Shown piece by piece: positions 1 through 64,000 of a DNA stretch of 64,000 nt. The translations under genes and the position numbers were made by a program. The notes below the pieces were generated by a model. It made no database searches, was not told where the DNA came from, and saw only the letters and a program-made list of their open reading frames with translations. Within the stretch, counting starts at the first letter, position 1, and each line of letters begins with the position of its first letter. This stretch comes from an uncultured Bacteroidota bacterium (lineage in GTDB: Bacteria; Bacteroidota; Bacteroidia; Chitinophagales; Chitinophagaceae), in NCBI GenBank assembly GCA_903887415.1, contig CAISPO010000018.1, positions 62,001-126,000 of the forward strand. Reading direction: 5' to 3'.

Positions 1-1032
1 GGGGAAGGACAATGGCATCACAAAACAAATGGTAACAATAGAAAAAGCAAAGAACAGGAACATTGCTTTGCCCTCACTGCTGATCTTTCTGAATCGTATA
101 ATGGTATAGCCAAATACAAAGGCTAGTAAAGTATAAACTGCAATGAGCGCCCATACCGACTCAAAAAAAGAATAGGCGGCTTTCTTTGTTTCAAAAGAAA
201 AATAGCGCCCGAGCAGCAGAATATGAAAAAGGTATTTCGGCAGCTTCGACAGATAGTCCGTCAGTGCCTGGTTTATTTCAATTTTGTGCGGGTGAAGCTG
301 TTTATAGGTTGCCTTAAGCGCGATAAAATAAATGCATAACAGAATGACTTGCGGTATAAAGAAATACAAAACAGTTCGCCGGAAAACAGCCTTGTCATAA
401 TTAAGCGCATAGCGGTAATACAGCGCAATAAACAGCACAAACACTGGCACGAGATAAAATATCTCCAGCGTCAGCGAAGCCATTACAAACAGCAGGACGG
501 CCCCCCATATATACTTGCTACGCTGTGTACGCTGGTATTGCTGCACCCACAGCATGATCAGCAGAATGAACAGGAAACACTGGAGGTAATGATAGTATGC
601 TTTGCACACAATGATCTCGGATATATGTGGCGATACGGTGAAGATCACCACACTGCAAAACGCTATAAGACGGGCATTCTTAACGGTTGAATCTTCAAGA
701 ATACGGGCGCCAAAAATAAAGAACAGCAATGCGTTTATTGCTTGCAGAGTAATATACAGCACCGTCCACAAACACGGATTTATTCCCCACAGCTTGTAGA
801 ACACAACATAATGCAGTGTGAATAATTGATAAAAGCTCTGATCGGTGGATGTGGTGCGGTTTATAAAATCCCAGAATCCCTGGTGCTTCAGATGATATAA
901 AAAACCTGCCCCATCAATCACCCAGCCCGTTTTGCCTGCCGGTATGTATAACACAAACGTAAGCAGCCACAGCAGGATGAATACCCACATGTTCCTATTA
1001 CCGGGAAGCCTTGCTATCAGACTATTGATCAT
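1..1032 (-). CDS. GT-C (TMTC-like) membrane glycosyltransferase, 3' part beyond the window
   Basis: An open frame of 344 codons runs from an ATG at 1032 to the left edge without a stop, so the gene is partial. It is a paralogue of the next two genes upstream. Shared features are an N-terminal membrane helix (about residues 16-33), a loop with a conserved Asp (about 40), and the SPHISEIIV...YHYLQ segment (about 134-151), which resembles the HPxxxEAVAW region of TMTC/PMT-type GT-C enzymes. Here the Trp-Glu of the paralogues is Cys-Lys, a possible sign of functional divergence. It starts 12 bp after the stop of the preceding gene, so it is probably cotranscribed. The family assignment is from motif resemblance; substrate and activity are inferred only. 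Confidence 0.72.
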   Translation of the reverse strand, partial: MINSLIARLPGNRNMWVFILLWLLTFVLYIPAGKTGWVIDGAGFLYHLKHQGFWDFINRTTSTDQSFYQLFTLHYVVFYKLWGINPCLWTVLYITLQAINALLFFIFGARILEDSTVKNARLIAFCSVVIFTVSPHISEIIVCKAYYHYLQCFLFILLIMLWVQQYQRTQRSKYIWGAVLLFVMASLTLEIFYLVPVFVLFIALYYRYALNYDKAVFRRTVLYFFIPQVILLCIYFIALKATYKQLHPHKIEINQALTDYLSKLPKYLFHILLLGRYFSFETKKAAYSFFESVWALIAVYTLLAFVFGYTIIRFRKISSEGKAMFLFFAFSIVTICFVMPLSFP

Positions 1033-1044
1033 TTTCTCACTGTA

Positions 1045-2736
1045 TTAGTATTGATCTTCCTTTTTGTTCCAGTCAACGTTTCTCCACTGGCCAGCAATGG
1101 AGTATAACAACATATACCCGTTTGCCGGATGCTTTAAAGTCAGTTCATACAGATTCCCCGGTTTCATTTCGAGCCGGTAGTCCGCATTTTCATAATTTTT
1201 GCAGCCATACGATTCATACCACCACCACGTGCCCCACTGATTGAGATAAACCCTTACCGTACTGTCATTTACAACTTTCACATGTGCGCCATCTATTTTC
1301 GACAGCATATTAAATGCAGCGGCATCATATATTTTGTTCGGCACTTTTTTCCCTGTGTACAATTCGTACATCATCTTAAATTGACCGTCAGACTCAGCGC
1401 CGATCATCGGTACGCCATCCATGTTCTGGGGCAGGTTCAGCAGCACCACAGTTTTATTGCCGGGGTCGGGAAATTCGTGCAGCAGCCTGTTGTCCACATA
1501 GGTGGCATGTTTCCAGATCAGGTTTTCTCTTGTCGTAAAATATATGTTGACGAGGCAAAATATGCCCAGTATAACGATACGGATAAGCCTAACCGGGATA
1601 TAGCTTACCAGCAGCACCAGCAGCATATAAATGAATGCATCCAGGAAATAAGTATAGCGGTCATAAGCCACCAGTTGGATGACCGGAAAAGCAAGCGGCA
1701 TAACAATGACTATGCTCATCATTATCCAGACAAAGAGGAGCACACCGGCACGGCCTTTCGCGCTCATTTTGCCCGTTTGCGAAATGATGCCGAAGAATAT
1801 AAGTACCACAATGTTATAGAAGATGATCAGCGCCTGTCTTGATCCGACAAACTCGTAAACTTGCATACGAACATCCTGCGGGAAGAATCGGCCATAAAAC
1901 AGGATGTGGAAGATATATCGTGGCGCCTTGCAAATGTAGGAGGAGAAAGGCTGCCAGGTGTTTTCCCCGATATGTGCCAGTTGGCCATGATACCAGGCGC
2001 GCAATACAATGATGTGCAATGCAAAAATCACCAGCTGAGGTAAGAAAAAGCGGCTCAATGTTTTCCTGAAAACTTGTTTGTCATATCCCAACGCAAGGCG
2101 GTAATAGCTTGTCAGTGCCAGCGTGAACCACGGCGTGAGGTAGAATATCTCCAGGGAATAAGAAGAACAGAAATAAACGAAGCCGGCGAGTAAGGCATAT
2201 TTTGGTTGCTGGCTGTGCTGGTATTTTTGCACACAGTGTAGTACCAGTAAAATAAGCAGAAATCCTTGCAGGTAGTGATAGGCAGCTTCCCATACAATAA
2301 CCTCGGAGATATGCGGGCAAACCGTGTATAAAACCATTGCGGCAAAAGCCGTTTCCTTTCCCTTCTTTATTCCGGAGTCATCAAACAACCTCCTGCAGAT
2401 AAGGAAGAAAAGAAAAGCATTGGTGGCGTGCATCGTCACCATAAGCGTATGCCATGCATAAGGATTGGCATTAAAGGCTTTGTAAAACAGGTAGGTAGTG
2501 AATTGTGTGAACTGGTACAGGCTTGGGATCCCTGATTGGGCATTATTAATATAATCCCAAAAGCGAAGGGTTCTGATGTTGTGCAGCCATCCTTCCGAAT
2601 CCGCGACCCATCCTGCTTTTGCAGCCGGCAGGTAAATAATAAAAGTGATCAGCCATAAAGCAGCAAACACAACAATGTTCCTGTTCAGGAAATGCGTGTA
2701 AGATTTTTTATTGGTCTCAATTGTGCTGGTATTCAA
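1045..2736 (-). CDS. GT-C (TMTC-like) polytopic membrane protein, putative glycosyltransferase
   Basis: This 563-residue protein has about ten hydrophobic segments in residues 20-410 and a soluble C-terminal domain of about 150 residues. A conserved Asp in the first loop (D46), the PHISEVIVWE segment (141-150) and YDRYTY (358-363) parallel the catalytic-loop acid, the EAVAW segment and the RYLYLP motif of TMTC-type GT-C glycosyltransferases that use lipid-linked sugars. It lies between two paralogues in one operon, with 27 bp upstream and 12 bp downstream. Given the O-acyltransferase genes upstream, a role in building or decorating a surface glycan is likely but inferred. It could also be a non-catalytic polymer-handling membrane protein. 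Confidence 0.75.
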   Translation of the reverse strand: MNTSTIETNKKSYTHFLNRNIVVFAALWLITFIIYLPAAKAGWVADSEGWLHNIRTLRFWDYINNAQSGIPSLYQFTQFTTYLFYKAFNANPYAWHTLMVTMHATNAFLFFLICRRLFDDSGIKKGKETAFAAMVLYTVCPHISEVIVWEAAYHYLQGFLLILLVLHCVQKYQHSQQPKYALLAGFVYFCSSYSLEIFYLTPWFTLALTSYYRLALGYDKQVFRKTLSRFFLPQLVIFALHIIVLRAWYHGQLAHIGENTWQPFSSYICKAPRYIFHILFYGRFFPQDVRMQVYEFVGSRQALIIFYNIVVLIFFGIISQTGKMSAKGRAGVLLFVWIMMSIVIVMPLAFPVIQLVAYDRYTYFLDAFIYMLLVLLVSYIPVRLIRIVILGIFCLVNIYFTTRENLIWKHATYVDNRLLHEFPDPGNKTVVLLNLPQNMDGVPMIGAESDGQFKMMYELYTGKKVPNKIYDAAAFNMLSKIDGAHVKVVNDSTVRVYLNQWGTWWWYESYGCKNYENADYRLEMKPGNLYELTLKHPANGYMLLYSIAGQWRNVDWNKKEDQY

Positions 2737-2763
2737 TCGGTAAGGTTATAAAACAAATATAGG

Positions 2764-4443
2764 TCAATATTGCGCAATATTTTTTTTGCTCCAGTCCGCT
2801 GTTTTCCATGCTCCGCCTGTCACGTACAGCAATTTGTACCCATCCGCGGGATGCTTTAATATTATGTTGTACGAGTGTCCCGGATCTTTCATATCTACTT
2901 TGAAATCGGCATTTTCGTAACTGGTGGCGCCCATGCCATAATAGAGCCACCATCTGCCCCAGTCATTTAGGGTTACCGTTGCCATGCTGTCATTTACGAC
3001 GGTTACATTTGCTCCGTCATCCGGGCTGCGCATATAGAATGCCTCTACATCATATACCTGGTTGGTTAACTTTTGGGGCATAATTGCATTATACATCATT
3101 CGGAATTCGCCATCATCCCGTGTGCCCACCATCTGCACACCGTCAAGGCATTCAGGCAGGTTAAGCAGCAGAATTTTTTTTGAAGGGTCGTTCGGGAAAC
3201 CCATTAGTAGATTGTTTACCACCTGCGCCGATTGCTGCCAGTATGCATTCGCCTTATGTGTGAAGCGCAGGTTTATCAGCATATAGCACGCCATAACAGC
3301 AATGAACAGTTTTTTGCCGGCTATTAAATTAATTACTGAAGCTATCAATATGCAAAAGAAGGCGGCAAGCACATAGGTATATCGGTCATAAATAACCAAG
3401 CCGGAATCCGGGAACCACAAAGGCAGTATCAGTGCCAGCGATAGTAGTGTGTATATAAATAGCAACACTGCTGCCTTCGCGGCAGCACTCATTTGCCTGT
3501 AGCGAAACAGAATAAGTAATAGCAATGCAAACACTGCCCCATAAATGCTTACCAGTGCCCCGGTCAATTCTGTGAACCGATAAATTTTACTGCGTAGCTC
3601 CTGTGGCCAGAACCTGCCGAGCAAAAGCAAGTGAAAAATATACTTTGGCGCTTTCGATAAATTCTCGGTGTTTGCCTGCACGGAGGCTGAAGTGACGTGG
3701 GCAATGCTTTCATGATATAATGTATGTAATGCAATGAAATGGGCTGCAAAAAATATAGCCTGTAGCAGTACGCAGTATAATAAGGCGTTGTAAACAATTT
3801 TTTTGTCTGTGCCAATTGCCGAACGATAAAAAAGCACGAGCAGCAAAGTAAAGCACGGCGTGAGGTAAAAAACTTCCAGCGAATAGCTGGACAGCAGGAA
3901 AGTGATGCCCGCACACCATAGATATTTTTTATGCTGCAAAGCCATGTATTGCTGCACACAACGCAAAATCAGCAGCATAAGCATCAGCCCGAGCAGGTAA
4001 TGAAATGCCGATTCCCAAACCACTACCTCTGATATATATGGTGATGCACAAAACAACAGAGTCCCCATGTAAGCTGTTATCGGTGCATTACGCACAGACG
4101 CAGTCTGGAGCAGCACTTTACAGAAAGTAAACAACAGCAGGGCATTTACCGCCTGCATGGTAATAAACAATAAATGCCACAACCATGCATTTGCGCCAAA
4201 CAGCTTGTAGAAAACATAAGTGACGATCTGCGTAAACTGGTACATACTGGGTATGCCAGATCCGGTTCTGTTAATATAATCAGTGAATTTAACCGAGTTC
4301 AAAAATGTCACCCAGCCGGGAAAATCACCTACGCGGCCCGCGTTGGCAGTTGGCAAATACAGCATAAATACAAACGCCCAAAAGACACAGAGTGCCCAAA
4401 AGTTTCCTTGCCATGCATGTAGTTTCGCTTTATTAATATCCAT
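2764..4443 (-). CDS. GT-C (TMTC-like) polytopic membrane protein, putative glycosyltransferase
   Basis: Paralogue of the two downstream genes (559 residues from ATG 4443). The first-loop Asp is D40; SPYISEVVVWESAFHYL and YDRYTYV are conserved, followed by a C-terminal soluble domain with the shared WGRWW-type motif. The open frame continues upstream to a TTG at 4575, but alignment with both paralogues puts the start at MDINKAK (4443). The extra 44 codons read like the last helix and tail of the upstream YfhO-like gene, so they are treated as remnant rather than part of this protein. A second in-frame ATG at 4470 is possible. Likely works in envelope glycan assembly together with the MBOAT and SGNH genes. 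Confidence 0.72.
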   Translation of the reverse strand: MDINKAKLHAWQGNFWALCVFWAFVFMLYLPTANAGRVGDFPGWVTFLNSVKFTDYINRTGSGIPSMYQFTQIVTYVFYKLFGANAWLWHLLFITMQAVNALLLFTFCKVLLQTASVRNAPITAYMGTLLFCASPYISEVVVWESAFHYLLGLMLMLLILRCVQQYMALQHKKYLWCAGITFLLSSYSLEVFYLTPCFTLLLVLFYRSAIGTDKKIVYNALLYCVLLQAIFFAAHFIALHTLYHESIAHVTSASVQANTENLSKAPKYIFHLLLLGRFWPQELRSKIYRFTELTGALVSIYGAVFALLLLILFRYRQMSAAAKAAVLLFIYTLLSLALILPLWFPDSGLVIYDRYTYVLAAFFCILIASVINLIAGKKLFIAVMACYMLINLRFTHKANAYWQQSAQVVNNLLMGFPNDPSKKILLLNLPECLDGVQMVGTRDDGEFRMMYNAIMPQKLTNQVYDVEAFYMRSPDDGANVTVVNDSMATVTLNDWGRWWLYYGMGATSYENADFKVDMKDPGHSYNIILKHPADGYKLLYVTGGAWKTADWSKKNIAQY

Positions 4444-5026
4444 AAAAGCACCCTTGAGATTCGATACCATATTAAGCAGGTTTTTTGGAAGACGGGATGA
4501 ATATTTTTTTATTTGCCTGCCGAAAAGCCACAACCCGGCGTAAAGCAGGATGCCCCCAAGACCAACAACCGCCAATTATCATAAATCCGCAAAAGGCATA
4601 CGACAAGCTACCTGCAAGTGATGCGTAAGCAGACAATCTCACCGCCCTTAAATAATAGTAAAAAATAAGTCCGCTGAATAATACTTTCGCCAACTCTTTG
4701 TACACCATAGCAAAATATATATGCTTCTGGCCTACGATGTATAAAGCGATGTCGAACGGGTCGTGAAGAATAAAAGGGAATGTATTTTGTCCCATGCCTT
4801 CATAGAATGACCACTTAGGAAGCCCATTTTTAGCAATGTAGCCGGCATTATTGTACAGGAAGGGATAAATACCATTGTAGGAGTCGCTGGCAACGCCTTT
4901 AAAAAAATAAACCTTTTGAAAAAGCAGGTAGTCTTTAAATACCGCAAAACCGATCAGCGACAGCAGGAACAATACCACCCATGGCATGTGCCTGTCGCTA
5001 ACCGTAAATGTCTCTTTTTTGATCAT
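4444..5026 (-). pseudogene. YfhO-like membrane protein remnant with internal deletion
   Basis: The frame from ATG 5026 gives 184 residues. The first 150 or so look like the N-terminus of a YfhO family membrane protein: a cytosolic leader, a helix at about 14-34, a lumenal loop with NGIYPF, GMGQNTFPF and HDPFDI, then further helices ending at CGFMIIGG. YfhO proteins are normally about 750-850 residues. At about 4575 the frame changes. The plus-one frame then reads a single hydrophobic helix followed by a basic tail, as at the C-terminus of such proteins, and runs without a stop into the next gene. This suggests loss of some 600 central codons. The 184-residue product may still be made, but is unlikely to be functional. 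Confidence 0.55.
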
Positions 5027-5053
5027 TTTGCCCGTGCCAAATGTAATTCAATA

Positions 5054-6130
5054 TCAACGACCAGATGTATCTGTCAGGAGGTGTTTGTTCAACAAGTCGA
5101 GCCATAATTGCTTGCCTTTGTGGTTCCAGTGGGTATCACCAGGCAAGTAGTAGATTTCTTTGGAGTGTTTGAACGTTGTATAAATATCTATGATCTTCAT
5201 TCTTAGCCGAGGATTATTCTGAACCATCGGGATAAGGTTATTATATCCATCGGGCTGCATGATTGTAGCTGAATTCGGGATGACGGAGAAATATACTTCT
5301 GCAAATCCAGCAGCTTTATAGTGATCATATATTCCATTCAGAACATCAACAATGGTTGACGCGTCTGCCGGTGATACCGGGTGGTATGAACTGCCGATAT
5401 CCGTCTTGCTTATCGTCTCTTTCAGAAAGAGAAACTTTCTGTCGTCAGAGATTACTACATCGCCGGAGGCGCGGTTGAAAAAATAATAATTGAGGGCGGC
5501 CTTTGACTCGAACATGGGCATCATAAAGTTGTAATTAAAAAGGTTGAACTGCAGATTCTGGTTGATATTTTTATTAAACAAGCTATTGACCGAAATGGAT
5601 GGTAACATCGAACTGTAGCAAATACCGGCATCTGCGCGAACTGGAAGGGTTGAAATTTTTTTTGCTTTTATTGTGGTATCAATTACTTCGTTAAACATTT
5701 GGAAGCCCGTGAAATAGCTTTGCAGGTAACGCTCAGATACTTCAATGACCAGCACGTTTTTTTTAGTTGTATCAAGGTGGTATTTCAGACCATGATTACG
5801 TTGAAAATAACAAAATGACTCGAGGCCGGCGAAGTCGGAATCGCAGAGGTGCCACGTGAAGCTGTCCCCATCCATATAGAGCACCATTTTTCTTTGCCCG
5901 TTGAAAGAAGGGTGCTTAAATCCGCCTCTTGGGTTAGGCTGGTTGAATCTGCTTACAATATCAAGGTAAGACATGCTCACCAGGTCGCCGTTAAGACATT
6001 GATACGTGCCCCACCAGTAGTTGTTATCCCTTTTATCTGAGGTGTATTTCATCGCAGTGCGGGAAGTGGAGAGCGTAAGCGCCATCAGCCCAAACGCGAT
6101 CAGAATATCCCTGGCTATCTTTTTGAACAT
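5054..6130 (-). CDS. AlgX/AlgJ-like SGNH-fold glycan O-acetyltransferase partner
   Basis: The protein has 358 residues with an N-terminal signal-anchor helix (about 8-22). A GDS nucleophile block (88-90, in LYMDGDSFTWH) and a C-terminal GDTHWN block (about 331-336) supply the Ser and Asp/His of an SGNH catalytic triad, as in AlgJ, AlgX and DltD-type proteins. These act outside the inner membrane and transfer acyl groups delivered by an MBOAT partner. The MBOAT gene ends only 3 bp upstream. It is a close paralogue of the split gene at 7559-8649. The glycan substrate cannot be told from sequence. Confidence 0.82.
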   Translation of the reverse strand: MFKKIARDILIAFGLMALTLSTSRTAMKYTSDKRDNNYWWGTYQCLNGDLVSMSYLDIVSRFNQPNPRGGFKHPSFNGQRKMVLYMDGDSFTWHLCDSDFAGLESFCYFQRNHGLKYHLDTTKKNVLVIEVSERYLQSYFTGFQMFNEVIDTTIKAKKISTLPVRADAGICYSSMLPSISVNSLFNKNINQNLQFNLFNYNFMMPMFESKAALNYYFFNRASGDVVISDDRKFLFLKETISKTDIGSSYHPVSPADASTIVDVLNGIYDHYKAAGFAEVYFSVIPNSATIMQPDGYNNLIPMVQNNPRLRMKIIDIYTTFKHSKEIYYLPGDTHWNHKGKQLWLDLLNKHLLTDTSGR

Positions 6131-6133
6131 TCC

Positions 6134-7528
6134 TTAAAATTGAAAGTAAATAAATTGATTTTCGGAAAATACACCCAGGTAATAACAAGCTAGTATCATA
6201 GCTCCGGCATAACAATAAAACCCTGCATCGCTTTTTATCGTGTGCGCAGGCCGATATTTTTCACGAGCCAGTAATATTCCTATAATAATTGCCGAGAATA
6301 CCAGCTCAGTCCTTGATACACCGATGTAATTAGACCCGCCGTGGAACGCAAAAATTTCGCGGATATATGTGATTGCAACGCCTATATTCTCCGATCTGAA
6401 AAATATCCAGAGAAAAGTGATCAACACAAAATTGAATAGTATGCGGGCCAGCACGGTCAGGTCCGTTTTCTTTTTTGTATCCTGCTTTTTTCCCCATGTA
6501 AGTAATATGACGAGTAGCCCATGCATAAGGCCCCAGGCTAAAAAAGTCCAGTTGGCGCCGTGCCAAAGCCCGCTAACCAGGAATACAATCAATATATTGA
6601 GTTTGCTCCGGAATGCGCCCCTTCGGTTTCCACCAAGCGGTATATATAAGTAGTCGCGGAACCAACTGGAAAGAGAAATATGCCACCTGCTCCAGAAGTT
6701 GCTGATAGTATGCGACAGGTACGGCTGATTGAAATTTTCCATCAGTTTTATGTTCATCACTTTTGCGGCACCGATGGCGATATCTGAATAGCCGGAAAAG
6801 TCGCAATAGATCTGAAAAGAGTAAAAGACTGCTCCCGCGAACAGTGCCAGCGATGAGCTTTCATGTGTATGTCCATATGTGCGCTCTACGATCATTGCCA
6901 GACGGTCGGCAATAACGACCTTTTTGAAAAACCCCCATAACATGCGCGATGTGCCTTCTTTTACATTATCCCAGTCATATGCCCTGAATTCTTTTAGCTG
7001 TGGTAATACATTCTGCGGGCGCTCTATAGGCCCTGCCACCAGTTGCGGGTAGAACATTACATACAGCGCATACGTACCAAAGTTCTTCTCGGCCTTTTGG
7101 TTCTTTCTATATACCTCTATCGTATAGCTCATCGCCTGGAAGGTATGGAACGATAGCCCTATTGGCAGCGCGATCTTCAGCATAGGAAGCGTCACCGACT
7201 TACCGAAAAAAAGCGATCCGGCATGTATATTGTCAATGAAGAAGTTGTAGTATTTGAACACGGCCAGTACGCCTATATTGGCAATGAGGCTTACCACCAG
7301 CCATGCTCTGCGTGCGCTTCCTTCATTTTTTTCTATTAGCAGGCCTGCGATATAGTCTATTATTATTGTTCCTCCCAATATCAGGATATATTCCGGGATG
7401 AACGACATATAGAAATAGCAGCTCGCTATCAGGAGCAGCAATACTCTTCCTTTCTGGTTTTTTATCCTGAAAAACCAGAGTGTGACCACCATGAAAAAGA
7501 CAAGGAATTGCAGCGAATTGAATGTCAT
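6134..7528 (-). CDS. MBOAT family membrane-bound O-acyltransferase (AlgI-like)
   Basis: This 464-residue polytopic protein has the family landmarks: PQLVAGPIERP at 161-171, FWSRWHISLSSWFRDYLYIP at 278-297, and the conserved His (H323) in GLWHGANWTF. It should move acetyl groups from cytosolic acetyl-CoA across the inner membrane for O-acetylation of an exported polysaccharide. SGNH-type partners lie on both sides (30 bp upstream and 3 bp downstream), the usual AlgI plus AlgJ/X arrangement. Length is typical of AlgI. Family call is firm; the acceptor is unknown. Confidence 0.93.
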   Translation of the reverse strand: MTFNSLQFLVFFMVVTLWFFRIKNQKGRVLLLLIASCYFYMSFIPEYILILGGTIIIDYIAGLLIEKNEGSARRAWLVVSLIANIGVLAVFKYYNFFIDNIHAGSLFFGKSVTLPMLKIALPIGLSFHTFQAMSYTIEVYRKNQKAEKNFGTYALYVMFYPQLVAGPIERPQNVLPQLKEFRAYDWDNVKEGTSRMLWGFFKKVVIADRLAMIVERTYGHTHESSSLALFAGAVFYSFQIYCDFSGYSDIAIGAAKVMNIKLMENFNQPYLSHTISNFWSRWHISLSSWFRDYLYIPLGGNRRGAFRSKLNILIVFLVSGLWHGANWTFLAWGLMHGLLVILLTWGKKQDTKKKTDLTVLARILFNFVLITFLWIFFRSENIGVAITYIREIFAFHGGSNYIGVSRTELVFSAIIIGILLAREKYRPAHTIKSDAGFYCYAGAMILACYYLGVFSENQFIYFQF

Positions 7529-7558
7529 AGGCGAACCTCTTGGTTGTGGATAAAGTTA

Positions 7559-8649
7559 CTATTCCTGCTTCCTTTTTCTCAATATATTATTCACCTGTTG
7601 CAGCCACAAATGCAAGCCTCTATTACTCCAGTGCGTATCGCCAGCCCTATACAATGACGCGGGCTCCTGCGCTTGTTTAAAAAGAGTGTACATATCAATA
7701 CTAGGCATTTTCATTTTCGGGTGATTTTGTATTAGCGGTATCAGGTTGTTGTATGGCGCTGGCTGCAAGATTGAAGCTGGGTTAGGGATAGCTGAAAAAT
7801 ACACCTCATCAAATCCCGCTTGCTTGTAGTGGTCGTATATGGTGTCCAGCGATGCTACTATGGTGCTTACTTCATTGCTGCCAAGCCGGTCATAACTGCT
7901 GCACAGATTGTTTTGCATGGTCGTGATCTTATAAAAAAGATAATTTCCATCATCTGAGATCACCACATCCCCGGATGCCCGGTTGAATAAAGTGTAATTC
8001 AGTACCGCTTTTACCTGCCTCGGAAATATCAGGAAATTGTAGTTGAACAAATGATATTCCAGGTTCTGGTTGATTTGGGGATTGAACAGGTCGGCTATGC
8101 TGAAGCCGGTATTTAACGGCAGTTTTTTTTCTGTTGATTAGTGGCCAGGGCTTTTGCGGCATCAGGCTCGCCTTTCACGCGCAGATTTTGCAGCAAAGCA
8201 GGCGTTCTGAACCGCTCCCGCACAAACCGTTCAGATGCTTCTATGATAAGGATGTTTTTCTTCCGTGGGTTCAGCGTATAATCACGTGTATCATACCGGA
8301 AGTGAAAAAAGAAGCTGTCAAGGCCGGTAAATGCAGTCTTAGGGATATCCATTACATAACTGTCTCCGTAAAGGTACAGGTCTATATTTTTACAAGAGCT
8401 GTCCGGCAGATGTTCAAATGAGTAATCCCTCGGTGCACAGAATTTTTTTATCCGGTCCAGGTAGGCCATTGAGGTAAGGTCGCCCCATCTGCCGCTTTGC
8501 TCGCCCCACCATGTTCCGTGAAATAAAGGATACGACCTCCTGTCCTGGATCCATTCTGATAGGTTCTTTGATGTGGACAGGACAAGGGCTGTAATCCCTG
8601 TGAGCACAGCTACGTAAGCAAAGATTTTTTTCACCCACATCAGCATCAT
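7559..8649 (-). pseudogene. AlgX/AlgJ-like SGNH protein split by a frameshift at a slippery A8 tract
   Basis: Two frames together encode one protein of about 363 residues, matching the 358-residue paralogue at 5054-6130. The first runs from ATG 8649 to a stop at 8113 and has the signal anchor and GDS block (LYLYGDSYVMD). The second continues to 7559 and ends with GDTHWSNRG. Reading is restored by a -1 shift at 8122-8129, where the minus strand has eight A followed by C. In the zero frame this is AAA AAA AAC, which contains the canonical heptamer A AAA AAC. After the shift the reading LPLNTGFSIADLFNPQINQN aligns with the paralogue without a gap. It could be a decayed gene, a homopolymer sequencing error, or a productive slippage site. 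Confidence 0.75.
8122..8129 (-). other. A8 homopolymer, candidate -1 frameshift site
   Basis: Eight A on the minus strand followed by C, in phase as A AAA AAC. A -1 shift here joins the two halves of the SGNH gene exactly. In the zero frame a TAA follows three codons after the tract. No strong stimulatory hairpin was recognised by eye just downstream. Confidence 0.6.
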
Positions 8650-8699
8650 TTTTTATACGGAAGCAGTTGCCCCGTGCGCCTTTATTTCGATATACCGAT

Positions 8700-8736
8700 A
8701 AAAAATAAAAGCCGTTCCTGCAAAGAAACGGCTTTT
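8700..8736 (-). terminator. Rho-independent terminator of glnN
   Basis: A perfect 10-bp stem, AAAAGCCGTT (8707-8716) with AACGGCTTTT (8727-8736), and a 10-nt loop lie 22 bp after the glnN stop. On the minus strand the hairpin is followed by TATTTTTTA. The A-rich opposite side may let it work in both directions. Confidence 0.8.
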
Positions 8737-8758
8737 ACACTTATTTTTATATCCGCAA

Positions 8759-10954
8759 CTACCTCATGAACAGCAGTTCACGGTACTTCGGCAGCGGCCA
8801 CAGCTTATCATCCACCACCAGTTCCAGCTTATCGGCATGGTAGCGTATTTTATCAAAGTATGGCTTCACTTCGTGGCAATACTTCAATGCCCGCTTGTGG
8901 TAGTCAGCTATCTCATTCGCCTTCTTCCTGGCTTCCAGCATAGCTTCCACGTTGTCGTTCACGTTCTGTATATGCCCGCTGATCACCTCTATCAGGTTTA
9001 GCTGAGCTTTGTAGCTTTTCTTGTCCAGCCCTATTTCTTTCAGGCCGCGCACATTTTCCACCAGCGTATTCTGGTAATTAATAGCCGCAGGCAGCACGTG
9101 GTTTGTGGCCAGGTAGCCTATCAGGCGCGCTTCTATCTGCACTTTCTTTACATAGTCTTCCAGCATTATTTCGTGGCGCGCTTCCAGCTCGCGCTTGCTG
9201 TAGATGCCGTTATCATAAAATAACTGCTTCCCTTTTTCAGTTACAAAAGCATCGAGTGCCTCCGGTGTCGTTTTGAAATTATTCAGCCCGCGGCGCTCTG
9301 CTTCTTCTGCCCATTCAGCGCTGTAGTTATCGCCTTCAAACCGTATTTTTTTAGATTTCGAAATGTAATCGCGAAGCACCTGCAATACGGCTATTTCCTT
9401 TTTATCACCTTTTTCTACGAGCGCGTCCACATCTTTTTTGAACTGCTTGAGCGTTTCTGCCATTATTGTATTCAGCACCACCATTGGCGATGCGCAGTTG
9501 GCCGATGAGCCCACCGCGCGGAACTCAAATTTATTGCCGGTAAATGCGAATGGGCTGGTACGGTTACGGTCGGTATTATCCATCAGCAGCTCAGGTATCT
9601 GCTTGTGTATATCCAGCTTCAGTATCACCTCATCCTGCTCTGTGAATTTTTCCTTCACTCTCATTTCCACTTCGTCCAGCACATCACTCAGGTACTTGCC
9701 TATATACACAGATATAATAGCCGGTGGCGCTTCATTGGCGCCCAGGCGGTGGTCATTGTTTGCCGAGGCTATCGCGCCGCGCAGCAGATCATCATAGTCA
9801 TGTACCGCCTTTATTGCATTTACAAAAAAGGTGAGGAACATAAGGTTCGTACGCGGTGTCTTGCCCGGTGAGAGCAGGTTCACCCCCGTGTCCGTAGCGA
9901 GGCTCCAGTTATTGTGCTTGCCGCTGCCGTTCACACCCGCAAATGGCTTTTCATGCAGCAGTGCTTTCAGCTTATGGCGCTTGGCTACTTTGTTCATTAC
10001 GTCCATCAGCAGGGTATTGTGATCCACTGCTATGTTGCACTCTTCAAATATCGGCGCGCACTCAAACTGCGATGGTGCTACCTCATTATGGCGGGTGCGC
10101 AGCGGTATGCCTAGCTTGTAAGACTCCTGCTCAAAATCCTGCATGAAGGCATATACGCGCTCCGGTATAGAACCAAAGTAGTGGTCTTCAAGCTGCTGGC
10201 CTTTTGCTGGCCCGTGGCCAAGTAGTGTACGTCCGCACATCATCAGGTCGGGGCGGGCATTTGCAAGCGCTTCGTCTATTACAAAATACTCCTGCTCCCA
10301 GCCCAGCGTGGCGGTTACCTTGCTCACATTCTTATCAAAGAAGTGGCACACATCCACAGCAGCCTTATCCAGTGCAGCTATAGATTTCAGCAGCGGCGCT
10401 TTATAATCCAGGCTTTCACCATTGTAGGCAATGAATATAGTTGGTATGCAAAGTGTCTTTCCGGAGCCCGACTCCATAATGAACGCCGGAGAAGACGGGT
10501 CCCATGCGGTATAGCCGCGTGCCTCAAATGTAGCACGTATGCCGCCGTTCGGAAAGCTGGATGCGTCTGGCTCCTGCTGTATAAGCGCATCACCATCAAA
10601 AAGCTCTATGGCAGTGCCATCGCTTTTTATGGTAAAGAAGGAATCATGTTTTTCAGCAGTGGTGCCCGTAAGCGGCTGGAACCAGTGGGTGAAGTGTGTT
10701 ACACCTCTTTCTTCCGCCCATGATTTCATACCGGCTGCTACCTGGTCGGCCATGCGGCGGTCAACCCGCGAACCTGCTTTTGCCGAGTTCATCAGGCTTT
10801 TGTAAGCCTCATCGCTCAGGTGCTCCCGCATGGTGCGGCCCGTAAATACATTGCTCGCGAATATGGCAGTTATTTTTTTCTCCCCATATCCGCTGATCTT
10901 CTTCTCCTCGGCTGTAGCTACCGACTGAAGTGCCTGAAAACGTATATTCGACAT
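8759..10954 (-). CDS. glnN: Type III glutamine synthetase (GSIII)
   Basis: It makes glutamine from glutamate, ammonia and ATP in the cytoplasm. The 731 residues fit GSIII (about 720-730) rather than the 440-470 of GSI. Visible GS landmarks include GWEQEYFVID (metal-binding Glu), HGPAKGQQLEDHYFG, RHNEVAPSQFECAP, the NGSGKHNNWS segment and NRTSPFAFTGNKFEFR. The long C-terminal helical region is specific to GSIII. It is a single-gene unit with its own consensus promoter and terminator. GSIII is the common glutamine synthetase of Bacteroidota. Confidence 0.97.
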   Translation of the reverse strand: MSNIRFQALQSVATAEEKKISGYGEKKITAIFASNVFTGRTMREHLSDEAYKSLMNSAKAGSRVDRRMADQVAAGMKSWAEERGVTHFTHWFQPLTGTTAEKHDSFFTIKSDGTAIELFDGDALIQQEPDASSFPNGGIRATFEARGYTAWDPSSPAFIMESGSGKTLCIPTIFIAYNGESLDYKAPLLKSIAALDKAAVDVCHFFDKNVSKVTATLGWEQEYFVIDEALANARPDLMMCGRTLLGHGPAKGQQLEDHYFGSIPERVYAFMQDFEQESYKLGIPLRTRHNEVAPSQFECAPIFEECNIAVDHNTLLMDVMNKVAKRHKLKALLHEKPFAGVNGSGKHNNWSLATDTGVNLLSPGKTPRTNLMFLTFFVNAIKAVHDYDDLLRGAIASANNDHRLGANEAPPAIISVYIGKYLSDVLDEVEMRVKEKFTEQDEVILKLDIHKQIPELLMDNTDRNRTSPFAFTGNKFEFRAVGSSANCASPMVVLNTIMAETLKQFKKDVDALVEKGDKKEIAVLQVLRDYISKSKKIRFEGDNYSAEWAEEAERRGLNNFKTTPEALDAFVTEKGKQLFYDNGIYSKRELEARHEIMLEDYVKKVQIEARLIGYLATNHVLPAAINYQNTLVENVRGLKEIGLDKKSYKAQLNLIEVISGHIQNVNDNVEAMLEARKKANEIADYHKRALKYCHEVKPYFDKIRYHADKLELVVDDKLWPLPKYRELLFMR

Positions 10955-10970
10955 AATATTAAATTTTATG

Positions 10971-11000
10971 CAAATCTAGTGTTTTTCAGCAATTCTCAAA
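10971..11000 (-). promoter_or_regulatory. Bacteroidota-type promoter of glnN
   Basis: On the minus strand TTTG (10997-11000), an 18-nt spacer and TAGATTTGC (the TAGATTTG core at 10971-10978) fit the primary sigma consensus TTTG-N17-23-TAnnTTTG. The ATG at 10954 would leave a leader of about 10 nt. Confidence 0.75.
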
Positions 11001-11053
11001 AATATTTTCTATTTTTTGTATGAATTGATAACATTGTAAATAAAATAATGTTA

Positions 11054-11689
11054 TTAATAGATTGCCCAGTCTTGAGCAGAAACCACGTAAGAGCACGTAA
11101 AATCAGTATTTATTATATTTTCTATCAATATCATTTGCGGCATCCTATTTGCTTTAAAATAAATCGTCATGTTATAATTTGGTGGTTGATTGCCGAAAAC
11201 TTCGATAGGGATGTGCTCTATAAAGTCAACTCCACGCTTGCCATTCCATTTATAAACTGCCTCTTTAGCGCTCCATGCCAGTGTCAATAATTTAGGATCA
11301 TTCTGAAATAGGTTTTGCTCCTCCACGGAGAGGTACTTGTGCTGTATCTGCTCTATCCTTGGGTGCCAGGTCTGTATATCTATGCCGGCCTCCTCATATG
11401 GGTCTATTATCGCAGCTACGTAAGGCCACGAGTGGGAAATAGAAAAGAAGAAAGCATTATTGTCTATCCTTGGCTTATCATGTTCATCCTTTGCAATCTG
11501 GTGCAGCGGAAAATCTGTCTCCAGGTGCTTCAGCAGAAACCGCCCCGCCAGGTGCTCTATCCGCCGCCGTTCATTCTTCATATCAGAGGTCATGCCCGTA
11601 CGCTCCATAAAAAAAGCCTCATCCTCTTCAACTTTCCATATGGCAGCAAGCCCGTGGTTACCTACTTCCCATTCTTTGTATAGTGGCAT
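11054..11689 (-). CDS. 4'-phosphopantetheinyl transferase (Sfp type)
   Basis: It transfers the phosphopantetheine arm of CoA to a Ser of carrier proteins (ACP or PCP). From ATG 11689 the protein is 211 residues, with SISHS at 83-87, the Mg-binding GIDIQ at 102-106 and WSAKEAVYK at 139-147, the three signature blocks of the superfamily. The frame extends upstream to a GTG at 11770, but those 27 codons come from the direct repeat at 11759-11834 and its flank, so the later start is preferred. No carrier protein or synthase gene lies nearby. It may be the genome's general AcpS-type activity. Confidence 0.88.
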   Translation of the reverse strand: MPLYKEWEVGNHGLAAIWKVEEDEAFFMERTGMTSDMKNERRRIEHLAGRFLLKHLETDFPLHQIAKDEHDKPRIDNNAFFFSISHSWPYVAAIIDPYEEAGIDIQTWHPRIEQIQHKYLSVEEQNLFQNDPKLLTLAWSAKEAVYKWNGKRGVDFIEHIPIEVFGNQPPNYNMTIYFKANRMPQMILIENIINTDFTCSYVVSAQDWAIY

Positions 11690-11710
11690 CTTGACTAAGA
11701 TTTTTACGAT

Positions 11711-11858
11711 TAAGGGATAATAGGATATCCGAGTAAATAGATCATCCGCGCAAATTAACAAATCAGCCACTATAAAAAATAAGAGACCCGCGCATCTTAA
11801 AATCCTCCCATCCTAAAAATCATAGTTCAGACATAAAGGATAATAGGATGCGCGAGTG
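11711..11858 (+). repeat. GGATAATAGGAT short repeat pair around direct repeat copy 1
   Basis: GGATAATAGGAT followed by TATCCGAGT or GCGCGAGT occurs at about 11714 and again at about 11838, on both sides of the left direct-repeat copy. It is AT-rich and non-coding, and may belong to a larger composite repeat. Confidence 0.5.
11759..11834 (+). repeat. Direct repeat, copy 1, flanking the GxxExxY gene
   Basis: It shares with 12282-12364 the blocks CAAATCAGCC, CGCGCATCyTAArATCCT, CATCCyAwAAATC and TAGTTCAGACAT in the same order and orientation. On the minus strand the core begins GTCTGAAC. The spacing differs by only 7 bp. The gene between the copies is entirely contained. Confidence 0.82.
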
Positions 11859-11873
11859 GCAATATTAATGTTA

Positions 11874-12269
11874 TTACGCCATATCCTTTTTTGAATCCGG
11901 ATGTTTGGTGTTATAAATGCGTTTGTACTCAAGGCTATTGGCTCCGAAATTTATAGGCAGCCCAACTGGCAGATTATAGGCTTCAAGATAATTTCTGCAT
12001 TGGTTAATGTTGGATCCGTTCAATGCAATAATTGCCTTTAGCTCGACCATGATCTTATCTTCAACGAAAAAATCCACTCTCCTTGTTCCTATATCAATAC
12101 CCTCATAAAAGATAGTCATTTCTAGCTCTCTGGCAAAATGAATGCGTTGCTTCTCAAATTCTATCGCTAGAGCCCTTTGATAGATCACCTCCTGAAAGCC
12201 ATTTCCCAGAGTGTTGTGTACTTTCATCGCACAACTAATTATTTTGTGCGTTATCTCATTATAGATCAT
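11874..12269 (-). CDS. GxxExxY family protein (PD-(D/E)XK-like fold)
   Basis: About 131 residues from ATG 12269. The N-terminal block NEITHKIISCAMKVHNTLG is followed by GFQEVIY, the GxxExxY signature. RVDFFVEDKIMVELKAI then gives a D...E-x-K pattern like that of PD-(D/E)XK nuclease-fold proteins. The family is abundant and often multicopy in Bacteroidota; its biochemical role is unknown. An upstream TTG (12296) adds nine codons that lie in the right-hand direct repeat, so the ATG is preferred. The gene sits exactly between two direct repeats, suggesting it moves as a cassette. Confidence 0.85.
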   Translation of the reverse strand: MIYNEITHKIISCAMKVHNTLGNGFQEVIYQRALAIEFEKQRIHFARELEMTIFYEGIDIGTRRVDFFVEDKIMVELKAIIALNGSNINQCRNYLEAYNLPVGLPINFGANSLEYKRIYNTKHPDSKKDMA

Positions 12270-12281
12270 AATGTAAATTGG

Positions 12282-12364
12282 CAAATCAGCCGACAATAGA
12301 CAAAGTACACCTATACATCGCGCATCCTAAGATCCTTTCATCCCATAAATCTTAGTTCAGACAT
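12282..12364 (+). repeat. Direct repeat, copy 2, flanking the GxxExxY gene
   Basis: Second copy of the 76-83 bp repeat, same orientation as 11759-11834. It ends at TAGTTCAGACAT, two bases before the stop codon of the propeller gene, and overlaps the N-terminal extension of the GxxExxY frame. Confidence 0.82.
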
Positions 12365-12365
12365 T

Positions 12366-14153
12366 CTATTCCACCACAAGTTTCCCATGGTATTCCTGCG
12401 CTCCGCCCTGTAATAAAATAGTGTAAATGCCCTTAGCCATGCCATTTAAGTTTATCGCGTATTTGTTTTCACCTATCCTTGCATGCAAAGTTTGCTCGTT
12501 TACTATACGCCCATATATGTCCAGTATCTTCAAATCATAGATTCCTGCTTTCGCGCAGTCGAACGTAACAGTTGCATTTTCACTGGCCGGGTTAGGGTAA
12601 ATATACACGCGTTCCGTCTGTGGGTTAACAGTTACCGTATTTAATGATGCTAATGATGCACCGCATGTAGCAAAAGCAAACGGCGCAGAAGGATTACCAT
12701 TTGCGGTTACCTGCATATTGTATATACCTTCAGGCATCGTGCTTGGAAGAATGATCGTAACTGTGTCCGGCAATGTCCCGGTCATAACACCGGTTCTGTT
12801 CCAGTTGATGCTTTTGGCATAGTAAACAGTGCTGTCATGGGTAAACCTTACTATCGGCCGGTTGGTCGCCATTTGCCAGTCATCACCAAAGGTTACCCCC
12901 TCAGAGATACCGTTAAAAAGCTGGCCTGTAACCACAAATGTATCACAGCTTATTTTGAATACACTGTCAACAACAGGCTTTCCTTCTACCAGGGGTGTGC
13001 CATCGGGCACATACTCATAATACTGGGTAGAGCCATTTGCGGTTCCTGTTAGCACACTGCCATCAGGCAGTTGCAGCATATGTACTTCCTCACATAGCAT
13101 CTCCAGTGTAGAGTCACCGTTTGGTGTCAGGATTCTGGTAAACGAATCAGTGAGATAGTTAAATTCAAAAAACGCAGCAGGAGTGCTGAAACCAGCGCCG
13201 GTGTAGGGCTCGGCTACAAAAAGAATTTTTCCGTTCGGCATCATCGCCGCATTGGCGTCCTTGGTTGCCCATACATGATAGGGTGCAATAGTGCTGTAGG
13301 GCAGCGCAGGCCCGGCAGCCCAGGTTCCGGGGCTCACACTTCCTGATGGTGTATAGAATGCAGTAGCCCCGTTACCGCCAAAGAACATTGCCCTGCCATC
13401 CGGTAATAATACTCCCGGCCCCAGTTCAATGTCTGGGCTCCACAACATTACAGGCAAAGTATCATCGGGTATCCATTGGCCGAGGGACGGGATATACCGC
13501 TCGGAATTCTGGCTGTTCGCATCTACAGCAAGAAAGCTGCCATCGGGCAACTTTACCCATTCCCCTTCTTCCTGGCTTTCTATACACCTGTCTGTCGTAT
13601 CAAAGGTATTGGTAACCGGGTTATAGATCAGGTTGCCATTGAATGAAAAAAAGACAGAGCCCTGGTCAAAATTCTGCATCACAGTCCCATCCGGCAACAA
13701 TTCAGACATACAATCATTAATGTAAGTTGACACGCCATTTGAGGGCAGCGGTGTCCATACATTGGCTATAGGGTCATATATTTCCCCATTATTATATCCG
13801 GTACCTAATTCGCCGCCAGCCACATATACACGCCCGTCTTTAAGCACTTGCGATGCAAAAAACTGTCTTGTCCAGCCCATAGAAGCAATGGTATCCCATG
13901 TCCCATTAATATAACTGCCGTTTGAGTCCGGTCTCAGCCGGTCCCAGCCCCAGCCGTAAGCGTCACCGCCTCCAGCGTTGGTTTTTACGATAACACTGCC
14001 ATCGGTCATTAATAGCGCTACTCCATTATTGTAATGCGGAGACTGGTGAGTAAGTGCCTTCCATGTACCTTGAGCAAGACCATGGTTTGATAAAAAGACG
14101 GAAAATAATAAAGCAACCAAAAATTTACTGCCTCGAAAAAAATGTAAATTCAT
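12366..14153 (-). CDS. Secreted kelch/galactose-oxidase-like propeller protein with T9SS sorting domain
   Basis: From ATG 14153 it is 595 residues: a signal peptide ending near GLAQ, repeated blades built on LxDGxVxxxGG motifs (LMTDGSVIV, LKDGRVYVAGG, LLPDGRAMFFGG, MPNGKILFV, LPDGSVLTG), an IPT/DUF1929-like region (about 400-500), and a C-terminal YIYPNPASENATV...KGIYTILL...GKLVVE domain of about 80 residues. The last is a type A T9SS sorting signal, so export through the outer membrane and surface attachment or release are expected. The copper ligands of true galactose oxidase were not identified, so enzymatic activity is uncertain. Confidence 0.85.
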   Translation of the reverse strand: MNLHFFRGSKFLVALLFSVFLSNHGLAQGTWKALTHQSPHYNNGVALLMTDGSVIVKTNAGGGDAYGWGWDRLRPDSNGSYINGTWDTIASMGWTRQFFASQVLKDGRVYVAGGELGTGYNNGEIYDPIANVWTPLPSNGVSTYINDCMSELLPDGTVMQNFDQGSVFFSFNGNLIYNPVTNTFDTTDRCIESQEEGEWVKLPDGSFLAVDANSQNSERYIPSLGQWIPDDTLPVMLWSPDIELGPGVLLPDGRAMFFGGNGATAFYTPSGSVSPGTWAAGPALPYSTIAPYHVWATKDANAAMMPNGKILFVAEPYTGAGFSTPAAFFEFNYLTDSFTRILTPNGDSTLEMLCEEVHMLQLPDGSVLTGTANGSTQYYEYVPDGTPLVEGKPVVDSVFKISCDTFVVTGQLFNGISEGVTFGDDWQMATNRPIVRFTHDSTVYYAKSINWNRTGVMTGTLPDTVTIILPSTMPEGIYNMQVTANGNPSAPFAFATCGASLASLNTVTVNPQTERVYIYPNPASENATVTFDCAKAGIYDLKILDIYGRIVNEQTLHARIGENKYAINLNGMAKGIYTILLQGGAQEYHGKLVVE

Positions 14154-14454
14154 ACAACTTGTTTTTGCGATTAAAGACAATTAATATCAGTGGGAAGGTT
14201 GGGCAATAGCTTTTTTACTTTTCGTCCCCGTGCGTCTCCGCCCTTGGCGCGACTCATCGGCAATCATGGAACTCAAGCGGATGCCGAAATGAGTTGGTTA
14301 AACACAGCTCAGCACAAAGGCCAGCTCCTCGTGCCTCCAAAATCATCCCACTCTAAAAATCCCGGTAAGATATCCACAAAATGCTAAATAGCCCGCAAAC
14401 GATGGGTTGCCTTTTGAGTATAAATTGATAAACGTAAACATGGTTAAATTGCAG

Positions 14455-14475
14455 AGCCGTTGCACTGCAACGGCT
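14455..14475. repeat. REP-like palindrome AGCCGTTGCA-C-TGCAACGGCT
   Basis: Perfect 10-bp arms around a single C. The inner GTTGCA/TGCAAC matches the palindrome at 48934-48962, and TGCAACGTCTC recurs at 14491-14501. It is probably a dispersed REP-type element. Confidence 0.65.
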
Positions 14476-14700
14476 AACACATAAGGGCACTGCAACGTCT
14501 CAAACAATGAAACCACCCCGCAAAAACCGGAAGGAAACCGGAAGAAAACCCGCAACTCCATTTTCCACAATCACATGATTATCAGCATAAATCACTTCCG
14601 ATACCACAAGATTTTTTTTCTTCGATCCGGCAATTATACAAAAATGAGCAGCCATGAATGGCGAAATATACCAGCAAGGGGAGAAGCCCTTTCATAAAAA

Positions 14701-14745
14701 AAGCATCCTGAAAATTCTCAAATCCTGAAATCCTGATCTGTGATA
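14701..14745. repeat. ATCCTGAAATCCTGAT repeat-family copy
   Basis: Short tandem units of the ATCCTGAAA type, related to the repeat flanking the GxxExxY gene and to the block at 15344-15410. It lies in non-coding DNA. Confidence 0.55.
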
Positions 14746-14923
14746 CGTTTGCGATACGTTTGTGATATTTTCTAAAGATCAAACCATTAAAAACCAACAA
14801 AATAACCACAGAATTCCACAGGATTTTTTTTTGGTGAAAGGTGTGATATTTCAAACGATAAACCTTTTCACGGCAGGGCAATTTCAACCGTTTTTGTTAT
14901 ATTTGTAAAGCAGATATTGAGGT

Positions 14924-15172
14924 ATGAGTACGGCAGAATTAAAAGAACTACGCAAGGAAGTGAAGAGGGATATTGGCCACGCCGACGAAAAAATAATAAG
15001 GAAGATCTACGTAATGCTGGAAACAGGGGCAGAGTCAGATTTGTGGAATGAAATGCCGGATGAAATTGTAGCAGAACTGGAAGAGTCTATTGCTCAATCG
15101 AAACGGGGGCAAACAATTACGCATGAGCAGGTAAAGAAAAAACACCCTCAATGGTTTACGAAGAGGGTGTGA
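14924..15172 (+). CDS. Antitoxin-like protein of a decayed RelE-type toxin-antitoxin pair
   Basis: 82 residues: a basic helical N-terminus (LKELRKEVKRDIGHADEKIIRKIY) and a C-terminal segment, EESIAQSKRGQTITHEQVKK, like the toxin-binding tail of Bacteroidota RelB-type antitoxins. Immediately downstream is the C-terminal relic of a RelE/ParE-type toxin, which supports the call. With the toxin lost it is an orphan. It may survive by autoregulation, by cross-neutralising another toxin, or simply because it has not yet decayed. Confidence 0.68.
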   Translation: MSTAELKELRKEVKRDIGHADEKIIRKIYVMLETGAESDLWNEMPDEIVAELEESIAQSKRGQTITHEQVKKKHPQWFTKRV

Positions 15173-15198
15173 TAGGGTTATCCTCAAATGAGCGGATG

Positions 15199-15312
15199 AG
15201 GTTCTAAATAAGCGTGTGATCCTGATCTACAAAGTCAAAAGCCGCTTGAAACAGATCGAGGTGTTATTAATTTTGGGATACCTGGCAAAAACCGAAAAGA
15301 TCGCCTTATCAT
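15199..15312 (+). pseudogene. C-terminal relic of a RelE/ParE-family toxin
   Basis: One frame reads EVLNKRVILIYKVKSRLKQ then IEVLLI; a neighbouring frame continues FWDTWQKPKRS. Together these resemble the end of RelE-type toxins (a ...IYKV...IEIL.IFDTRQNPKK pattern). An in-frame TGA precedes the segment, the N-terminal half is missing, and a frameshift lies at about 15270. It follows the antitoxin stop by about 27 bp, the normal toxin position. Confidence 0.6.
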
Positions 15313-15330
15313 AAATAATCTACACATCGA

Positions 15331-16677
15331 ATGACAGACTTAATAATCAGGTTAATCAAAAAAATCAGGAGAATCAAGGTTCAGGCAATCAGGAAAATCA
15401 AGGTTCAGACGACAATCGCCGTGCAGATATTATTTCTGCTCATTGCATTTGCCACCCACGCCCAAACCGAAAAACAAGCAATTCAGGCCAACATCAACAT
15501 ACTCGCCTCTGAGGCTATGCACGGCCGCGGTTATGTAATGCATGGTGCCGAGCAGGCTTCTATATTCATACAGAGAAGGTTCAGGGAATACAAACTAAAA
15601 GCCGTTACCAACGATGGCTCGTTCATACAGGGATACAGTTTCCCGGTAAACACCTTTCCCGGCAAGATGTCACTGAATGTTGATGGTAAGGAACTGGTTC
15701 CCGGTGCAGACTTTTTGATAGATGCGGCCAGCGTTTCCTATACCTGTTCAGACAAGCAGGTCAAAACAATCGATCTGGCTACAATTACTGGTAAGGGCGC
15801 CTGGCGTAAAAAACTGTCTTCCTTTAACGAACAATATGTTTACTGCCTGGAGCATGTGGACAGTTTTTGTAAGTTTTTTGGTGAGCAACCCTCAAAGTTC
15901 GCCGCCACACTGCCCAAAGGATGCTACATTCTGCCGCAGAAAAATAAGTTGATTTGGGATGTTGCGCGGGATACCATAGAGGCAACCGTATTTTATGTAA
16001 AAAAAGATGTACTGCCCGCAGAAATAAAAAATGTGGCGGTGAATGTAGCATCTCTTTTCATCCGAAAAGAAAGAAGCGAAAATGTTATGGCCTGTGTCCC
16101 CGGCACTGTAAAGGATACCTTCATCGCCATCACTGCGCACTATGACCACTTGGGTATGATGGGCGATGCAACGATATTCCCGGGCGCCAGCGACAATGCC
16201 AGCGGCACAGCAATGATGATTTATCTGTCTTCCTACTTTGCAACCCATCCGCAGCATTATTCGATATTATTCATCGCGTTCAGCGGCGAAGAACCTGGGC
16301 TGCTGGGCTCTGCTTTTTATGCAGCGCACCCGGTAGTGCCGCTCGCACAAATAAAATTTCTAACCAACATAGACATTATGGGTGATGCCACCGATGGCGT
16401 CACTGTTGTTAACGCCACCGAATACCCAAGACAATTTGAACTACTGAACAAGATCAATGATGCCAGTCACTATATACCTGTTATCAAAAGCAGGGACAAG
16501 GCGGCCAATAGCGATCATTACCATTTTTCAGAAGCCGGCGTTCCTTCTTTTTTCTTTTATTCAAATGGCGGTAAAGGGTTTTATCACGATGTTTTTGACA
16601 AAGGCGAGGAAACAACGTTGGCCAATGTGGATGGCGTTGCGAAATTGTTGATAGATTTTATAGGTAGTATTAACTAA
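15331..16677 (+). CDS. M28 family metallopeptidase, secreted
   Basis: A 448-residue zinc aminopeptidase-like protein. Di-zinc site residues appear in AHYDHLG (about 270-275), GASDNASG (D288), SGEEPGLLGS (about E320/E321), NIDIMGD (D348) and the late YHDVFD His. A signal peptide, QILFLLIAFATHAQ, ends at about residue 45 and is preceded by about 30 very basic residues encoded by a repeat (15344-15410). A GTG at 15421 would give a normal-length signal peptide and may be the true start. It probably trims peptides in the periplasm or outside the cell. Confidence 0.88.
   Translation: MTDLIIRLIKKIRRIKVQAIRKIKVQTTIAVQILFLLIAFATHAQTEKQAIQANINILASEAMHGRGYVMHGAEQASIFIQRRFREYKLKAVTNDGSFIQGYSFPVNTFPGKMSLNVDGKELVPGADFLIDAASVSYTCSDKQVKTIDLATITGKGAWRKKLSSFNEQYVYCLEHVDSFCKFFGEQPSKFAATLPKGCYILPQKNKLIWDVARDTIEATVFYVKKDVLPAEIKNVAVNVASLFIRKERSENVMACVPGTVKDTFIAITAHYDHLGMMGDATIFPGASDNASGTAMMIYLSSYFATHPQHYSILFIAFSGEEPGLLGSAFYAAHPVVPLAQIKFLTNIDIMGDATDGVTVVNATEYPRQFELLNKINDASHYIPVIKSRDKAANSDHYHFSEAGVPSFFFYSNGGKGFYHDVFDKGEETTLANVDGVAKLLIDFIGSIN
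15344..15410 (+). repeat. AATCAGG/GTTCAGAC repeat inside the 5' end of the peptidase gene
   Basis: Imperfect units of about 11-12 bp (AATCAGGTTAATCA, AATCAGGAGAATCA, AATCAGGAAAATCA), each with an AAGGTTCAG block, ending GTTCAGAC. It is the same family as the repeats around 11.8 and 12.3 kb. It encodes the run of Ile/Arg/Lys/Val in the peptidase leader. Confidence 0.7.
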
Positions 16678-16830
16678 GGGCAATTATTTAGATTATTGGC
16701 ATATATTTTGTTCTAGTTTAATTTCCCGCACATATTGACTATTAGCGGGTATTTACTATTTTTGGCTAATATTGTTAATTGTGCAGGTATGAAACAGGTG
16801 TTCTATCTGCGGCCGATCGTTTCGGGGGCA

Positions 16831-17976
16831 ATGAAAAAAAATATTCAAATGAAGAAATTATCCGCGCTATATACGCTGGTTGTCCTGGCAGCCCTTTCCG
16901 TTTTCTTATATACTTCTTGTAAGAAAATAATTCATTCCAATGCACCCACACCAAACAATGTACGGCTGCATAGCTATACAGCTACCACACAGATCAACTC
17001 GGCAACTCCATTCCCTGTTTCAGACACCATAAATGACAACTATACGTTCACTTATGATTTGAGTAACCGGTTAACACAGATATTGTACACTTCTACAGAC
17101 CTGCTGGTTCCCAACAACCAGAGAAGCGAAACCATAACCTTTAATTATACAAACGATTCCATCGTTAAAACAATAATGACATTGCCGCTGAATACTTTCT
17201 ATCATGCTACCTTCGAAATAGATACATTTTTAGTGAACGCCCAGGGATTGATAACCAATACTTATGAACCAGGGCATACTACTACTTATCAATATTACGG
17301 CCAGCTTCTGGACCGGAAATCAGAGACATACTATCACAATGCACCTATAGGCACAAGCTCGGTAACAACTACTACCAGTATCTCCGAGGAGCGCACATAT
17401 AACTCGGATAACGGTGATTTTCTTAATTATTCTTTTAATGGTGTCTTAACAGCCAATTTCCCGAGCACAATGACGGTGTCTCCATATGCAATGAGAGATT
17501 ACTGGACATTCCCTACACTGCCCGGCACTACTTTGTATGGCGCTATTGCACATCCCGACCTGAATGATGGCTACTACGTATATACGCAGCACGGCGGCCT
17601 TTCATCATACACCGATCAGCTAAGTGGTTATTCCGAGTGGCCCATAACACTGTTTGCAGTTGATACCGCTAACGATACGGCTTATTGCTCTTATCCGGGC
17701 AACAATATTTATGGTAATGAAACATACACGTTTTATACCACTATGGCCAACCGTGTAGGCGATTACCTGCAACTCATGTCATTCACACAGTGGGGTAATA
17801 ATATTTACCGCAACAACCACCTGGTGAAATCTATCTCCAACTCTGGCTATACCACGACCATCAATTATAATATTGATGCTTATAGCAAGATCACACAAAT
17901 GACCGTGAAGATCGTGGACAGTGTGGCCAATACCCGAACTACCGTTTACAATCTGCAGTACGAGACCGATAACTAG
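16831..17976 (+). CDS. Lipoprotein of unknown function
   Basis: About 381 residues. A lipoprotein signal, LVVLAALSVFLYTSC, puts the lipidated Cys about 28 residues from the start. The rest is rich in Thr, Tyr, Ser and Asn, with many alternating beta-type stretches and phrases such as FTYDLSNRLTQI and TTINYNIDAYSKITQM, as in DUF4595-like or RHS-like repeat lipoproteins of Bacteroidota. The start is either ATG 16831 or ATG 16849; the longer frame from 16735 would bury the signal. It is probably anchored in the outer membrane. No function can be assigned. Confidence 0.7.
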   Translation: MKKNIQMKKLSALYTLVVLAALSVFLYTSCKKIIHSNAPTPNNVRLHSYTATTQINSATPFPVSDTINDNYTFTYDLSNRLTQILYTSTDLLVPNNQRSETITFNYTNDSIVKTIMTLPLNTFYHATFEIDTFLVNAQGLITNTYEPGHTTTYQYYGQLLDRKSETYYHNAPIGTSSVTTTTSISEERTYNSDNGDFLNYSFNGVLTANFPSTMTVSPYAMRDYWTFPTLPGTTLYGAIAHPDLNDGYYVYTQHGGLSSYTDQLSGYSEWPITLFAVDTANDTAYCSYPGNNIYGNETYTFYTTMANRVGDYLQLMSFTQWGNNIYRNNHLVKSISNSGYTTTINYNIDAYSKITQMTVKIVDSVANTRTTVYNLQYETDN

Positions 17977-18313
17977 CCATGGGGCTGGTTTCCATTATTA
18001 AGTTTGGGTGCTGCCTTTCTATTACTACTCCTTATTGACCCATAACGAGGACAACAGCCATTTGGTGTAAATTTGCAATTAAGGTCAATAAGGTAATATA
18101 TCATTGCTGGTGTTCAAGTTAATGATCCAGTTGCCCCGACCTTTAGGTCGGGGGAGAACGCGACAATATGAGCGGCTTTAGCCGAAATAGACCAACGTGA
18201 ATATACCAAAATGCACTTGACTGGACACTGACCTACTGTTTTGGCCGTGAGTGGAAATGATGAAAAATGAGTGCAACCCTCAATGGTTGGAATATTATTA
18301 AATGCAAGGAGTT
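17977..18313. other. Intergenic region with two TTTA-loop hairpins
   Basis: It contains CCCCGACC-TTTA-GGTCGGGG (18134-18153) and CGGC-TTTA-GCCG (18173-18184), set in otherwise unremarkable AT-rich DNA. No convincing coding frame was seen. It may be a dispersed non-coding element or a small-RNA locus. A GCAAGGAGTT run sits directly before the DUF2480 start. Confidence 0.5.
18134..18153. terminator. Perfect GC-rich hairpin with TTTA loop
   Basis: CCCCGACC (18134-18141), TTTA, GGTCGGGG (18146-18153). There is no T-run after it, so it is not a classical terminator. It is one of several hairpins in the window with the same tetraloop. Confidence 0.5.
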
Positions 18314-18835
18314 ATGGAAACAATTATAAATAAGGTAGCGGAAAGTGGTATTGTGACCCTGGATCTTGCTCCATACGTCCCGGCCGCCCAGGGCATGGCT
18401 ACTTTCGATCTGAAGCCGTTTCTGTTCCGGGAGATGATACTGAAAGAAAAGGACTACCGCGCAGCATTACAAACTCACGACTGGGATCAATATAAAGGAA
18501 TGCATGTGGCTATCACCTGCAGCGTGGACGCGATAGTACCGGTTTGGGCATATATGCTTACCGCGTCTTACTTACAACCTGTTGCTGCATCAATATACTA
18601 TGGTACTCCCGAAGAAATGGGAAAGGCGCTCATGGTGCAAAAGATCAGTGAGATAGACACCGCGGAATATGCCGACAAGCGGGTTGTAATAAAAGGTTGC
18701 GGAGATACCCCAATACCAGATGCAGCCTATGTAATGGTAACCCACCGCCTGCGGCCGGTCGCCAAGTCTATTATGTATGGCGAGCCCTGCTCAACAGTAC
18801 CTATATATAAAGCACCGAAAACCTTAGGCACGTAG
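18314..18835 (+). CDS. DUF2480 family protein
   Basis: 173 residues from ATG 18314, which follows AAGGAG. The ATG at 18302 adds four residues and is less like the family. Conserved phrases are INKVAESGIVTLDL, LKEKDYRAAL, HDWDQYKG and VPVWAYMLTASYLQP. The second half has a repeated Cys-Gly and His pattern (IKGCGDTPIPDAAYVMVTHRL). DUF2480 proteins are conserved in Bacteroidota and have no known biochemical role. It lies next to porX, convergently arranged. Its stop codon lies inside a dispersed repeat copy (18831-18860). Confidence 0.88.
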   Translation: METIINKVAESGIVTLDLAPYVPAAQGMATFDLKPFLFREMILKEKDYRAALQTHDWDQYKGMHVAITCSVDAIVPVWAYMLTASYLQPVAASIYYGTPEEMGKALMVQKISEIDTAEYADKRVVIKGCGDTPIPDAAYVMVTHRLRPVAKSIMYGEPCSTVPIYKAPKTLGT

Positions 18836-18860
18836 CATCTCCCTCTCCTTCGGAGAGGTC
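18831..18860 (+). repeat. GTAGC...CCCTCTCC-hairpin dispersed repeat, copy 1
   Basis: It reads CGTAGCATCTCCCTCTCC, then TTCGGAGAGG; CCTCTCCTTCGGAGAGG is a hairpin. The copy supplies the TAG stop of the DUF2480 gene and ends next to the porX stop at 18861. Related copies are near 29015, 48983 and 57668. Confidence 0.65.
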
Positions 18861-20414
18861 CTACTTACTCTCCAATCTCACCACTGGTATTATCATCTCC
18901 TCCAGCGATATGCCCCCATGCTGGAAGGTATTTTTGTAGTAGTTTACAAAGTGGTTGTAGTTGTTAGGATAGCAGAGGAACACATCCCCTTTAGCGAATA
19001 TGAAAGTAGAGCTCACGTTAGGCCGAGGCAACCCTGCAAATTTTGGGTCGCGGAAGGCCAGTACGTCGCGCTCTTCATACTGCAGGTTACGGCCATGCTT
19101 GTAGCGCAGATTGGCAGTGGTGGCTCGGTCGCCTACACATTTGCTGGGGGTTTTCACACGGGTGCTGCCATGGTCTGTTGTAAGCAATACCTGTATGTTT
19201 TTGTCAGCTATTTTGCGCAGTGCACGGTGCAGCGGTGAATGCTCAAACCAGCTCTCCACCAGCGAGCGGTAGGATATTTCATCGCCGGCCAGCTCTTTCA
19301 GCACCTCCATTTCGGTGCGTGCATGAGATAGCATATCCACGAAGTTATAGACAATAACAGTGAGGTCATTGGAAAGGCAGTTATGAATATTCTCCTCCAT
19401 CGACTTAGCGTCATCGTTGTTGGTGATCTTTATGTATTGCGTTTTGAGGTTGTCCAGCTTTAAATGTTTGAGCTGGTTACGCAGAAAGAGCTCTTCGTAG
19501 AGGTTCTTGCCGCCGTCCTCGTCATCATTTTTCCATTCCAGCGGAAAGTGGGCTGCAATATCTATCGGCAGCATACCGGCGAAGATAGCGTTGCGGCAGT
19601 ATTGGGTAGCTGTAGGCAATATACTGTAATACTGGTCTTCATCAATCACGCGCAGTGACTCAGAAAGAATAGGTTGTATGGCCTTCCAGTGGTCCAGCCG
19701 TAGATTGTCTATAACGATCAGGAAGGTAGGCTTGCCCTGTTTCAGGAACGGCGCGACCTTTTTCTCAAACACCCTGTGCGACATCAGTGGCCCTTTGTCG
19801 TCCTTTATCCAGTTGGCGTAGTTTTTAGAAATGTATTTAAAGAACTCTGTATTGGCTTCCGTTTTCTGCGACTGCAGCACTTCCATCATTTCATCGCTGT
19901 TGCTTTTGCCCATTTCCAGCTCCCAGTACACCAGTTTTTTATATAGGTCTTTCCATTCTTCATGGTTAGGGTTTGAGCTGAGTGCCATAAACAGGTTGCG
20001 GAAATCCTGCTGATAGGCAGTTGTGGTCTTTTCAGATACGAGGCGCTTGGTATCCATTATTTTTTTCAGGGAGAGCAGCACCTGGTTTGGGTTTACCGGC
20101 TTTATGAGGTAGTCCGTTATCTGTGAGCCCAGCGCGTCCTCCATTATGTTTTCCGCTTCATTCTTGGTAATCATAACCACCGGCAGTTGCGGTAGCATCT
20201 CTTTTATCTTGGCCAGTGTTTCCAGGCCGGTAAGGCCGGGCATGCTCTCATCCAGCAGCACTACATCTACTATTTTATCTTTCAGCAGTTCCAGCGCATC
20301 ATGGCCATTGCTGAGCGGTGTGACTTCGTAACCTTTGTTTTTCAGGAAAAGTATTTGCGACTTCAAAGAGTCTATTTCGTCGTCAACCCATAGTATTTCG
20401 CCTTGTGTGCTCAT
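18861..20414 (-). CDS. porX: PorX, response regulator with PglZ-type phosphatase effector (T9SS regulator)
   Basis: 517 residues. Residues 1-125 form a CheY-like receiver with the acidic pair DD (11-12), phosphoacceptor D55 in LLDESMPG, T83 and K105 in LIKPV. A helical linker follows, then a PglZ/alkaline-phosphatase-like domain (about 170-517) with LIVIDNLRLDHW and LLTTDHGSTRV metal-site motifs. This architecture is that of PorX, which with the sensor PorY controls T9SS gene expression in Porphyromonas and relatives. It works in the cytoplasm. No porY is in the window. The PorG-like gene 700 bp away fits a secretion-linked neighbourhood. Confidence 0.93.
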   Translation of the reverse strand: MSTQGEILWVDDEIDSLKSQILFLKNKGYEVTPLSNGHDALELLKDKIVDVVLLDESMPGLTGLETLAKIKEMLPQLPVVMITKNEAENIMEDALGSQITDYLIKPVNPNQVLLSLKKIMDTKRLVSEKTTTAYQQDFRNLFMALSSNPNHEEWKDLYKKLVYWELEMGKSNSDEMMEVLQSQKTEANTEFFKYISKNYANWIKDDKGPLMSHRVFEKKVAPFLKQGKPTFLIVIDNLRLDHWKAIQPILSESLRVIDEDQYYSILPTATQYCRNAIFAGMLPIDIAAHFPLEWKNDDEDGGKNLYEELFLRNQLKHLKLDNLKTQYIKITNNDDAKSMEENIHNCLSNDLTVIVYNFVDMLSHARTEMEVLKELAGDEISYRSLVESWFEHSPLHRALRKIADKNIQVLLTTDHGSTRVKTPSKCVGDRATTANLRYKHGRNLQYEERDVLAFRDPKFAGLPRPNVSSTFIFAKGDVFLCYPNNYNHFVNYYKNTFQHGGISLEEMIIPVVRLESK

Positions 20415-20564
20415 ATTGTGTGTGCTGGTTTTTATAATGAAGATAAAAGTATTACAAATTGTATTCCGTGAGAGATAGGCTGGGGCAGTTTAACGGAAAA
20501 TTAGTGGTTGCTTTTGGAATAACGTGCCTAAGCTGTTAGTATTGCATACAGAAAGTTAAATACC

Positions 20565-21014
20565 ATGCCGCCAATAATAAGAAGAGCCAAAATAGAAGAT
20601 TGCACCCGTATGCTCGAGCTGGTGAATGAGCTGGCGGTCTATGAGCGGGCGCCGCAGGAGGTAACCGTTTCGTTAGCTCATTTTGCGGAAAGTGGTTTTG
20701 GCACAAACCCGGTGTGGTGGGCGTTTGTAGCCGAGGAAGGGGGTATTATTAACGGCTTTGCACTATACTACATCCGCTACTCCACCTGGAAGGGACAGAA
20801 GATGTACCTGGAAGACATCATTGTTACTGAAGCTGCCCGCGGGCGCGGACTAGGTGCGTTATTGATGGATGCATTGATCGCGGAAGCCAAAGAAAAAAAC
20901 TTCCAGGGAATGACCTGGCAGGTACTCAACTGGAACGAACCTGCGCTCAACTTTTACCGCAAATACAATACCCGCTTTGATGATGAATGGGTAAATGGGA
21001 TACTCGATTTCTAA
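20565..21014 (+). CDS. GNAT family N-acetyltransferase
   Basis: 149 residues with the GNAT core: YERAPQEVTVS at about 28-38, the beta4 strand MYLEDIIVTEAARGRGLGALLMDALI carrying the acetyl-CoA loop R-G-R-G-L-G (about 90-95), and the C-terminal WQVLNWNEPALNFYRKY. The last part resembles spermidine/spermine or thialysine acetyltransferases, so a polyamine or amino-acid amine is a plausible acceptor (inference). It is divergent from porX and convergent with porG. Confidence 0.88.
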   Translation: MPPIIRRAKIEDCTRMLELVNELAVYERAPQEVTVSLAHFAESGFGTNPVWWAFVAEEGGIINGFALYYIRYSTWKGQKMYLEDIIVTEAARGRGLGALLMDALIAEAKEKNFQGMTWQVLNWNEPALNFYRKYNTRFDDEWVNGILDF

Positions 21015-21025
21015 ATTCCAATGTG

Positions 21026-21088
21026 CAAATTCCAAATTTCAAGGCCCGCGTAACGAAAGAATATTTCTAACACCCCTTTTGGAATTTG
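21026..21088. terminator. Inverted repeat between convergent GNAT and porG genes
   Basis: CAAATTCCAAA (21026-21036) and TTTGGAATTTG (21078-21088) are perfect 11-bp arms with a 41-nt loop, followed by ATTTATTTTTT. It could terminate transcription for the plus strand. The same AATTCC/GGAATT vocabulary recurs near 37570-37645. Confidence 0.45.
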
Positions 21089-21109
21089 AGATTTATTTTT
21101 TGAAATTTT

Positions 21110-21964
21110 CTATCTGATCCTCATCTGGTCATCATTTCTGTCTGCAGATGGGCAGCGGTACGATGTGAAGTTGAATGATACGCTGATCTCGGCAACCAAA
21201 TACTGATCCATACTGGCCGTATTGCCGCGCTGCTTACCCGCTATGCCGAGTGTTTGGCCCGGGGAGCGGTCCTGGAGCGCCAGAGCAGCCGAATTTGTCT
21301 TAAAGTTGCTGGCGCCTACATAGGTTGCGCTTACATCGTCCAGGTGATCGGTGGTAGTAAGCCGGTCGGCAACCTCAACGGTAATGTTTACGCCGCCGAT
21401 TACCCAATACTTAATACCAACACCAATGGGAAAGCAGGCCGCCGCGGAACCATATTTCCGGTTGCTGTAGCCGCTTACGTTTTGACCTTCTGTGCCAAGT
21501 TGTTGAAGAGCGTATTTTTGACCGTTATAGGTAGTATAAGGGCTATAATAGAACGCGCCGATGCCGCCTGTGAGATAAGGAGTGAATCTATGGGTAGGGT
21601 CACCTGTCACAAACCCAAAGAAATTAAATTCGGCCTGCAGGCAGCCTTCAAATATTTGGCTGTTGAAATTAAGATTGCGGGTTTTGTCGAACAGATCGGT
21701 ATTGTACTTGTCGTCATAGCTTACCTGGGTAATGGTCATCTCTCCTTTAAGAGCTATGTACATATTCATACGTTTGCGCAGGTAAAGCCCGCCACTTGGA
21801 TGAATGGTCTGAAAACCGTAATTCTCGTTGAGATCACCAAAATATTGTGAGCCACCTGCAGATATGCCTAGTTCTTCAGCGGTGTAATATTTTTGGGCTT
21901 GCAACTGGAATGCGCCAGTTACGAATAATATAATTATTAAAAGTGTTTTGCAAATTTGTACCAT
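21110..21964 (-). CDS. porG: PorG-like DUF6089 outer membrane beta-barrel protein (T9SS)
   Basis: 284 residues: signal peptide ending LQAQ (about residue 24), then YYTAEELGISAGGSQYFGDLNENYG, the characteristic DUF6089 opening in which an aromatic-Gly-Asp-Leu-Asn motif begins the first strands. Amphipathic beta strands follow and the last strand is VAEISVSFNFTSY. PorG is the T9SS outer membrane barrel that contacts the PorK/N ring. DUF6089 has several paralogues per genome, so the PorG name is probable, not certain. Its neighbour porX encodes the T9SS response regulator. Confidence 0.75.
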   Translation of the reverse strand: MVQICKTLLIIILFVTGAFQLQAQKYYTAEELGISAGGSQYFGDLNENYGFQTIHPSGGLYLRKRMNMYIALKGEMTITQVSYDDKYNTDLFDKTRNLNFNSQIFEGCLQAEFNFFGFVTGDPTHRFTPYLTGGIGAFYYSPYTTYNGQKYALQQLGTEGQNVSGYSNRKYGSAAACFPIGVGIKYWVIGGVNITVEVADRLTTTDHLDDVSATYVGASNFKTNSAALALQDRSPGQTLGIAGKQRGNTASMDQYLVAEISVSFNFTSYRCPSADRNDDQMRIR

Positions 21965-22030
21965 TATTTCTACAAAACGGCAAAAGTAATTTTTTATTGC
22001 ATTATCTCATCAACGCAATTGGAACCGGAG

Positions 22031-22213
22031 CTACGCGGCATGCTTGTGGTGTACCTTGGTATAGGTGTACCGGGTTGACTGTCCCACCTGGGTGAATGTA
22101 ACTTCCACTTCCTCAAGGGAAAACAGGTCTTTTATACTTTTTATACAATTTCTAAAAGCCGCTGCCAGCTTATGCCACAGCCCGGTTTTGTATTTTAGCG
22201 CTATCGTTGTCAT
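22031..22213 (-). CDS. Small protein, paralogue of 22342-22518
   Basis: 60 residues. Its last 31 residues (from LFSLEEVEVTF to YTYTKVHHKHAA) align with the next small gene without gaps (LFQPEEVEVTF ... YTYIKVPHKQVA). The N-terminus is a basic amphipathic helix (LWHKLAAAFRNCIKSIKD), with no signal peptide. Inverted repeats lie directly upstream. Function unknown; the conserved tail looks like a short beta hairpin with a charged Tyr-rich strand. Confidence 0.7.
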   Translation of the reverse strand: MTTIALKYKTGLWHKLAAAFRNCIKSIKDLFSLEEVEVTFTQVGQSTRYTYTKVHHKHAA

Positions 22214-22221
22214 AAGGATAG

Positions 22222-22245
22222 ATTTATAACATTGGTGTTATAAAT
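22222..22245. promoter_or_regulatory. Perfect inverted repeat ATTTATAACA-ttgg-TGTTATAAAT before the small gene
   Basis: 10-bp arms with a 4-nt centre, 8 bp upstream of ATG 22213. Position and symmetry fit a repressor operator or a translation-controlling hairpin in the leader. Confidence 0.6.
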
Positions 22246-22274
22246 TTAATGCCAACTATGTGCCGGTTTTCACC

Positions 22275-22320
22275 AATACATCGTTAAAAACGAGAGAAAT
22301 GATCATTTTAACGATGTATT
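22275..22320. promoter_or_regulatory. 15-bp perfect inverted repeat between the two small paralogous genes
   Basis: AATACATCGTTAAAA (22275-22289) and TTTTAACGATGTATT (22306-22320) with a 16-nt loop. There is no T-run after it on either strand, so a simple terminator is less likely than an operator, an RNA processing or stability structure, or a mobile-element end. Confidence 0.65.
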
Positions 22321-22341
22321 GCAGAATCGATTCCTTAAACG

Positions 22342-22518
22342 TTAAGCTACCTGTTTATGCGGCACTTTTATATAAGTATAGCTTTTTGTGTTTCCTTCTT
22401 CTTTGAAAGTAACCTCAACTTCTTCCGGCTGGAACAGGGTAGCTACTTTATTGCTGATTTTTTTGAGAAGGCCGATTGTGTGTTTTTTCTCTGGTTTCAG
22501 ATTATCTTCGGGTTTCAT
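22342..22518 (-). CDS. Small protein, paralogue of 22031-22213
   Basis: 58 residues from ATG 22518 to TAA 22342. It begins MKPEDNLKPEKKHTIGLLKK and ends PEEVEVTF...YTYIKVPHKQVA, sharing its C-terminal half with the next gene. It has a strong promoter at 22583-22611 and a leader of about 55 nt, so it is probably expressed. No signal peptide, no membrane helix and no recognised domain. The pair looks like a tandem duplication with divergent N-termini. Confidence 0.7.
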   Translation of the reverse strand: MKPEDNLKPEKKHTIGLLKKISNKVATLFQPEEVEVTFKEEGNTKSYTYIKVPHKQVA

Positions 22519-22582
22519 AATGTTTGTATTTAATAAGGGGTATAGTTTATAATGGAATAACGCTGCATCTGTTTTATTATTG

Positions 22583-22611
22583 CAAAACTAATGATACATA
22601 GCTGGTACAAA
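22583..22611 (-). promoter_or_regulatory. Bacteroidota-type promoter of the small-protein pair
   Basis: Minus strand: TTTG (22608-22611), a 17-nt spacer, TAGTTTTG (22583-22590) followed by C. An excellent match to the TTTG/TAnnTTTG consensus. Confidence 0.75.
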
Positions 22612-22674
22612 TACAAAGTAGCTATAAAAACTTACGCACAACATATTAAGAGATATGCTGGGTGAAAGATTTTT

Positions 22675-22707
22675 TTTGGATTAAATAATATTATCCTATA
22701 CTTTTGC
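22675..22707 (+). promoter_or_regulatory. Promoter of the rpsF-rpsR-rplI operon
   Basis: TTTG (22675-22678), a 20-nt spacer and TACTTTTGC (22699-22707). The predicted leader before the rpsF ATG at 22838 is about 125 nt. Confidence 0.72.
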
Positions 22708-22711
22708 AATC

Positions 22712-22817
22712 CCAAATTTGTCCGGCTATCTCGGTTGGCAGTTTTCAGTTGGCAGTTTTCATACTAACAGCTTTTACCTGGTTTTTGAGATATCCAATGT
22801 TCCTGCCGGACGATTGG
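22712..22817 (+). promoter_or_regulatory. Structured rpsF leader, candidate S6:S18 autoregulatory element
   Basis: Nested arms: CCAA (22712-22715) with TTGG (22814-22817), GTCCGGC (22720-22726) with GCCGGAC (22805-22811), and TATCTC (22727-22732) with GAGATA (22787-22792), with a one-sided bulge at 22793-22804. The terminal loop carries a duplicated TTGGCAGTTTTCA. S6:S18-binding rpsF leaders are known in many bacteria; whether this belongs to that motif class is inference from position and structure. Confidence 0.55.
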
Positions 22818-22837
22818 TTTAACCTTTAAAAAAAATT

Positions 22838-23203
22838 ATGGCAACAGAAAACACGCTGCAGAGCTATGAGCTCATGCTCGTCTTTACTCCCGTACTTGCG
22901 GATGAAGACTACAAGACAGCCCAGAAAAAGTACCAGGACTTCCTGAAAGAGAACGGAGGTACAGTTATTCACCAGGATGCATGGGGCCTTCGCTCACTGG
23001 CTTACCCCATCGCAAAGAAGACCACAGGCCTTTACTACGTTGTAGAGTATCAAGCCCCGGCTGATACTAACGCGAAACTGGAGATCCAGATGAACCGTGA
23101 TGAGAGCATCATGCGCCATATGGTGACCCGCCTCGACAAGTACGCAGTTGCGTACAATCTTAGAAAACGTAATAAAAACGCATCTGTAGAGAACGCTTCT
23201 TAA
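22838..23203 (+). CDS. rpsF: 30S ribosomal protein S6
   Basis: 121 residues. It opens with [17 protein letters not shown] and has [32 protein letters not shown] and the late [19 protein letters not shown], all standard S6 positions. It binds the central domain of 16S rRNA as a pair with S18, which is encoded next, 11 bp downstream. First gene of a classic rpsF-rpsR-rplI operon. Confidence 0.97.
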
Positions 23204-23214
23204 AAAAACTGAAA

Positions 23215-23481
23215 ATGGCTAAGCAAAACGAAATAAAATTCCTTACCACACAGCGTGTGGAAAAACGCCAGAAGAAATACTGCCGTTTTAAGAAAATGGG
23301 TATCCGTTATATAGATTATAAAGACGGAGAATTCCTGAAAAAATTCCTCAACGAGCAGGGCAAAATGCTGCCACGCCGCATTAGCGGAAACTCGCTGAAA
23401 TACCAGCGCAAAGTATCACAGGCGATAAAGAAAGCCCGCCAGATGGCTATTTTACCTTACGTTACTGACCTTTTAAAGTAG
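23215..23481 (+). CDS. rpsR: 30S ribosomal protein S18
   Basis: 88 residues, basic, with [42 protein letters not shown] and LLPYV-type ending (here [10 protein letters not shown]). It forms the S6:S18 heterodimer on the 30S platform. It sits between rpsF (11-bp gap) and rplI (6-bp gap). Confidence 0.97.
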
Positions 23482-23487
23482 AAAATC

Positions 23488-23934
23488 ATGCAAGTAATTC
23501 TTATAAAAGACGTTGACAACCTGGGCTCAGCCCATGAAATGGTAGCAGTAAAACCGGGGTATGCCCGCAATTACCTGATACCACAGAAGTATGCAATTGA
23601 AGCAAGCGCCAGCAATACCAAAATAATGGAAGAGCGCCGCAAGCAGTTGCAGAAGAAAGAAGACAAACTGATGGCCGAAGTAGCTAATGTTACTGAGGTG
23701 CTGAAAGCATCGCCTGTTAAAGTTGGCGCCAAGACAGGCACCAGCGGCAAGATATTCGGTTCTGTAACTTCTATACAAATAGCCCGCGCTATCCGTGAGC
23801 AGAAAGGTTACGAAATTGACCGTCGCCGTATCAGCATCATAGGTGATGTGAAAGAAGTAGGTATGCACAAAGCAAGCATCGATTTCGGCAAAGACAATGT
23901 TGTAGAAATCGAGTTTGAAGTAGCTGGGGAGTAA
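23488..23934 (+). CDS. rplI: 50S ribosomal protein L9
   Basis: 148 residues with the N-terminal signature MQVILIKDVDNLGSAHEMVAVKPGYARNYLIP, the long connecting helix (about 40-75), and a C-terminal domain with GKIFGSVTSIQIA. L9 binds 23S rRNA near the L1 stalk base and helps reading-frame fidelity. Last gene of the operon, followed by a strong terminator. Confidence 0.97.
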   Translation: MQVILIKDVDNLGSAHEMVAVKPGYARNYLIPQKYAIEASASNTKIMEERRKQLQKKEDKLMAEVANVTEVLKASPVKVGAKTGTSGKIFGSVTSIQIARAIREQKGYEIDRRRISIIGDVKEVGMHKASIDFGKDNVVEIEFEVAGE

Positions 23935-23963
23935 TCTTCCTGAAACAAACTAAATCATATTGG

Positions 23964-23993
23964 CCACCCCTCTCATTGAGGGGTGGTTTTTTT
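23964..23993 (+). terminator. Rho-independent terminator of the rpsF-rpsR-rplI operon
   Basis: CCACCCCTC (23964-23972), loop TCATT, GAGGGGTGG (23978-23986), then seven T. Confidence 0.92.
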
Positions 23994-24038
23994 GTTGGAC
24001 AGGGAATACTACAACTTTAATTAACTTAGCAGAACAAA

Positions 24039-24557
24039 ATGAAATATCCCCGACTTCTCTCATCAGGTGCCAATAACAGGGTAGTAGCTGTTTCTGAAAA
24101 AGAAGTAGCCAAATTGTTCATTGGCGATACTCGTTCGGATATCGGCTCGGAAGCAGAGAAAATGAAGTTTGCCAATACGGTAAATGGGTTGGTTGCGAAA
24201 TTTGTCAGACTTGATTTTGACGAAGCATTACAGGCTGAAATGCTCGTGATGGAGCGGATATACCCTATCGACTACCGAGCCTACGAAGTGGAGAAACGTG
24301 AACTATGGTGGGAAGTGTTTGAAGATGAGTTAAAACAATTACACAAAGCGGGTTTTGTACACAGAGATATCAAGCGGCCTTCCAATCTTACCGGGCTGGC
24401 ATTCGATAATATTTTGCTTACTACCGAAGGGCTTCGCCTCATAGACGTAGGCATTTCGGCTTTAAAGGCACAAGTAGGCGATAAGATATTTGACAAATAC
24501 ATAGAAATTGAATTATCAGAAATGATCGAGTTCCGGGAGTATTTTTTGAATAGGTGA
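24039..24557 (+). CDS. Minimal protein-kinase-like protein
   Basis: 172 residues with a much reduced kinase fold. VAKLF (about residues 28-32) could give the ATP-binding Lys and SEAEKMKFAN the helix C Glu. HRDIKRPSN (from about H107) is an HRD catalytic loop, and LIDVG (about 132-136) stands for the DFG metal-binding Asp. Canonical kinase domains need about 250 residues; here the substrate lobe after DVG is nearly absent (about 35 residues). It might be a small RIO/lipopolysaccharide-kinase-like enzyme or a pseudokinase. It lies between the ribosomal operon and a toxin-antitoxin pair, with no clear operon partner. Confidence 0.65.
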   Translation: MKYPRLLSSGANNRVVAVSEKEVAKLFIGDTRSDIGSEAEKMKFANTVNGLVAKFVRLDFDEALQAEMLVMERIYPIDYRAYEVEKRELWWEVFEDELKQLHKAGFVHRDIKRPSNLTGLAFDNILLTTEGLRLIDVGISALKAQVGDKIFDKYIEIELSEMIEFREYFLNR

Positions 24558-24609
24558 GAACGTATCTTCAGGTTCAAACATCCTGTTTATTTTATAACTT
24601 TGTTGGACT

Positions 24610-24870
24610 ATGGAGCAGTCGATAAAAATAAAAACCAATGAGTTACAGCCGTCTTTGGTGGATGGCCTGAGAAAATATTTCCAGGCAATTAACGCCAAAG
24701 AAATTACTATCAGCTTTTCAACTCCGAAAAAAAGATCACTGCGCGAAGAAAGCCCGGAAGAAATGAAGTCAAGAATTGAGAAAGCCATTAAAAATATGGA
24801 GAAAGACAACATTGCTTTTTCTGGCGCTGAATTCACTCAATTGACTAAAGTCCTTGCCGGTATCAAATGA
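24610..24870 (+). CDS. Antitoxin of a YoeB-type toxin-antitoxin pair
   Basis: 86 residues. It has a TNELQPSLVDGLRKYF helix, a SPEEMKSRIEKAIKNMEK linker, and a tail, DNIAFSGAEFTQLTKVL, suited to wrapping the toxin. The toxin start overlaps its stop by 4 bp (ATGA), implying translational coupling. The antitoxin should neutralise the toxin and repress its own promoter. The N-terminus is not a clear Phd/YefM fold, so the subfamily is uncertain. Confidence 0.8.
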   Translation: MEQSIKIKTNELQPSLVDGLRKYFQAINAKEITISFSTPKKRSLREESPEEMKSRIEKAIKNMEKDNIAFSGAEFTQLTKVLAGIK

Positions 24871-25127
24871 AACCCATCCAATTTGAATCGTCTGCCTACC
24901 TCGATTATATAGAATGGGCTAAAGCTAATGAAGATATCTTTGATAAGATCAACAAATTGATTATTGATATTGATCGAAATTTATTCAAAGGATTGGGCAA
25001 ACCTGAGCCGTTGAAAGGGAATTTTAAGGGTTATTGGTCAAGAAGAATTACCGATGAGCATCGGCTTATTTACTGCGTGGAAAAAGGTATTATCTACATT
25101 TATAGTTGTCATGGACATTATTCTTAA
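24867..25127 (+). CDS. YoeB/Txe-family mRNA interferase toxin
   Basis: 86 residues with the YoeB layout: an opening FESSAYLDYIEWAKANEDIFDKIN, then GLGKPEPLKGNFKGYWSRRI, TDEHRLIYCVEKGIIYIYSCHGHYS. The catalytic-type Glu (in EPLK), the Arg pair in SRRITDEHR and the C-terminal His-Tyr are present. Such toxins cleave mRNA at the ribosome A site. The gene overlaps its antitoxin by 4 bp and appears intact. Confidence 0.92.
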   Translation: MKPIQFESSAYLDYIEWAKANEDIFDKINKLIIDIDRNLFKGLGKPEPLKGNFKGYWSRRITDEHRLIYCVEKGIIYIYSCHGHYS

Positions 25128-25216
25128 TGCGGGATAGTTACTTCCTGATACTACATCATAACTAACACTGATTGAACAATTCAGACAAAGCATATTTCCT
25201 TAACGTGCTTTTCCCG

Positions 25217-25225
25217 TACCTTTGC
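25217..25225 (+). promoter_or_regulatory. -7 element upstream of the thiolase gene
   Basis: TACCTTTGC matches TAnnTTTGC, 18 bp before ATG 25243. The -33 region is weak (TTTCC at about 25195). Confidence 0.5.
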
Positions 25226-25242
25226 GCCACTAAATTTTTTTT

Positions 25243-26421
25243 ATGAAAGAAGTATATATAGTCTCCGCCGTGCGTACACCAATAGGCGCATGGGGTGGAG
25301 CGTTGAAAGATTTTTCTGCAACGAAACTTGGTTCAATTGCCATTAAAGCAGCTTTAGAGCGTGCCGGTGTAAGTGCCGATAATGTAAATGAAGTGCTTAT
25401 GGGTAGCGTAATGCAGGCGAACCTGGGCCAGGCGCCTGCGCGGCAGGCTGCACGTTTTGCAGGTGTGCCGGACAATGTGCCTTGCACCACGGTAAACAAA
25501 GTGTGCGCAAGCGGCATGAAAGCTATAATGCAGGGTGCGCAGAGCATCATGCTGGGCGATAATGATGTAGTTGTTGCCGGTGGTATGGAGAGCATGAGCA
25601 ATGTACCTTTCTACAACACTAACCTGCGCTGGGGCAATAAGTATGGTGACGTGACGTTAATAGATGGACTGGCAAAAGATGGCCTTACCGATGTGTACCA
25701 TAACTACGCAATGGGCAATGCTTCTGACCTTTGCGCAAAAGAGTGCAACATAAGCCGCGAGGCGCAGGACGAATTTGCTATCACCAGCTACAAGCGCAGC
25801 CGGGCTGCCTGGGATGCCGGTAAATTTGACAACGAAGTGGTACCTGTGGAAGTGCCGCAGAAAAAAGGCGATGCTATAAAAATAAGCAAAGACGAAGATC
25901 CGTGGAATGTGAAGTTTGACAAGATAGCCGGCCTTCGCCCTGCATTTAGTAAAGAAGGTACAGCAACAGCAGCCAACAGCAGCACAATGAATGATGGCGC
26001 GGCGGCCCTGGTGCTGATGAGCAAAGAAAAAGCAGATGCACTCGGCATTAAACCTATAGCGAAATTAATAGGTTATGCAGATGCAGAGCAGGCTCCGGAA
26101 TGGTTCACCACATCTCCTTCCCTGGCAGTACCTAAAGCGGTTGCCAAAGCGGGTTTGAAGATGGAAGATATCAACTATTTCGAGCTTAACGAGGCATTCA
26201 GTACAGTAGGCATAGTGAACACGCAAAAGATGAACCTGAAGCCGGAACAAGTGAATGTAAATGGCGGCGCTGTGGCATTGGGACACCCGTTAGGGGCAAG
26301 TGGCGCGCGCATTATTACCACCCTTATCAGTGTGCTGCGACAGAATGGCGGCAAGTATGGAGCAGCCGGTATATGCAATGGCGGCGGCGGTGCAAGTGCG
26401 GTGGTGATAGAGCTGATGTAA
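25243..26421 (+). CDS. Acetyl-CoA C-acyltransferase (thiolase)
   Basis: 392 residues. The nucleophile C88 is in VNKVCASGMKA, the NGGAVALGHPLGASGARI block gives the catalytic His (about 348), and CNGGGGASAVV gives the second Cys (about 378). It reversibly condenses two acetyl-CoA or cleaves 3-ketoacyl-CoA. The sequence is closest in style to degradative/biosynthetic acetyl-CoA acetyltransferases (AtoB/PhaA). There are no beta-oxidation partners in the immediate neighbourhood. Confidence 0.95.
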   Translation: MKEVYIVSAVRTPIGAWGGALKDFSATKLGSIAIKAALERAGVSADNVNEVLMGSVMQANLGQAPARQAARFAGVPDNVPCTTVNKVCASGMKAIMQGAQSIMLGDNDVVVAGGMESMSNVPFYNTNLRWGNKYGDVTLIDGLAKDGLTDVYHNYAMGNASDLCAKECNISREAQDEFAITSYKRSRAAWDAGKFDNEVVPVEVPQKKGDAIKISKDEDPWNVKFDKIAGLRPAFSKEGTATAANSSTMNDGAAALVLMSKEKADALGIKPIAKLIGYADAEQAPEWFTTSPSLAVPKAVAKAGLKMEDINYFELNEAFSTVGIVNTQKMNLKPEQVNVNGGAVALGHPLGASGARIITTLISVLRQNGGKYGAAGICNGGGGASAVVIELM

Positions 26422-26531
26422 TTGACTTAATATGCAATTTGCAGTTGGCGATTTACAGTTTGGGTAGATAAATGTCTTTCCAGTTGTAGGTCGCCAACTT
26501 TTTTATAGTAAACCCTTCTAAAAACCCTATC

Positions 26532-27771
26532 ATGAATATCCCGTTTGCTACGCGGCAGGCTGCCCGTGTTTTTTTACTAAGCCGACATACACTTTTTATC
26601 GTTTATACTTTGCTGGCAATCGCCGCAAGTTTGCAATTAATTCTTATAGGCTCACACATTGCAGGGGGCTATGTTTACACCGATTACAATAATTACGTAA
26701 TCTTCCGCCAGTCTTTTTTTCACCTCATTGAGGGAAAAAACCTGTATGCCTTATATCCCGCCGAGCAATGGGATGGTTTTAAGTATAGCCCCACTTTTGC
26801 GTTGACAATAGGCCTTGTGGCCCACCTGCCTGATGTTATGGGGCTTTGCGCCTGGAATCTTTTAAATGCGCTCGCTTTATTCGCAGCTATCAGCATGCTC
26901 CCTTTTAAGAGAGATACGCTCATTTTACTGCTTTGGTTTGTGCTGATTGAATTGCTCACATCACTGCAAAATGCACAAAGCAACGGCCTGATGGCGGGGC
27001 TTATGATAGCTGCCTACGCCTGTATGGAACACCGGGAAACTGGCACTGGCTGCTTTGTGCATAGTGATCGTGACGTTGATTAAGCTGTATGGAGCTATAT
27101 GTTTATGCATGTTCATTTTCTATCCCGGTAAAATGAAATTTGTATTGTACGCTGTTTTATGGTCCGCCCTGCTGGTTATGCTCCCAATCATTGCAATACC
27201 GAGCCATACGCTTTTATGGCAATATTGGAATTGGATAGACGTGATCCGTTACGATCAGTCGGTTCAGTATGGGTTGTCTGTCATGGGTTGTTTACATACA
27301 TGGTTTGGAATCAGCAGCGGCCAGGGTATAGTAAATGCAGTCGCAATACTGTTATTTCTATTGCCATTCTCAAGATGGAAACTATATTCAAATCATTCGT
27401 ACAGGCTTTTGATATTTTGCGCTACGCTTGCCTGGGTGGTAATATTTAATCATATGGCTGAGTCTCCAACATATGTTATCGCAGTTGCAGGAATCGGTAT
27501 TTGGCATTTCGCAACACCATGTTACCAGCGGCAACAGGCAAGAATATGGTGCAACCTATTGTTAGCAGCCGTCTTTGTTTTTACGTGCCTGTCGCCAACA
27601 GACCTTTTCCCTCAATCGGTTATTCATAAATTTTTTGCCCCGTATTCAATTAAAGCCATACCCTGTATATTGGCCTGGTGTGTGATATGGATAGAACTAA
27701 TGACAATGAAAGACTCAAACCATGAATCGCTGATAACTTCTGCTGCCCTTGTTGCAGGAACAAAGGTATAA
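26532..27771 (+). pseudogene. GT87/DUF2029-like membrane protein, frameshifted
   Basis: Two overlapping frames (26532-27083 and 27055-27771) together encode about 412 residues, collinear with the intact paralogue just downstream. The N-terminal part has YNNYVIFRQSFFHLIEG, LYPAEQWDGFKYSPTFAL and NAQSNGLMAGLMIAAYACMEHR; the second resumes LALAALCIVIVTLIKLYGAI. The shift lies at about 27031-27040 (ACCGGGAAAC), where one base is extra; removing a G gives HRKLALAALC, which aligns with the paralogue. It may be real decay or a base-calling error. If intact it would be a polyprenyl-phosphate sugar-using GT-C-type transferase. Confidence 0.75.
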
Positions 27772-27801
27772 CTGTACTTTTAGTGCGTTATCCCATTTCT
27801 A

Positions 27802-29055
27802 ATGCTGCAAAATATTCGGGCTTTACTTTTTAAGCCGCATTTTATATTGGTAGTGTACATAGCCCTCGCCGTTATTGCCTCAATACAGGCAGTCATGCTG
27901 GGCTTGCACGATTTTCATATGCCAAAGGTCTTCCCGGCGGATATTATGAACAAGCCGGAGTATATGAACCAGTTCATAGGGCGACAGCTTACTGAATACA
28001 ATAACTACGTCATTTTTAAATGCTCATATTTTCACCTTATACACGGCACAGACCTGTACGGGCTCTATCCTGCTGAGCATTGGGATTTTTATAAATACAG
28101 CCCCACGTTCGCTTTATTTATGGGCAGCATTGCATACCTGCCTGACTTCCTTGGCCTTTCCATCTGGAACATACTTAATGCTATAGCCGTATTCTTTGCT
28201 ATCCGGATGTTGCCCTTCGGCGTGAGGAAGCAATGCCTGATCTTATGGTTTGTAGCCCTGGAATTGCTTACCTGCCTGCAGAACAACCAGAGCAATGGCC
28301 TGATGTGCGGTCTTATAATAGCCGCGTATGGGTGCATGGAACAAAAGAAAATAGTGCTCGCTACGCTGTGGCTGGTGCTGGCTATGTACATAAAGGTGTA
28401 TGGCGCTATCGGTTTCTGCCTCTTCCTGTTTTATCCCGGCAAGCTGAAGTTTATACTTTATGCAATGCTGTGGACGGTAATTTTTGCAGCCCTGCCATTG
28501 TTGGTTACACCAATGCACACTTTGGCCTGGCAATACCAGAACTGGGCGAACCTGATGATTGCAGATGCTGCCGCTGCCCGAGGCCTTTCGGTGGCTGGGT
28601 GGTTGTATAGCTGGTTTGGTATTGAGAATGTGAAGATGTATGTGACGGGGATAGGTATAGTCCTGTTTCTTATACCCTTTGCGCGTTTCAGGCTTTATAG
28701 CAATGAAGTTTTTAAGCTACTCATACTTGCATCTATGCTCATATGGGTTATTATATTTAACCACAAGGCGGAATCTTCCACTTTTATTATTGCTGTAGCT
28801 GGTGTGGCGATATGGTATTTTGCGATGCCGCAAGCCAAATGGAGGACGGCGTTGTTCTGGCTGGTATTCATCTTTACCTGCGTGGCTACGACAGATATAT
28901 TCCCCATGTTCGTTAAAAAGCAGTTCATTTATCCATATAAGATAAAGGCTGTGCCCTGTATAATTGCATGGTGTGTGGTATTTGTGGAATTAATGATGTT
29001 GAAAGCAGGGGACCTCGCCCCGGCCCTCTCCAAGGGAGAGGGTGAGGTCAAGTGA
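27802..29055 (+). CDS. GT87/DUF2029 family membrane glycosyltransferase-like protein
   Basis: 417 residues and about ten membrane helices. Family-typical motifs are YNNYVIFKCSYFHLIHG, LYPAEHWDFYKYSPTFALF (about 83-101) and NNQSNGLMCGLI. GT87 members are predicted GT-C-fold enzymes using polyprenyl-phosphate sugars; the substrate is unknown here. It starts 30 bp after the frameshifted paralogue, a tandem duplication. Its last residues, LAPALSKGEGEVK, are encoded by a dispersed repeat (about 29010-29065), so the C-terminal tail is repeat-derived. Confidence 0.85.
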   Translation: MLQNIRALLFKPHFILVVYIALAVIASIQAVMLGLHDFHMPKVFPADIMNKPEYMNQFIGRQLTEYNNYVIFKCSYFHLIHGTDLYGLYPAEHWDFYKYSPTFALFMGSIAYLPDFLGLSIWNILNAIAVFFAIRMLPFGVRKQCLILWFVALELLTCLQNNQSNGLMCGLIIAAYGCMEQKKIVLATLWLVLAMYIKVYGAIGFCLFLFYPGKLKFILYAMLWTVIFAALPLLVTPMHTLAWQYQNWANLMIADAAAARGLSVAGWLYSWFGIENVKMYVTGIGIVLFLIPFARFRLYSNEVFKLLILASMLIWVIIFNHKAESSTFIIAVAGVAIWYFAMPQAKWRTALFWLVFIFTCVATTDIFPMFVKKQFIYPYKIKAVPCIIAWCVVFVELMMLKAGDLAPALSKGEGEVK

Positions 29056-29065
29056 GCTACCGTTT
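29010..29065 (-). repeat. GTAGC...CCCTCTCC dispersed repeat, copy 2
   Basis: Read on the minus strand: GGTAGCTCAC, then CTCACCCTCTCCCTTGGAG and AGGGCCGGGGCGAGG. It covers the C-terminal codons and the TGA stop of the GT87 gene. Confidence 0.7.
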
Positions 29066-29161
29066 GCTCAATTAAATGGCGCACAGAATTATAAAAAGAA
29101 AAAAAAATGCCCGATATTAGCCGAAGTATCACAAGATTCAATACTTTTGAGACTGACTGTT

Positions 29162-29323
29162 ATGAAATATAAGATACTCCGACTAATTGCACTGTTGTTG
29201 TTGCTGGTAAATTTAAGCAGTTGCTTCCAGGGAAGGTGGACCCGTTATGGGAATCGCAAGACCTATTATGTACACCGTAAACACTACAGCTGGCACCACC
29301 GCCACCGGCACAGCGATTGGTAA
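29162..29323 (+). CDS. Small His-rich lipoprotein
   Basis: 53 residues from ATG 29162. A lipoprotein signal, LLLLLVNLSSC, ends with the lipobox Cys at about residue 21. The mature part is only about 33 residues, rich in His, Tyr, Arg and Trp (HRKHYSWHHRHRHSDW). Such tails can bind metal ions, but no function is established. A TACTTTTG element lies about 25 bp upstream. The longer frame from 29042 has no support. Confidence 0.6.
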   Translation: MKYKILRLIALLLLLVNLSSCFQGRWTRYGNRKTYYVHRKHYSWHHRHRHSDW

Positions 29324-29520
29324 TCTTTATTATTTGGTTCATTTTGAATCCGTTCTGGAGGAATCGCTAGCGAAAGCACTCCCGTATAATTCTCAGTTTC
29401 CCAGTGTATATTTTCGGATTTTTTGGTTTGTTGCCTGAAAAGCGGGAAAACCTGTGCATAAAACATTGGCAACGTTTGTCATGTATAGAAAAATAACGTC
29501 CTAATTACAGCTTTTAGTAT

Positions 29521-29529
29521 TATTTTTGC
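29521..29529 (+). promoter_or_regulatory. -7 element upstream of pckA
   Basis: TATTTTTGC matches TAnnTTTGC, 33 bp before ATG 29563. No good TTTG was seen at the expected -33 position. Confidence 0.45.
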
Positions 29530-29562
29530 CGCCTAATATTTTATTTCATAAAAAGATAACGT

Positions 29563-31176
29563 ATGCAAGAATTTGGCAAAAAGAATCCGTCAGTAAATTT
29601 GTCTGAACTGGGTATTAATGTGGGTATTGCGCATTGGAACCTTACACCCCAGGATCTGGTGAAAAAGACACTGGACCTTGGGCAGGGTGTGCTTAATGAT
29701 ACCGGGGCGTTGTGTGTGAGTACCGGGAAATTTACCGGCAGGTCTCCTAAAGACAAGTTTACCGTTAAGGATGCGAAAACGGAGCACAGTGTGGACTGGG
29801 GTGATGTGAACATTCCGATGGCTCCGGAGGCTTTTGATAAGTTATATACAAAGGTCTGCGCGTACATGGCTGGTAAAGAAGTATGGGTGCGCGACTCGTA
29901 TGCCTGTGCAGACCCCGCTTATCGCCTGAATGTGCTGGTGGTGAATGAAACACCATGGGCTAACCTGTTTTGCAACGATCTGTTCCTGCGTCCCACGGTC
30001 GCTGAGATAGAAACTCAAAAGCACGACTGGCTGATACTACAGGCGCCCGGCTTCCAGGCCGACCCCGCTGTGGATGGCACCCGCCAGGGCAACTTTACTA
30101 TTGTAAACTTTACCCGCAAGATAATACTGATCGGTGGCTCGGCTTATACCGGCGAGATGAAGAAGGGCATCTTCGGTGTGCTCAACTTTGTATTGCCGCA
30201 TGACCATAAAGTGCTGAGCATGCACTGCTCTGCCAATGAGGGCAAGAACGGAGACGTAGCATTGTTCTTTGGCCTGAGCGGCACGGGTAAAACCACCCTT
30301 AGCGCAGACCCTAACCGCGCGCTGATAGGCGATGACGAGCACGGCTGGGCGGATAAAACGGTATTTAACTTTGAAGGCGGCTGCTATGCGAAATGTATAG
30401 ACCTGAGCGCGGAGAAAGAGCCGGAAATATATGCGGCTATCAAACCGGGCGCACTGCTGGAGAATATCAAATTTCACGCAGGTACGAATACGGTAGATTA
30501 TGCAGACGCCAGCATCACGGAAAATACGCGCGCTGCTTACCCGATCGACTTTATTGCCAATTCAAAAGAGCCATCTTACGGTGGCCAGCCTAAGAATATA
30601 TTCTTCCTTACCTGCGATGCATTTGGCATACTGCCACCAATATCCAAACTGACAAAGGCACAGGCTATGTACCACTTCATCAGCGGTTATACTGCGAAGG
30701 TGGCTGGTACAGAAGTAGGTGTTACCGAGCCGCAAACCACATTCTCGGCTTGCTTTGGCCGTGTGTTCCTGCCGCTGCACCCTACTAAGTATGCGGAGTT
30801 ACTGGGGAAAAAACTTGATGAGCATAAAGATGTAAACGTATGGCTGATAAACACCGGCTGGAGCGGAGGCTCTTATGGTGTGGGTAGCCGTATGAAGCTG
30901 AGTTATACACGTGCTATGATCACCGCTGCAATGAACGGAGAACTGACAAATGCGACTTACGAGCCGCATTCAGTGTTCGGAATATTAATGCCTACAGAAG
31001 TGCCAAATGTGCCCACTGAAATATTGCGTCCGCGCAACACATGGGCAGATAAGGAAGCCTATGATAAAAAGGCAAACGAACTGGCGCAGTTATTCGTAAA
31101 GAACTTTGCTAAATATGCCGACCAGGCTAATGAAGAGATACGCTCTGCAGCACCGGTGGTGTTGGTGGACGCATAA
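29563..31176 (+). CDS. pckA: Phosphoenolpyruvate carboxykinase (ATP)
   Basis: 537 residues. It converts oxaloacetate and ATP to PEP, CO2 and ADP for gluconeogenesis (or the reverse in fermentative metabolism). Landmarks are GRSPKDKF (59-66), the R-x-x-x-x-T/S substrate region, FFGLSGTGKTTLSADP P-loop (236-250), IGDDEHGW (255-262) and the later NTGWSGGSYGVG. Length matches ATP-type PEPCK. It is monocistronic, ending before a bidirectional terminator. Confidence 0.98.
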   Translation: MQEFGKKNPSVNLSELGINVGIAHWNLTPQDLVKKTLDLGQGVLNDTGALCVSTGKFTGRSPKDKFTVKDAKTEHSVDWGDVNIPMAPEAFDKLYTKVCAYMAGKEVWVRDSYACADPAYRLNVLVVNETPWANLFCNDLFLRPTVAEIETQKHDWLILQAPGFQADPAVDGTRQGNFTIVNFTRKIILIGGSAYTGEMKKGIFGVLNFVLPHDHKVLSMHCSANEGKNGDVALFFGLSGTGKTTLSADPNRALIGDDEHGWADKTVFNFEGGCYAKCIDLSAEKEPEIYAAIKPGALLENIKFHAGTNTVDYADASITENTRAAYPIDFIANSKEPSYGGQPKNIFFLTCDAFGILPPISKLTKAQAMYHFISGYTAKVAGTEVGVTEPQTTFSACFGRVFLPLHPTKYAELLGKKLDEHKDVNVWLINTGWSGGSYGVGSRMKLSYTRAMITAAMNGELTNATYEPHSVFGILMPTEVPNVPTEILRPRNTWADKEAYDKKANELAQLFVKNFAKYADQANEEIRSAAPVVLVDA

Positions 31177-31220
31177 GCCGCTCCCCATCCTCTCCAGAGG
31201 AGGGCGGTTTACGTAACTCA

Positions 31221-31262
31221 ATAAAAAAAACAGGATAGTTTATCGCTATCCTGTTTTTTTTT
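31221..31262. terminator. Bidirectional terminator between pckA and a convergent gene
   Basis: An A-run, CAGGATAG (31231-31238), 7-nt loop, CTATCCTG (31246-31253), then a T-run. The symmetrical A and T tracts serve both convergent genes. Confidence 0.88.
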
Positions 31263-31291
31263 ATTAGCCAATGAGCGGCAATAGTAATTGC

Positions 31292-31651
31292 CTATTTTTT
31301 ATCTTGTTGTGGCTGCGGCAGCAATTCGGACGCATCATATTCCTTCTTGAAATAATAGTGATAAACGTTTTCGCCATTGGTACTCATAGGGAATGCGTTG
31401 ATCATTTTCCATCCCTGCGTACCCATGTAATTTAACGCATCCACAACCGTGTTGAATTTTACAACACTGCCTTCATCATCTCTAAGTCTTGTATCCTTAA
31501 AGAAGCCTTTTTCTTCTCCGAAATCGACTGTGATATTCACTTTGTGGCTAAACAGTTTCCCGATAGCGACCATTTCGCAATACTTCTCCATCTTCTGTGC
31601 AAAAAGGGCCGATGGGAATAGAAATAACAGAGTTAATAATTGTTTTCTCAT
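31292..31651 (-). CDS. Small exported protein of unknown function
   Basis: 119 residues with a signal peptide ending LFAQ (about residue 19). The mature part, KMEKYCEMVAIGKLFSHKVNITVDFGEE..., is followed by a two-strand/helix region ending YMGTQGWKMINAFP...YHYYFKKEY. The TQGWK(M/L)...YHYYFKK ending recurs in small Bacteroidota exported proteins, but no function is known. It lies 39 bp from pyrE on the same strand, so it may be cotranscribed. Confidence 0.75.
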   Translation of the reverse strand: MRKQLLTLLFLFPSALFAQKMEKYCEMVAIGKLFSHKVNITVDFGEEKGFFKDTRLRDDEGSVVKFNTVVDALNYMGTQGWKMINAFPMSTNGENVYHYYFKKEYDASELLPQPQQDKK

Positions 31652-31690
31652 GATTTATTTTTTCGAAAGATAATCTATTTTATTTATTTT

Positions 31691-32320
31691 TCACTTCATC
31701 CAGTTCCCTGGATCTACTCTCCATTGCTCCAATGTCGCTTTTTCTTCAGCGGCAAACAGTTTTTGTTCTTCACCAACCTCCATTAGCGCTTTGTAGTTGC
31801 TGATCGTGTACAGTGGCAAGCCTGCTTTTTCAAAAGCCTCATCGGCAACGGGAAAGCCATAGGTAAACAATGCGCACATGCCCAGCACCTCCGCTCCTTG
31901 TTCACGCAATACATCCACCACTTGCAGGCTGCTTTTTCCGGTGGATACAAGGTCTTCGACTACCACCACCTTCTGTCCGGATTTCAGCACACCTTCTATC
32001 TGGTTACCCATACCATGTTCCTTGGGCTTGGCACGCACATAGATGAACGGGAGCTTCAAAAGATCGGCGGCCATAACACCATGGGCTATGCCCGCAGTAG
32101 CCACTCCGGCTATCACATCGGCATCAGGAAATTTATCGAGTATCATGTTTGCCAACTCGCTCTTAACAAAATCGCGCACATATGGGAAAGACAGGACTTT
32201 GCGGTTATCGCAATAAACCGGGGAGTGCCAGCCGGATGCCCAGGTGTATGGTTTTTGTAAGTTGATTTGCAATGCCTTAATTTGCAGCAGCTTTTCAGCG
32301 AAATGTTTTGGAGTGCTCAT
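31691..32320 (-). CDS. pyrE: Orotate phosphoribosyltransferase
   Basis: 209 residues from ATG 32320 (MSTPKHFAEKLL). It joins orotate and PRPP to form OMP in pyrimidine synthesis. The PRPP-binding motif is VVVVEDLVSTGKS (118-130), with the flexible-loop RAKPKEHGMGNQIEG at 96-110. The frame extends nine codons upstream to 32347, but those codons overlap the divergent gene's leader and the ATG fits the family start. Confidence 0.95.
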   Translation of the reverse strand: MSTPKHFAEKLLQIKALQINLQKPYTWASGWHSPVYCDNRKVLSFPYVRDFVKSELANMILDKFPDADVIAGVATAGIAHGVMAADLLKLPFIYVRAKPKEHGMGNQIEGVLKSGQKVVVVEDLVSTGKSSLQVVDVLREQGAEVLGMCALFTYGFPVADEAFEKAGLPLYTISNYKALMEVGEEQKLFAAEEKATLEQWRVDPGNWMK

Positions 32321-32368
32321 ACGCTCAAACCTACGCCAAATAAGCAAACCTTCAAAAAAAATGACACT

Positions 32369-33004
32369 ATGATTTTCTCCCGGAAGATATACTATAACGA
32401 TAAGCCGCTCATAATTACCACAGACAAGGAGCTATATATTATCAGCGATCCGGTAGCTGAAGAATATGAATTCTTTGCCGGGGCAACATTACGCAGCTAT
32501 ACTATGGCATTGCGGCACCTGGAAAGGCCCGGAATGAAAGGAGCGATAATAGAGGATATATCGGAGGCGGCGCTCTTAGAGCAGCTTCATGCTATGTATA
32601 TGCCGCTGGATGCGGCGGGCGGCGTAGCCTACAATGAGCACAACGAAATACTGATGATCTTTCGCCGGGGCAAATGGGACCTGCCCAAAGGAAAGCTGGA
32701 TGCAGGAGAAAATATAGAAGAGTGCGCCCTGCGTGAGGTAAGTGAGGAGACAGGCCTGGTCCATTTGACGCTGGGAGAGAAAATATGCGACACTCATCAT
32801 ATCTACGAGCAAAAGGGCCAACAATATTTGAAACGCACCGCATGGTACAAAATGCAGGGCTCTGCAGCCGATAAACTGATGCCACAGAAGGAAGAAAACA
32901 TAATGGAGGCAAGATGGGTGAGTGAGAAAGAACTTGCTCCCTTTGCTGCTAAAACCTATGAGGCTATAAGGCACGTCCTGCATCTCTCCGGGTTGAAATG
33001 GTGA
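32369..33004 (+). CDS. NUDIX hydrolase
   Basis: 211 residues from ATG 32369. The NUDIX box is at about 108-130: GKLDAGENIEECALREVSEE plus TGL, matching Gx5Ex7REUxEExGU. An N-terminal extension of about 80 residues (IIEDISEAALLEQLHAMYMPLDAAGG) precedes the fold. It hydrolyses a nucleoside diphosphate linked to another moiety; the substrate cannot be told from sequence. It is divergent from pyrE with only 48 bp between the starts, so they may share a control region. Confidence 0.9.
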   Translation: MIFSRKIYYNDKPLIITTDKELYIISDPVAEEYEFFAGATLRSYTMALRHLERPGMKGAIIEDISEAALLEQLHAMYMPLDAAGGVAYNEHNEILMIFRRGKWDLPKGKLDAGENIEECALREVSEETGLVHLTLGEKICDTHHIYEQKGQQYLKRTAWYKMQGSAADKLMPQKEENIMEARWVSEKELAPFAAKTYEAIRHVLHLSGLKW

Positions 33005-33092
33005 GATAATATATGGTTTTTTAACGTTCCTTCTTCATTCCCTTAACAGGGCTGCAACACTACACACGGTACCTTTGTGAAAAGGAATTGTG

Positions 33093-33419
33093 ATGGGAAA
33101 ATCTACTATAATGCGGCCGGTTCAGAATGTTCGTCATGGATGGCATCTGTTTCGTAATCGGAAGGCTTTCTGGCAAATGATGCGTGAGGCCCTGAGTGGC
33201 CGTTATAAAATGTCATTTCTTACTATTCTAATTGCCATACTGGCGATTGCTTATATCATTTTTCCATTCGACCTTATTCCTGATTATATACCCGTGGTGG
33301 GATGGATAGATGACGGTCTCGTCTTTTACCTGCTGCTCAGGCGCCTCGCTTTGGAAACACAGAGATATAACAGGTTTAAAGCGATGGAGCGGAAACAAGC
33401 AGGAGAGAGTTTTAGGTAA
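33093..33419 (+). CDS. DUF1232/YkvA family membrane protein
   Basis: 108 residues from ATG 33093, preceded by AAAGGA at a good distance; a GTG one codon earlier is less likely. The DUF1232 core has LLIAILAIAYIIFPFDLIPDYIPVVGWIDD-type order (about 44-75 here), one or two membrane helices and the conserved FDLIPDxxPxxGxxDD motif. Found in many bacteria; role unknown. Confidence 0.88.
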   Translation: MGKSTIMRPVQNVRHGWHLFRNRKAFWQMMREALSGRYKMSFLTILIAILAIAYIIFPFDLIPDYIPVVGWIDDGLVFYLLLRRLALETQRYNRFKAMERKQAGESFR

Positions 33420-33512
33420 GCCGCTAATACTTGTAAAATAGGTTAACATAGATTTTAGATAGCCACCGGTATTCATATTGATATTTTTTGTAAATTTATG
33501 TAGGTAGAGGAA

Positions 33513-34178
33513 ATGTTGAAGTGGTTGAAAAATATTAATCAGCGGAAAATTGCCGCAACACTGGCGCTGGGCACGGTTAGTTGGTGTGCTGTGGCTCAGA
33601 ATGATTGGCACTTAAAAAAGGACGAGGACGGAATCAAAGTTTTTACATCCGATAATGATAATTCAGATTTCAAGTGCATAAAAGTGGAGTGTACGGTGAA
33701 GGCTACCCAGTCTCAGCTTGTTGCTTTACTGACTGATATTGCGCGGCAGCCGGATTGGGTATATGGCAGCAAATCAGCCGAGGTGGTGAAAGCGATAAAG
33801 TCAAATGAGTTCATTTTTCATTCGGAGGTGGACGTACCATGGCCCTGTGCAGACCGCGACTATATCGCCCACATTACTATTAATCAACCATCGCCGCTAC
33901 TGCTTACTATTGATTCCCATTCAGAGCCGGATATGCTTCCGGTGAAGGATGGCATTGTACGGGTAAAGAAGTCTGCCGCACACTGGGATGTAACTAAGGA
34001 AGGTAGCGACCTCCTGAAGATCGTTTATACTGTGAGTTTCGATCCGGCGGGCTCCGTGCCTGCCTGGCTCACCAATTTATTTGTGACTAAAGGACCATTT
34101 CTAACATTTCAAAAGCTGAAGGAAAATGTGGGGATGAGCGCATACCAGAATGCGCACTATGACTTTATCAAAGAGTAA
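33513..34178 (+). CDS. START domain-containing exported protein
   Basis: 221 residues. Signal peptide ends at about residue 28 (CAVAQ). The rest matches the SRPBCC/START pattern: WHLKKDEDGIKVFTSD, a KVECTVKATQSQLVALLTDI segment, DVPWPCADRDYIAHI and the late AGSVPAWLTNLFVTKGPFLTFQKLKENV helix that closes the pocket. START domains bind lipids or other hydrophobic ligands; here it would act in the periplasm. Function not established. Confidence 0.85.
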   Translation: MLKWLKNINQRKIAATLALGTVSWCAVAQNDWHLKKDEDGIKVFTSDNDNSDFKCIKVECTVKATQSQLVALLTDIARQPDWVYGSKSAEVVKAIKSNEFIFHSEVDVPWPCADRDYIAHITINQPSPLLLTIDSHSEPDMLPVKDGIVRVKKSAAHWDVTKEGSDLLKIVYTVSFDPAGSVPAWLTNLFVTKGPFLTFQKLKENVGMSAYQNAHYDFIKE

Positions 34179-34206
34179 TGGCCAATTTGAAATAGCACTT
34201 TCACCG

Positions 34207-34665
34207 TTAGTATTTTACTACACCGGGAATAAACATACTTGCATTGCCCCCGTTCCTGATCACGTCACGTACCAGTGTGGATGATATAGTGGAGTAAAGC
34301 GGTGCACAAGTGAGGAAGATAGTTTCAATATCCGGCACCAGCATGCGGTTCATATCTGCGATAGCTTTCTCGTACTCAAAATCGCTTACATAGCGGATAC
34401 CGCGCAGTATGTATTTCGCATTTATTTTGCGGCAATAGTCCACCGTGAGGCCTTCGTAACCTGCAACTTCGATCCGGGGGTCATTCCTGAATAAATCCTG
34501 TATCCAGTTTGTGCGTTGCTCTAAAGTAAACATCGGCTGTTTGGATGAATTAATACCCACACCGATCACCAACTTGTCAAACAGCGATACCGCGCGCTCG
34601 ATAATATCTACATGGCCCAGTGTAATGGGATCGAAGGTGCCGGGAAATAAACAGATACGTTCCAT
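34207..34665 (-). CDS. coaD: Phosphopantetheine adenylyltransferase
   Basis: 152 residues; it catalyses the penultimate step of CoA synthesis. GTFDPITLGHVDII (about 9-22) carries the TxGH nucleotidyltransferase motif, and RGIRYVSDFEYEKAIADMNR and STISSTLVRDVI complete the active site. Its stop-to-start spacing with rsmD is 1 bp, the conserved rsmD-coaD order. Confidence 0.97.
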   Translation of the reverse strand: MERICLFPGTFDPITLGHVDIIERAVSLFDKLVIGVGINSSKQPMFTLEQRTNWIQDLFRNDPRIEVAGYEGLTVDYCRKINAKYILRGIRYVSDFEYEKAIADMNRMLVPDIETIFLTCAPLYSTISSTLVRDVIRNGGNASMFIPGVVKY

Positions 34666-34666
34666 A

Positions 34667-35212
34667 TCATTCTGTTGGTTGAGTAAAAAAGGTAAATACG
34701 GTGGTACCGTAATTTTTCATTCGTTGAAAACGGGGATGTTTCTGATAATCATTCCTTGGCGTGTGCTCCAATACGAATATGCCGCCGGGGGCAAGCATAT
34801 TCTTTTCAAACACGAGCAACGGCAGTTCATCAATGTTGGCCAGGGCGTAAGGCGGGCCGGCAAAGATAAAGTTGTACTGTTCCGTGCTTTGCTTCATAAA
34901 CTTGAACACATCGCCGCGTATGATCTGAAGTATATCGGCGATGCCAAGTTCCTTTGCTGTTTTTTTAATAAAGTCAATGGTAATCGGGTCGCGCTCTATA
35001 AGGGTGAGGTCGGTAGCGCCGCGCGATGCCAGCTCATAACTGATGCTGCCGGTACCCCCGAAAATATCAAGGGTTTTAAGCCCTTCAAAATCAATGATAT
35101 TGTTGAGCATATTGAACAGGCCCTCCTTGGCCACCTCGGTGGTGGGCCGTGCAGGTATGCGCGCAGGTGGGCTGAACCTGCGGCCGCCAAATGTGCCGCC
35201 TACGATACGCAT
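34667..35212 (-). CDS. rsmD: 16S rRNA (guanine-966-N2)-methyltransferase RsmD
   Basis: 181 residues. It methylates G966 of 16S rRNA in the 30S subunit. The SAM motif DIFGGTGSISYELASRGA is at about 49-66 and an ERDP motif follows. Motif IV reads FAGPPYAL rather than the usual (D/N)PPY: the Asp that normally contacts the target amine is Gly. The gene overlaps the DUF3822 gene upstream by 13 bp and abuts coaD, a common order. Confidence 0.93.
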   Translation of the reverse strand: MRIVGGTFGGRRFSPPARIPARPTTEVAKEGLFNMLNNIIDFEGLKTLDIFGGTGSISYELASRGATDLTLIERDPITIDFIKKTAKELGIADILQIIRGDVFKFMKQSTEQYNFIFAGPPYALANIDELPLLVFEKNMLAPGGIFVLEHTPRNDYQKHPRFQRMKNYGTTVFTFFTQPTE

Positions 35213-36027
35213 GAGAAAAGTTGTTGGGCCAGCGATATTGCCCCATCCCAGATCATGGCAATACTGCTGCCATCACCTGCCTTTATTTCCGGAAAATACT
35301 GGGTCAGTTCGTTTATCCGGTCAAACTCCGAAGCGCTCAATCCCGTGCAGGCTAGCTGTAATTGTGCAGGATCAATGCTGTTTTCTCTGCAATAACTGTT
35401 GAGTACATAAGCGATCTCTTCAGCTGTGGTATAACCAAACACGCGATGCCAGAGTAACTGGCTATCGTTATGCAGGGTGACACACACCTGCTCGCTGCTT
35501 AGGCACAACTGCATGTGGTATCCGCTTGTATGCCGACTGCGAAACTGGTAAATAGACAATGGCAATATCTCTGCATGTTGAAAATTGATCTTCACCAGCT
35601 CGGTAGTGCTCACAGGCGCGGCAAGCAGGTACGTGGCACTTTCGCTGGCAAGTGGATATGTATAGATAACATCATTAGTTTCTATAAAATGGATTCGGCT
35701 AAGCCAGGTCACAGCACTATCTTCAGAATACAGCTCGTTTGGAACAATAAGATTTTTGTCGCTGCTGATAAATACACCCATGACCAGCTCTTTTTTAGCT
35801 AATATGGGGTCTGTATTGAAAATATGCTCAAAAAAATCGACTTCCCACACCGGTTTATTTTTATTATAACCGGTGTATTGTACGGTAAGCAACTCGCTGG
35901 CAGCGTTAAAACCAGCTATGTACAAGCCACGCTGCACCAGTACGCATATAACCTGCGCCACCTGCGATGCGACGGACTTGTCGCCTTTCGCATTATATAC
36001 CTGCTCGTTAGTATTATAGTTGACCAT
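35200..36027 (-). CDS. DUF3822 family protein
   Basis: About 275 residues from ATG 36027; a start at 36060 adds 11 hydrophobic residues and cannot be excluded. The sequence shows the actin-like/DUF3822 pattern of Bacteroidota: a first half of beta strands with ELLTVQYTGYNKNK, and a second half with YHMQLCLSSEQVCVTLHNDSQLLWHRVFGYTTAEEIAYVL. It lies just upstream of, and overlapping, rsmD, the position typical of the family. Function unknown. Confidence 0.82.
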   Translation of the reverse strand: MVNYNTNEQVYNAKGDKSVASQVAQVICVLVQRGLYIAGFNAASELLTVQYTGYNKNKPVWEVDFFEHIFNTDPILAKKELVMGVFISSDKNLIVPNELYSEDSAVTWLSRIHFIETNDVIYTYPLASESATYLLAAPVSTTELVKINFQHAEILPLSIYQFRSRHTSGYHMQLCLSSEQVCVTLHNDSQLLWHRVFGYTTAEEIAYVLNSYCRENSIDPAQLQLACTGLSASEFDRINELTQYFPEIKAGDGSSIAMIWDGAISLAQQLFSCVS

Positions 36028-36211
36028 GAAAGAGAGTAAATGTAATAAAAATATTCTCACTTAATAAAGTGACTTTCATAAACCGTAATGCACTATTCGC
36101 TTCCAAAAAATAGCATTCATTATTATACTACGTTTTTAAAAGGTAAATTTGTCAAACTGTTCACGGGAAGACCTGCCTGTTTATCGCTCTTCCCCATAAT
36201 GCAAAGGTATT

Positions 36212-37567
36212 TTGATCAAAGAAAAAGACAATCAGCTCGGCGTTTCGGCAACGAACAGCCAGATATTAAAATTGGCAGCGCCTATATCCCTGGCGCTGCT
36301 GATACCGCAATTAAGTTTTTTTACCAATACCGTTTTCCTGGGCAGGCTGGGTGAGCGGGAGCTGGGCGTGAATGGAATAACCGGCGTCTTTTACCTGATC
36401 TTATCTATGATCGGCTATGGCCTGAGCAGTGGTATGCAGATACAAATGGCCCGGCGCGCCGGTGCCGGGGACAAAAAAGGCCTTGCACAGATATTGACTA
36501 ACGGGGCTATGCTCTCTGTTTTGTTTTCGCTGGGGCTCATGCTATTAACCTTATGGTTCGTGCCCATACTGTTTGGCTATACACTCCATGATAACAATAA
36601 TTTTGAGCTGAGTGTAAGCTTTGTATATATACGGGTGTGGGGCTTGCCTTTTTTGATGCTAACCCAGTTGTTATGTTCCTTCTTCATTTCCATTGGCCGC
36701 TCGCGCCTGCTTATCTGGGGGTCTTTGGTAGCCACGCTGGTGAATGTACTTTTCGACTATACGCTGATCTTTGGCAAGTGGGGCATGCCTGCATTGGGTT
36801 TTAAGGGCGCTGCAGCAGCTTCCGTGATAGCAGAGATCTTTTATTGCGCAACGATGGTGGGCATATTCTTTAAAGAGAAACTTTACGGAGATTTTCCGGT
36901 TTTTAATTTCCGCAGTTTCGACCTCAGCTTGTCTGAGCGAACCCTGGCTGTGTCCACGCCGCTTATTGTGCAGTTTATGTTTAGCATAGGTGGCTGGCTG
37001 GTGTTTTTTATTTTCATAGAGCACCTGGGCGCCCAGTCGCTGGCGGCATCGCAGGTGCTGCGTAATATTTTTGGTATAGTGGGCATAGGCACCTGGGCGC
37101 TGGCCACAACCTGCAATACCATGGTGAGCAATCTGATAGGCCAGGGCAGGCGGCGGGATGTGATGAAAATAATCTGGAAGATATGCAGGCTCAGCTTAAT
37201 GTATGCGGTGGTCGTATGCACGCTCCTGCTTGTGTTTGCCCACGAATTTTTGTCTATATACTCGAATGACATGTCACTGATACTATTTGCAATTCCCAGC
37301 CTGCGGGTTATAGTAGTGGCTACACTGGTCATGTCTCTTGCCACCGTTGTATTCAATGGTGTGGTGGGCACCGGCAATACGCTCGTAAACCTTTCCATTG
37401 AGATCAGTTGTGTGGGCAGCTACCTGGTGTATTGCTACTTTATTATCAGGGTAAGACATAGCCCGCTATACTTATGCTGGGGTTCCGAGTTCGTTTACTG
37501 GATCGCGCTGCTCATAGCTGCAGGCCTATACCTGAGGAGCGGCAGATGGAAGGGGAAGGAAATATAA
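36212..37567 (+). CDS. MATE family efflux transporter
   Basis: 451 residues and 12 membrane helices in two halves. Typical segments are LKLAAPISLALLIPQLSFFTNTVFLGRLGE (about 20-50), GYGLSSGMQIQMARRAGAGD and, in the second half, LAASQVLRNIFGIVGIGTWALA. It exports cationic compounds with Na+ or H+ antiport. The start is a TTG at 36212 with AAAGG 5-9 bp upstream; no ATG fits without truncating the first helix. Monocistronic, divergent from DUF3822. Confidence 0.93.
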   Translation: MIKEKDNQLGVSATNSQILKLAAPISLALLIPQLSFFTNTVFLGRLGERELGVNGITGVFYLILSMIGYGLSSGMQIQMARRAGAGDKKGLAQILTNGAMLSVLFSLGLMLLTLWFVPILFGYTLHDNNNFELSVSFVYIRVWGLPFLMLTQLLCSFFISIGRSRLLIWGSLVATLVNVLFDYTLIFGKWGMPALGFKGAAAASVIAEIFYCATMVGIFFKEKLYGDFPVFNFRSFDLSLSERTLAVSTPLIVQFMFSIGGWLVFFIFIEHLGAQSLAASQVLRNIFGIVGIGTWALATTCNTMVSNLIGQGRRRDVMKIIWKICRLSLMYAVVVCTLLLVFAHEFLSIYSNDMSLILFAIPSLRVIVVATLVMSLATVVFNGVVGTGNTLVNLSIEISCVGSYLVYCYFIIRVRHSPLYLCWGSEFVYWIALLIAAGLYLRSGRWKGKEI

Positions 37568-37627
37568 TTTTTATGGAATTTGGAGGTTTGTAATTTGGAT
37601 TGCAGCGTGTTATATCGAGTTTCTATC

Positions 37628-37966
37628 CTAATTCCCAATTCCAGCATTTTCGGCTATATCCTGCATACTAATCCCGTTGTGGCTTTCTTCGTAGGTACAC
37701 TCGCCGTTTTTTATTAGCAATACCTGCGGCGACTGATGATGCACGTGGAAATCTTCCGCTATTTTATTTGATAGTGGCCGGTATTTTAAGAGGTCGAGGT
37801 AATAGAAATGCACATTGTGCGCCGGAGTTTCCCGCTCCAGCCTGCTTTTAGCCATGCTGCTTATCGAGCAGCGTGTACTGTGCTTAAAAATGACAACGGG
37901 GCTATGTTTGCTTTGTTCTTTTATCTGCTCTAATTGAGGTTCATCTGTCAGCGCTATCCAATTCAT
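37628..37966 (-). CDS. ytxJ: YtxJ-family bacillithiol-system redox protein
   Basis: 112 residues of thioredoxin-like fold. HSTRCSISSMAKSRLE has a single active-site Cys (TRCSIS) instead of CxxC, as in the monothiol bacilliredoxin YtxJ. LDLLKYRPLSNKIAEDFHVHHQSPQVLLIKNG follows, with the cis-Pro block. It should reduce bacillithiol-mixed disulfides. No bshABC genes are in the window, so the cofactor link rests on the family. Confidence 0.88.
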   Translation of the reverse strand: MNWIALTDEPQLEQIKEQSKHSPVVIFKHSTRCSISSMAKSRLERETPAHNVHFYYLDLLKYRPLSNKIAEDFHVHHQSPQVLLIKNGECTYEESHNGISMQDIAENAGIGN

Positions 37967-38030
37967 GAAGCAAATTTACGAAATTGAAAAAATGCAGCAG
38001 AATATGGCTATCACTGATTTTTATGATCCA

Positions 38031-38924
38031 TTAAATAGGGGTATGCTTCAGCACACCGCATGAGAAGCCTAGGCCAAGATTAAAGGATGTGTACATTGAT
38101 GTGAAAATGCTCTTCGAAGAGTTGTCGGCAGCAACCTCCTGGTAGCCGGGCATTACCCCGGCATCCCATCTGAAGTATAGCCCGAATATTTTGGTGCTGT
38201 GAATGGCCCAGCCAAAACGCCAGCCCAATGGACGTTTCACGGCATGCGTCACGTCATTGCCGGGAGAAAGAGGTAGCGTTGTTTGCCCGATGCTAGTGCT
38301 GGAGGGTATCAACATATCCAGGTAGAGCTCCCGGTTATATTTAATGCCAACTTTGCGCGGATCGTCCAGCTTCGCATTAAATATCCTTTTTGAGGACAGC
38401 CCGGCATACAATATAGCCGATTTATAATTCACGTACTGCGATTGGTTTTGAATGGTTGCCATAGCGATGTTGCTGTTAAACACATCCAGTCCGCCGCGCA
38501 CACTATACAACCGCAGGGTTTCGAGGTGTATGCGTGTGCTCCGTTCATATCTCATCTCTCCCGATACCCATGAGCTTAATACCAGCTTCTTGGATACCGT
38601 CTTTTGTTTCCTGCTAAAATGAAAGTTCAGGCCTATTTCTGAGCTGTTAAACGGCTTTATCCCGTACTTCCGCATGGTATCGCTATTGAGCTTACCAATA
38701 GTCGTCAATGATTGCTCCGCCTGGAAGTCAATATATTGCCCGGTGAAGAATAATGTGGCACGGACCGGCAACCCATTTACGGACATATTGTATCCGAAAT
38801 CAGCAAAAAGAGAAAGGTTTCTCGACAATTTAGGGTCGTCATAAGTTCTCTTTTTTTCTTTCTTTTCCTGGCAGATACCTGCATGAGTGTATAACAGGAC
38901 CAGTGCAAATAGCATCTTTTTCAT
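38031..38924 (-). CDS. Outer membrane beta-barrel-like protein
   Basis: 297 residues with a signal peptide ending at about residue 18 (AGICQ). The mature part is alternating beta strands (LSLFADFGYNMSV, ATLFFTGQYIDFQAE, KLVLSSWVSGEMRYE, TSFNLGLGFSCGV), suggesting a barrel of about 10-12 strands. No family recognised. Its promoter shares a 26-bp box with that of the operon at 40790-41740, so it is probably coregulated with it. Confidence 0.68.
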   Translation of the reverse strand: MKKMLFALVLLYTHAGICQEKKEKKRTYDDPKLSRNLSLFADFGYNMSVNGLPVRATLFFTGQYIDFQAEQSLTTIGKLNSDTMRKYGIKPFNSSEIGLNFHFSRKQKTVSKKLVLSSWVSGEMRYERSTRIHLETLRLYSVRGGLDVFNSNIAMATIQNQSQYVNYKSAILYAGLSSKRIFNAKLDDPRKVGIKYNRELYLDMLIPSSTSIGQTTLPLSPGNDVTHAVKRPLGWRFGWAIHSTKIFGLYFRWDAGVMPGYQEVAADNSSKSIFTSMYTSFNLGLGFSCGVLKHTPI

Positions 38925-38943
38925 CGTACATAAGTTTTATCAT

Positions 38944-38994
38944 GCAAAAATATTTTGCGACATAAAAGCTGTCAATTACACGTTAGTGGTATTT
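38944..38994 (-). promoter_or_regulatory. Promoter plus shared box upstream of 38031-38924
   Basis: Minus strand: box AAATACCACTAAcGTGTAAT + TGACAG (38969-38994) overlaps the TTG at 38973-38975, then a 20-nt spacer and TATTTTTGC (38944-38952). It is 20 bp upstream of the ATG region. The same layout is found at 41774-41824. Confidence 0.72.
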
Positions 38995-39013
38995 TTATTT
39001 TTATCTGTACCAC

Positions 39014-39039
39014 AAAAAAGGCGCCCCTTTAGGAGCGCC
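39014..39039 (-). terminator. Rho-independent terminator of 39079-40761
   Basis: Minus strand: GGCGCTCC, loop TAAA, GGGGCGCC, then six T; eight pairs including one G-U. Just after the stop of the secreted protein gene. Confidence 0.85.
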
Positions 39040-39078
39040 AGGTATTCAATAAGTGATCAGCGTTTAAAGGCATGCTTG

Positions 39079-40761
39079 TTAGTTCATCTGGTAGCGGCCC
39101 AGCCAAATTGTAGATCGCCCATCGCTGCCAATGTAAACCATCGCCTTTTCTTTATCCAGCCAGATATACGGAGTATGACTTCTCAGTTTGTAGTTATGGT
39201 CACCAACGGTAGTATAGTCGGTGATCTTCCCTTCGTTTATGTCAAACTTTAGTACCGAAGGATAATAGGTGGAATGGTAGGTGACAACGCCCCCGGCCTG
39301 CCCGGTTTTGGCTGCATAGTTTTCATGCTCGGTAGACTCGTTCTCTAATAGCTGCAGATAAGCGCTTTTTCCGTCCTGCGATAAAATAAGCCGCTCTTTT
39401 ATGGGGAAGAAAGTGTTGATGTCTGTCTTTAATGTAGCCGGAACAATGCTGTATTGAGCCTTCAACATACCTTGTTTATCGAGCTGAAAACACATCAGGT
39501 CCTTGTAGGTTTTCCATTCCTTGCTGCTCACCTTTGTCCTCGAATTTATTTGCCCGGTTATAATGAAGTCTCCGTTGGGCAATTCCTCAAATACTGCAAT
39601 GTTCAGAAACCTGCCGTCGTAGGCATAACCTCTTTTCTGTCCCGGCGGTACCTGTAGCTTATCTTCAAAGCTTTCAATCGGGTTTTTACTGATCCATTCC
39701 ACTTTGCCGTTGTTGATCTTTATTATAGAAAATACATCCATCTTCCTTTTTTCCAGGTCCTTATGGTAGGTCTCCATGCGCTCATTTGGTTCGCCATAGT
39801 GGTCAGGGTAGGCGGGATTAACGAGGTAGATAACTTCACCGTAACGCTTCTCAAAACTGACATCCATATCACTATTGTATCCCGCGGTAAAATATACCGA
39901 TCCGTCCTTACCGCGGTAGTGACTTGATATGGTCATGTTTGGAGACGGTGCGTCTATTTCAAAGCGCTCTTTTACTTTTCCGTTGTTGTCTATACGGATG
40001 TAGGTATATTTTTTCTGATCGGGCATTGGGTCAGCCTTTTTGGGGGCAAAAACAAACATCATATCAGCATTTGCAAGGTTATTTTCAGCATCTTCCTCCT
40101 CTCCATTACCTATAAGGCCAGAATACACAAGGCCTTGGGGTGATGCAAAATCAATAGGAAATTCTTCCATCGATTTATCTGATTTTTTTACGTGCAATAA
40201 AGAAACTTTGCGGCGTTCCCCATTTTTTTCAGACATGCCCAGCATAAAAAGATCTCCAGTAGTATGATTGGAATATGCGGCGTACCCCGTATAGTATTTC
40301 TCATCTTCATTCTGCAGCGTTATCTCATCCCCCTCTTCTACGGTTCTTCTATAGCTTCCTTTATCCGCATCCCATTTATAAACATACTTGCCTATTGTTA
40401 AGTGCAGTTTAAGGCTTTCCATTGAGAGCGCTCTTCCGTTGCCCAGTTGCGCCACGATCACCTCTTTTACCTTGTCTGGTTTTGCTTCTTCCTTTTCTAT
40501 TTGGACATCTTCTTCCTTCACAAAATTTATGTCCCGGTCAAAGATGTATTTCTGGTATTCGCGCACATCCTCATTCTTGTCGCCTTTCAGGTGATACATG
40601 ACCTCGATGTTCCCGGTCTCCTTGTTGACCTTTGCACTGTGGAACTTTCCTTTGGCGGCCTCTTTTGGAAGGTCCTGTTTCGTTTCTTTCACTTGCTGCG
40701 CCTGTGTCGACGAATAGATAATTATCGCTGCAGCAAAGATTATTGATTCTATCTTTTTCAT
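39079..40761 (-). CDS. Large exported protein, possible propeller, unknown function
   Basis: 560 residues with a signal peptide ending TQAQ (about 21). A charged segment (about 22-100) is followed by repeated strand-turn-strand blocks such as GDLFMLGMSEKNG, KYTYIRIDNNGKVKERF, GSVYFTAGYNSD, GDFIITGQINSR and KAMVYIGSDGRSTIWLG. This layout suggests a beta-propeller that stays in the periplasm or on the surface. There is no T9SS tail. It follows the T9SS protein gene by 28 bp in one operon and ends at a strong terminator. Confidence 0.7.
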   Translation of the reverse strand: MKKIESIIFAAAIIIYSSTQAQQVKETKQDLPKEAAKGKFHSAKVNKETGNIEVMYHLKGDKNEDVREYQKYIFDRDINFVKEEDVQIEKEEAKPDKVKEVIVAQLGNGRALSMESLKLHLTIGKYVYKWDADKGSYRRTVEEGDEITLQNEDEKYYTGYAAYSNHTTGDLFMLGMSEKNGERRKVSLLHVKKSDKSMEEFPIDFASPQGLVYSGLIGNGEEEDAENNLANADMMFVFAPKKADPMPDQKKYTYIRIDNNGKVKERFEIDAPSPNMTISSHYRGKDGSVYFTAGYNSDMDVSFEKRYGEVIYLVNPAYPDHYGEPNERMETYHKDLEKRKMDVFSIIKINNGKVEWISKNPIESFEDKLQVPPGQKRGYAYDGRFLNIAVFEELPNGDFIITGQINSRTKVSSKEWKTYKDLMCFQLDKQGMLKAQYSIVPATLKTDINTFFPIKERLILSQDGKSAYLQLLENESTEHENYAAKTGQAGGVVTYHSTYYPSVLKFDINEGKITDYTTVGDHNYKLRSHTPYIWLDKEKAMVYIGSDGRSTIWLGRYQMN

Positions 40762-40789
40762 AACATTTTTTTTGCGGTGTAGGAATAAC

Positions 40790-41740
40790 TTATTGAATGA
40801 CTAATTTTCCGGATGCTATCTTTAAACCACTGTTCTCAACGCTGTAGAAATATAAACCGGGACATAACTGATCTCTTGAAATTGTTGTTTCAGCCTCGTT
40901 CGCTGGCACATACTTTACTATCCTGCCGGTTGCATCTGCGACGGCCAAAAAGGCATTGTACAAGCCATTTGGTGCGGCAATTTTCAGTGTACCACGGTTT
41001 GTAAGCGGGTTTGGATATATCTGTGCAGTTTCTTGAGCGCTCACTTCCTTTATCGCTGTTGTGCTGGCAGTACGTATAAATGTGTACGCATTGCTCTGCA
41101 TGTCGAAGCTTAATACTATATCAAGATTAGGTGAAGTAACATACCAATTGTAATCATAGTCGCCAGGCCCCCAGTATTTATAGATGCGAACAACATTGGT
41201 ATATGTGCCGAAAGGATTGATTAGTGTGCCATATCCGTCGTAGGTAATAGTTACAGTGTTTGCGCTGCCGCCTACTTTCTGGAAAGTATCAATTACTGAA
41301 TTCAGGTAGCTCATCGGAAATTCAACTGCGGTTTCAGGATCTGGTGTATAGTCTGTGCCGGTACCTACTCCTGAATAGTTGTTCGCCAGTTGTTCCCATT
41401 TGGATGATGACAGCCGCTCATAAATATAAGCTGATCCGCCACTGGATGGATTAACTTCTGCGCAAAAAGTAGCTGTGGGAAAAGTGCTGAAATATGGAGT
41501 AGATGCTGGGTTTACGACAGTTATAGTACCTTCGGCAACAGGTGTTAAACCACTCAGATTCCAGGTAACGCCCGCACCTCCGCCGCCAGGTGCCACAGAT
41601 GCCGTTGCTCCATAAATACTATCGGTCGTACCTACCGGAAATGGAGTCATTGTACTGACAAGTACAGGCTGAGCAAATAATGCGGCGCTTAAAGTTATCA
41701 GGTACAGAGATATTAAAACAAAGAGTGTGATTTTTTTCAT
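40790..41740 (-). CDS. Exported protein with T9SS C-terminal sorting domain
   Basis: 316 residues from ATG 41740 (MKKITLFVL); the extra eight codons upstream to 41764 are not needed. Signal peptide ends LFAQ (about 24). The C-terminal 75 residues (IYPNPLTNRGTLKIAAPNG ... LCPGLYFYSVENSGLKIASGKLVIQ) are a type A T9SS sorting signal. The passenger is Thr/Ser/Gly-rich, without a recognised catalytic domain. Under a promoter with the shared 26-bp box. Confidence 0.85.
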   Translation of the reverse strand: MKKITLFVLISLYLITLSAALFAQPVLVSTMTPFPVGTTDSIYGATASVAPGGGGAGVTWNLSGLTPVAEGTITVVNPASTPYFSTFPTATFCAEVNPSSGGSAYIYERLSSSKWEQLANNYSGVGTGTDYTPDPETAVEFPMSYLNSVIDTFQKVGGSANTVTITYDGYGTLINPFGTYTNVVRIYKYWGPGDYDYNWYVTSPNLDIVLSFDMQSNAYTFIRTASTTAIKEVSAQETAQIYPNPLTNRGTLKIAAPNGLYNAFLAVADATGRIVKYVPANEAETTISRDQLCPGLYFYSVENSGLKIASGKLVIQ

Positions 41741-41773
41741 AAAAATTAGTTTTTGGTTGGCCAATATTTCTCA

Positions 41774-41824
41774 GCAAAACTACCTCGCTGAAAAAGCTCT
41801 GTCAATTACACTTTAGTGGTATTT
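41774..41824 (-). promoter_or_regulatory. Promoter plus shared box upstream of the T9SS-protein operon
   Basis: Minus strand: box AAATACCACTAAaGTGTAAT + TGACAG (41799-41824) overlapping TTG (41803-41805), a 20-nt spacer, then TAGTTTTGC (41774-41782). It matches 38944-38994 in 25 of 26 box positions and has the same spacer length. Confidence 0.75.
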
Positions 41825-41837
41825 CGTGGTTGCTGTA

Positions 41838-42431
41838 TCAATGAAACTGTCCGTATCCAAAGCTCATCGAGAAAAGATGGTACGGTAGTTTTCCCGAGAT
41901 TGTTTGAGCATAAGTGTTGTAGATGTCCTTGTGGGTACCTGATGCGAATATTATGCTCGCCTTCAGGTAGCTCTTTTTACTCAGTGCGTATTTAACCGTC
42001 ACTTCGTTTATGCCGGGATAAGTATAAAATACCAATGGTTCATCGACCGAAATAAAGCTGAGTTGGGTGCTCCGGTGTAAAAACCGCTCATAGTCAATAT
42101 ACCATCGCTTTGTTCTTACGTGCAAGGTTGCGAACCATCCGCGGTCGCCGGGGTCGTGCAGGTATGCATTGTTTCCCTCTATGCCTAGTGTTAATTTAGC
42201 ACCCAGGTCCAGGTCCTTATTTAGCCGGTACACGCCAAATATTCCGGGTTTCAGTTCGTAGCTCACATCCATTTTGAAGCCGGACGCGTTAGCCGGATTA
42301 TAATGAATGTAACCGGTGCCGATGCTAAACGGGATATCGATTCCCGCCACTAAACCTTTGTCGGCCATTTTTCGATACAGTCGAGCACCAATAATGTTTA
42401 TCGGGAAGTGAAACGAAACTTTTAATGGCAC
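41838..42431 (-). pseudogene. 5'-incomplete outer membrane barrel gene without a proper start
   Basis: 197 residues from a GTG at 42431, with barrel strands throughout (LVAGIDIPFSIGTGYIHY, DLGAKLTLGIEGNNAY, YLKASIIFASGTHKD) and a Phe-like end (MSFGYGQFH). The reading frame stays open to a TAA at about 42609, adding KLNRYSYDATIGIGTAYLQD, which is also barrel-like. No ATG and no signal peptide are found in this stretch, so either a 5' deletion has removed the start or a frameshift in one of the poly-A/T runs (42561-42597) hides it. An exported barrel cannot function without the signal. Confidence 0.55.
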
Positions 42432-42622
42432 GAAGGTCGCCCGCTTGTTTACTGGAATTCCGCCACTGCCATCCTGTAAATAGGCAGTGCCAATACCTAT
42501 TGTAGCATCGTAAGAATAACGGTTTAGTTTGGAAGTATCAGCAGGAAATGTCAGGTGCGGTTTTTTTGGGAGGCTTTTTTGCAGAAAAATGTTTAAACCT
42601 AAATAGCCGCTTTAGAATAGTG

Positions 42623-43087
42623 CTACTCGTTCTTGTCATAAGTCAGGCTGAATATCTCATCGTCGCTCATCATCAGCCATACTTTGTCTATTTCGGGCTC
42701 TGTAAACTGGGTATGAAAACAAAACAACTGGTAATGTGTGGAGTCTGCCAAAACGGTATAATCGCACCCAAATGGGCCTTCTTTTGAAAAAGGAACATAA
42801 TTGCTGATCAGTGTGCCCGACTTCAATAGTATGTCCACTTTAAAATTTTTCCATTTCAAAGTGTCTTTGCTTGATTTATTGAAAATTGCTGTTCTCATTG
42901 ACGTATAAGCCGGGAAGTCCTTACCCTCATAATAATGAATAGTAGCCGGGTACAGTCCGAAAACAAAATCAACGGTCTTGTTAGCGTTACTTACTTCCTG
43001 GTAATAATAAGGGTATTTTACCTGCTGACCGGAGCCAGTCAGTGACAGCAGTAATAAACAGGAAAGTAATAATTGCTTTTTGAACAT
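42623..43087 (-). CDS. Small exported protein of unknown function
   Basis: 154 residues from ATG 43087. Signal peptide ends TGSGQQ (about 21); the mature part is a mainly beta domain beginning YPYYYQEVSNANKTVDF. No lipobox Cys. The frame from 43129 adds 14 residues not needed. The stop lies about 190 bp upstream of the truncated barrel gene in the same direction. No family recognised. Confidence 0.65.
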   Translation of the reverse strand: MFKKQLLLSCLLLLSLTGSGQQVKYPYYYQEVSNANKTVDFVFGLYPATIHYYEGKDFPAYTSMRTAIFNKSSKDTLKWKNFKVDILLKSGTLISNYVPFSKEGPFGCDYTVLADSTHYQLFCFHTQFTEPEIDKVWLMMSDDEIFSLTYDKNE

Positions 43088-43137
43088 AGAAATTATAATT
43101 ACCTGGTTAAAGGTAACATAATAAAACAACCAGGTGC

Positions 43138-43203
43138 TTAAAACTCCGCATTCTTCGGCGTTCTTGGAAAAGGTAGCACGTCCCGGATGTTCCTCGCCAG
43201 TAT
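43138..43203 (-). pseudogene. Relic 3' end of a second asnS gene
   Basis: The minus strand encodes [20 protein letters not shown] then F and TAA, the motif-3 tail of a class II asparaginyl-tRNA synthetase. It is nearly identical in protein to the end of the intact asnS 20 bp upstream ([17 protein letters not shown]) but differs at most synonymous positions. So it is a diverged homologue, not a fresh duplicate. Confidence 0.8.
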
Positions 43204-43222
43204 AGAATTAATAGAGGGCTGC

Positions 43223-44653
43223 TTAAAACTCTGCGTTTTTTGGCGTCCTCGGGAACGGTATCACGTCCCTGATATTAGTCATACCAGTAACGAATAAGAC
43301 CATGCGTTCAAACCCAAGACCAAAGCCGGCATGAGGCACTGTACCGAATTTGCGCGTGTCTAAGTACCAGAACATTTCATCCGCAGGTATGTGCATCTCT
43401 TTCATGCGCTGTGTGAGTTTGTCCAGCCGTTCCTCCCTTTGAGAGCCGCCCACAATTTCTCCTATACCTGGAGCAAGTATGTCCATCGCTGCTACCGTCT
43501 TTCCATCATCATTCTGGCGCATATAGAAAGCCTTTATCTCCTTCGGGTAGCCCGTAACGATCACCGGTTTTTTAAAGTGTTTTTCCACCAGGTAGCGCTC
43601 ATGCTCGCTCTGCATATCTATGCCCCAGCTCACATCATACTGGAATTTCTTCTTTTTGTAGGCTGGTGAGTCGATAAGTATATTGATCGCTTCCGTATAA
43701 GTAATGCGCTCAAATTTATTGTTGAGCACAAATTCCAGTTTTTCTATCAGCGGCATATCGCTGCGCTCATTCATTGGTTTTTGTTTCTCTTCGTCAACAA
43801 GGCGCTGTGCCAGGAATTCAAGGTCCTCTTTGTTATGCTGCAAAGCATATTCAATAACATACTTCAGCAGGTCTTCGGCGAGGTCCATGTTGTCATAGAT
43901 ATCATTGAATGCCACCTCCGGTTCTATCATCCAGAACTCGGCAAGGTGTCGCGCTGTGTTAGAATTCTCTGCACGGAAAGTGGGCCCGAAGGTATAAACC
44001 TCGCTAAGCGCCATAGCGCCCAGCTCGGCTTCAAGTTGGCCGCTTACCGTCAGGTTTGTCGCCCGTCCGAAAAAATCTTCTTTAAAATTGATGCTACCAT
44101 CGTCATTATGCGGTGCATTGTCGAATGGTAGGGTAGTTACCTTAAACATTTCTCCCGCACCTTCGGCATCAGATGCAGTTACAATAGGGGTATGCAGATA
44201 AACGAAGCCCCGGTCGTTAAAGAACTTATGAATAGCATAAGCCAGTGTGTGCCGTACACGGAACACCGCTCCGAACGTATTGGTACGGAAACGAAGGTGC
44301 GCTATCTCGCGCAGGTACTCCAGGCTTGGCTTGTTCTTCAATTGCAGCGGGTACTGGTCATTGTCACACTCTCCTAATATGGTTACGTTTTCAGCTTTCA
44401 CTTCCACACGCTGGCCCTTGCCCAGCGAGGGTACTACAGTCCCATCCACACTTACAGATGCCCCGGTGGCAATGCGTTTTATAATAGCTTCATCTGTGCC
44501 CAGTTCCACAACTACCTGTATGTTACCCATACACGAGCCATCGTTAAGCGCTATAAACTGGTTGTTACGGAATGAGCGTACCCAGCCTTTCACGTTTACT
44601 TTATAATCAGCTGCCTCGTTTGCTAAAATATCCTTGATCTTTGTACGTTTCAT
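43223..44653 (-). CDS. asnS: Asparagine--tRNA ligase
   Basis: 476 residues. N-terminal OB-fold anticodon domain (about 1-115: [26 protein letters not shown]), then the class II core. Motif 2 is [25 protein letters not shown] and motif 3 is [21 protein letters not shown]. The AsnRS-type rather than AspRS-type spacing and the RAENSNT block support the assignment. Essential for translation. A relic of a second asnS tail lies downstream. Confidence 0.97.
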
Positions 44654-44763
44654 TATTTTTTATTTGTAAAAATTATTTGTTCGTGTTTAATTATCAGCAT
44701 AAAACCATCATTTCACATCTTGGGTATTGAGCCATTGAGCAGTCCAGCCGAGCAATTCAAAAG

Positions 44764-45147
44764 TTATTTACTAAAAAACAGGTATTTCACTGCCAATATC
44801 ATCAAAAAAACTCCAAATATCCTTTTTAATGTGCTTTCCTGCAAATTCAAAGCTATTTTACTGCCGAAGTAACTGCCCACGATAAACGCGATGCAAAGGA
44901 TCCCGGCTATTTTAAAGTCCACGTAGCCAGCCTTGTAATAATTGATGACCGCGAATATACCTATTGGCGGCAGCAGCATTACCAGCGAGGTACCTTGGGC
45001 CACCTTCTGGCTTACTGCAAAAATGAAAACCAGTGCCGGCACGATCAGCACACCGCCGCCTATGCCCACCACGCTGCTCAGCATACCTGCAGCAAGCCCT
45101 AATGCCAGCAGGCCTATGATTGTAGTTACGCTCATATTCATAATCAT
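44764..45147 (-). CDS. Half-size TauE/SafE family permease
   Basis: 127 residues from ATG 45147; an upstream TTG at 45159 is less likely. It is one repeat of the TauE/SafE fold: LGLAAGMLSSVVGIGGGVLIVPALVF, KVAQGTSLVMLLPPIG, and a closing GVFLMILAVKYL. Complete TauE proteins are about 250 residues with two such repeats (see 60307-61065), so this half may work as a homodimer. Substrates of the family include sulfite, sulfonates and organic anions; not determinable here. Confidence 0.85.
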   Translation of the reverse strand: MIMNMSVTTIIGLLALGLAAGMLSSVVGIGGGVLIVPALVFIFAVSQKVAQGTSLVMLLPPIGIFAVINYYKAGYVDFKIAGILCIAFIVGSYFGSKIALNLQESTLKRIFGVFLMILAVKYLFFSK

Positions 45148-45596
45148 TGCTTTGGTCAAAAGTAGTGAGTATATATTAAATTACGGATAGCTGTTAAACC
45201 ATTGGCGGCCATATTTGTCAATATGCAGCCGGAAAGGGTGCACTTGGAATTTCTCCAAATTATTTTTTTGAAAATTACCAAGATTATTGCTCCGGATTAC
45301 GTCTATAGTAATATGAAGCAGCTTTAAACTTGCTAGTCAGCAATTGTATTACTGCGTAATAATTTCAGGGCAATATTTTATTACGCTTTCCGTTTTAACG
45401 TACCCCGTCTTATACTGTGAGATTGGGGAAATTAAAAAATTGAGGTAGTTTTTCCGCCTATACCCCTAAAAACTTATCATTGGCAATATTATTTTACCGC
45501 TAAAATTGTTTTTTTGACTGGTACTTATATCTTTGCAAACGCACAAAATTTTTCTTTAACTAATATTCAGCAAACACAAAATCTAAAATCAGTATT
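45148..45596. other. Intergenic region with exbB promoter
   Basis: About 450 bp between divergent genes. Apart from the promoter at 45506-45536 no gene, repeat or strong hairpin was noticed. AT-rich. Confidence 0.55.
45506..45536 (+). promoter_or_regulatory. Promoter of the exbB-exbD-exbD-tonB operon
   Basis: TTG (45506-45508), 19-nt spacer, TATCTTTGC (45528-45536), with the ATG at 45597. Confidence 0.6.
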
Positions 45597-46451
45597 ATGG
45601 CAGACGTAAAAACGGCAGCAGCAAGGCCTTCAGCACCACAGGGAAATACAGCCGGCAAACCAAAGAATTCGAACAATTTTATGGTTAACCTTATGATAGT
45701 GGGAGCCTGTATCGTGGTGGGCTACCTGACCTGGAAATTTGTGATGGGCAACGGAAATAACTTCCAGGACATTGAAAAGAAACATGCAAAAGAAGGGAAT
45801 TTCTTAGGGCTCATGTACCAGGGCGGTTTTGTGGTGCCAATATTGCTTGCTACGTTGCTTACGCTTATATCATTCGTAGTGGAGCGTACCCTGACTATTT
45901 TTAAAGCAAAAGGCAAAATGGACGCTGGTGAGTTTGTGCGTAAAGTACAGTACCACCTGGCCAATAAAAATGTTGATGCAGCTATCGCTGAGTGCGACAA
46001 GCAGGCCGGTTCTGTTGGCAATGTAATGCGCGCAGGCCTGGTTAAGTATCGCGAGATGACCACCAGCAACGAATTTGATACCGATCAGAAAGTATTGAGT
46101 ATCCAGAAAGAAATTGAGGAAGCGACTGCACTCGAATTGCCAATGCTGGAAAAAAACCTCGTGTTTTTGTCCACTATCGCGTCTTGCGCTACACTGCTCG
46201 GCCTTTTCGGTACGGTGCTTGGTATGATCCGTTCATTCTCGGCCCTGGGTTCCAGCGGCGGCGGTGGCGATGCTACTGCGCTGGCGCAAGGTATCTCTGA
46301 GGCCCTTATCAATACCGCATTAGGGATCAGCACATCGTTCCTGGCTATCGTATCGTATAACTTCTTTACCACCATTATCGATGGTGTTACTTATGGTATT
46401 GACGAAAGCGGGTTTACACTCACTCAGAGCTTCGCTGCTAATTACAGATAA
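45597..46451 (+). CDS. exbB: MotA/TolQ/ExbB proton channel family protein
   Basis: 284 residues. A helix at about 29-48 follows a low-complexity, Ala/Pro-rich cytosolic leader. The TolQ/ExbB core has helices at about 73-95, 185-205 and 225-250 with LEKNLVFLSTIASCATLLGLFGTVLGMIRSF and the GISEALINTALGI helix. It forms the pmf-driven channel with ExbD and powers TonB. First gene of the operon; both exbD genes and tonB follow. Confidence 0.93.
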   Translation: MADVKTAAARPSAPQGNTAGKPKNSNNFMVNLMIVGACIVVGYLTWKFVMGNGNNFQDIEKKHAKEGNFLGLMYQGGFVVPILLATLLTLISFVVERTLTIFKAKGKMDAGEFVRKVQYHLANKNVDAAIAECDKQAGSVGNVMRAGLVKYREMTTSNEFDTDQKVLSIQKEIEEATALELPMLEKNLVFLSTIASCATLLGLFGTVLGMIRSFSALGSSGGGGDATALAQGISEALINTALGISTSFLAIVSYNFFTTIIDGVTYGIDESGFTLTQSFAANYR

Positions 46452-46603
46452 TCATTTATTGGTCAGGGGCAATCCCGGGCCAGCTTTTTACCATAAAGAA
46501 GTTTTGTGGAATTTGCCAGAATTTGTGTCTATGTAAAACAACAAGCTCATATTTTACTCATGCAGCTTTTTGATTTTTGACTTTTAACTTTTGAATTTTT
46601 AAA

Positions 46604-47266
46604 ATGCCTCACGCAAGTTTACCACGGAAAAGTACGCACATCGACATGACCGCGATGTGTGACGTGGCGTTCCTGCTGCTTACGTTTTTCATGCTGGCAA
46701 CGAAGTTCAAGCCGCCTGAGCCCGTAGTAGTGTCCACGCCAAAATCTATATCTGATATTCCATTGCCAGATAAGGACATTATGCTGCTCACTGTTGATAC
46801 CAGGGGAAGGATATTCTTTGCTATTGATAATAAGAATATGCGGACCAACCTGATTGAGAGCATTAACTTTAAGAAAGCCCTTAACCTGACAAAAGAAGAA
46901 AAGGCAGCTTTCACCGTAGATGCTTCCGAGGGCATTCCCTTTACCATGTTGAAGACTTACCTCGGGTCAACGCCTGAGCAACAGAAAGCAGCAGAAGTGA
47001 ATGCACCGGGCATACCCGCAGATACGGCTGTACTGGCGCCAAATAACGACCTGGCGGTATGGATACTGGCGGCAAGGGAAACGAACCCCGGCCTGCGTAT
47101 CTGTATCAAGGCAGATGGAAAAGCGTCTTACCCAAGTGTTCAGAAGATCATTAAAACACTGGAAGGCTATAAAATATTTAAGTTCAATCTTATTACCGAC
47201 CTGGAGCCGGTGCCGCCAGGAACGGCCCGTTATGCGGATATTCATTCGGCGGAAGTTAAAAAGTAA
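46604..47266 (+). CDS. exbD: ExbD/TolR family biopolymer transport protein (first copy)
   Basis: 220 residues. A short basic N-terminus leads to the ExbD signature: HIDMTAMCDVAFLLLTFFMLATKFKPPEP, whose membrane helix carries the key Asp (about D19, in MCDVAF). A periplasmic domain follows with an insert of about 60 residues compared with short ExbD. Works with ExbB in energising TonB. The leader contains a TTTTTGACTTTTAACTTTTGAATTTT-like spacer. Confidence 0.9.
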   Translation: MPHASLPRKSTHIDMTAMCDVAFLLLTFFMLATKFKPPEPVVVSTPKSISDIPLPDKDIMLLTVDTRGRIFFAIDNKNMRTNLIESINFKKALNLTKEEKAAFTVDASEGIPFTMLKTYLGSTPEQQKAAEVNAPGIPADTAVLAPNNDLAVWILAARETNPGLRICIKADGKASYPSVQKIIKTLEGYKIFKFNLITDLEPVPPGTARYADIHSAEVKK

Positions 47267-47397
47267 TAAGGTAATAGGTTAATAAGATAGCAGGTTGATA
47301 GGTTAATAAGTTGATAGGTCATAAAGCAATTGTAAGCTGCCAACTGTAAACTGAAAACTGCCGACTGAAAATTGTAAACTGATAAAACTGATTTGTT

Positions 47398-47982
47398 ATG
47401 GCAGAAATGGATACCTCGAGTAGCGGGGGGCATAAACAGGGCCCCGGCGTCAAAAAAGGTAAAAAATTAAGTACACGTATCGATCTTACCCCCATGGTGG
47501 ATCTCGGCTTTCTGTTGATCACATTTTTCATGTACACAACTACGCTTGCCAGGCCCAAGACCATGGAAATAAACATGCCATATAAGGACCCAAAGCTGAA
47601 AGTTGAAGATCAGAACAAGTTGAAGGCCAGTGTGGCGCTCACCGTTTTGCTCAGCAAAAACAACCGTATATTTTATTATGAAGGCATAGGCGATGACCCC
47701 AATAAGCCGCCAGAGCTGAAGTCAACCAACAGAAAGGCTTTCAGGCAGGTGATCATTGATAAAATGAAGTCGGTGGCTGATATGAAAGCCAGCGGCGCGC
47801 TGGGTGTGAAAGATGAAACCACAGTTCTTATAAAACCAGACACCACAAGCACTTATGGCGACCTGGTGGGCATGCTCGATGAAATGACGATAGATGATGT
47901 TAAGGTTTACGCTATTATTGACATCACAGATATTGAGCAGGGATTTATCAAAGAAACAGAGGTAGCCAATGGTATTAAATAG
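47398..47982 (+). CDS. exbD: ExbD/TolR family biopolymer transport protein (second copy)
   Basis: 194 residues. A Lys/Gly-rich N-terminus (GPGVKKGKKLSTR) precedes the signature RIDLTPMVDLGFLLITFFMYTTTLARPK with the membrane Asp (in MVDLGF). The periplasmic domain differs from the first copy. Two ExbD proteins per complex are usual in Bacteroidota operons of this type. The 130-bp spacer in front is rich in GGTTGATAGGTTAATAAG-like micro-repeats. Confidence 0.9.
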   Translation: MAEMDTSSSGGHKQGPGVKKGKKLSTRIDLTPMVDLGFLLITFFMYTTTLARPKTMEINMPYKDPKLKVEDQNKLKASVALTVLLSKNNRIFYYEGIGDDPNKPPELKSTNRKAFRQVIIDKMKSVADMKASGALGVKDETTVLIKPDTTSTYGDLVGMLDEMTIDDVKVYAIIDITDIEQGFIKETEVANGIK

Positions 47983-48106
47983 TTGAGATGCCGATCATCT
48001 TGGCAGGAAATTTATGGAGTTTTCAAGATATTGAGTCTATAATTAAAGAAGCCGGAAGTAAAAAGCAGGTGATTCGATTTTCAGCTTTCGGTCAAAAAAA
48101 TATAAA

Positions 48107-48895
<789 letters not shown>

Positions 48896-48933
48896 TTTGT
48901 CCGGCGCAAAGCCCCATATATCCGAAGTATTAT

Positions 48934-48962
48934 GTAGAGACGTTGCAATGCAACGTCTCTAC
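48934..48962. repeat. Perfect palindrome GTAGAGACGTTGCA-A-TGCAACGTCTCTAC
   Basis: 14-bp arms around one A, 39 bp after the tonB stop. A REP-type element that may also stabilise or terminate the transcript. It shares its inner part with 14455-14475. Confidence 0.8.
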
Positions 48963-48982
48963 GCGTTTTGTGCAAGTCTGTA

Positions 48983-49035
48983 GGTAGCTCATTCTGCTTC
49001 ACCCTCCCCCTGGGAGAGCGCCGGGATGAGGCTCT
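48983..49035 (+). repeat. GTAGCTCATTCTGCTTCACCCTC dispersed repeat, copy 3
   Basis: 22 bases from TAGCTCATTC to CACCCTC are identical to 57669-57690, followed by a CCCCTGGGAGAG hairpin and GCCGGGATGAGG. It encodes the C-terminal PALSQGEGEAE and the stop of the GNAT gene on the minus strand. Confidence 0.78.
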
Positions 49036-49516
49036 TGCTCAGCACATGGTCATTCATAAAATAACCGTTGCCAATGTCTATGTCCTCATCCATATAATGA
49101 GTAAACCCCACTTTCTCGTAAAATGCTATCGCGGAATGATTATACCGGTTCACATTCAGGCGAAGCGCGGTTATCCCTTGCGCTTTTAATTCCTCTGTGA
49201 TGTAGTTTAGCATCGATCGCCCAATGCCCTTTCCTTGCTGGCCGGGGAGAATATAGAGTTTGTGCAGTTTAGCAATGCCACGTTCCGTCTCAGACCATGC
49301 CGCGAATGCAATATGCGACCCTTCGCTGCAACAGATAATGAATTGATGTCCCTGCTCCATTTGCTGCTCCAGTGCAGCCGGAGAATAAAACAATTGAAGC
49401 ATATATGCCACCTGTTCCTCGCCTACAATGGGCGTATAAGTCTGGGGCCACACCTGCATCGCCAGCCCACGTATCACAGGTATATCAGCAATTGTAGCCT
49501 TGGTTATTGATACCAT
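48989..49516 (-). CDS. GNAT family N-acetyltransferase
   Basis: 175 residues. GNAT core: IADIPVIRGLAMQVWPQTY near the N-terminus, then KLHKLYILPGQQGKGIGRSMLNYI with the acetyl-CoA loop Q-x-G-K-G-I-G (about 100-106), and LRLNVNRYNHSAIAFYEKVGF. The acceptor is unknown. The last 11 or so residues (PALSQGEGEAE) and the stop come from a dispersed repeat, so the native C-terminus was probably different. Starts 3 bp after the next gene's stop; likely cotranscribed with it. Confidence 0.9.
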   Translation of the reverse strand: MVSITKATIADIPVIRGLAMQVWPQTYTPIVGEEQVAYMLQLFYSPAALEQQMEQGHQFIICCSEGSHIAFAAWSETERGIAKLHKLYILPGQQGKGIGRSMLNYITEELKAQGITALRLNVNRYNHSAIAFYEKVGFTHYMDEDIDIGNGYFMNDHVLSKSLIPALSQGEGEAE

Positions 49517-49519
49517 ATT

Positions 49520-50014
49520 TTATTTTGTGCTTTTCACTGCTGCCTGGTCGCGGAGGAATTTTTCTATTTTTGGGGCAAAATAATTGTTTGGGGCTATTTT
49601 AAAATTACCTCCGGTTTTAGTAGCTACTTTTTTGCCGTTCTCATCCAGCAACACAATGATCGGGTAGCCGTCATATTTCGGGCAGTCCAGTTGTTGCCGC
49701 AGCACCTCTTCGTTCTTATTGCCTGGGCTGAAATTGATCCTTAAAAAAATGTAGTTGTCCTGGAGTACTTTTTGAACATAATCCTTATTCAGAGCTGCAT
49801 TAAACTGTACGCTTTCCGGGCTCCAGTCGCCGCCAACCAATATAAATACGTGTTTATGCTCCTTACCAGCGGCCGTTATTGCATTATTGAGTTCATCTTT
49901 CGCATTTGCATTCGGATCAAAAATATATTTTACCGGATGTACATTATGTTCCTGTGAAAAACTTATTTTTGATGCCACGGGCATTAGCAACAGGAAAAAT
50001 AGCAGGTGCTTCAT
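49520..50014 (-). CDS. Thioredoxin-fold exported protein without CxxC
   Basis: 164 residues with a signal peptide ending SKISFSQ (about 21). The fold pattern is HVFILVGGDWSPESVQFNAAL (from about 55) and YPIIVLLDENGKKVATKTGG with the cis-Pro. The position of the usual WCxxC active site reads WSPES (about 64-68), so both cysteines are gone. It cannot do disulfide chemistry and may be a chaperone or binding protein. It is in the same transcription unit as the GNAT gene. Confidence 0.75.
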   Translation of the reverse strand: MKHLLFFLLLMPVASKISFSQEHNVHPVKYIFDPNANAKDELNNAITAAGKEHKHVFILVGGDWSPESVQFNAALNKDYVQKVLQDNYIFLRINFSPGNKNEEVLRQQLDCPKYDGYPIIVLLDENGKKVATKTGGNFKIAPNNYFAPKIEKFLRDQAAVKSTK

Positions 50015-50057
50015 ACCCTAAAATTAATCTGTTTTTTTAATTAACAATACGGCGCAA

Positions 50058-50270
50058 ATGAAAAAGGCAACTTATACTATTGTTATTGTTCTTGTAGGTA
50101 TGTTATCTTTATTTTCCTGCAAAAAAGACTACCACTGCTCCTGCACTTACAACAATACCGTTATGTACAATGTTGACCTTGGCGACCAGACAAACAAAAA
50201 TGCCAAAAGCATGTGCAGCAGCTACGATTCTACTATTAAGGGCGAAGTATGGACTTGCACTATTTATTAA
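50058..50270 (+). CDS. Small Cys-rich lipoprotein
   Basis: 70 residues. Lipoprotein signal MKKATYTIVIVLVGMLSLFSC with lipidated C21. The mature 50 residues have four more Cys (CSC, MCSSY, WTC), suggesting two disulfides. KKDYHCSCTYNNTVMYN is a Bacteroidota small-lipoprotein style. Function unknown. Divergent from the thioredoxin-fold gene. Confidence 0.72.
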   Translation: MKKATYTIVIVLVGMLSLFSCKKDYHCSCTYNNTVMYNVDLGDQTNKNAKSMCSSYDSTIKGEVWTCTIY

Positions 50271-50429
50271 TCGCTGATCGTTAGTGTAATAAGGCCATTT
50301 TAACGATTATCCTGTTTTTTCGTAAGTCGCAATCAATAAAAATAATGGCGGTAGGTACATACATGTAACACCATATAGATACTTTTGTTTACGAATTGAA
50401 CGTGCTAATTTAAAATAGCAGTAAGCATT

Positions 50430-51848
50430 ATGGTCACCCGCTCCTCTTTCACATCCGTTCTTCTGTTCCTGTTTTTACTGGCTTCTCATGAAATTTATGC
50501 CCAGCAATCTGGCAATGCCAGTTCCGGTGACAAATATTTAATGGGTGCGATACCGGGTTTCGTAGGCGGCAAAGAAACGGGTATTGATTCCAATACTACG
50601 ATGCTTACCCTTGCCGACTGTATCCGGTACGCGCTCAGGAACCAGCCCGCGCTCAACCAGTCGCTGATCGATGAATCTATAGCCCGTACCAACAATGCTA
50701 TCGGTTTGTCTGGCTGGCTGCCCCAGGTGACGGGAGCAGCAACCTACCAGCACTATTTCCAGTTGCCCATCGCTTTTTCCACGATCAACGGTGTTCTAAC
50801 TCCGCTGACTTCCGGCGTTTACAACTATTCTATTCCGTCCGTATCTGCTTCACAAACAATATTTAATACAGACGTCTTGCTGGCTGCAAGGGCTGCAAAA
50901 CTAAATACCCTCGGTGCAAAGCAAAATACGGTAAGCGCTAAAATAAACCTGGTGTCAGGCGTAAGCAAGGCGTTTTATGATCTTTTACTGTCAATAGAAC
51001 AAATTAGTGTTTACAAAGAAGATACCGCCCGCCTGCGGAAGAACCAGGCTGATGCCTACAACCGCTACAAAAGCGGCATTGTGGACAAGGTGGATTATAA
51101 ACAGGCTACTATTTCTCTCAACAATTCACTCTCCCAGCTAAAGGGTGCGACCGAAGCGGTAACCGCAAAATATGCAGTATTGAAACAATTGATGGGTTTC
51201 ACCTATAACACGCGTTTCACCGTACAATTTGATACGGCGCAAATGATGCAGGAAATATACATTGATACCAATGAACGGCTGCAGTTTGAAAAAAGAATAG
51301 AATACCGGGAATTGCAGACCGCTAAACGGATGCAGCGCGAGACCACCCTATACTACCAGCTCAGCTTTCTGCCTTCCCTTTCTGCTTATTACAACTACAA
51401 CTATGAACTGGAGAGCAACAGTTTCTCTGACTTGTTTTCAAAAGCATATCCGTATTCTATATTTGGCCTGCAACTGAACATACCCATATTCACCGGGCTC
51501 AGGCGCATGGAGAATGTGCATAAGGCAAAACTGCAGGAGCAGCGCACAGACTGGGACGAAGTAAACCTGAGGCTGGCTATATACACTCAATACAGCCAGG
51601 CGCTGTCGAGCTATAAGAGCAACCTGTATTACCTGCGCGAACAGGGCGAGAACGTAGAGATGGCTCGCGAAGTGTATAATATTGTGAAGCTGCAATACAG
51701 GGAGGGTGTGAAAGCATACCTTGATGTGATCATAGCAGAGTCGGATCTGCAAACGTCTGAAATAAATTATTTGAATGCGCTCTTCCAGTTGATTGAAAGC
51801 AAAATAGACCTGGAAAAAGCAATGGGAGACATTCCCACCGAAATATAA
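50430..51848 (+). CDS. TolC family outer membrane efflux protein
   Basis: 472 residues. Signal peptide ends IYAQ (about 24); the mature part is two repeats of the OEP fold: long coiled-coil helices (KINLVSGVSKAFYDLLLSIEQISVYKEDTARLRKNQADAYNRYKSG at about 170-215 of the frame, and LAIYTQYSQALSSYKSNLYYLREQGENVEMAREVYN later) with beta-strand segments between. It is the outer membrane channel of the RND pump encoded by the next two genes (gaps of 16 and 30 bp). A TACTTTTG element at 50380-50387 may be its -7. Confidence 0.93.
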   Translation: MVTRSSFTSVLLFLFLLASHEIYAQQSGNASSGDKYLMGAIPGFVGGKETGIDSNTTMLTLADCIRYALRNQPALNQSLIDESIARTNNAIGLSGWLPQVTGAATYQHYFQLPIAFSTINGVLTPLTSGVYNYSIPSVSASQTIFNTDVLLAARAAKLNTLGAKQNTVSAKINLVSGVSKAFYDLLLSIEQISVYKEDTARLRKNQADAYNRYKSGIVDKVDYKQATISLNNSLSQLKGATEAVTAKYAVLKQLMGFTYNTRFTVQFDTAQMMQEIYIDTNERLQFEKRIEYRELQTAKRMQRETTLYYQLSFLPSLSAYYNYNYELESNSFSDLFSKAYPYSIFGLQLNIPIFTGLRRMENVHKAKLQEQRTDWDEVNLRLAIYTQYSQALSSYKSNLYYLREQGENVEMAREVYNIVKLQYREGVKAYLDVIIAESDLQTSEINYLNALFQLIESKIDLEKAMGDIPTEI

Positions 51849-51864
51849 TTAAAACGAATTATCC

Positions 51865-53052
51865 ATGAACAGGTCTTTAATGAAGATCATCACCATAGCT
51901 GCTGCCGCAATTACTTTGTATTCCTGCGGGGGTACAAAACAGGCCGCTCCTAACCCCGCAAATATGCCGGTGCCGGTAAATGTGTTTGAAGCACATGCCG
52001 AAAAAGCAACGTACTTTGATAAATTCCCCGGCACCGTCACCGCACTCATGCAGGTGGACATTCACCCCGAAGTCGAAGGTTACGTGACCGGTATTTTCTT
52101 CAAAGAAGGGGACCATGTAACAAAAGGGCAAAAGCTCTACTCGATAGACGACAGCAAGTACCAGGCAAGCTATAATTCGGCACAGGCAAATGTTAAGGTC
52201 GCCACTTCCAACCTTGAGCAGGCACAAAAAGATGCCGACCGTTACGTGTATCTTAACGAACATGATGCCGTGGCAAAGCAAATACTCGACCATGCAATGA
52301 CGGCCTTGCAGAATGCAAAAGACCAGGTAACCGCAGCAAAACAGGATCTCACAAAAGCAAAGACCGATCTTAGCTACTCAGTGATCAGGGCGCCTTTCGA
52401 TGGCACTATAGGTATATCTCAGGTGAAGGTGGGCAATACGGTAAATGTTGGCCAAACAGTGCTCAATACTATTTCTTCCGACAACCCTATGGCAGTTGAC
52501 TTTGTGGTAAACGAAAAACAGATACCCAAGTTCCTAAAACTGAAACAGCACCCTCCGGCAGCTACAGACTCTGTTTTTTCCTTACTGCTGCCGGATAATA
52601 CCCTGTACGCGGGTTCCGGGCAAATATCCTTTATAGACCGCGGCGTAAATCCACTTACAGGAACCATCACAGTAAGGCTTATTTTTCAGAACGAGGCTTC
52701 CGTGCTTAGAGCGGGCATGAGTTGTACAGTGCGCGTGCGCAATGGGGATACCACAGCGCAGATGCTGGTGCCCAGCAAGGCTATAGTGGAGCAGATGGGC
52801 GAATACTTTATGTACATAGCCAAGGATACATTGATAGCCAGTACGGATACTGCTAGGAATAAAGATGCGCAGCCGCAAGGGCCATCTTTACGTGCAGTGC
52901 AGCGGAAAGTGGTGCTTGGCCAAACTATTGCAGACAAGGTGATTGTACAAGCAGGTATCAGCGAAGGAGACAAAGTAATAGTTGACGGTGTGCAGAAGCT
53001 GCGCCCTGGCTCACTCGTAATACCAGGTGGCCCCAAACCGGCCGCGCACTAG
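51865..53052 (+). CDS. RND efflux periplasmic adaptor (MFP) lipoprotein
   Basis: 395 residues. Lipoprotein signal ending LYSC (about residue 21, AAAITLYSCGG). Lipoyl/hairpin region: VDIHPEVEGYVTGIFFKEGDHVTKGQKLYSID, a coiled hairpin (about 90-150), then beta-barrel and membrane-proximal domains (VQAGISEGDKVIVDGVQKLRPGS). It links the RND pump to TolC. Middle gene of the operon. Confidence 0.95.
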   Translation: MNRSLMKIITIAAAAITLYSCGGTKQAAPNPANMPVPVNVFEAHAEKATYFDKFPGTVTALMQVDIHPEVEGYVTGIFFKEGDHVTKGQKLYSIDDSKYQASYNSAQANVKVATSNLEQAQKDADRYVYLNEHDAVAKQILDHAMTALQNAKDQVTAAKQDLTKAKTDLSYSVIRAPFDGTIGISQVKVGNTVNVGQTVLNTISSDNPMAVDFVVNEKQIPKFLKLKQHPPAATDSVFSLLLPDNTLYAGSGQISFIDRGVNPLTGTITVRLIFQNEASVLRAGMSCTVRVRNGDTTAQMLVPSKAIVEQMGEYFMYIAKDTLIASTDTARNKDAQPQGPSLRAVQRKVVLGQTIADKVIVQAGISEGDKVIVDGVQKLRPGSLVIPGGPKPAAH

Positions 53053-53082
53053 CTTTTGATTTTTGACTTTTGAATTTGAAGA

Positions 53083-56000
53083 ATGATCGCTGATACATTT
53101 ATAAAAAGGCCGGTAACGGCAATAGTTATCTCCCTGGTGCTGGTGCTCGTGGGTGCCATCTGTATTATGAACCTGTCGGTAGGGCAATACCCGGAGATAA
53201 CACCGCCGGTGGTTTCGGTTACCGGGCAGTTTACTGGTGCTGATGCACTCACGGTGGAACAAACAATGGCTACTCCTGTAGAGACACAGATAAACGGCTC
53301 GCCTGGCATGGAGTACCTGCAAAGTAACAGTACGGGGAATGGGCAGCTAACGATCAACGCAACTTTCAATATAGGCACCAACATCAATGTGGCTACGCTC
53401 GATGTGCAAAATAGGGTGAGTATTGCAACACCTCAATTGCCGGATGTAGTGAAACGTCTGGGGCTGATAGTGAGAAAAAAGAATCCGAGCATTTTGATGC
53501 TGGTGGCGCTTTACTCGCCCAGTGGCAGCCATAATGTGCAGTTTGTGGACAACTACACTAACATATTTGTAAGAGATGCTTTGTTACGTGTGGATGGTGT
53601 GGGGGATGTGTTTTCCCGAACTGATGACTTCAGTATGCGCGTATGGCTAAAACCTGACAAACTTGCGTCTTACGGCCTCACCGCTACCGATGTGAACAAT
53701 GCGATAGCCGAGCAGAATGTGCAGGTTGCTGCCGGCTCCGTTGGTGTGCCGCCACAGACAAATGTTCAGGCGTTTGAGTACAGTTTGCTGGTAAATGGCC
53801 GTTTGTTTACGACTGCCGATTTCGAAAAGATCATTGTTAAAACGATCCCATCCACCGGTGCGCTCGTTTACCTGAAAGACGTTGCCCGGCTCGAGCTTGG
53901 TAAATTTTCTTACTCCAGCAATTCATTCGTGGACAGCAAGCGCGCATCCTATTTGCTGGTGTACCAGGCCCCCGGAAGCAATGCCCTTGCTACCGCTGAA
54001 GCCATTACGAAAAAGATGGATGAGCTGAAAAGATCTTTCCCTGCAGACATTGATTACAGCATACCCTTTGAGTCCGTTACAGTGGTAAAGGTGTCCATGC
54101 ACGAAGTGGTGATAACGCTGCTCGAAGCCCTGGGATTGGTTGCGATCGTGGTGTTTCTGTTCCTGCAAAACTGGCGGGCGACGTTGATCCCCGTTCTTGC
54201 GATTCCCGTGTCTATAATAGGCACGTTCATCTTTTTCATACCCCTCGGTTTCACCATCAATACACTGACGATGTTTGGTTTTGTGTTGGCCATTGGTATC
54301 GTTGTGGATGATGCGATAATAGTGGTGGAAGCAGTGCAGCACTATATGGATGAGCAGCAGATGACTGCAAAAGAAGCGGCCTATAAAGCCATGCAGGACA
54401 TATCAGGCCCCGTAATTGCTATTGCGCTTATTCTTGCAGCGGTGTTTGTGCCCGTGGGTTTTGTTCCAGGCATCGTGGGCAGGCTCTACCAACAGTTTGC
54501 CATTACAATAGCTATCTCGGTGATCATCTCCGCATTCGTGGCATTGTCGCTGACGCCTGCCCTATGTACCCTGCTGCTAAAACCGAGTCATGCCAAAAAG
54601 GATGCTAAAGGCCTCAATAAACTTTTTTTCAGGTTCAACACCTGGTTTGAAAAAGTGACAGCCGGCTATACTGGCTGGGTAAAGCAATGTATCCGCGGAT
54701 CTAAATTTGTCGTGATTATACTGGTATGTATTTGCGTAGGCACCGTGATGTTGTTTAAAACTAAGAATACCGGATTTATCCCTACGGAAGATGATGGCCG
54801 TATATATATCACCTTCGAGTTACCTGAGGCTGCATCTACTGCCCGTGAACTCGATGTGCTGAACCGGATAATGAAGGCGGTGGGCGAAACTCCGGGCGTA
54901 GCCCATTACGCGGCACTTGGTGGCCTTAACGTGATTACCTTCTCTTCAAAATCAAACAGCGGGACCATCTTCTGTCAGTTGAAGCCCTGGGATGAGCGCA
55001 GCAAGCCAGGGGAACAGGTGCCCGGAATAATAGAGGTGCTGAATAAGCGCATAGCTGCAGCCGGTGTGAAGGAGGCCAACGTAGTCGTAATACCGCCGCC
55101 CCCAATACCTGGCCTTGGGCAAACCGCTGGCTTTAGTATCCAGATAGAGCAGCGGCAAACGACTGACGATGTGCAGGCATTTGAGAAAGTGGTGAAGAAC
55201 TTTGTGGCGGAGGCCAATAAAAACCCGGTTATTGGCAAAGCATTCAGCTTCTATAGCGCCCACACGCCCAGCTACAGCATCACGGTGGACCGTGAAAAGT
55301 GCAAACGTCTTGGTGTTTCCATTGCTGATGCCTTTGCTACCATACAGACATACATGGGCAGCTTCTACGTAAATGATATAACCTTGTACAACCGTAATTT
55401 CCATGTGGTAGTACAGGCAGATACCGCTTTCCGCACCATGATATCTGACATGGATAAATACTATGTACGCAACCAGACGGGACAGATGCTGCCATTGGGA
55501 ACGCTCATAAGCTACAAACCTGTAGAGACGGCTCCGCTTATTTCCCACTTCAATATCTTCCGCTCTGCTGAAATAGACGGCTCGCCTAAAGAAGGCCATA
55601 GCAGTGGCGAGGCCCTGGCTGCATTGCAGCAGATAGCCGAAACTACATTGCCGCAGGGCTATGGCTACGAATTTTCCGGCCTTAGCTACGAAGAACAGCA
55701 GGCAGGTGGTAAGACTGTGTATATATTCTTGCTCTCCATAATCTTCGTATTCCTGTTTCTCGCTGCCCTGTACGAAAGCTGGGCGGTGCCATTCTCTGTG
55801 CTGCTGGCGGTGCCGATAGGTGCCTTTGGCGCTATCCTCACGCTTACATTTGTACCCAGCCTTACCAATAACGTATATGCACAGATAGGCCTTATTACGC
55901 TCATTGGGCTTGCCGCAAAGAACGCAATATTGATCGTTGAGTTTGCAAAAGAACGTGTGGACGCAGGTGAAGATATTATCCAGTCCACTCTTGATGCGGT

Positions 56001-56346
56001 CAGGCTCCGCCTGCGCCCTATCATTATGACCTCCATGGCATTCATACTGGGTGTAATGCCATTGGTGCTGGCTGAGGGAGCTGGCGCCGTTGCCCGCCGC
56101 ACTATCGGGTTCACAGTACTCGGCGGCATGCTCGCAGCTACATCGCTGGCTATCTTTATTGTCCCTGTGCTCTTTGTGCTTATCTCGAAAATTGCCTACA
56201 GCAAAAGACAATTGGCCTTGCTCAAAGCGCACCACGATGAGCTGGAACAAAAACGCCAATCAGAAGGCGATTCAGCTGTGGAGGTGGATATTAAGCTGAA
56301 AAAAGAAGAAGGAAATAAAGAAAACGGTTCGAAAAGTGATGTTTAA
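53083..56346 (+). CDS. RND (HAE1/AcrB family) efflux permease
   Basis: 1087 residues with 12 membrane helices and two large periplasmic loops. N-terminus MIADTFIKRPVTAIVISLVLVLVG is typical of HAE1 pumps. Helix 4 has VLAIGIVVDDAIIVVEAVQH with the two Asp of the proton relay, and the second half has GLAAKNAILIVEFAKE. The C-terminal tail of 45 or so residues is hydrophilic. Drives drug or lipid export by proton antiport. The leader includes TTTTGATTTTTGACTTTTGAATTT. Confidence 0.96.
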   Translation: MIADTFIKRPVTAIVISLVLVLVGAICIMNLSVGQYPEITPPVVSVTGQFTGADALTVEQTMATPVETQINGSPGMEYLQSNSTGNGQLTINATFNIGTNINVATLDVQNRVSIATPQLPDVVKRLGLIVRKKNPSILMLVALYSPSGSHNVQFVDNYTNIFVRDALLRVDGVGDVFSRTDDFSMRVWLKPDKLASYGLTATDVNNAIAEQNVQVAAGSVGVPPQTNVQAFEYSLLVNGRLFTTADFEKIIVKTIPSTGALVYLKDVARLELGKFSYSSNSFVDSKRASYLLVYQAPGSNALATAEAITKKMDELKRSFPADIDYSIPFESVTVVKVSMHEVVITLLEALGLVAIVVFLFLQNWRATLIPVLAIPVSIIGTFIFFIPLGFTINTLTMFGFVLAIGIVVDDAIIVVEAVQHYMDEQQMTAKEAAYKAMQDISGPVIAIALILAAVFVPVGFVPGIVGRLYQQFAITIAISVIISAFVALSLTPALCTLLLKPSHAKKDAKGLNKLFFRFNTWFEKVTAGYTGWVKQCIRGSKFVVIILVCICVGTVMLFKTKNTGFIPTEDDGRIYITFELPEAASTARELDVLNRIMKAVGETPGVAHYAALGGLNVITFSSKSNSGTIFCQLKPWDERSKPGEQVPGIIEVLNKRIAAAGVKEANVVVIPPPPIPGLGQTAGFSIQIEQRQTTDDVQAFEKVVKNFVAEANKNPVIGKAFSFYSAHTPSYSITVDREKCKRLGVSIADAFATIQTYMGSFYVNDITLYNRNFHVVVQADTAFRTMISDMDKYYVRNQTGQMLPLGTLISYKPVETAPLISHFNIFRSAEIDGSPKEGHSSGEALAALQQIAETTLPQGYGYEFSGLSYEEQQAGGKTVYIFLLSIIFVFLFLAALYESWAVPFSVLLAVPIGAFGAILTLTFVPSLTNNVYAQIGLITLIGLAAKNAILIVEFAKERVDAGEDIIQSTLDAVRLRLRPIIMTSMAFILGVMPLVLAEGAGAVARRTIGFTVLGGMLAATSLAIFIVPVLFVLISKIAYSKRQLALLKAHHDELEQKRQSEGDSAVEVDIKLKKEEGNKENGSKSDV

Positions 56347-56443
56347 CCGTGATTGCTGAAAAGGTCTTTTGCAGAACTATATAAAATATTAAGGGGGCCA
56401 CGCCCATGGAATAATTGATTGTATGCTGTCATACCGTGAAGGT

Positions 56444-56785
56444 TTAACCCTTCATTGCAATAACAAGAGCTCCATGTTCACCTTGCGGACCGTATGACGC
56501 GGTTGCTTCCTTTTTATTTAATCGCTTCACAGATTCTATTTTGTCCGGATCTATGTCTTGATTAGTAAGTACCTTCCCGTTAACCACGAGCAGGATGTTC
56601 TTTTCCTTAGGCATAAATTTTTCGTCAGCCAGTACGAGCCGGAAACTGCCATCTGATTTTTTTATGATGTCTGTTATCCTGGAGGAATTTGATTTGTTGC
56701 CTTTTTTTTGATCGGGCTTTAATGCTTGTGCATGTGCAAGCGTTGTGCCCAACAATAGCAGAAGAGATAGACAGAGGTTTTTCAT
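56444..56785 (-). CDS. Small exported protein with TonB-plug-like C-terminus
   Basis: 113 residues from ATG 56785. Signal peptide ends LAHAQ (about 20). The C-terminal part, ILLVVNGKVLTNQDIDPDKIESVKRLNKKEATASYGPQGEHGALVIAMK, is like the plug segment of SusC/TonB-dependent receptors (VDPxDIExVxVLKDAxAxAxYGxxGxxGVIxI), here as a free-standing domain. Such segments also appear as tails of BlaR-like sensor proteins. Role unknown; possibly interacts with a receptor barrel or TonB machinery. Confidence 0.7.
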   Translation of the reverse strand: MKNLCLSLLLLLGTTLAHAQALKPDQKKGNKSNSSRITDIIKKSDGSFRLVLADEKFMPKEKNILLVVNGKVLTNQDIDPDKIESVKRLNKKEATASYGPQGEHGALVIAMKG

Positions 56786-56963
56786 AAGGTGCAGTTTTTT
56801 TATAAAAATATGAAAAAAATAAATGAATAACAAACAATAGAGGAACACGATAAAATAAAATACTTACACGAATCTCTTTTATGACAACTTTATGAAACGC
56901 CGCAAGTACAATCTGCGGTTTTAGATATTACTTTTGAGATTACACAATCAAAACAGAAAATAA

Positions 56964-57557
56964 ATGAGAAATACTGTTATTGTTTTAGGGATAATACTGA
57001 TTTGTGCCATTGGTGTTAGCTGCAACTCGCCTCGTACCAAGGATGCACCCGTTGCCGCAACTGGTCCGGTAACCGGTAAGTTTGCCTATGTGAACATAGA
57101 CAGTTTTGAGGCAAAGTATGAAGTGCTGAAGACAAAACAGGACGAGTTTAAAAAGAGGCAGGCTGATATGGACGACGAGCTGCAGCGCTCATATGGCGAA
57201 ATGCAGAGCGATGCCAACGAAGTGCAGAAAAAAGCCCAGGCAGGTACCCTGACCCAGGCTGAGTATGACGTAGCCCAGAAGCGCCTGATGCAAATGCAAA
57301 AATCACTGGAAGCCCGCCGCCAGTCGCTTACGGATGAATTGCTGAAAGCAAAAGACGATTTTAATAAAGACCTGAAAACGCACCTCGATGCTTTCCTCGA
57401 CAACTACAATAAGGATAAACATTTCGATTTCATATTTACCTACACCAGTTCCGGCGGCTCACCGCTCCTCTATGCAAATAAATCGCTTGACATCACCAAA
57501 GATGTTGTGGATGGCATGAATGCAGCAGCAAAGGATGATAAGAGCAAGGCTAAATAA
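56964..57557 (+). CDS. OmpH/Skp family lipoprotein chaperone
   Basis: 197 residues. Lipoprotein signal LICAIGVSC with C20. GKFAYVNIDSFEAKYEVLKTKQDEFKK begins the Skp/OmpH domain; a long coiled coil (about 55-145) gives the tentacles, and DKHFDFIFTYTSSGGSPLLYANKSLDITKDVVDGMN is the closing core. Binds unfolded outer membrane proteins in the periplasm. A TACTTTTG element at 56929-56936 may be its -7. Confidence 0.92.
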   Translation: MRNTVIVLGIILICAIGVSCNSPRTKDAPVAATGPVTGKFAYVNIDSFEAKYEVLKTKQDEFKKRQADMDDELQRSYGEMQSDANEVQKKAQAGTLTQAEYDVAQKRLMQMQKSLEARRQSLTDELLKAKDDFNKDLKTHLDAFLDNYNKDKHFDFIFTYTSSGGSPLLYANKSLDITKDVVDGMNAAAKDDKSKAK

Positions 57558-57667
57558 GACGGGGTTGCCAAAGTGTGATTATCATGATACTAAATCCAGT
57601 ATATGGCAGGCTACACAAAAGCTGACGCAGTGCATGCAGCCTTTGGAAGACATAACATAGGGTGCTG

Positions 57668-57712
57668 CGTAGCTCATTCTGCTTCACCCTCTCTTTCGGA
57701 GTGGTCTCTTAC
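57668..57712 (+). repeat. GTAGCTCATTCTGCTTCACCCTC dispersed repeat, copy 4
   Basis: Identical over 22 bases to copy 3, followed by TCTTTCGGAGTGG. It lies in the gap between ompH and the permease gene, outside any gene. Confidence 0.75.
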
Positions 57713-57757
57713 ACTATTTCTAAGAAATAAATAGTATTTTTCTGAAAATCACTTCGT

Positions 57758-59206
57758 TTGGAAAATAATACTACCAGAAATTCATCTTCATTTAAACGCT
57801 CGCTGACCTTATTGGATGGAGCCCTGCTTGTTATCGGCTCCATGATCGGGTCGGGGATATTTATCGTAAGTGCAGACATCGCACGATCAGTGGGGAGTGC
57901 CGGTTGGCTTATAGCTGTTTGGCTGATATCGGGTTTTATTACGCTGACGGCAGCGCTGAGCTACGGTGAACTCAGCGGTATGTACCCGCAGGCGGGTGGA
58001 CAGTATGTGTATCTTCGTGAGGCATTCGGCAAGTTTTATGGTTTTCTCTATGGGTGGTCATTTTTTGCTGTGATACAGACCGGTACCATTGCCGCTGTGG
58101 GCGTAGCTTTTGGTAAGTTTTTAGGCTACCTCATACCGCAGCTCGGCGATGGAAATGTGCTGTTCAGCAAGACCTTCAATTTCAGTACACCCTATGTCTA
58201 TCACATCACCGCAGCACAACTGGTAGGCATCGGCACCATTGTCTTCCTTACGTTCATTAACACCCGCGGTGTGAAAAGCGGCAAGTGGATTCAGTTTGTA
58301 TTCACCTTCGCCAAGATAGCGGCTATGGCTGCGCTGATCATTTTTGGCTTTATTTTTTTTAAAGATCACAGCATCTGGAGCAGTAACTGGCAGGGCGCGT
58401 GGACTGCAATGAAAATAACCAATACCGGGGCCATGATAACCCACGAAAGCCTGGGCGCAGGTGCGCTTGTTGTGGCTATGTGCGGCGCCATGGTGGGCGC
58501 GCTTTTTTCCAGCGATGCGTGGAACAGTGTCACGTTCATAGCCGGGGAAATAAAGCGCCCGGAGCGCAACATAGGCCTCAGCCTCTTCATAGGTACTTTT
58601 GTAGTGACCTTGCTGTATGTGAGCATGAACTTTATGTACCTGAACGTAATGAGCGTAAGCGAAATAAGCGGCGCAGCATCAGATAGGGTCGCAACTGCCG
58701 CCGCATTGAAGATATTCGGCGGCGATGGCGCAAAGATCATTGCGCTGCTCATTATGGTGTCCACATTTGGTTGCAACAATGGCCTCATACTCTCCGGCGC
58801 ACGCGTGTATTATACCATGGCGAAGGACAGCCTGTTTCTTCGCACAGCGGGCACATTAAATTCCAAGGGCGTACCTGCAAAAGCCTTGTGGATGCAGTGT
58901 GTGTGGGCCTGCGGCCTCTGCCTCAGCGGGCAATACGGCAACCTGCTGAATTACATTGTGTTTACGGTGCTCATATTTTATATACTCACTATAGCTGGCA
59001 TCATAAAGCTGCGCCAGACACAGCCTGATATACCCAGGCCATACAAAGCATTCGGCTACCCGGTGATACCCGTTATCTATATTCTGCTCGCCGCTTTCAT
59101 CTGCATCATTTTGCTCTTTACACAGACGCTTTACGCGGGACTTGGCCTTGCAATTGTGCTGATAGGGATACCGATCTATTTTGTAACACAGAAGAAAGCA
59201 CAATGA
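57758..59206 (+). CDS. Amino acid permease (APC superfamily)
   Basis: 482 residues and 12 helices. The family-typical opening LTLLDGALLVIGSMIGSGIFIVSADIARSVG is at about 16-46. Helix 3 has GGQYVYLREAFGKFYGFLYGW, and there is a late TFGCNNGLILSGARVYYTMAKD. Transports amino acids with H+ or Na+; closest in pattern to the LAT/y+LAT-like or serine/threonine exchanger branch. The start is a TTG at 57758; no ATG retains the first helix. Confidence 0.92.
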   Translation: MENNTTRNSSSFKRSLTLLDGALLVIGSMIGSGIFIVSADIARSVGSAGWLIAVWLISGFITLTAALSYGELSGMYPQAGGQYVYLREAFGKFYGFLYGWSFFAVIQTGTIAAVGVAFGKFLGYLIPQLGDGNVLFSKTFNFSTPYVYHITAAQLVGIGTIVFLTFINTRGVKSGKWIQFVFTFAKIAAMAALIIFGFIFFKDHSIWSSNWQGAWTAMKITNTGAMITHESLGAGALVVAMCGAMVGALFSSDAWNSVTFIAGEIKRPERNIGLSLFIGTFVVTLLYVSMNFMYLNVMSVSEISGAASDRVATAAALKIFGGDGAKIIALLIMVSTFGCNNGLILSGARVYYTMAKDSLFLRTAGTLNSKGVPAKALWMQCVWACGLCLSGQYGNLLNYIVFTVLIFYILTIAGIIKLRQTQPDIPRPYKAFGYPVIPVIYILLAAFICIILLFTQTLYAGLGLAIVLIGIPIYFVTQKKAQ

Positions 59207-59283
59207 TAATGGCGGCCGAACGGCGTTGCATTTAAATTGTATATTTTTGACCAAACAATAAAGCCCCTTTAGGGGTTTGGGGT

Positions 59284-60282
59284 ATGAATAAAACGGAGCT
59301 TAAAAAGATTTTTGATGATATGAGCAGCGTCCACGTTGTAGTAGTGGGCGATGTGATGCTGGACAATTACTGGTGGGGCAATGTGGATAGGATCTCGCCC
59401 GAGGCGCCGGTGCCCATAGTGGCGCTGAGCCGCAGAGAAAGCCGGCTGGGAGGTGCAGCAAATGTAGCGCTCAATTGCCGGGCGCTGGGTGCAAAGGTAA
59501 CTTTAGCAAGTGTGATAGGTGATGATAGCGAAGGCGCCAACCTCATAAAACTGGCGACAGAAGCAGGCATAGACGGTAGCCTCATCATGCAGAGCTGGCG
59601 CAGGCCCACAACTACCAAGGTGCGCATACTGAGCCGCAACCAGCAGATGCTGCGCCTGGACGACGAAATAACCGATGAACTGTACGCAGACGAAGAGCAT
59701 CCGTTTATAGACAGCATACTGAAGTATCTGCAGATCGCGAAGCCACAGGTGCTGATATTTGAGGACTACAACAAAGGTGTACTGAAAGAAAATGTAATAA
59801 GGCTGATAACGGCGCACTGCAAAGAGATCGGCATCATAACTGTTGTTGACCCCAAGAAGCGCAATTTCCTGGCCTATAAGAACGTAACCATCTTCAAGCC
59901 AAACCTTAAGGAAGTGCGGGAAGGCCTGCACATGGAGATCAGCGAGGTGAATGAAAAAGAGCTGGACAGCGCACATAGTAAGCTGAATGAAGCTCTGCAT
60001 CACGACATTACCTTCATAACATTATCTGAAAAAGGGGTGTTTTACAACAATGGTTTTTCGTCCGCTATTCTGCCATCGCACATACGCAATATTGCGGACG
60101 TATCGGGTGCTGGAGATACAGTGGTTGCAACAGCCGCACTCGTCTATGCGATCACTAAGGATGTGGCATTGATGGCCGATATCTCTAACCTCGCAGGTGG
60201 CCTTGTGTGTGAGGAGGTTGGTGTGGTTTCGATAAAGAAAGATAAGCTGAACAAGGAAGCGGAAGCGGTGCTTTGTAAGTAA
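59284..60282 (+). CDS. hldA: D-glycero-beta-D-manno-heptose-7-phosphate kinase (RfaE domain I)
   Basis: 332 residues of the PfkB fold. VVVVGDVMLDNYWWGNVDRISPEAPVPIV is the family N-terminus, GGAANVALN contacts substrate, PNLKEVREGL and the anion-hole GAGDTVVATAAL with catalytic Asp (about 277-280) close the site. It phosphorylates heptose-7-phosphate for LPS core or S-layer heptose. Domain I only; the nucleotidyltransferase half (HldC) is not fused. Adjacent to TauE. Confidence 0.9.
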   Translation: MNKTELKKIFDDMSSVHVVVVGDVMLDNYWWGNVDRISPEAPVPIVALSRRESRLGGAANVALNCRALGAKVTLASVIGDDSEGANLIKLATEAGIDGSLIMQSWRRPTTTKVRILSRNQQMLRLDDEITDELYADEEHPFIDSILKYLQIAKPQVLIFEDYNKGVLKENVIRLITAHCKEIGIITVVDPKKRNFLAYKNVTIFKPNLKEVREGLHMEISEVNEKELDSAHSKLNEALHHDITFITLSEKGVFYNNGFSSAILPSHIRNIADVSGAGDTVVATAALVYAITKDVALMADISNLAGGLVCEEVGVVSIKKDKLNKEAEAVLCK

Positions 60283-60306
60283 TAGCATTTGTAAATCACA
60301 CCCATT

Positions 60307-61065
60307 ATGCAACACTGGGAGATCATTATTTTCTTTTTGGTTATCGCATTTGTGTATGCTTCGGTAGGCTTTGGCGGCGGCTCCAGCTACCTGGCTATCC
60401 TTACTCTGTATGCGTTCCCATTCCAGGAAATGAAACTTACGGCGCTTATCTGCAATATTATAGTAGTAACCGGGGGGACCATCATCTACGTTAAGAACAA
60501 GCAGGTGGACTGGAAAAAAGTGCTGCCACTTGCATTGGTGAGTGTGCCCATGGCCTTCCTTGGAGCAACGTTAAAGTTGAAAGAGAACACCTTCTTTATA
60601 TTGCTGGGTTGTAGTCTGATCACAGCGGCTGTTTTATTATGGATCAAGTATCGTTATGCCAAAGAAGAAGAAGTTATCGCACACAAAAACAACTACATCA
60701 AAGACGGTCTCCTTGGCGGGGCCATAGGCTTGCTCTCGGGCATGGTGGGCATTGGTGGTGGTATCTTCCTTTCTCCTGTCCTTAACCTTATGAAATGGGA
60801 TACACCTAAGAAGATAGCCGCAACTGCCAGTTTGTTTATTCTGTTCAATTCAATTTCAGGTATTGCAGGCCAGCTTTCTACCTTGCCTAAGGGCATTGAT
60901 TATACCCGGATAGGTTTTCTGTGTGCCGCGGTTTTCGTTGGTGGGCAGATCGGTTCCCGGATGGGCGCAGTGAAATTCAATCAACTAGTGGTGCGGCGTG
61001 TAACTGCCGTTGTCGTATTTGCCGCCGGGGTTGAAGTGCTAATTAAGCACTTACCGCACGGTTAG
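60307..61065 (+). CDS. TauE/SafE family sulfite/anion permease
   Basis: 252 residues and about eight helices in two repeats, with signatures ASVGFGGGSSYLAILTLY (about 17-34) and LSGMVGIGGGIFLSPVL. Full length, unlike the half-size homologue at 44764-45147. Exports or imports sulfite, sulfonates or related anions. It follows hldA by 24 bp, so cotranscription is likely, though the functional link is unclear. Confidence 0.92.
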   Translation: MQHWEIIIFFLVIAFVYASVGFGGGSSYLAILTLYAFPFQEMKLTALICNIIVVTGGTIIYVKNKQVDWKKVLPLALVSVPMAFLGATLKLKENTFFILLGCSLITAAVLLWIKYRYAKEEEVIAHKNNYIKDGLLGGAIGLLSGMVGIGGGIFLSPVLNLMKWDTPKKIAATASLFILFNSISGIAGQLSTLPKGIDYTRIGFLCAAVFVGGQIGSRMGAVKFNQLVVRRVTAVVVFAAGVEVLIKHLPHG

Positions 61066-61066
61066 C

Positions 61067-62419
61067 TCACTTCCCATAAACATAATAAAACGATAGCCGC
61101 CACACTACATCAGTTCCTTTTATACCCGAAACGCCAGGATTAAGGAGGTCATTGGCGGCATTCTGGGAAAGCGATGAATTGTAAGTGTTGAGCCACAGAT
61201 TGGGCATGAAATGTATATTCTTGTAGGGAGTAAAGTCTAATCCTGCAACAATGAACTGTTGCTTTGTGGTGGGGTCGTAAGGACCGGTAACGGCTGTATA
61301 GCTCTTCGTGTTTGGATCATTAACAATGGAGCTTAGGTTGCCGGTAGGGTCAAAATTGTCGTACCGGGCGAAATAGCCGAGCACAGCATTTCCTGCTGGG
61401 TTAGAAAGTATCCGGCCCCGTACAAAAAAGGTCCATGCAATGGCTGCTGAGGTCCGGTAATAAAGATTGCCGTCATCTTTGCCGACAACCCGCATGTCGC
61501 CCATTATCGTGTTGCGGAAACCTTCAAAGCCCACAGTGAGCAATTTTGTGTTCCATGCTGCAAAAAGCTTGGTCATGTTGCGGTCATGGTACCATGCGCC
61601 ATTAGGACTGGCCATGCCGGGTTTGACAGCCGGCACGTAAACGCCCCAGTTTAAACGTTCATAGTCCTGGTAGAGGTTGATGATAATTCTTTTGTTGAGA
61701 AACTTAGCATACACATTACCATAGAACCATTTGTTCGGATCTGATTCCGGTTTCGCCATAGACCCATTTCCGGCCATCAGGTTATACCCAAAGTTGCCAT
61801 TCCGATCAAACCAGCCTTGCAATGACGCACCCATATCATAGCAGGGCGTTCCGTAAATATCAGATATTGTTCGTTCAACAGAACGATATGCCCATACCTC
61901 CTCTGGTGTTTGGTCGTCACGCCCGGTCTTTCCATACGCAGGTGTATTTTGCATACCGATCACAAGGTCTGTACCTCGCCAGATATTCTTCCACCGAATG
62001 TTGGCATACTTGATAAAAGGCGAGAACTTGTTGTTCTGAAGCAGGTCACCTTGGGTAGCACTAAAGGGCGCGCCATAATCATTCTCAGACGATAGGGTGA
62101 ATTGTACGGAAAAGCGTTTACTTATTTCGTAGTCGAACCCAAGATAGATGCGCCGGAACTGGAAAAGGCTGGTATTTGCCGGAACCTCGCCATACTGGTT
62201 AGTGCCCCCGCGGTTCAGGATGTCCGCATTGGTTTTATAAGCAAAGTCGCCGAATGCGCAGCCCCACAATTGCCCGTGTGGCTTAAATTCTTCAACCGTA
62301 TCCGTGACCATAGAACTGGACCGGGCATTACCTTCCGCCATGGTCTGGCCGTGAATATGAGTGGTTGTAAACGAAAGAAATACGGTGTAAAAGGTGATTT
62401 GAATGAGCGGAAGTTTCAT
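61067..62419 (-). CDS. Phosphate-selective porin OprO/OprP-like protein
   Basis: 450 residues from ATG 62419 (MKLPLIQITFY); the frame upstream to 62485 is not needed. Signal peptide ends HIHGQ (about 23). Barrel features: QFRRIYLGFDYEISKRFSVQFTL, NIRWKNIWRGTDLVIGMQNTPAY and a closing DVVWRLSFYYVYGK with terminal aromatics. Family is of the Bacteroidota porin type; phosphate selectivity is not demonstrable. Its end overlaps almost directly with TauE (convergent, 1-bp gap). Confidence 0.82.
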   Translation of the reverse strand: MKLPLIQITFYTVFLSFTTTHIHGQTMAEGNARSSSMVTDTVEEFKPHGQLWGCAFGDFAYKTNADILNRGGTNQYGEVPANTSLFQFRRIYLGFDYEISKRFSVQFTLSSENDYGAPFSATQGDLLQNNKFSPFIKYANIRWKNIWRGTDLVIGMQNTPAYGKTGRDDQTPEEVWAYRSVERTISDIYGTPCYDMGASLQGWFDRNGNFGYNLMAGNGSMAKPESDPNKWFYGNVYAKFLNKRIIINLYQDYERLNWGVYVPAVKPGMASPNGAWYHDRNMTKLFAAWNTKLLTVGFEGFRNTIMGDMRVVGKDDGNLYYRTSAAIAWTFFVRGRILSNPAGNAVLGYFARYDNFDPTGNLSSIVNDPNTKSYTAVTGPYDPTTKQQFIVAGLDFTPYKNIHFMPNLWLNTYNSSLSQNAANDLLNPGVSGIKGTDVVWRLSFYYVYGK

Positions 62420-62570
62420 TTTTTTCTTTGCGTTTGTTGTTGTTTGTTTGGTCGCGTTTTGAAAAAACATACCACCAAAATACAAAATGCACTAAAATAA
62501 ACAACTTGAGGAGCGATTAGATCGGTTATGACAATAAGCGTTAATTTTATCGTTTCTAACAGGCTCGTTA

Positions 62571-62804
62571 ATGAAGATTTTGAGTTTTGGAATTGCAAGG
62601 GAAATAGTTAGTGGTCCGATTGAAATGTCACTTGATGGTGATGTATCTGTCGCCATGCTGCAAACAAAGCTTTCTGAGTTATACCCAGGACTTAGACAGT
62701 TGTCATCCTTTGTGATCGCAGTAAATGGTGAGTATGGTCAACCAGAGCGGATAGTTCGTAATGGTGATGAAATAGCCATAATACCTCCGGTTAGCGGAGG
62801 TTAA
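62571..62804 (+). CDS. moaD: Molybdopterin synthase sulfur carrier subunit
   Basis: 77 residues with the ubiquitin-like MoaD fold and the C-terminal Gly-Gly (IIPPVSGG) that carries the thiocarboxylate. KILSFGIAREIVSG is the opening strand. Donates sulfur to precursor Z in molybdopterin synthesis together with MoaE, encoded 14 bp downstream. Confidence 0.93.
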   Translation: MKILSFGIAREIVSGPIEMSLDGDVSVAMLQTKLSELYPGLRQLSSFVIAVNGEYGQPERIVRNGDEIAIIPPVSGG

Positions 62805-62818
62805 TTTCTTAAAAGCCA

Positions 62819-63235
62819 ATGATAGACATAAAAATATCATCAGAGCCATTAGATGTACAATCCTGTATAGCATGGGCTATGTCTCCGGAGTCTGGAGGCA
62901 TAGATGTTTTCATTGGTACGGTGCGTAATACAACAAAGGGTAAGCAAGTTGTGCGGCTTGAATTTGAAGCCTATGAAAGTATGGCGCTGAAAGAAATGGA
63001 GAAGATAGCTGCATATTCACTCGCAAAATGGCCCGTTCATAAGATACTTATACACCACCGTACGGGTGCACTTTCCGTAGGCGAGATACCCGTGATCATT
63101 GTAGTGTCTGCGGCCCATCGTGCTGCGGCATTCGATGCCTGCCGTTATGCGATAGACACGTTAAAGGAAACAGTACCGATCTGGAAGAAGGAAGTGTTTG
63201 AAGATGGTGAGCGCTGGGTTGCGGCTCACCCATAA
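62819..63235 (+). CDS. moaE: Molybdopterin synthase catalytic subunit
   Basis: 138 residues. FIGTVRNTTKGKQVVRLEFEAYESMALKEM and HHRTGALSVGEIPVIIVVSAAHRAAAFDACRYAID are MoaE signatures; the late VPIWKKEVFEDGERWV carries the catalytic Lys. Forms the heterotetramer with MoaD. Adjacent to a MobA-like gene, a molybdenum cofactor group. Confidence 0.96.
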   Translation: MIDIKISSEPLDVQSCIAWAMSPESGGIDVFIGTVRNTTKGKQVVRLEFEAYESMALKEMEKIAAYSLAKWPVHKILIHHRTGALSVGEIPVIIVVSAAHRAAAFDACRYAIDTLKETVPIWKKEVFEDGERWVAAHP

Positions 63236-63262
63236 ACCCCTAACCCCTAAAGGGGCTCAATC

Positions 63263-64000
63263 TTATTTTGTATTCCCATCATAGATGTAGCTTAATTCCC
63301 GGATATGCTCAATTTCAGTCTTGACATAGAAGGCGCAGGCTGTTTCTATATCCGGAAATATTTGTTCTTTAATGGTAATGCCATCCGATAGATAACAGAC
63401 GCAGCGGTTACTAATATACCAACCTGAGGAAGTCCTCTTGCCCTCAGACCATTGTATCCACATTCCAATTATTTCAGGGCGAACATGTATTATTTGTTTT
63501 ACTTCCTCTTCATTTATTTCGTTAGGGAATTGATAATAACCAGATTCTTTCAGTAAATCAAAAACCGATTTGTTTTCACTTTCGGAGAGTTTAGGAATAG
63601 ATAGTATTTTATTCAGGACCATATTCTTCGTTACTTTTTCCGCATCTTCAGGCGTATTGGCATTCATCAGCGCATCTGGGTTTGGCGCTTTCAGCATTTT
63701 TACCCGCTCATTATTTCTTATCAGTACCTTCCGCGGACAGGTGAAATCATTCGCGAGAAACGAAAGCAGAACTTCATATCCCGCAGGTTCCCAAATGGTG
63801 ATCAGCGGCTCTGGTAGCCCATCAAAAGGACTTTCAAAGGTTGTAGCGATTTTGGTTGTATCCCGGTTGTCAATAAGGTATTGCAGTGTAGCATTATCCA
63901 GCAGCGGCAGATCGCAGGCGGTAACGAGCCAGGCGACATCAGGATATGCTTTGAATGCCGAGAGTATGCCCGTCATTGGGCCTGAGCCGGTATAACTATC
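63263..64000 (-). CDS. MobA-like NTP transferase with extra C-terminal domain, 5' part beyond the window
   Basis: The frame is open to the right edge. The visible start, DSYTGSGPMTGILSAF, is the middle of a MobA/GT-A nucleotidyltransferase domain, and VAWLVTACDLPLL is its Mg-binding D-x-P block. After the transferase part (to about residue 130 of the visible frame) there is a region of about 110 residues (beginning LSESENKSVFDLLKESGYY) of unknown type. Probably forms the Mo-guanine dinucleotide cofactor or a cytidylyl variant. Convergent with moaE. Confidence 0.8.
   Translation of the reverse strand, partial: DSYTGSGPMTGILSAFKAYPDVAWLVTACDLPLLDNATLQYLIDNRDTTKIATTFESPFDGLPEPLITIWEPAGYEVLLSFLANDFTCPRKVLIRNNERVKMLKAPNPDALMNANTPEDAEKVTKNMVLNKILSIPKLSESENKSVFDLLKESGYYQFPNEINEEEVKQIIHVRPEIIGMWIQWSEGKRTSSGWYISNRCVCYLSDGITIKEQIFPDIETACAFYVKTEIEHIRELSYIYDGNTK

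Follow-up and report, generated by a model that had tools for sequence, protein, structure and literature searches.

Closest described systems

The closest described system is NarX/NarL of Escherichia coli, with its 7-2-7 operators, e.g. in the yeaR and ogt promoters. NarL activates ogt1052 from −44.5, by way of one 7-2-7 site whose centre precedes the −10 element by 32 bp (PMC9314961, PMC7419079). PorXY-SigP of Porphyromonas gingivalis, likewise from Bacteroidota, is another two-component system with a link to T9SS (PMC4800418), and it acts via an ECF sigma factor on secretion-machine genes.

The locus described here lies in a window of 64,000 nucleotides from an uncultured Bacteroidota bacterium (Chitinophagaceae). 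Two of its genes are preceded by nearly identical boxes, and such boxes adjoin, in related genomes, genes for a regulator with the domain make-up of NarL and a HisKA_3-type kinase. As in E. coli, an inverted 7-2-7 site immediately precedes the core promoter, at a distance of 31 bp in this locus and of 32 bp in ogt1052. The differences from NarX/NarL are a Bacteroidota promoter (TAnnTTTG), an HTH sequence that is only distantly similar, a TPR or Reg_prop sensor, and envelope-protein targets. Compared with PorXY-SigP, the regulator is NarL-type, the promoters are sigma-A promoters and the genes encode surface or cargo proteins. To our knowledge, specific operator/regulator pairs have rarely been assigned in Bacteroidota. 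A literature search that covered mostly titles and abstracts, with subscription papers outside its scope, gave no apparent description of this box/regulator pair.

Two promoters with a shared box

The features of the locus are given in Table 1. The two 26-bp boxes differ by one base (25/26 identical) and both promoters display the same TTG-N20-TAnnTTTGC spacing after the box, which is the identical architecture that the initial annotation of this DNA had described. The 20 nt are counted from the TTG; counted from the end of the 26-mer the distance is 16 nt. In the box 1 promoter the TTG element overlaps the box end. The −7 elements of the two promoters are TATTTTTGC and TAGTTTTGC. By chance, 0.00 boxes are expected in the window, as estimated from dinucleotide shuffles. 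The genome-wide search that the annotation had proposed shows only the two sites, with no third copy at ≤3 mismatches in the whole 4.7-Mb genome.

Table 1. Features of the boxed locus, in window positions
Feature	Position	Strand	Sequence or remark
297-aa protein, probably exported, target of box 1	38031..38924	(-)	relatives 91% (G168), 72% (G153)
−7 element of box 1 promoter	38945..38952	(-)	TATTTTTG; 21 nt past box 1
Box 1, 26-mer	38994-38969	(-)	AAATACCACTAACGTGTAATTGACAG
Operator box 1, 20-bp imperfect palindrome	38974..38993	(-)	AATACCACTAACGTGTAATT
560-aa protein, probably exported	39079..40761	(-)	28 bp behind T9SS gene
316-aa protein with T9SS C-terminal sorting domain (PF18962), target of box 2	40790..41740	(-)
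−7 element of box 2 promoter	41775..41782	(-)	TAGTTTTG; 21 nt past box 2
Box 2, 26-mer	41824-41799	(-)	AAATACCACTAAAGTGTAATTGACAG
Operator box 2	41804..41823	(-)	AATACCACTAAAGTGTAATT
3′ remnant of barrel-like outer-membrane protein gene	41838..42515	(-)	5′ part and promoter missing
Junction	42516..42622	(.)	position of histidine kinase and response regulator in relatives

A Pfam search of the 297-aa protein gave no match. The 560-aa gene probably shares a transcript with the T9SS gene; its homologues in two Flavobacterium species each have their own box. The barrel-like gene is found intact, with its own box, in the relatives G168 (276 aa) and G152.

The conserved operator

A search for the 26-mer in 148 other genomes of the family gave no match at ≤3 mismatches. 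It is thus not a family-wide motif, and the search had to be relaxed to a 20-bp palindrome. This imperfect palindrome, AATACYACTAAAGTGKWATT, is the unit kept across genomes. Its 7-2-7 layout is NarL-like, and a sigma-A −7 element (TAnnTTTG) follows after 20–21 nt. The core consensus is TACCACT-AA-AGTGKWA. In the window the inverted heptamers with 2 bp between them are present in imperfect form (TACCACT-AA-AGTGTAA), and fully symmetric variants, ending AGTGGTA, are found in relatives. The extra GACAG is common only to the two window promoters and close relatives.

Mean pairwise identity among six promoters is 0.88 for the 20-bp box and 0.93 for the −7 element, as against 0.23–0.30 for the upstream flank and 0.38 for the spacer. 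The flanks are therefore unrelated, and the claim that the box matches while flanking sequence does not holds in this larger set. With up to 3 mismatches allowed, the composite pattern of core, 21 nt and TAnnTTTG gives 60 sites in 35 genomes of the same genus, which its named relatives place near Flavipsychrobacter, and 1 site in the reversed control. Position 19 was left free in the pattern; it is G in 42/60 sites, which completes a TTG and makes this element overlap the box end.

G168 carries both window sites ahead of the same two genes. Homologues of the T9SS gene whose protein identity is as low as 40–50% show the same 20-bp core in the same place upstream. In the loci read, the boxed genes encode mostly exported-looking T9SS C-terminal-domain proteins, barrel-like outer-membrane proteins and lipoproteins; some of these have a Pfam match, and the remainder were called by eye from signal-peptide-like or lipobox-like N-termini. 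At least one boxed gene, in G098, encodes a cytoplasmic-looking, tRNA-synthetase-like protein. A lipoprotein gene of Pedobacter cryophilus is also preceded by the box. The recurrence of the box at the same distance before such genes supports, across the genus, the earlier suggestion of one regulator for envelope and T9SS-secreted proteins. Judged by these sequence comparisons, the 26-bp box contains a real conserved operator.

The linked regulator and its kinase

In several genomes the boxes adjoin GerE-domain genes, which make up a single orthologous group of NarL/FixJ response regulators. The regulator gene and the boxed genes are adjacent in several genomes. The protein is about 209 aa long and consists of a receiver and a LuxR-type HTH (PF00072 (REC), E-value = 3e-25; PF00196 (GerE HTH), E-value = 1e-15). 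The phospho-acceptor Asp and switch residues D10, D55, T83 and K105 are invariant in 18 regulator sequences. In the features examined, the linked regulator of the relatives is, by its predicted domains and residues, a NarL/FixJ family member. The regulator gene normally comes after one for a histidine kinase; in G152, G164, Pedobacter cryophilus and Flavobacterium luteum the preceding gene encodes a HisKA_3 kinase. The kinase displays HisKA_3 and HATPase_c domains with a TPR or Reg_prop/Y_Y_Y sensor part.

The regulator gene carries the box in its own promoter in 19/19 orthologues read (≥61% identity), at 68–88 nt before the start and 20–21 nt before TAnnTTTA. These boxes show 1–6 mismatches; the best of 1500 control windows shows 7. 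Composite sites are found in 20/20 genomes with the regulator and in 3/15 without it (Fisher p = 5e-7, which is optimistic because the 61% orthologue threshold was chosen after the identity gap was seen and related genomes are not independent). The three consist of the window's genome, G153 (82% complete) and G197 (sites with 3 mismatches), all without a recognised regulator orthologue. In G158 a diverged regulator (54%) is paired with a changed box, and the 21-nt spacing is kept. Linkage, a box in the regulator's own promoter and co-occurrence all point to this one regulator, which, identified in this way, is predicted to work like the NarL system. In G172 the regulator gene (L067 8642-9267) seems split over two reading frames; the boxes of this genome are intact.

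Probably orphaned operators

In the window's genome no orthologue of the regulator was found, the best match being a 46% paralogue that is present throughout the genus, nor was a kinase match found at E-value = 1e-30. With neither kinase nor regulator, the window's genome has no complete two-component regulon. The gene order in G152 is AsnRS, a 168-aa gene, kinase, regulator, boxed barrel gene, boxed T9SS gene and 560-aa gene. G168 shows the same order, split over two contigs. In the window the order is AsnRS, the 168-aa gene, the barrel 3′ remnant from 42515, boxed T9SS gene, 560-aa gene and boxed 297-aa gene. Synteny with both relatives puts the kinase and regulator at the window's junction. 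In the stretch that separates AsnRS from the 168-aa gene, the 3′ end of the AsnRS gene is duplicated in tandem (43135-43191 and 43220-43276, 81% identity).

With kinase, regulator and the 5′ end of the first target absent from this genome, boxes 1 and 2 have probably lost their regulator or are read by a different one. The pair itself looks like a member of the NarL-type two-component class, orphaned in the window's genome. That another NarL-type regulator still reads the boxes, e.g. the 46% identical C34 paralogue, is unlikely, though it has to be taken seriously: the genome encodes about ten GerE-domain proteins and both boxes are intact, but composite sites are absent from most genomes that have the paralogue and lack the linked regulator, and the HTH of the C34-type paralogue differs.

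The absence of kinase and regulator could also be an assembly artefact. Over window positions 37650-42515, identity to G168 is 97–99% near 41250-42515, beside the junction, as against about 82% in the flanks. Such a pattern points either to a recombination tract, with part of the cassette imported from a G168-like donor, or to a chimeric assembly. A chimera at 42515 that only hides the regulator is unlikely: no copy of the kinase or regulator is found elsewhere in a genome that is 99.3% complete, and a single 251-kb contig carries both sides of the junction in the order expected.

Proposed mechanism

The box is quite probably the dimer site of a NarL/FixJ regulator, encoded with its kinase beside the targets and helping sigma-A transcription, with the boxes orphaned in the window's genome. 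A phosphorylated regulator dimer would dock on the box just upstream of the core promoter, with the dyad roughly 31 bp ahead of TAnnTTTG, close to −43. The bound regulator would probably help sigma-A RNA polymerase start transcription. Predicted targets are the regulator's own gene and genes for T9SS cargo, the barrel-like outer-membrane protein and lipoprotein. Binding, phosphorylation, and activation rather than repression, are what the sequence would predict. In F. psychrophilum the −7 box was mapped at −12 to −5 (PMC9723704), and if the same holds here the dyad would lie near −43.5. Since this is close to the position from which NarL activates ogt1052, activation by the phosphorylated regulator would, by analogy, be the likeliest mode, the regulator's own gene included. 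Repression could also occur, as the site overlaps the −33 region.

The initial annotation had left the choice between one regulator and an alternative sigma input. The first is supported and the second is not. The box is near the −33 region, and T9SS genes are under sigma-factor control in P. gingivalis (PMC4800418) and F. psychrophilum (PMC9723704). However, the core element in both promoters is the standard sigma-A TAnnTTTG rather than a non-sigma-A −10 element, the box is two-fold symmetric, with symmetric variants such as AATACCACAAAAGTGGTATT, and lies in an activator position, and the gene linked to it encodes a response regulator, not a sigma factor. Recognition by an ECF or SigP-like sigma factor is thus very improbable and was rejected. 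That one promoter was recently duplicated in place, with no regulatory meaning, would fit two copies in the genome with 25/26 identity but is hardly credible and was also rejected, as flanks and spacer are unrelated, the same genes are boxed in G168 and the T9SS box persists across the genus in relatives of low protein identity.

Distribution and related sequences

The dimer-site reading gives a sequence-level prediction of site, spacing, regulator, kinase and targets that is testable in Flavobacterium. In this reading T9SS cargo expression is linked to a two-component system with no sigma factor involved, and the window's genome would be a natural case of operators outliving their own regulator. 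A broader reading is offered tentatively. An old two-component switch and its operator, which span Chitinophagales to Flavobacterium and perhaps Chlorobi-like genomes and Verrucomicrobia as well, may control a dedicated surface-protein module (T9SS cargo, barrel-like protein, lipoprotein and 560-aa protein), and the window's genome may be a natural knock-out of the regulator, with the operators retained after partial import of the cassette.

The regulator's own box can still be recognised in Pedobacter and Flavobacterium, and it is present in altered form in Chlorobi-like genomes. In the latter, an altered palindrome, TATTACCCGAAAGGGTTATT, is found before distant regulator homologues with a −7 element at the usual spacing (L272, L273, L275, L277). 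Verrucomicrobia show a different palindrome, AGTTACACGGTCGTGTAATT, about 102–106 nt upstream of the regulator homologue, without a matching −7 element (L285, L290).

A NarL-type paralogue in four genomes (L211, L212, L213, L214) displays another shared sequence, similar to AATACCGCCAAACAGGTGA, roughly 80–135 nt upstream. This is possibly another operator.
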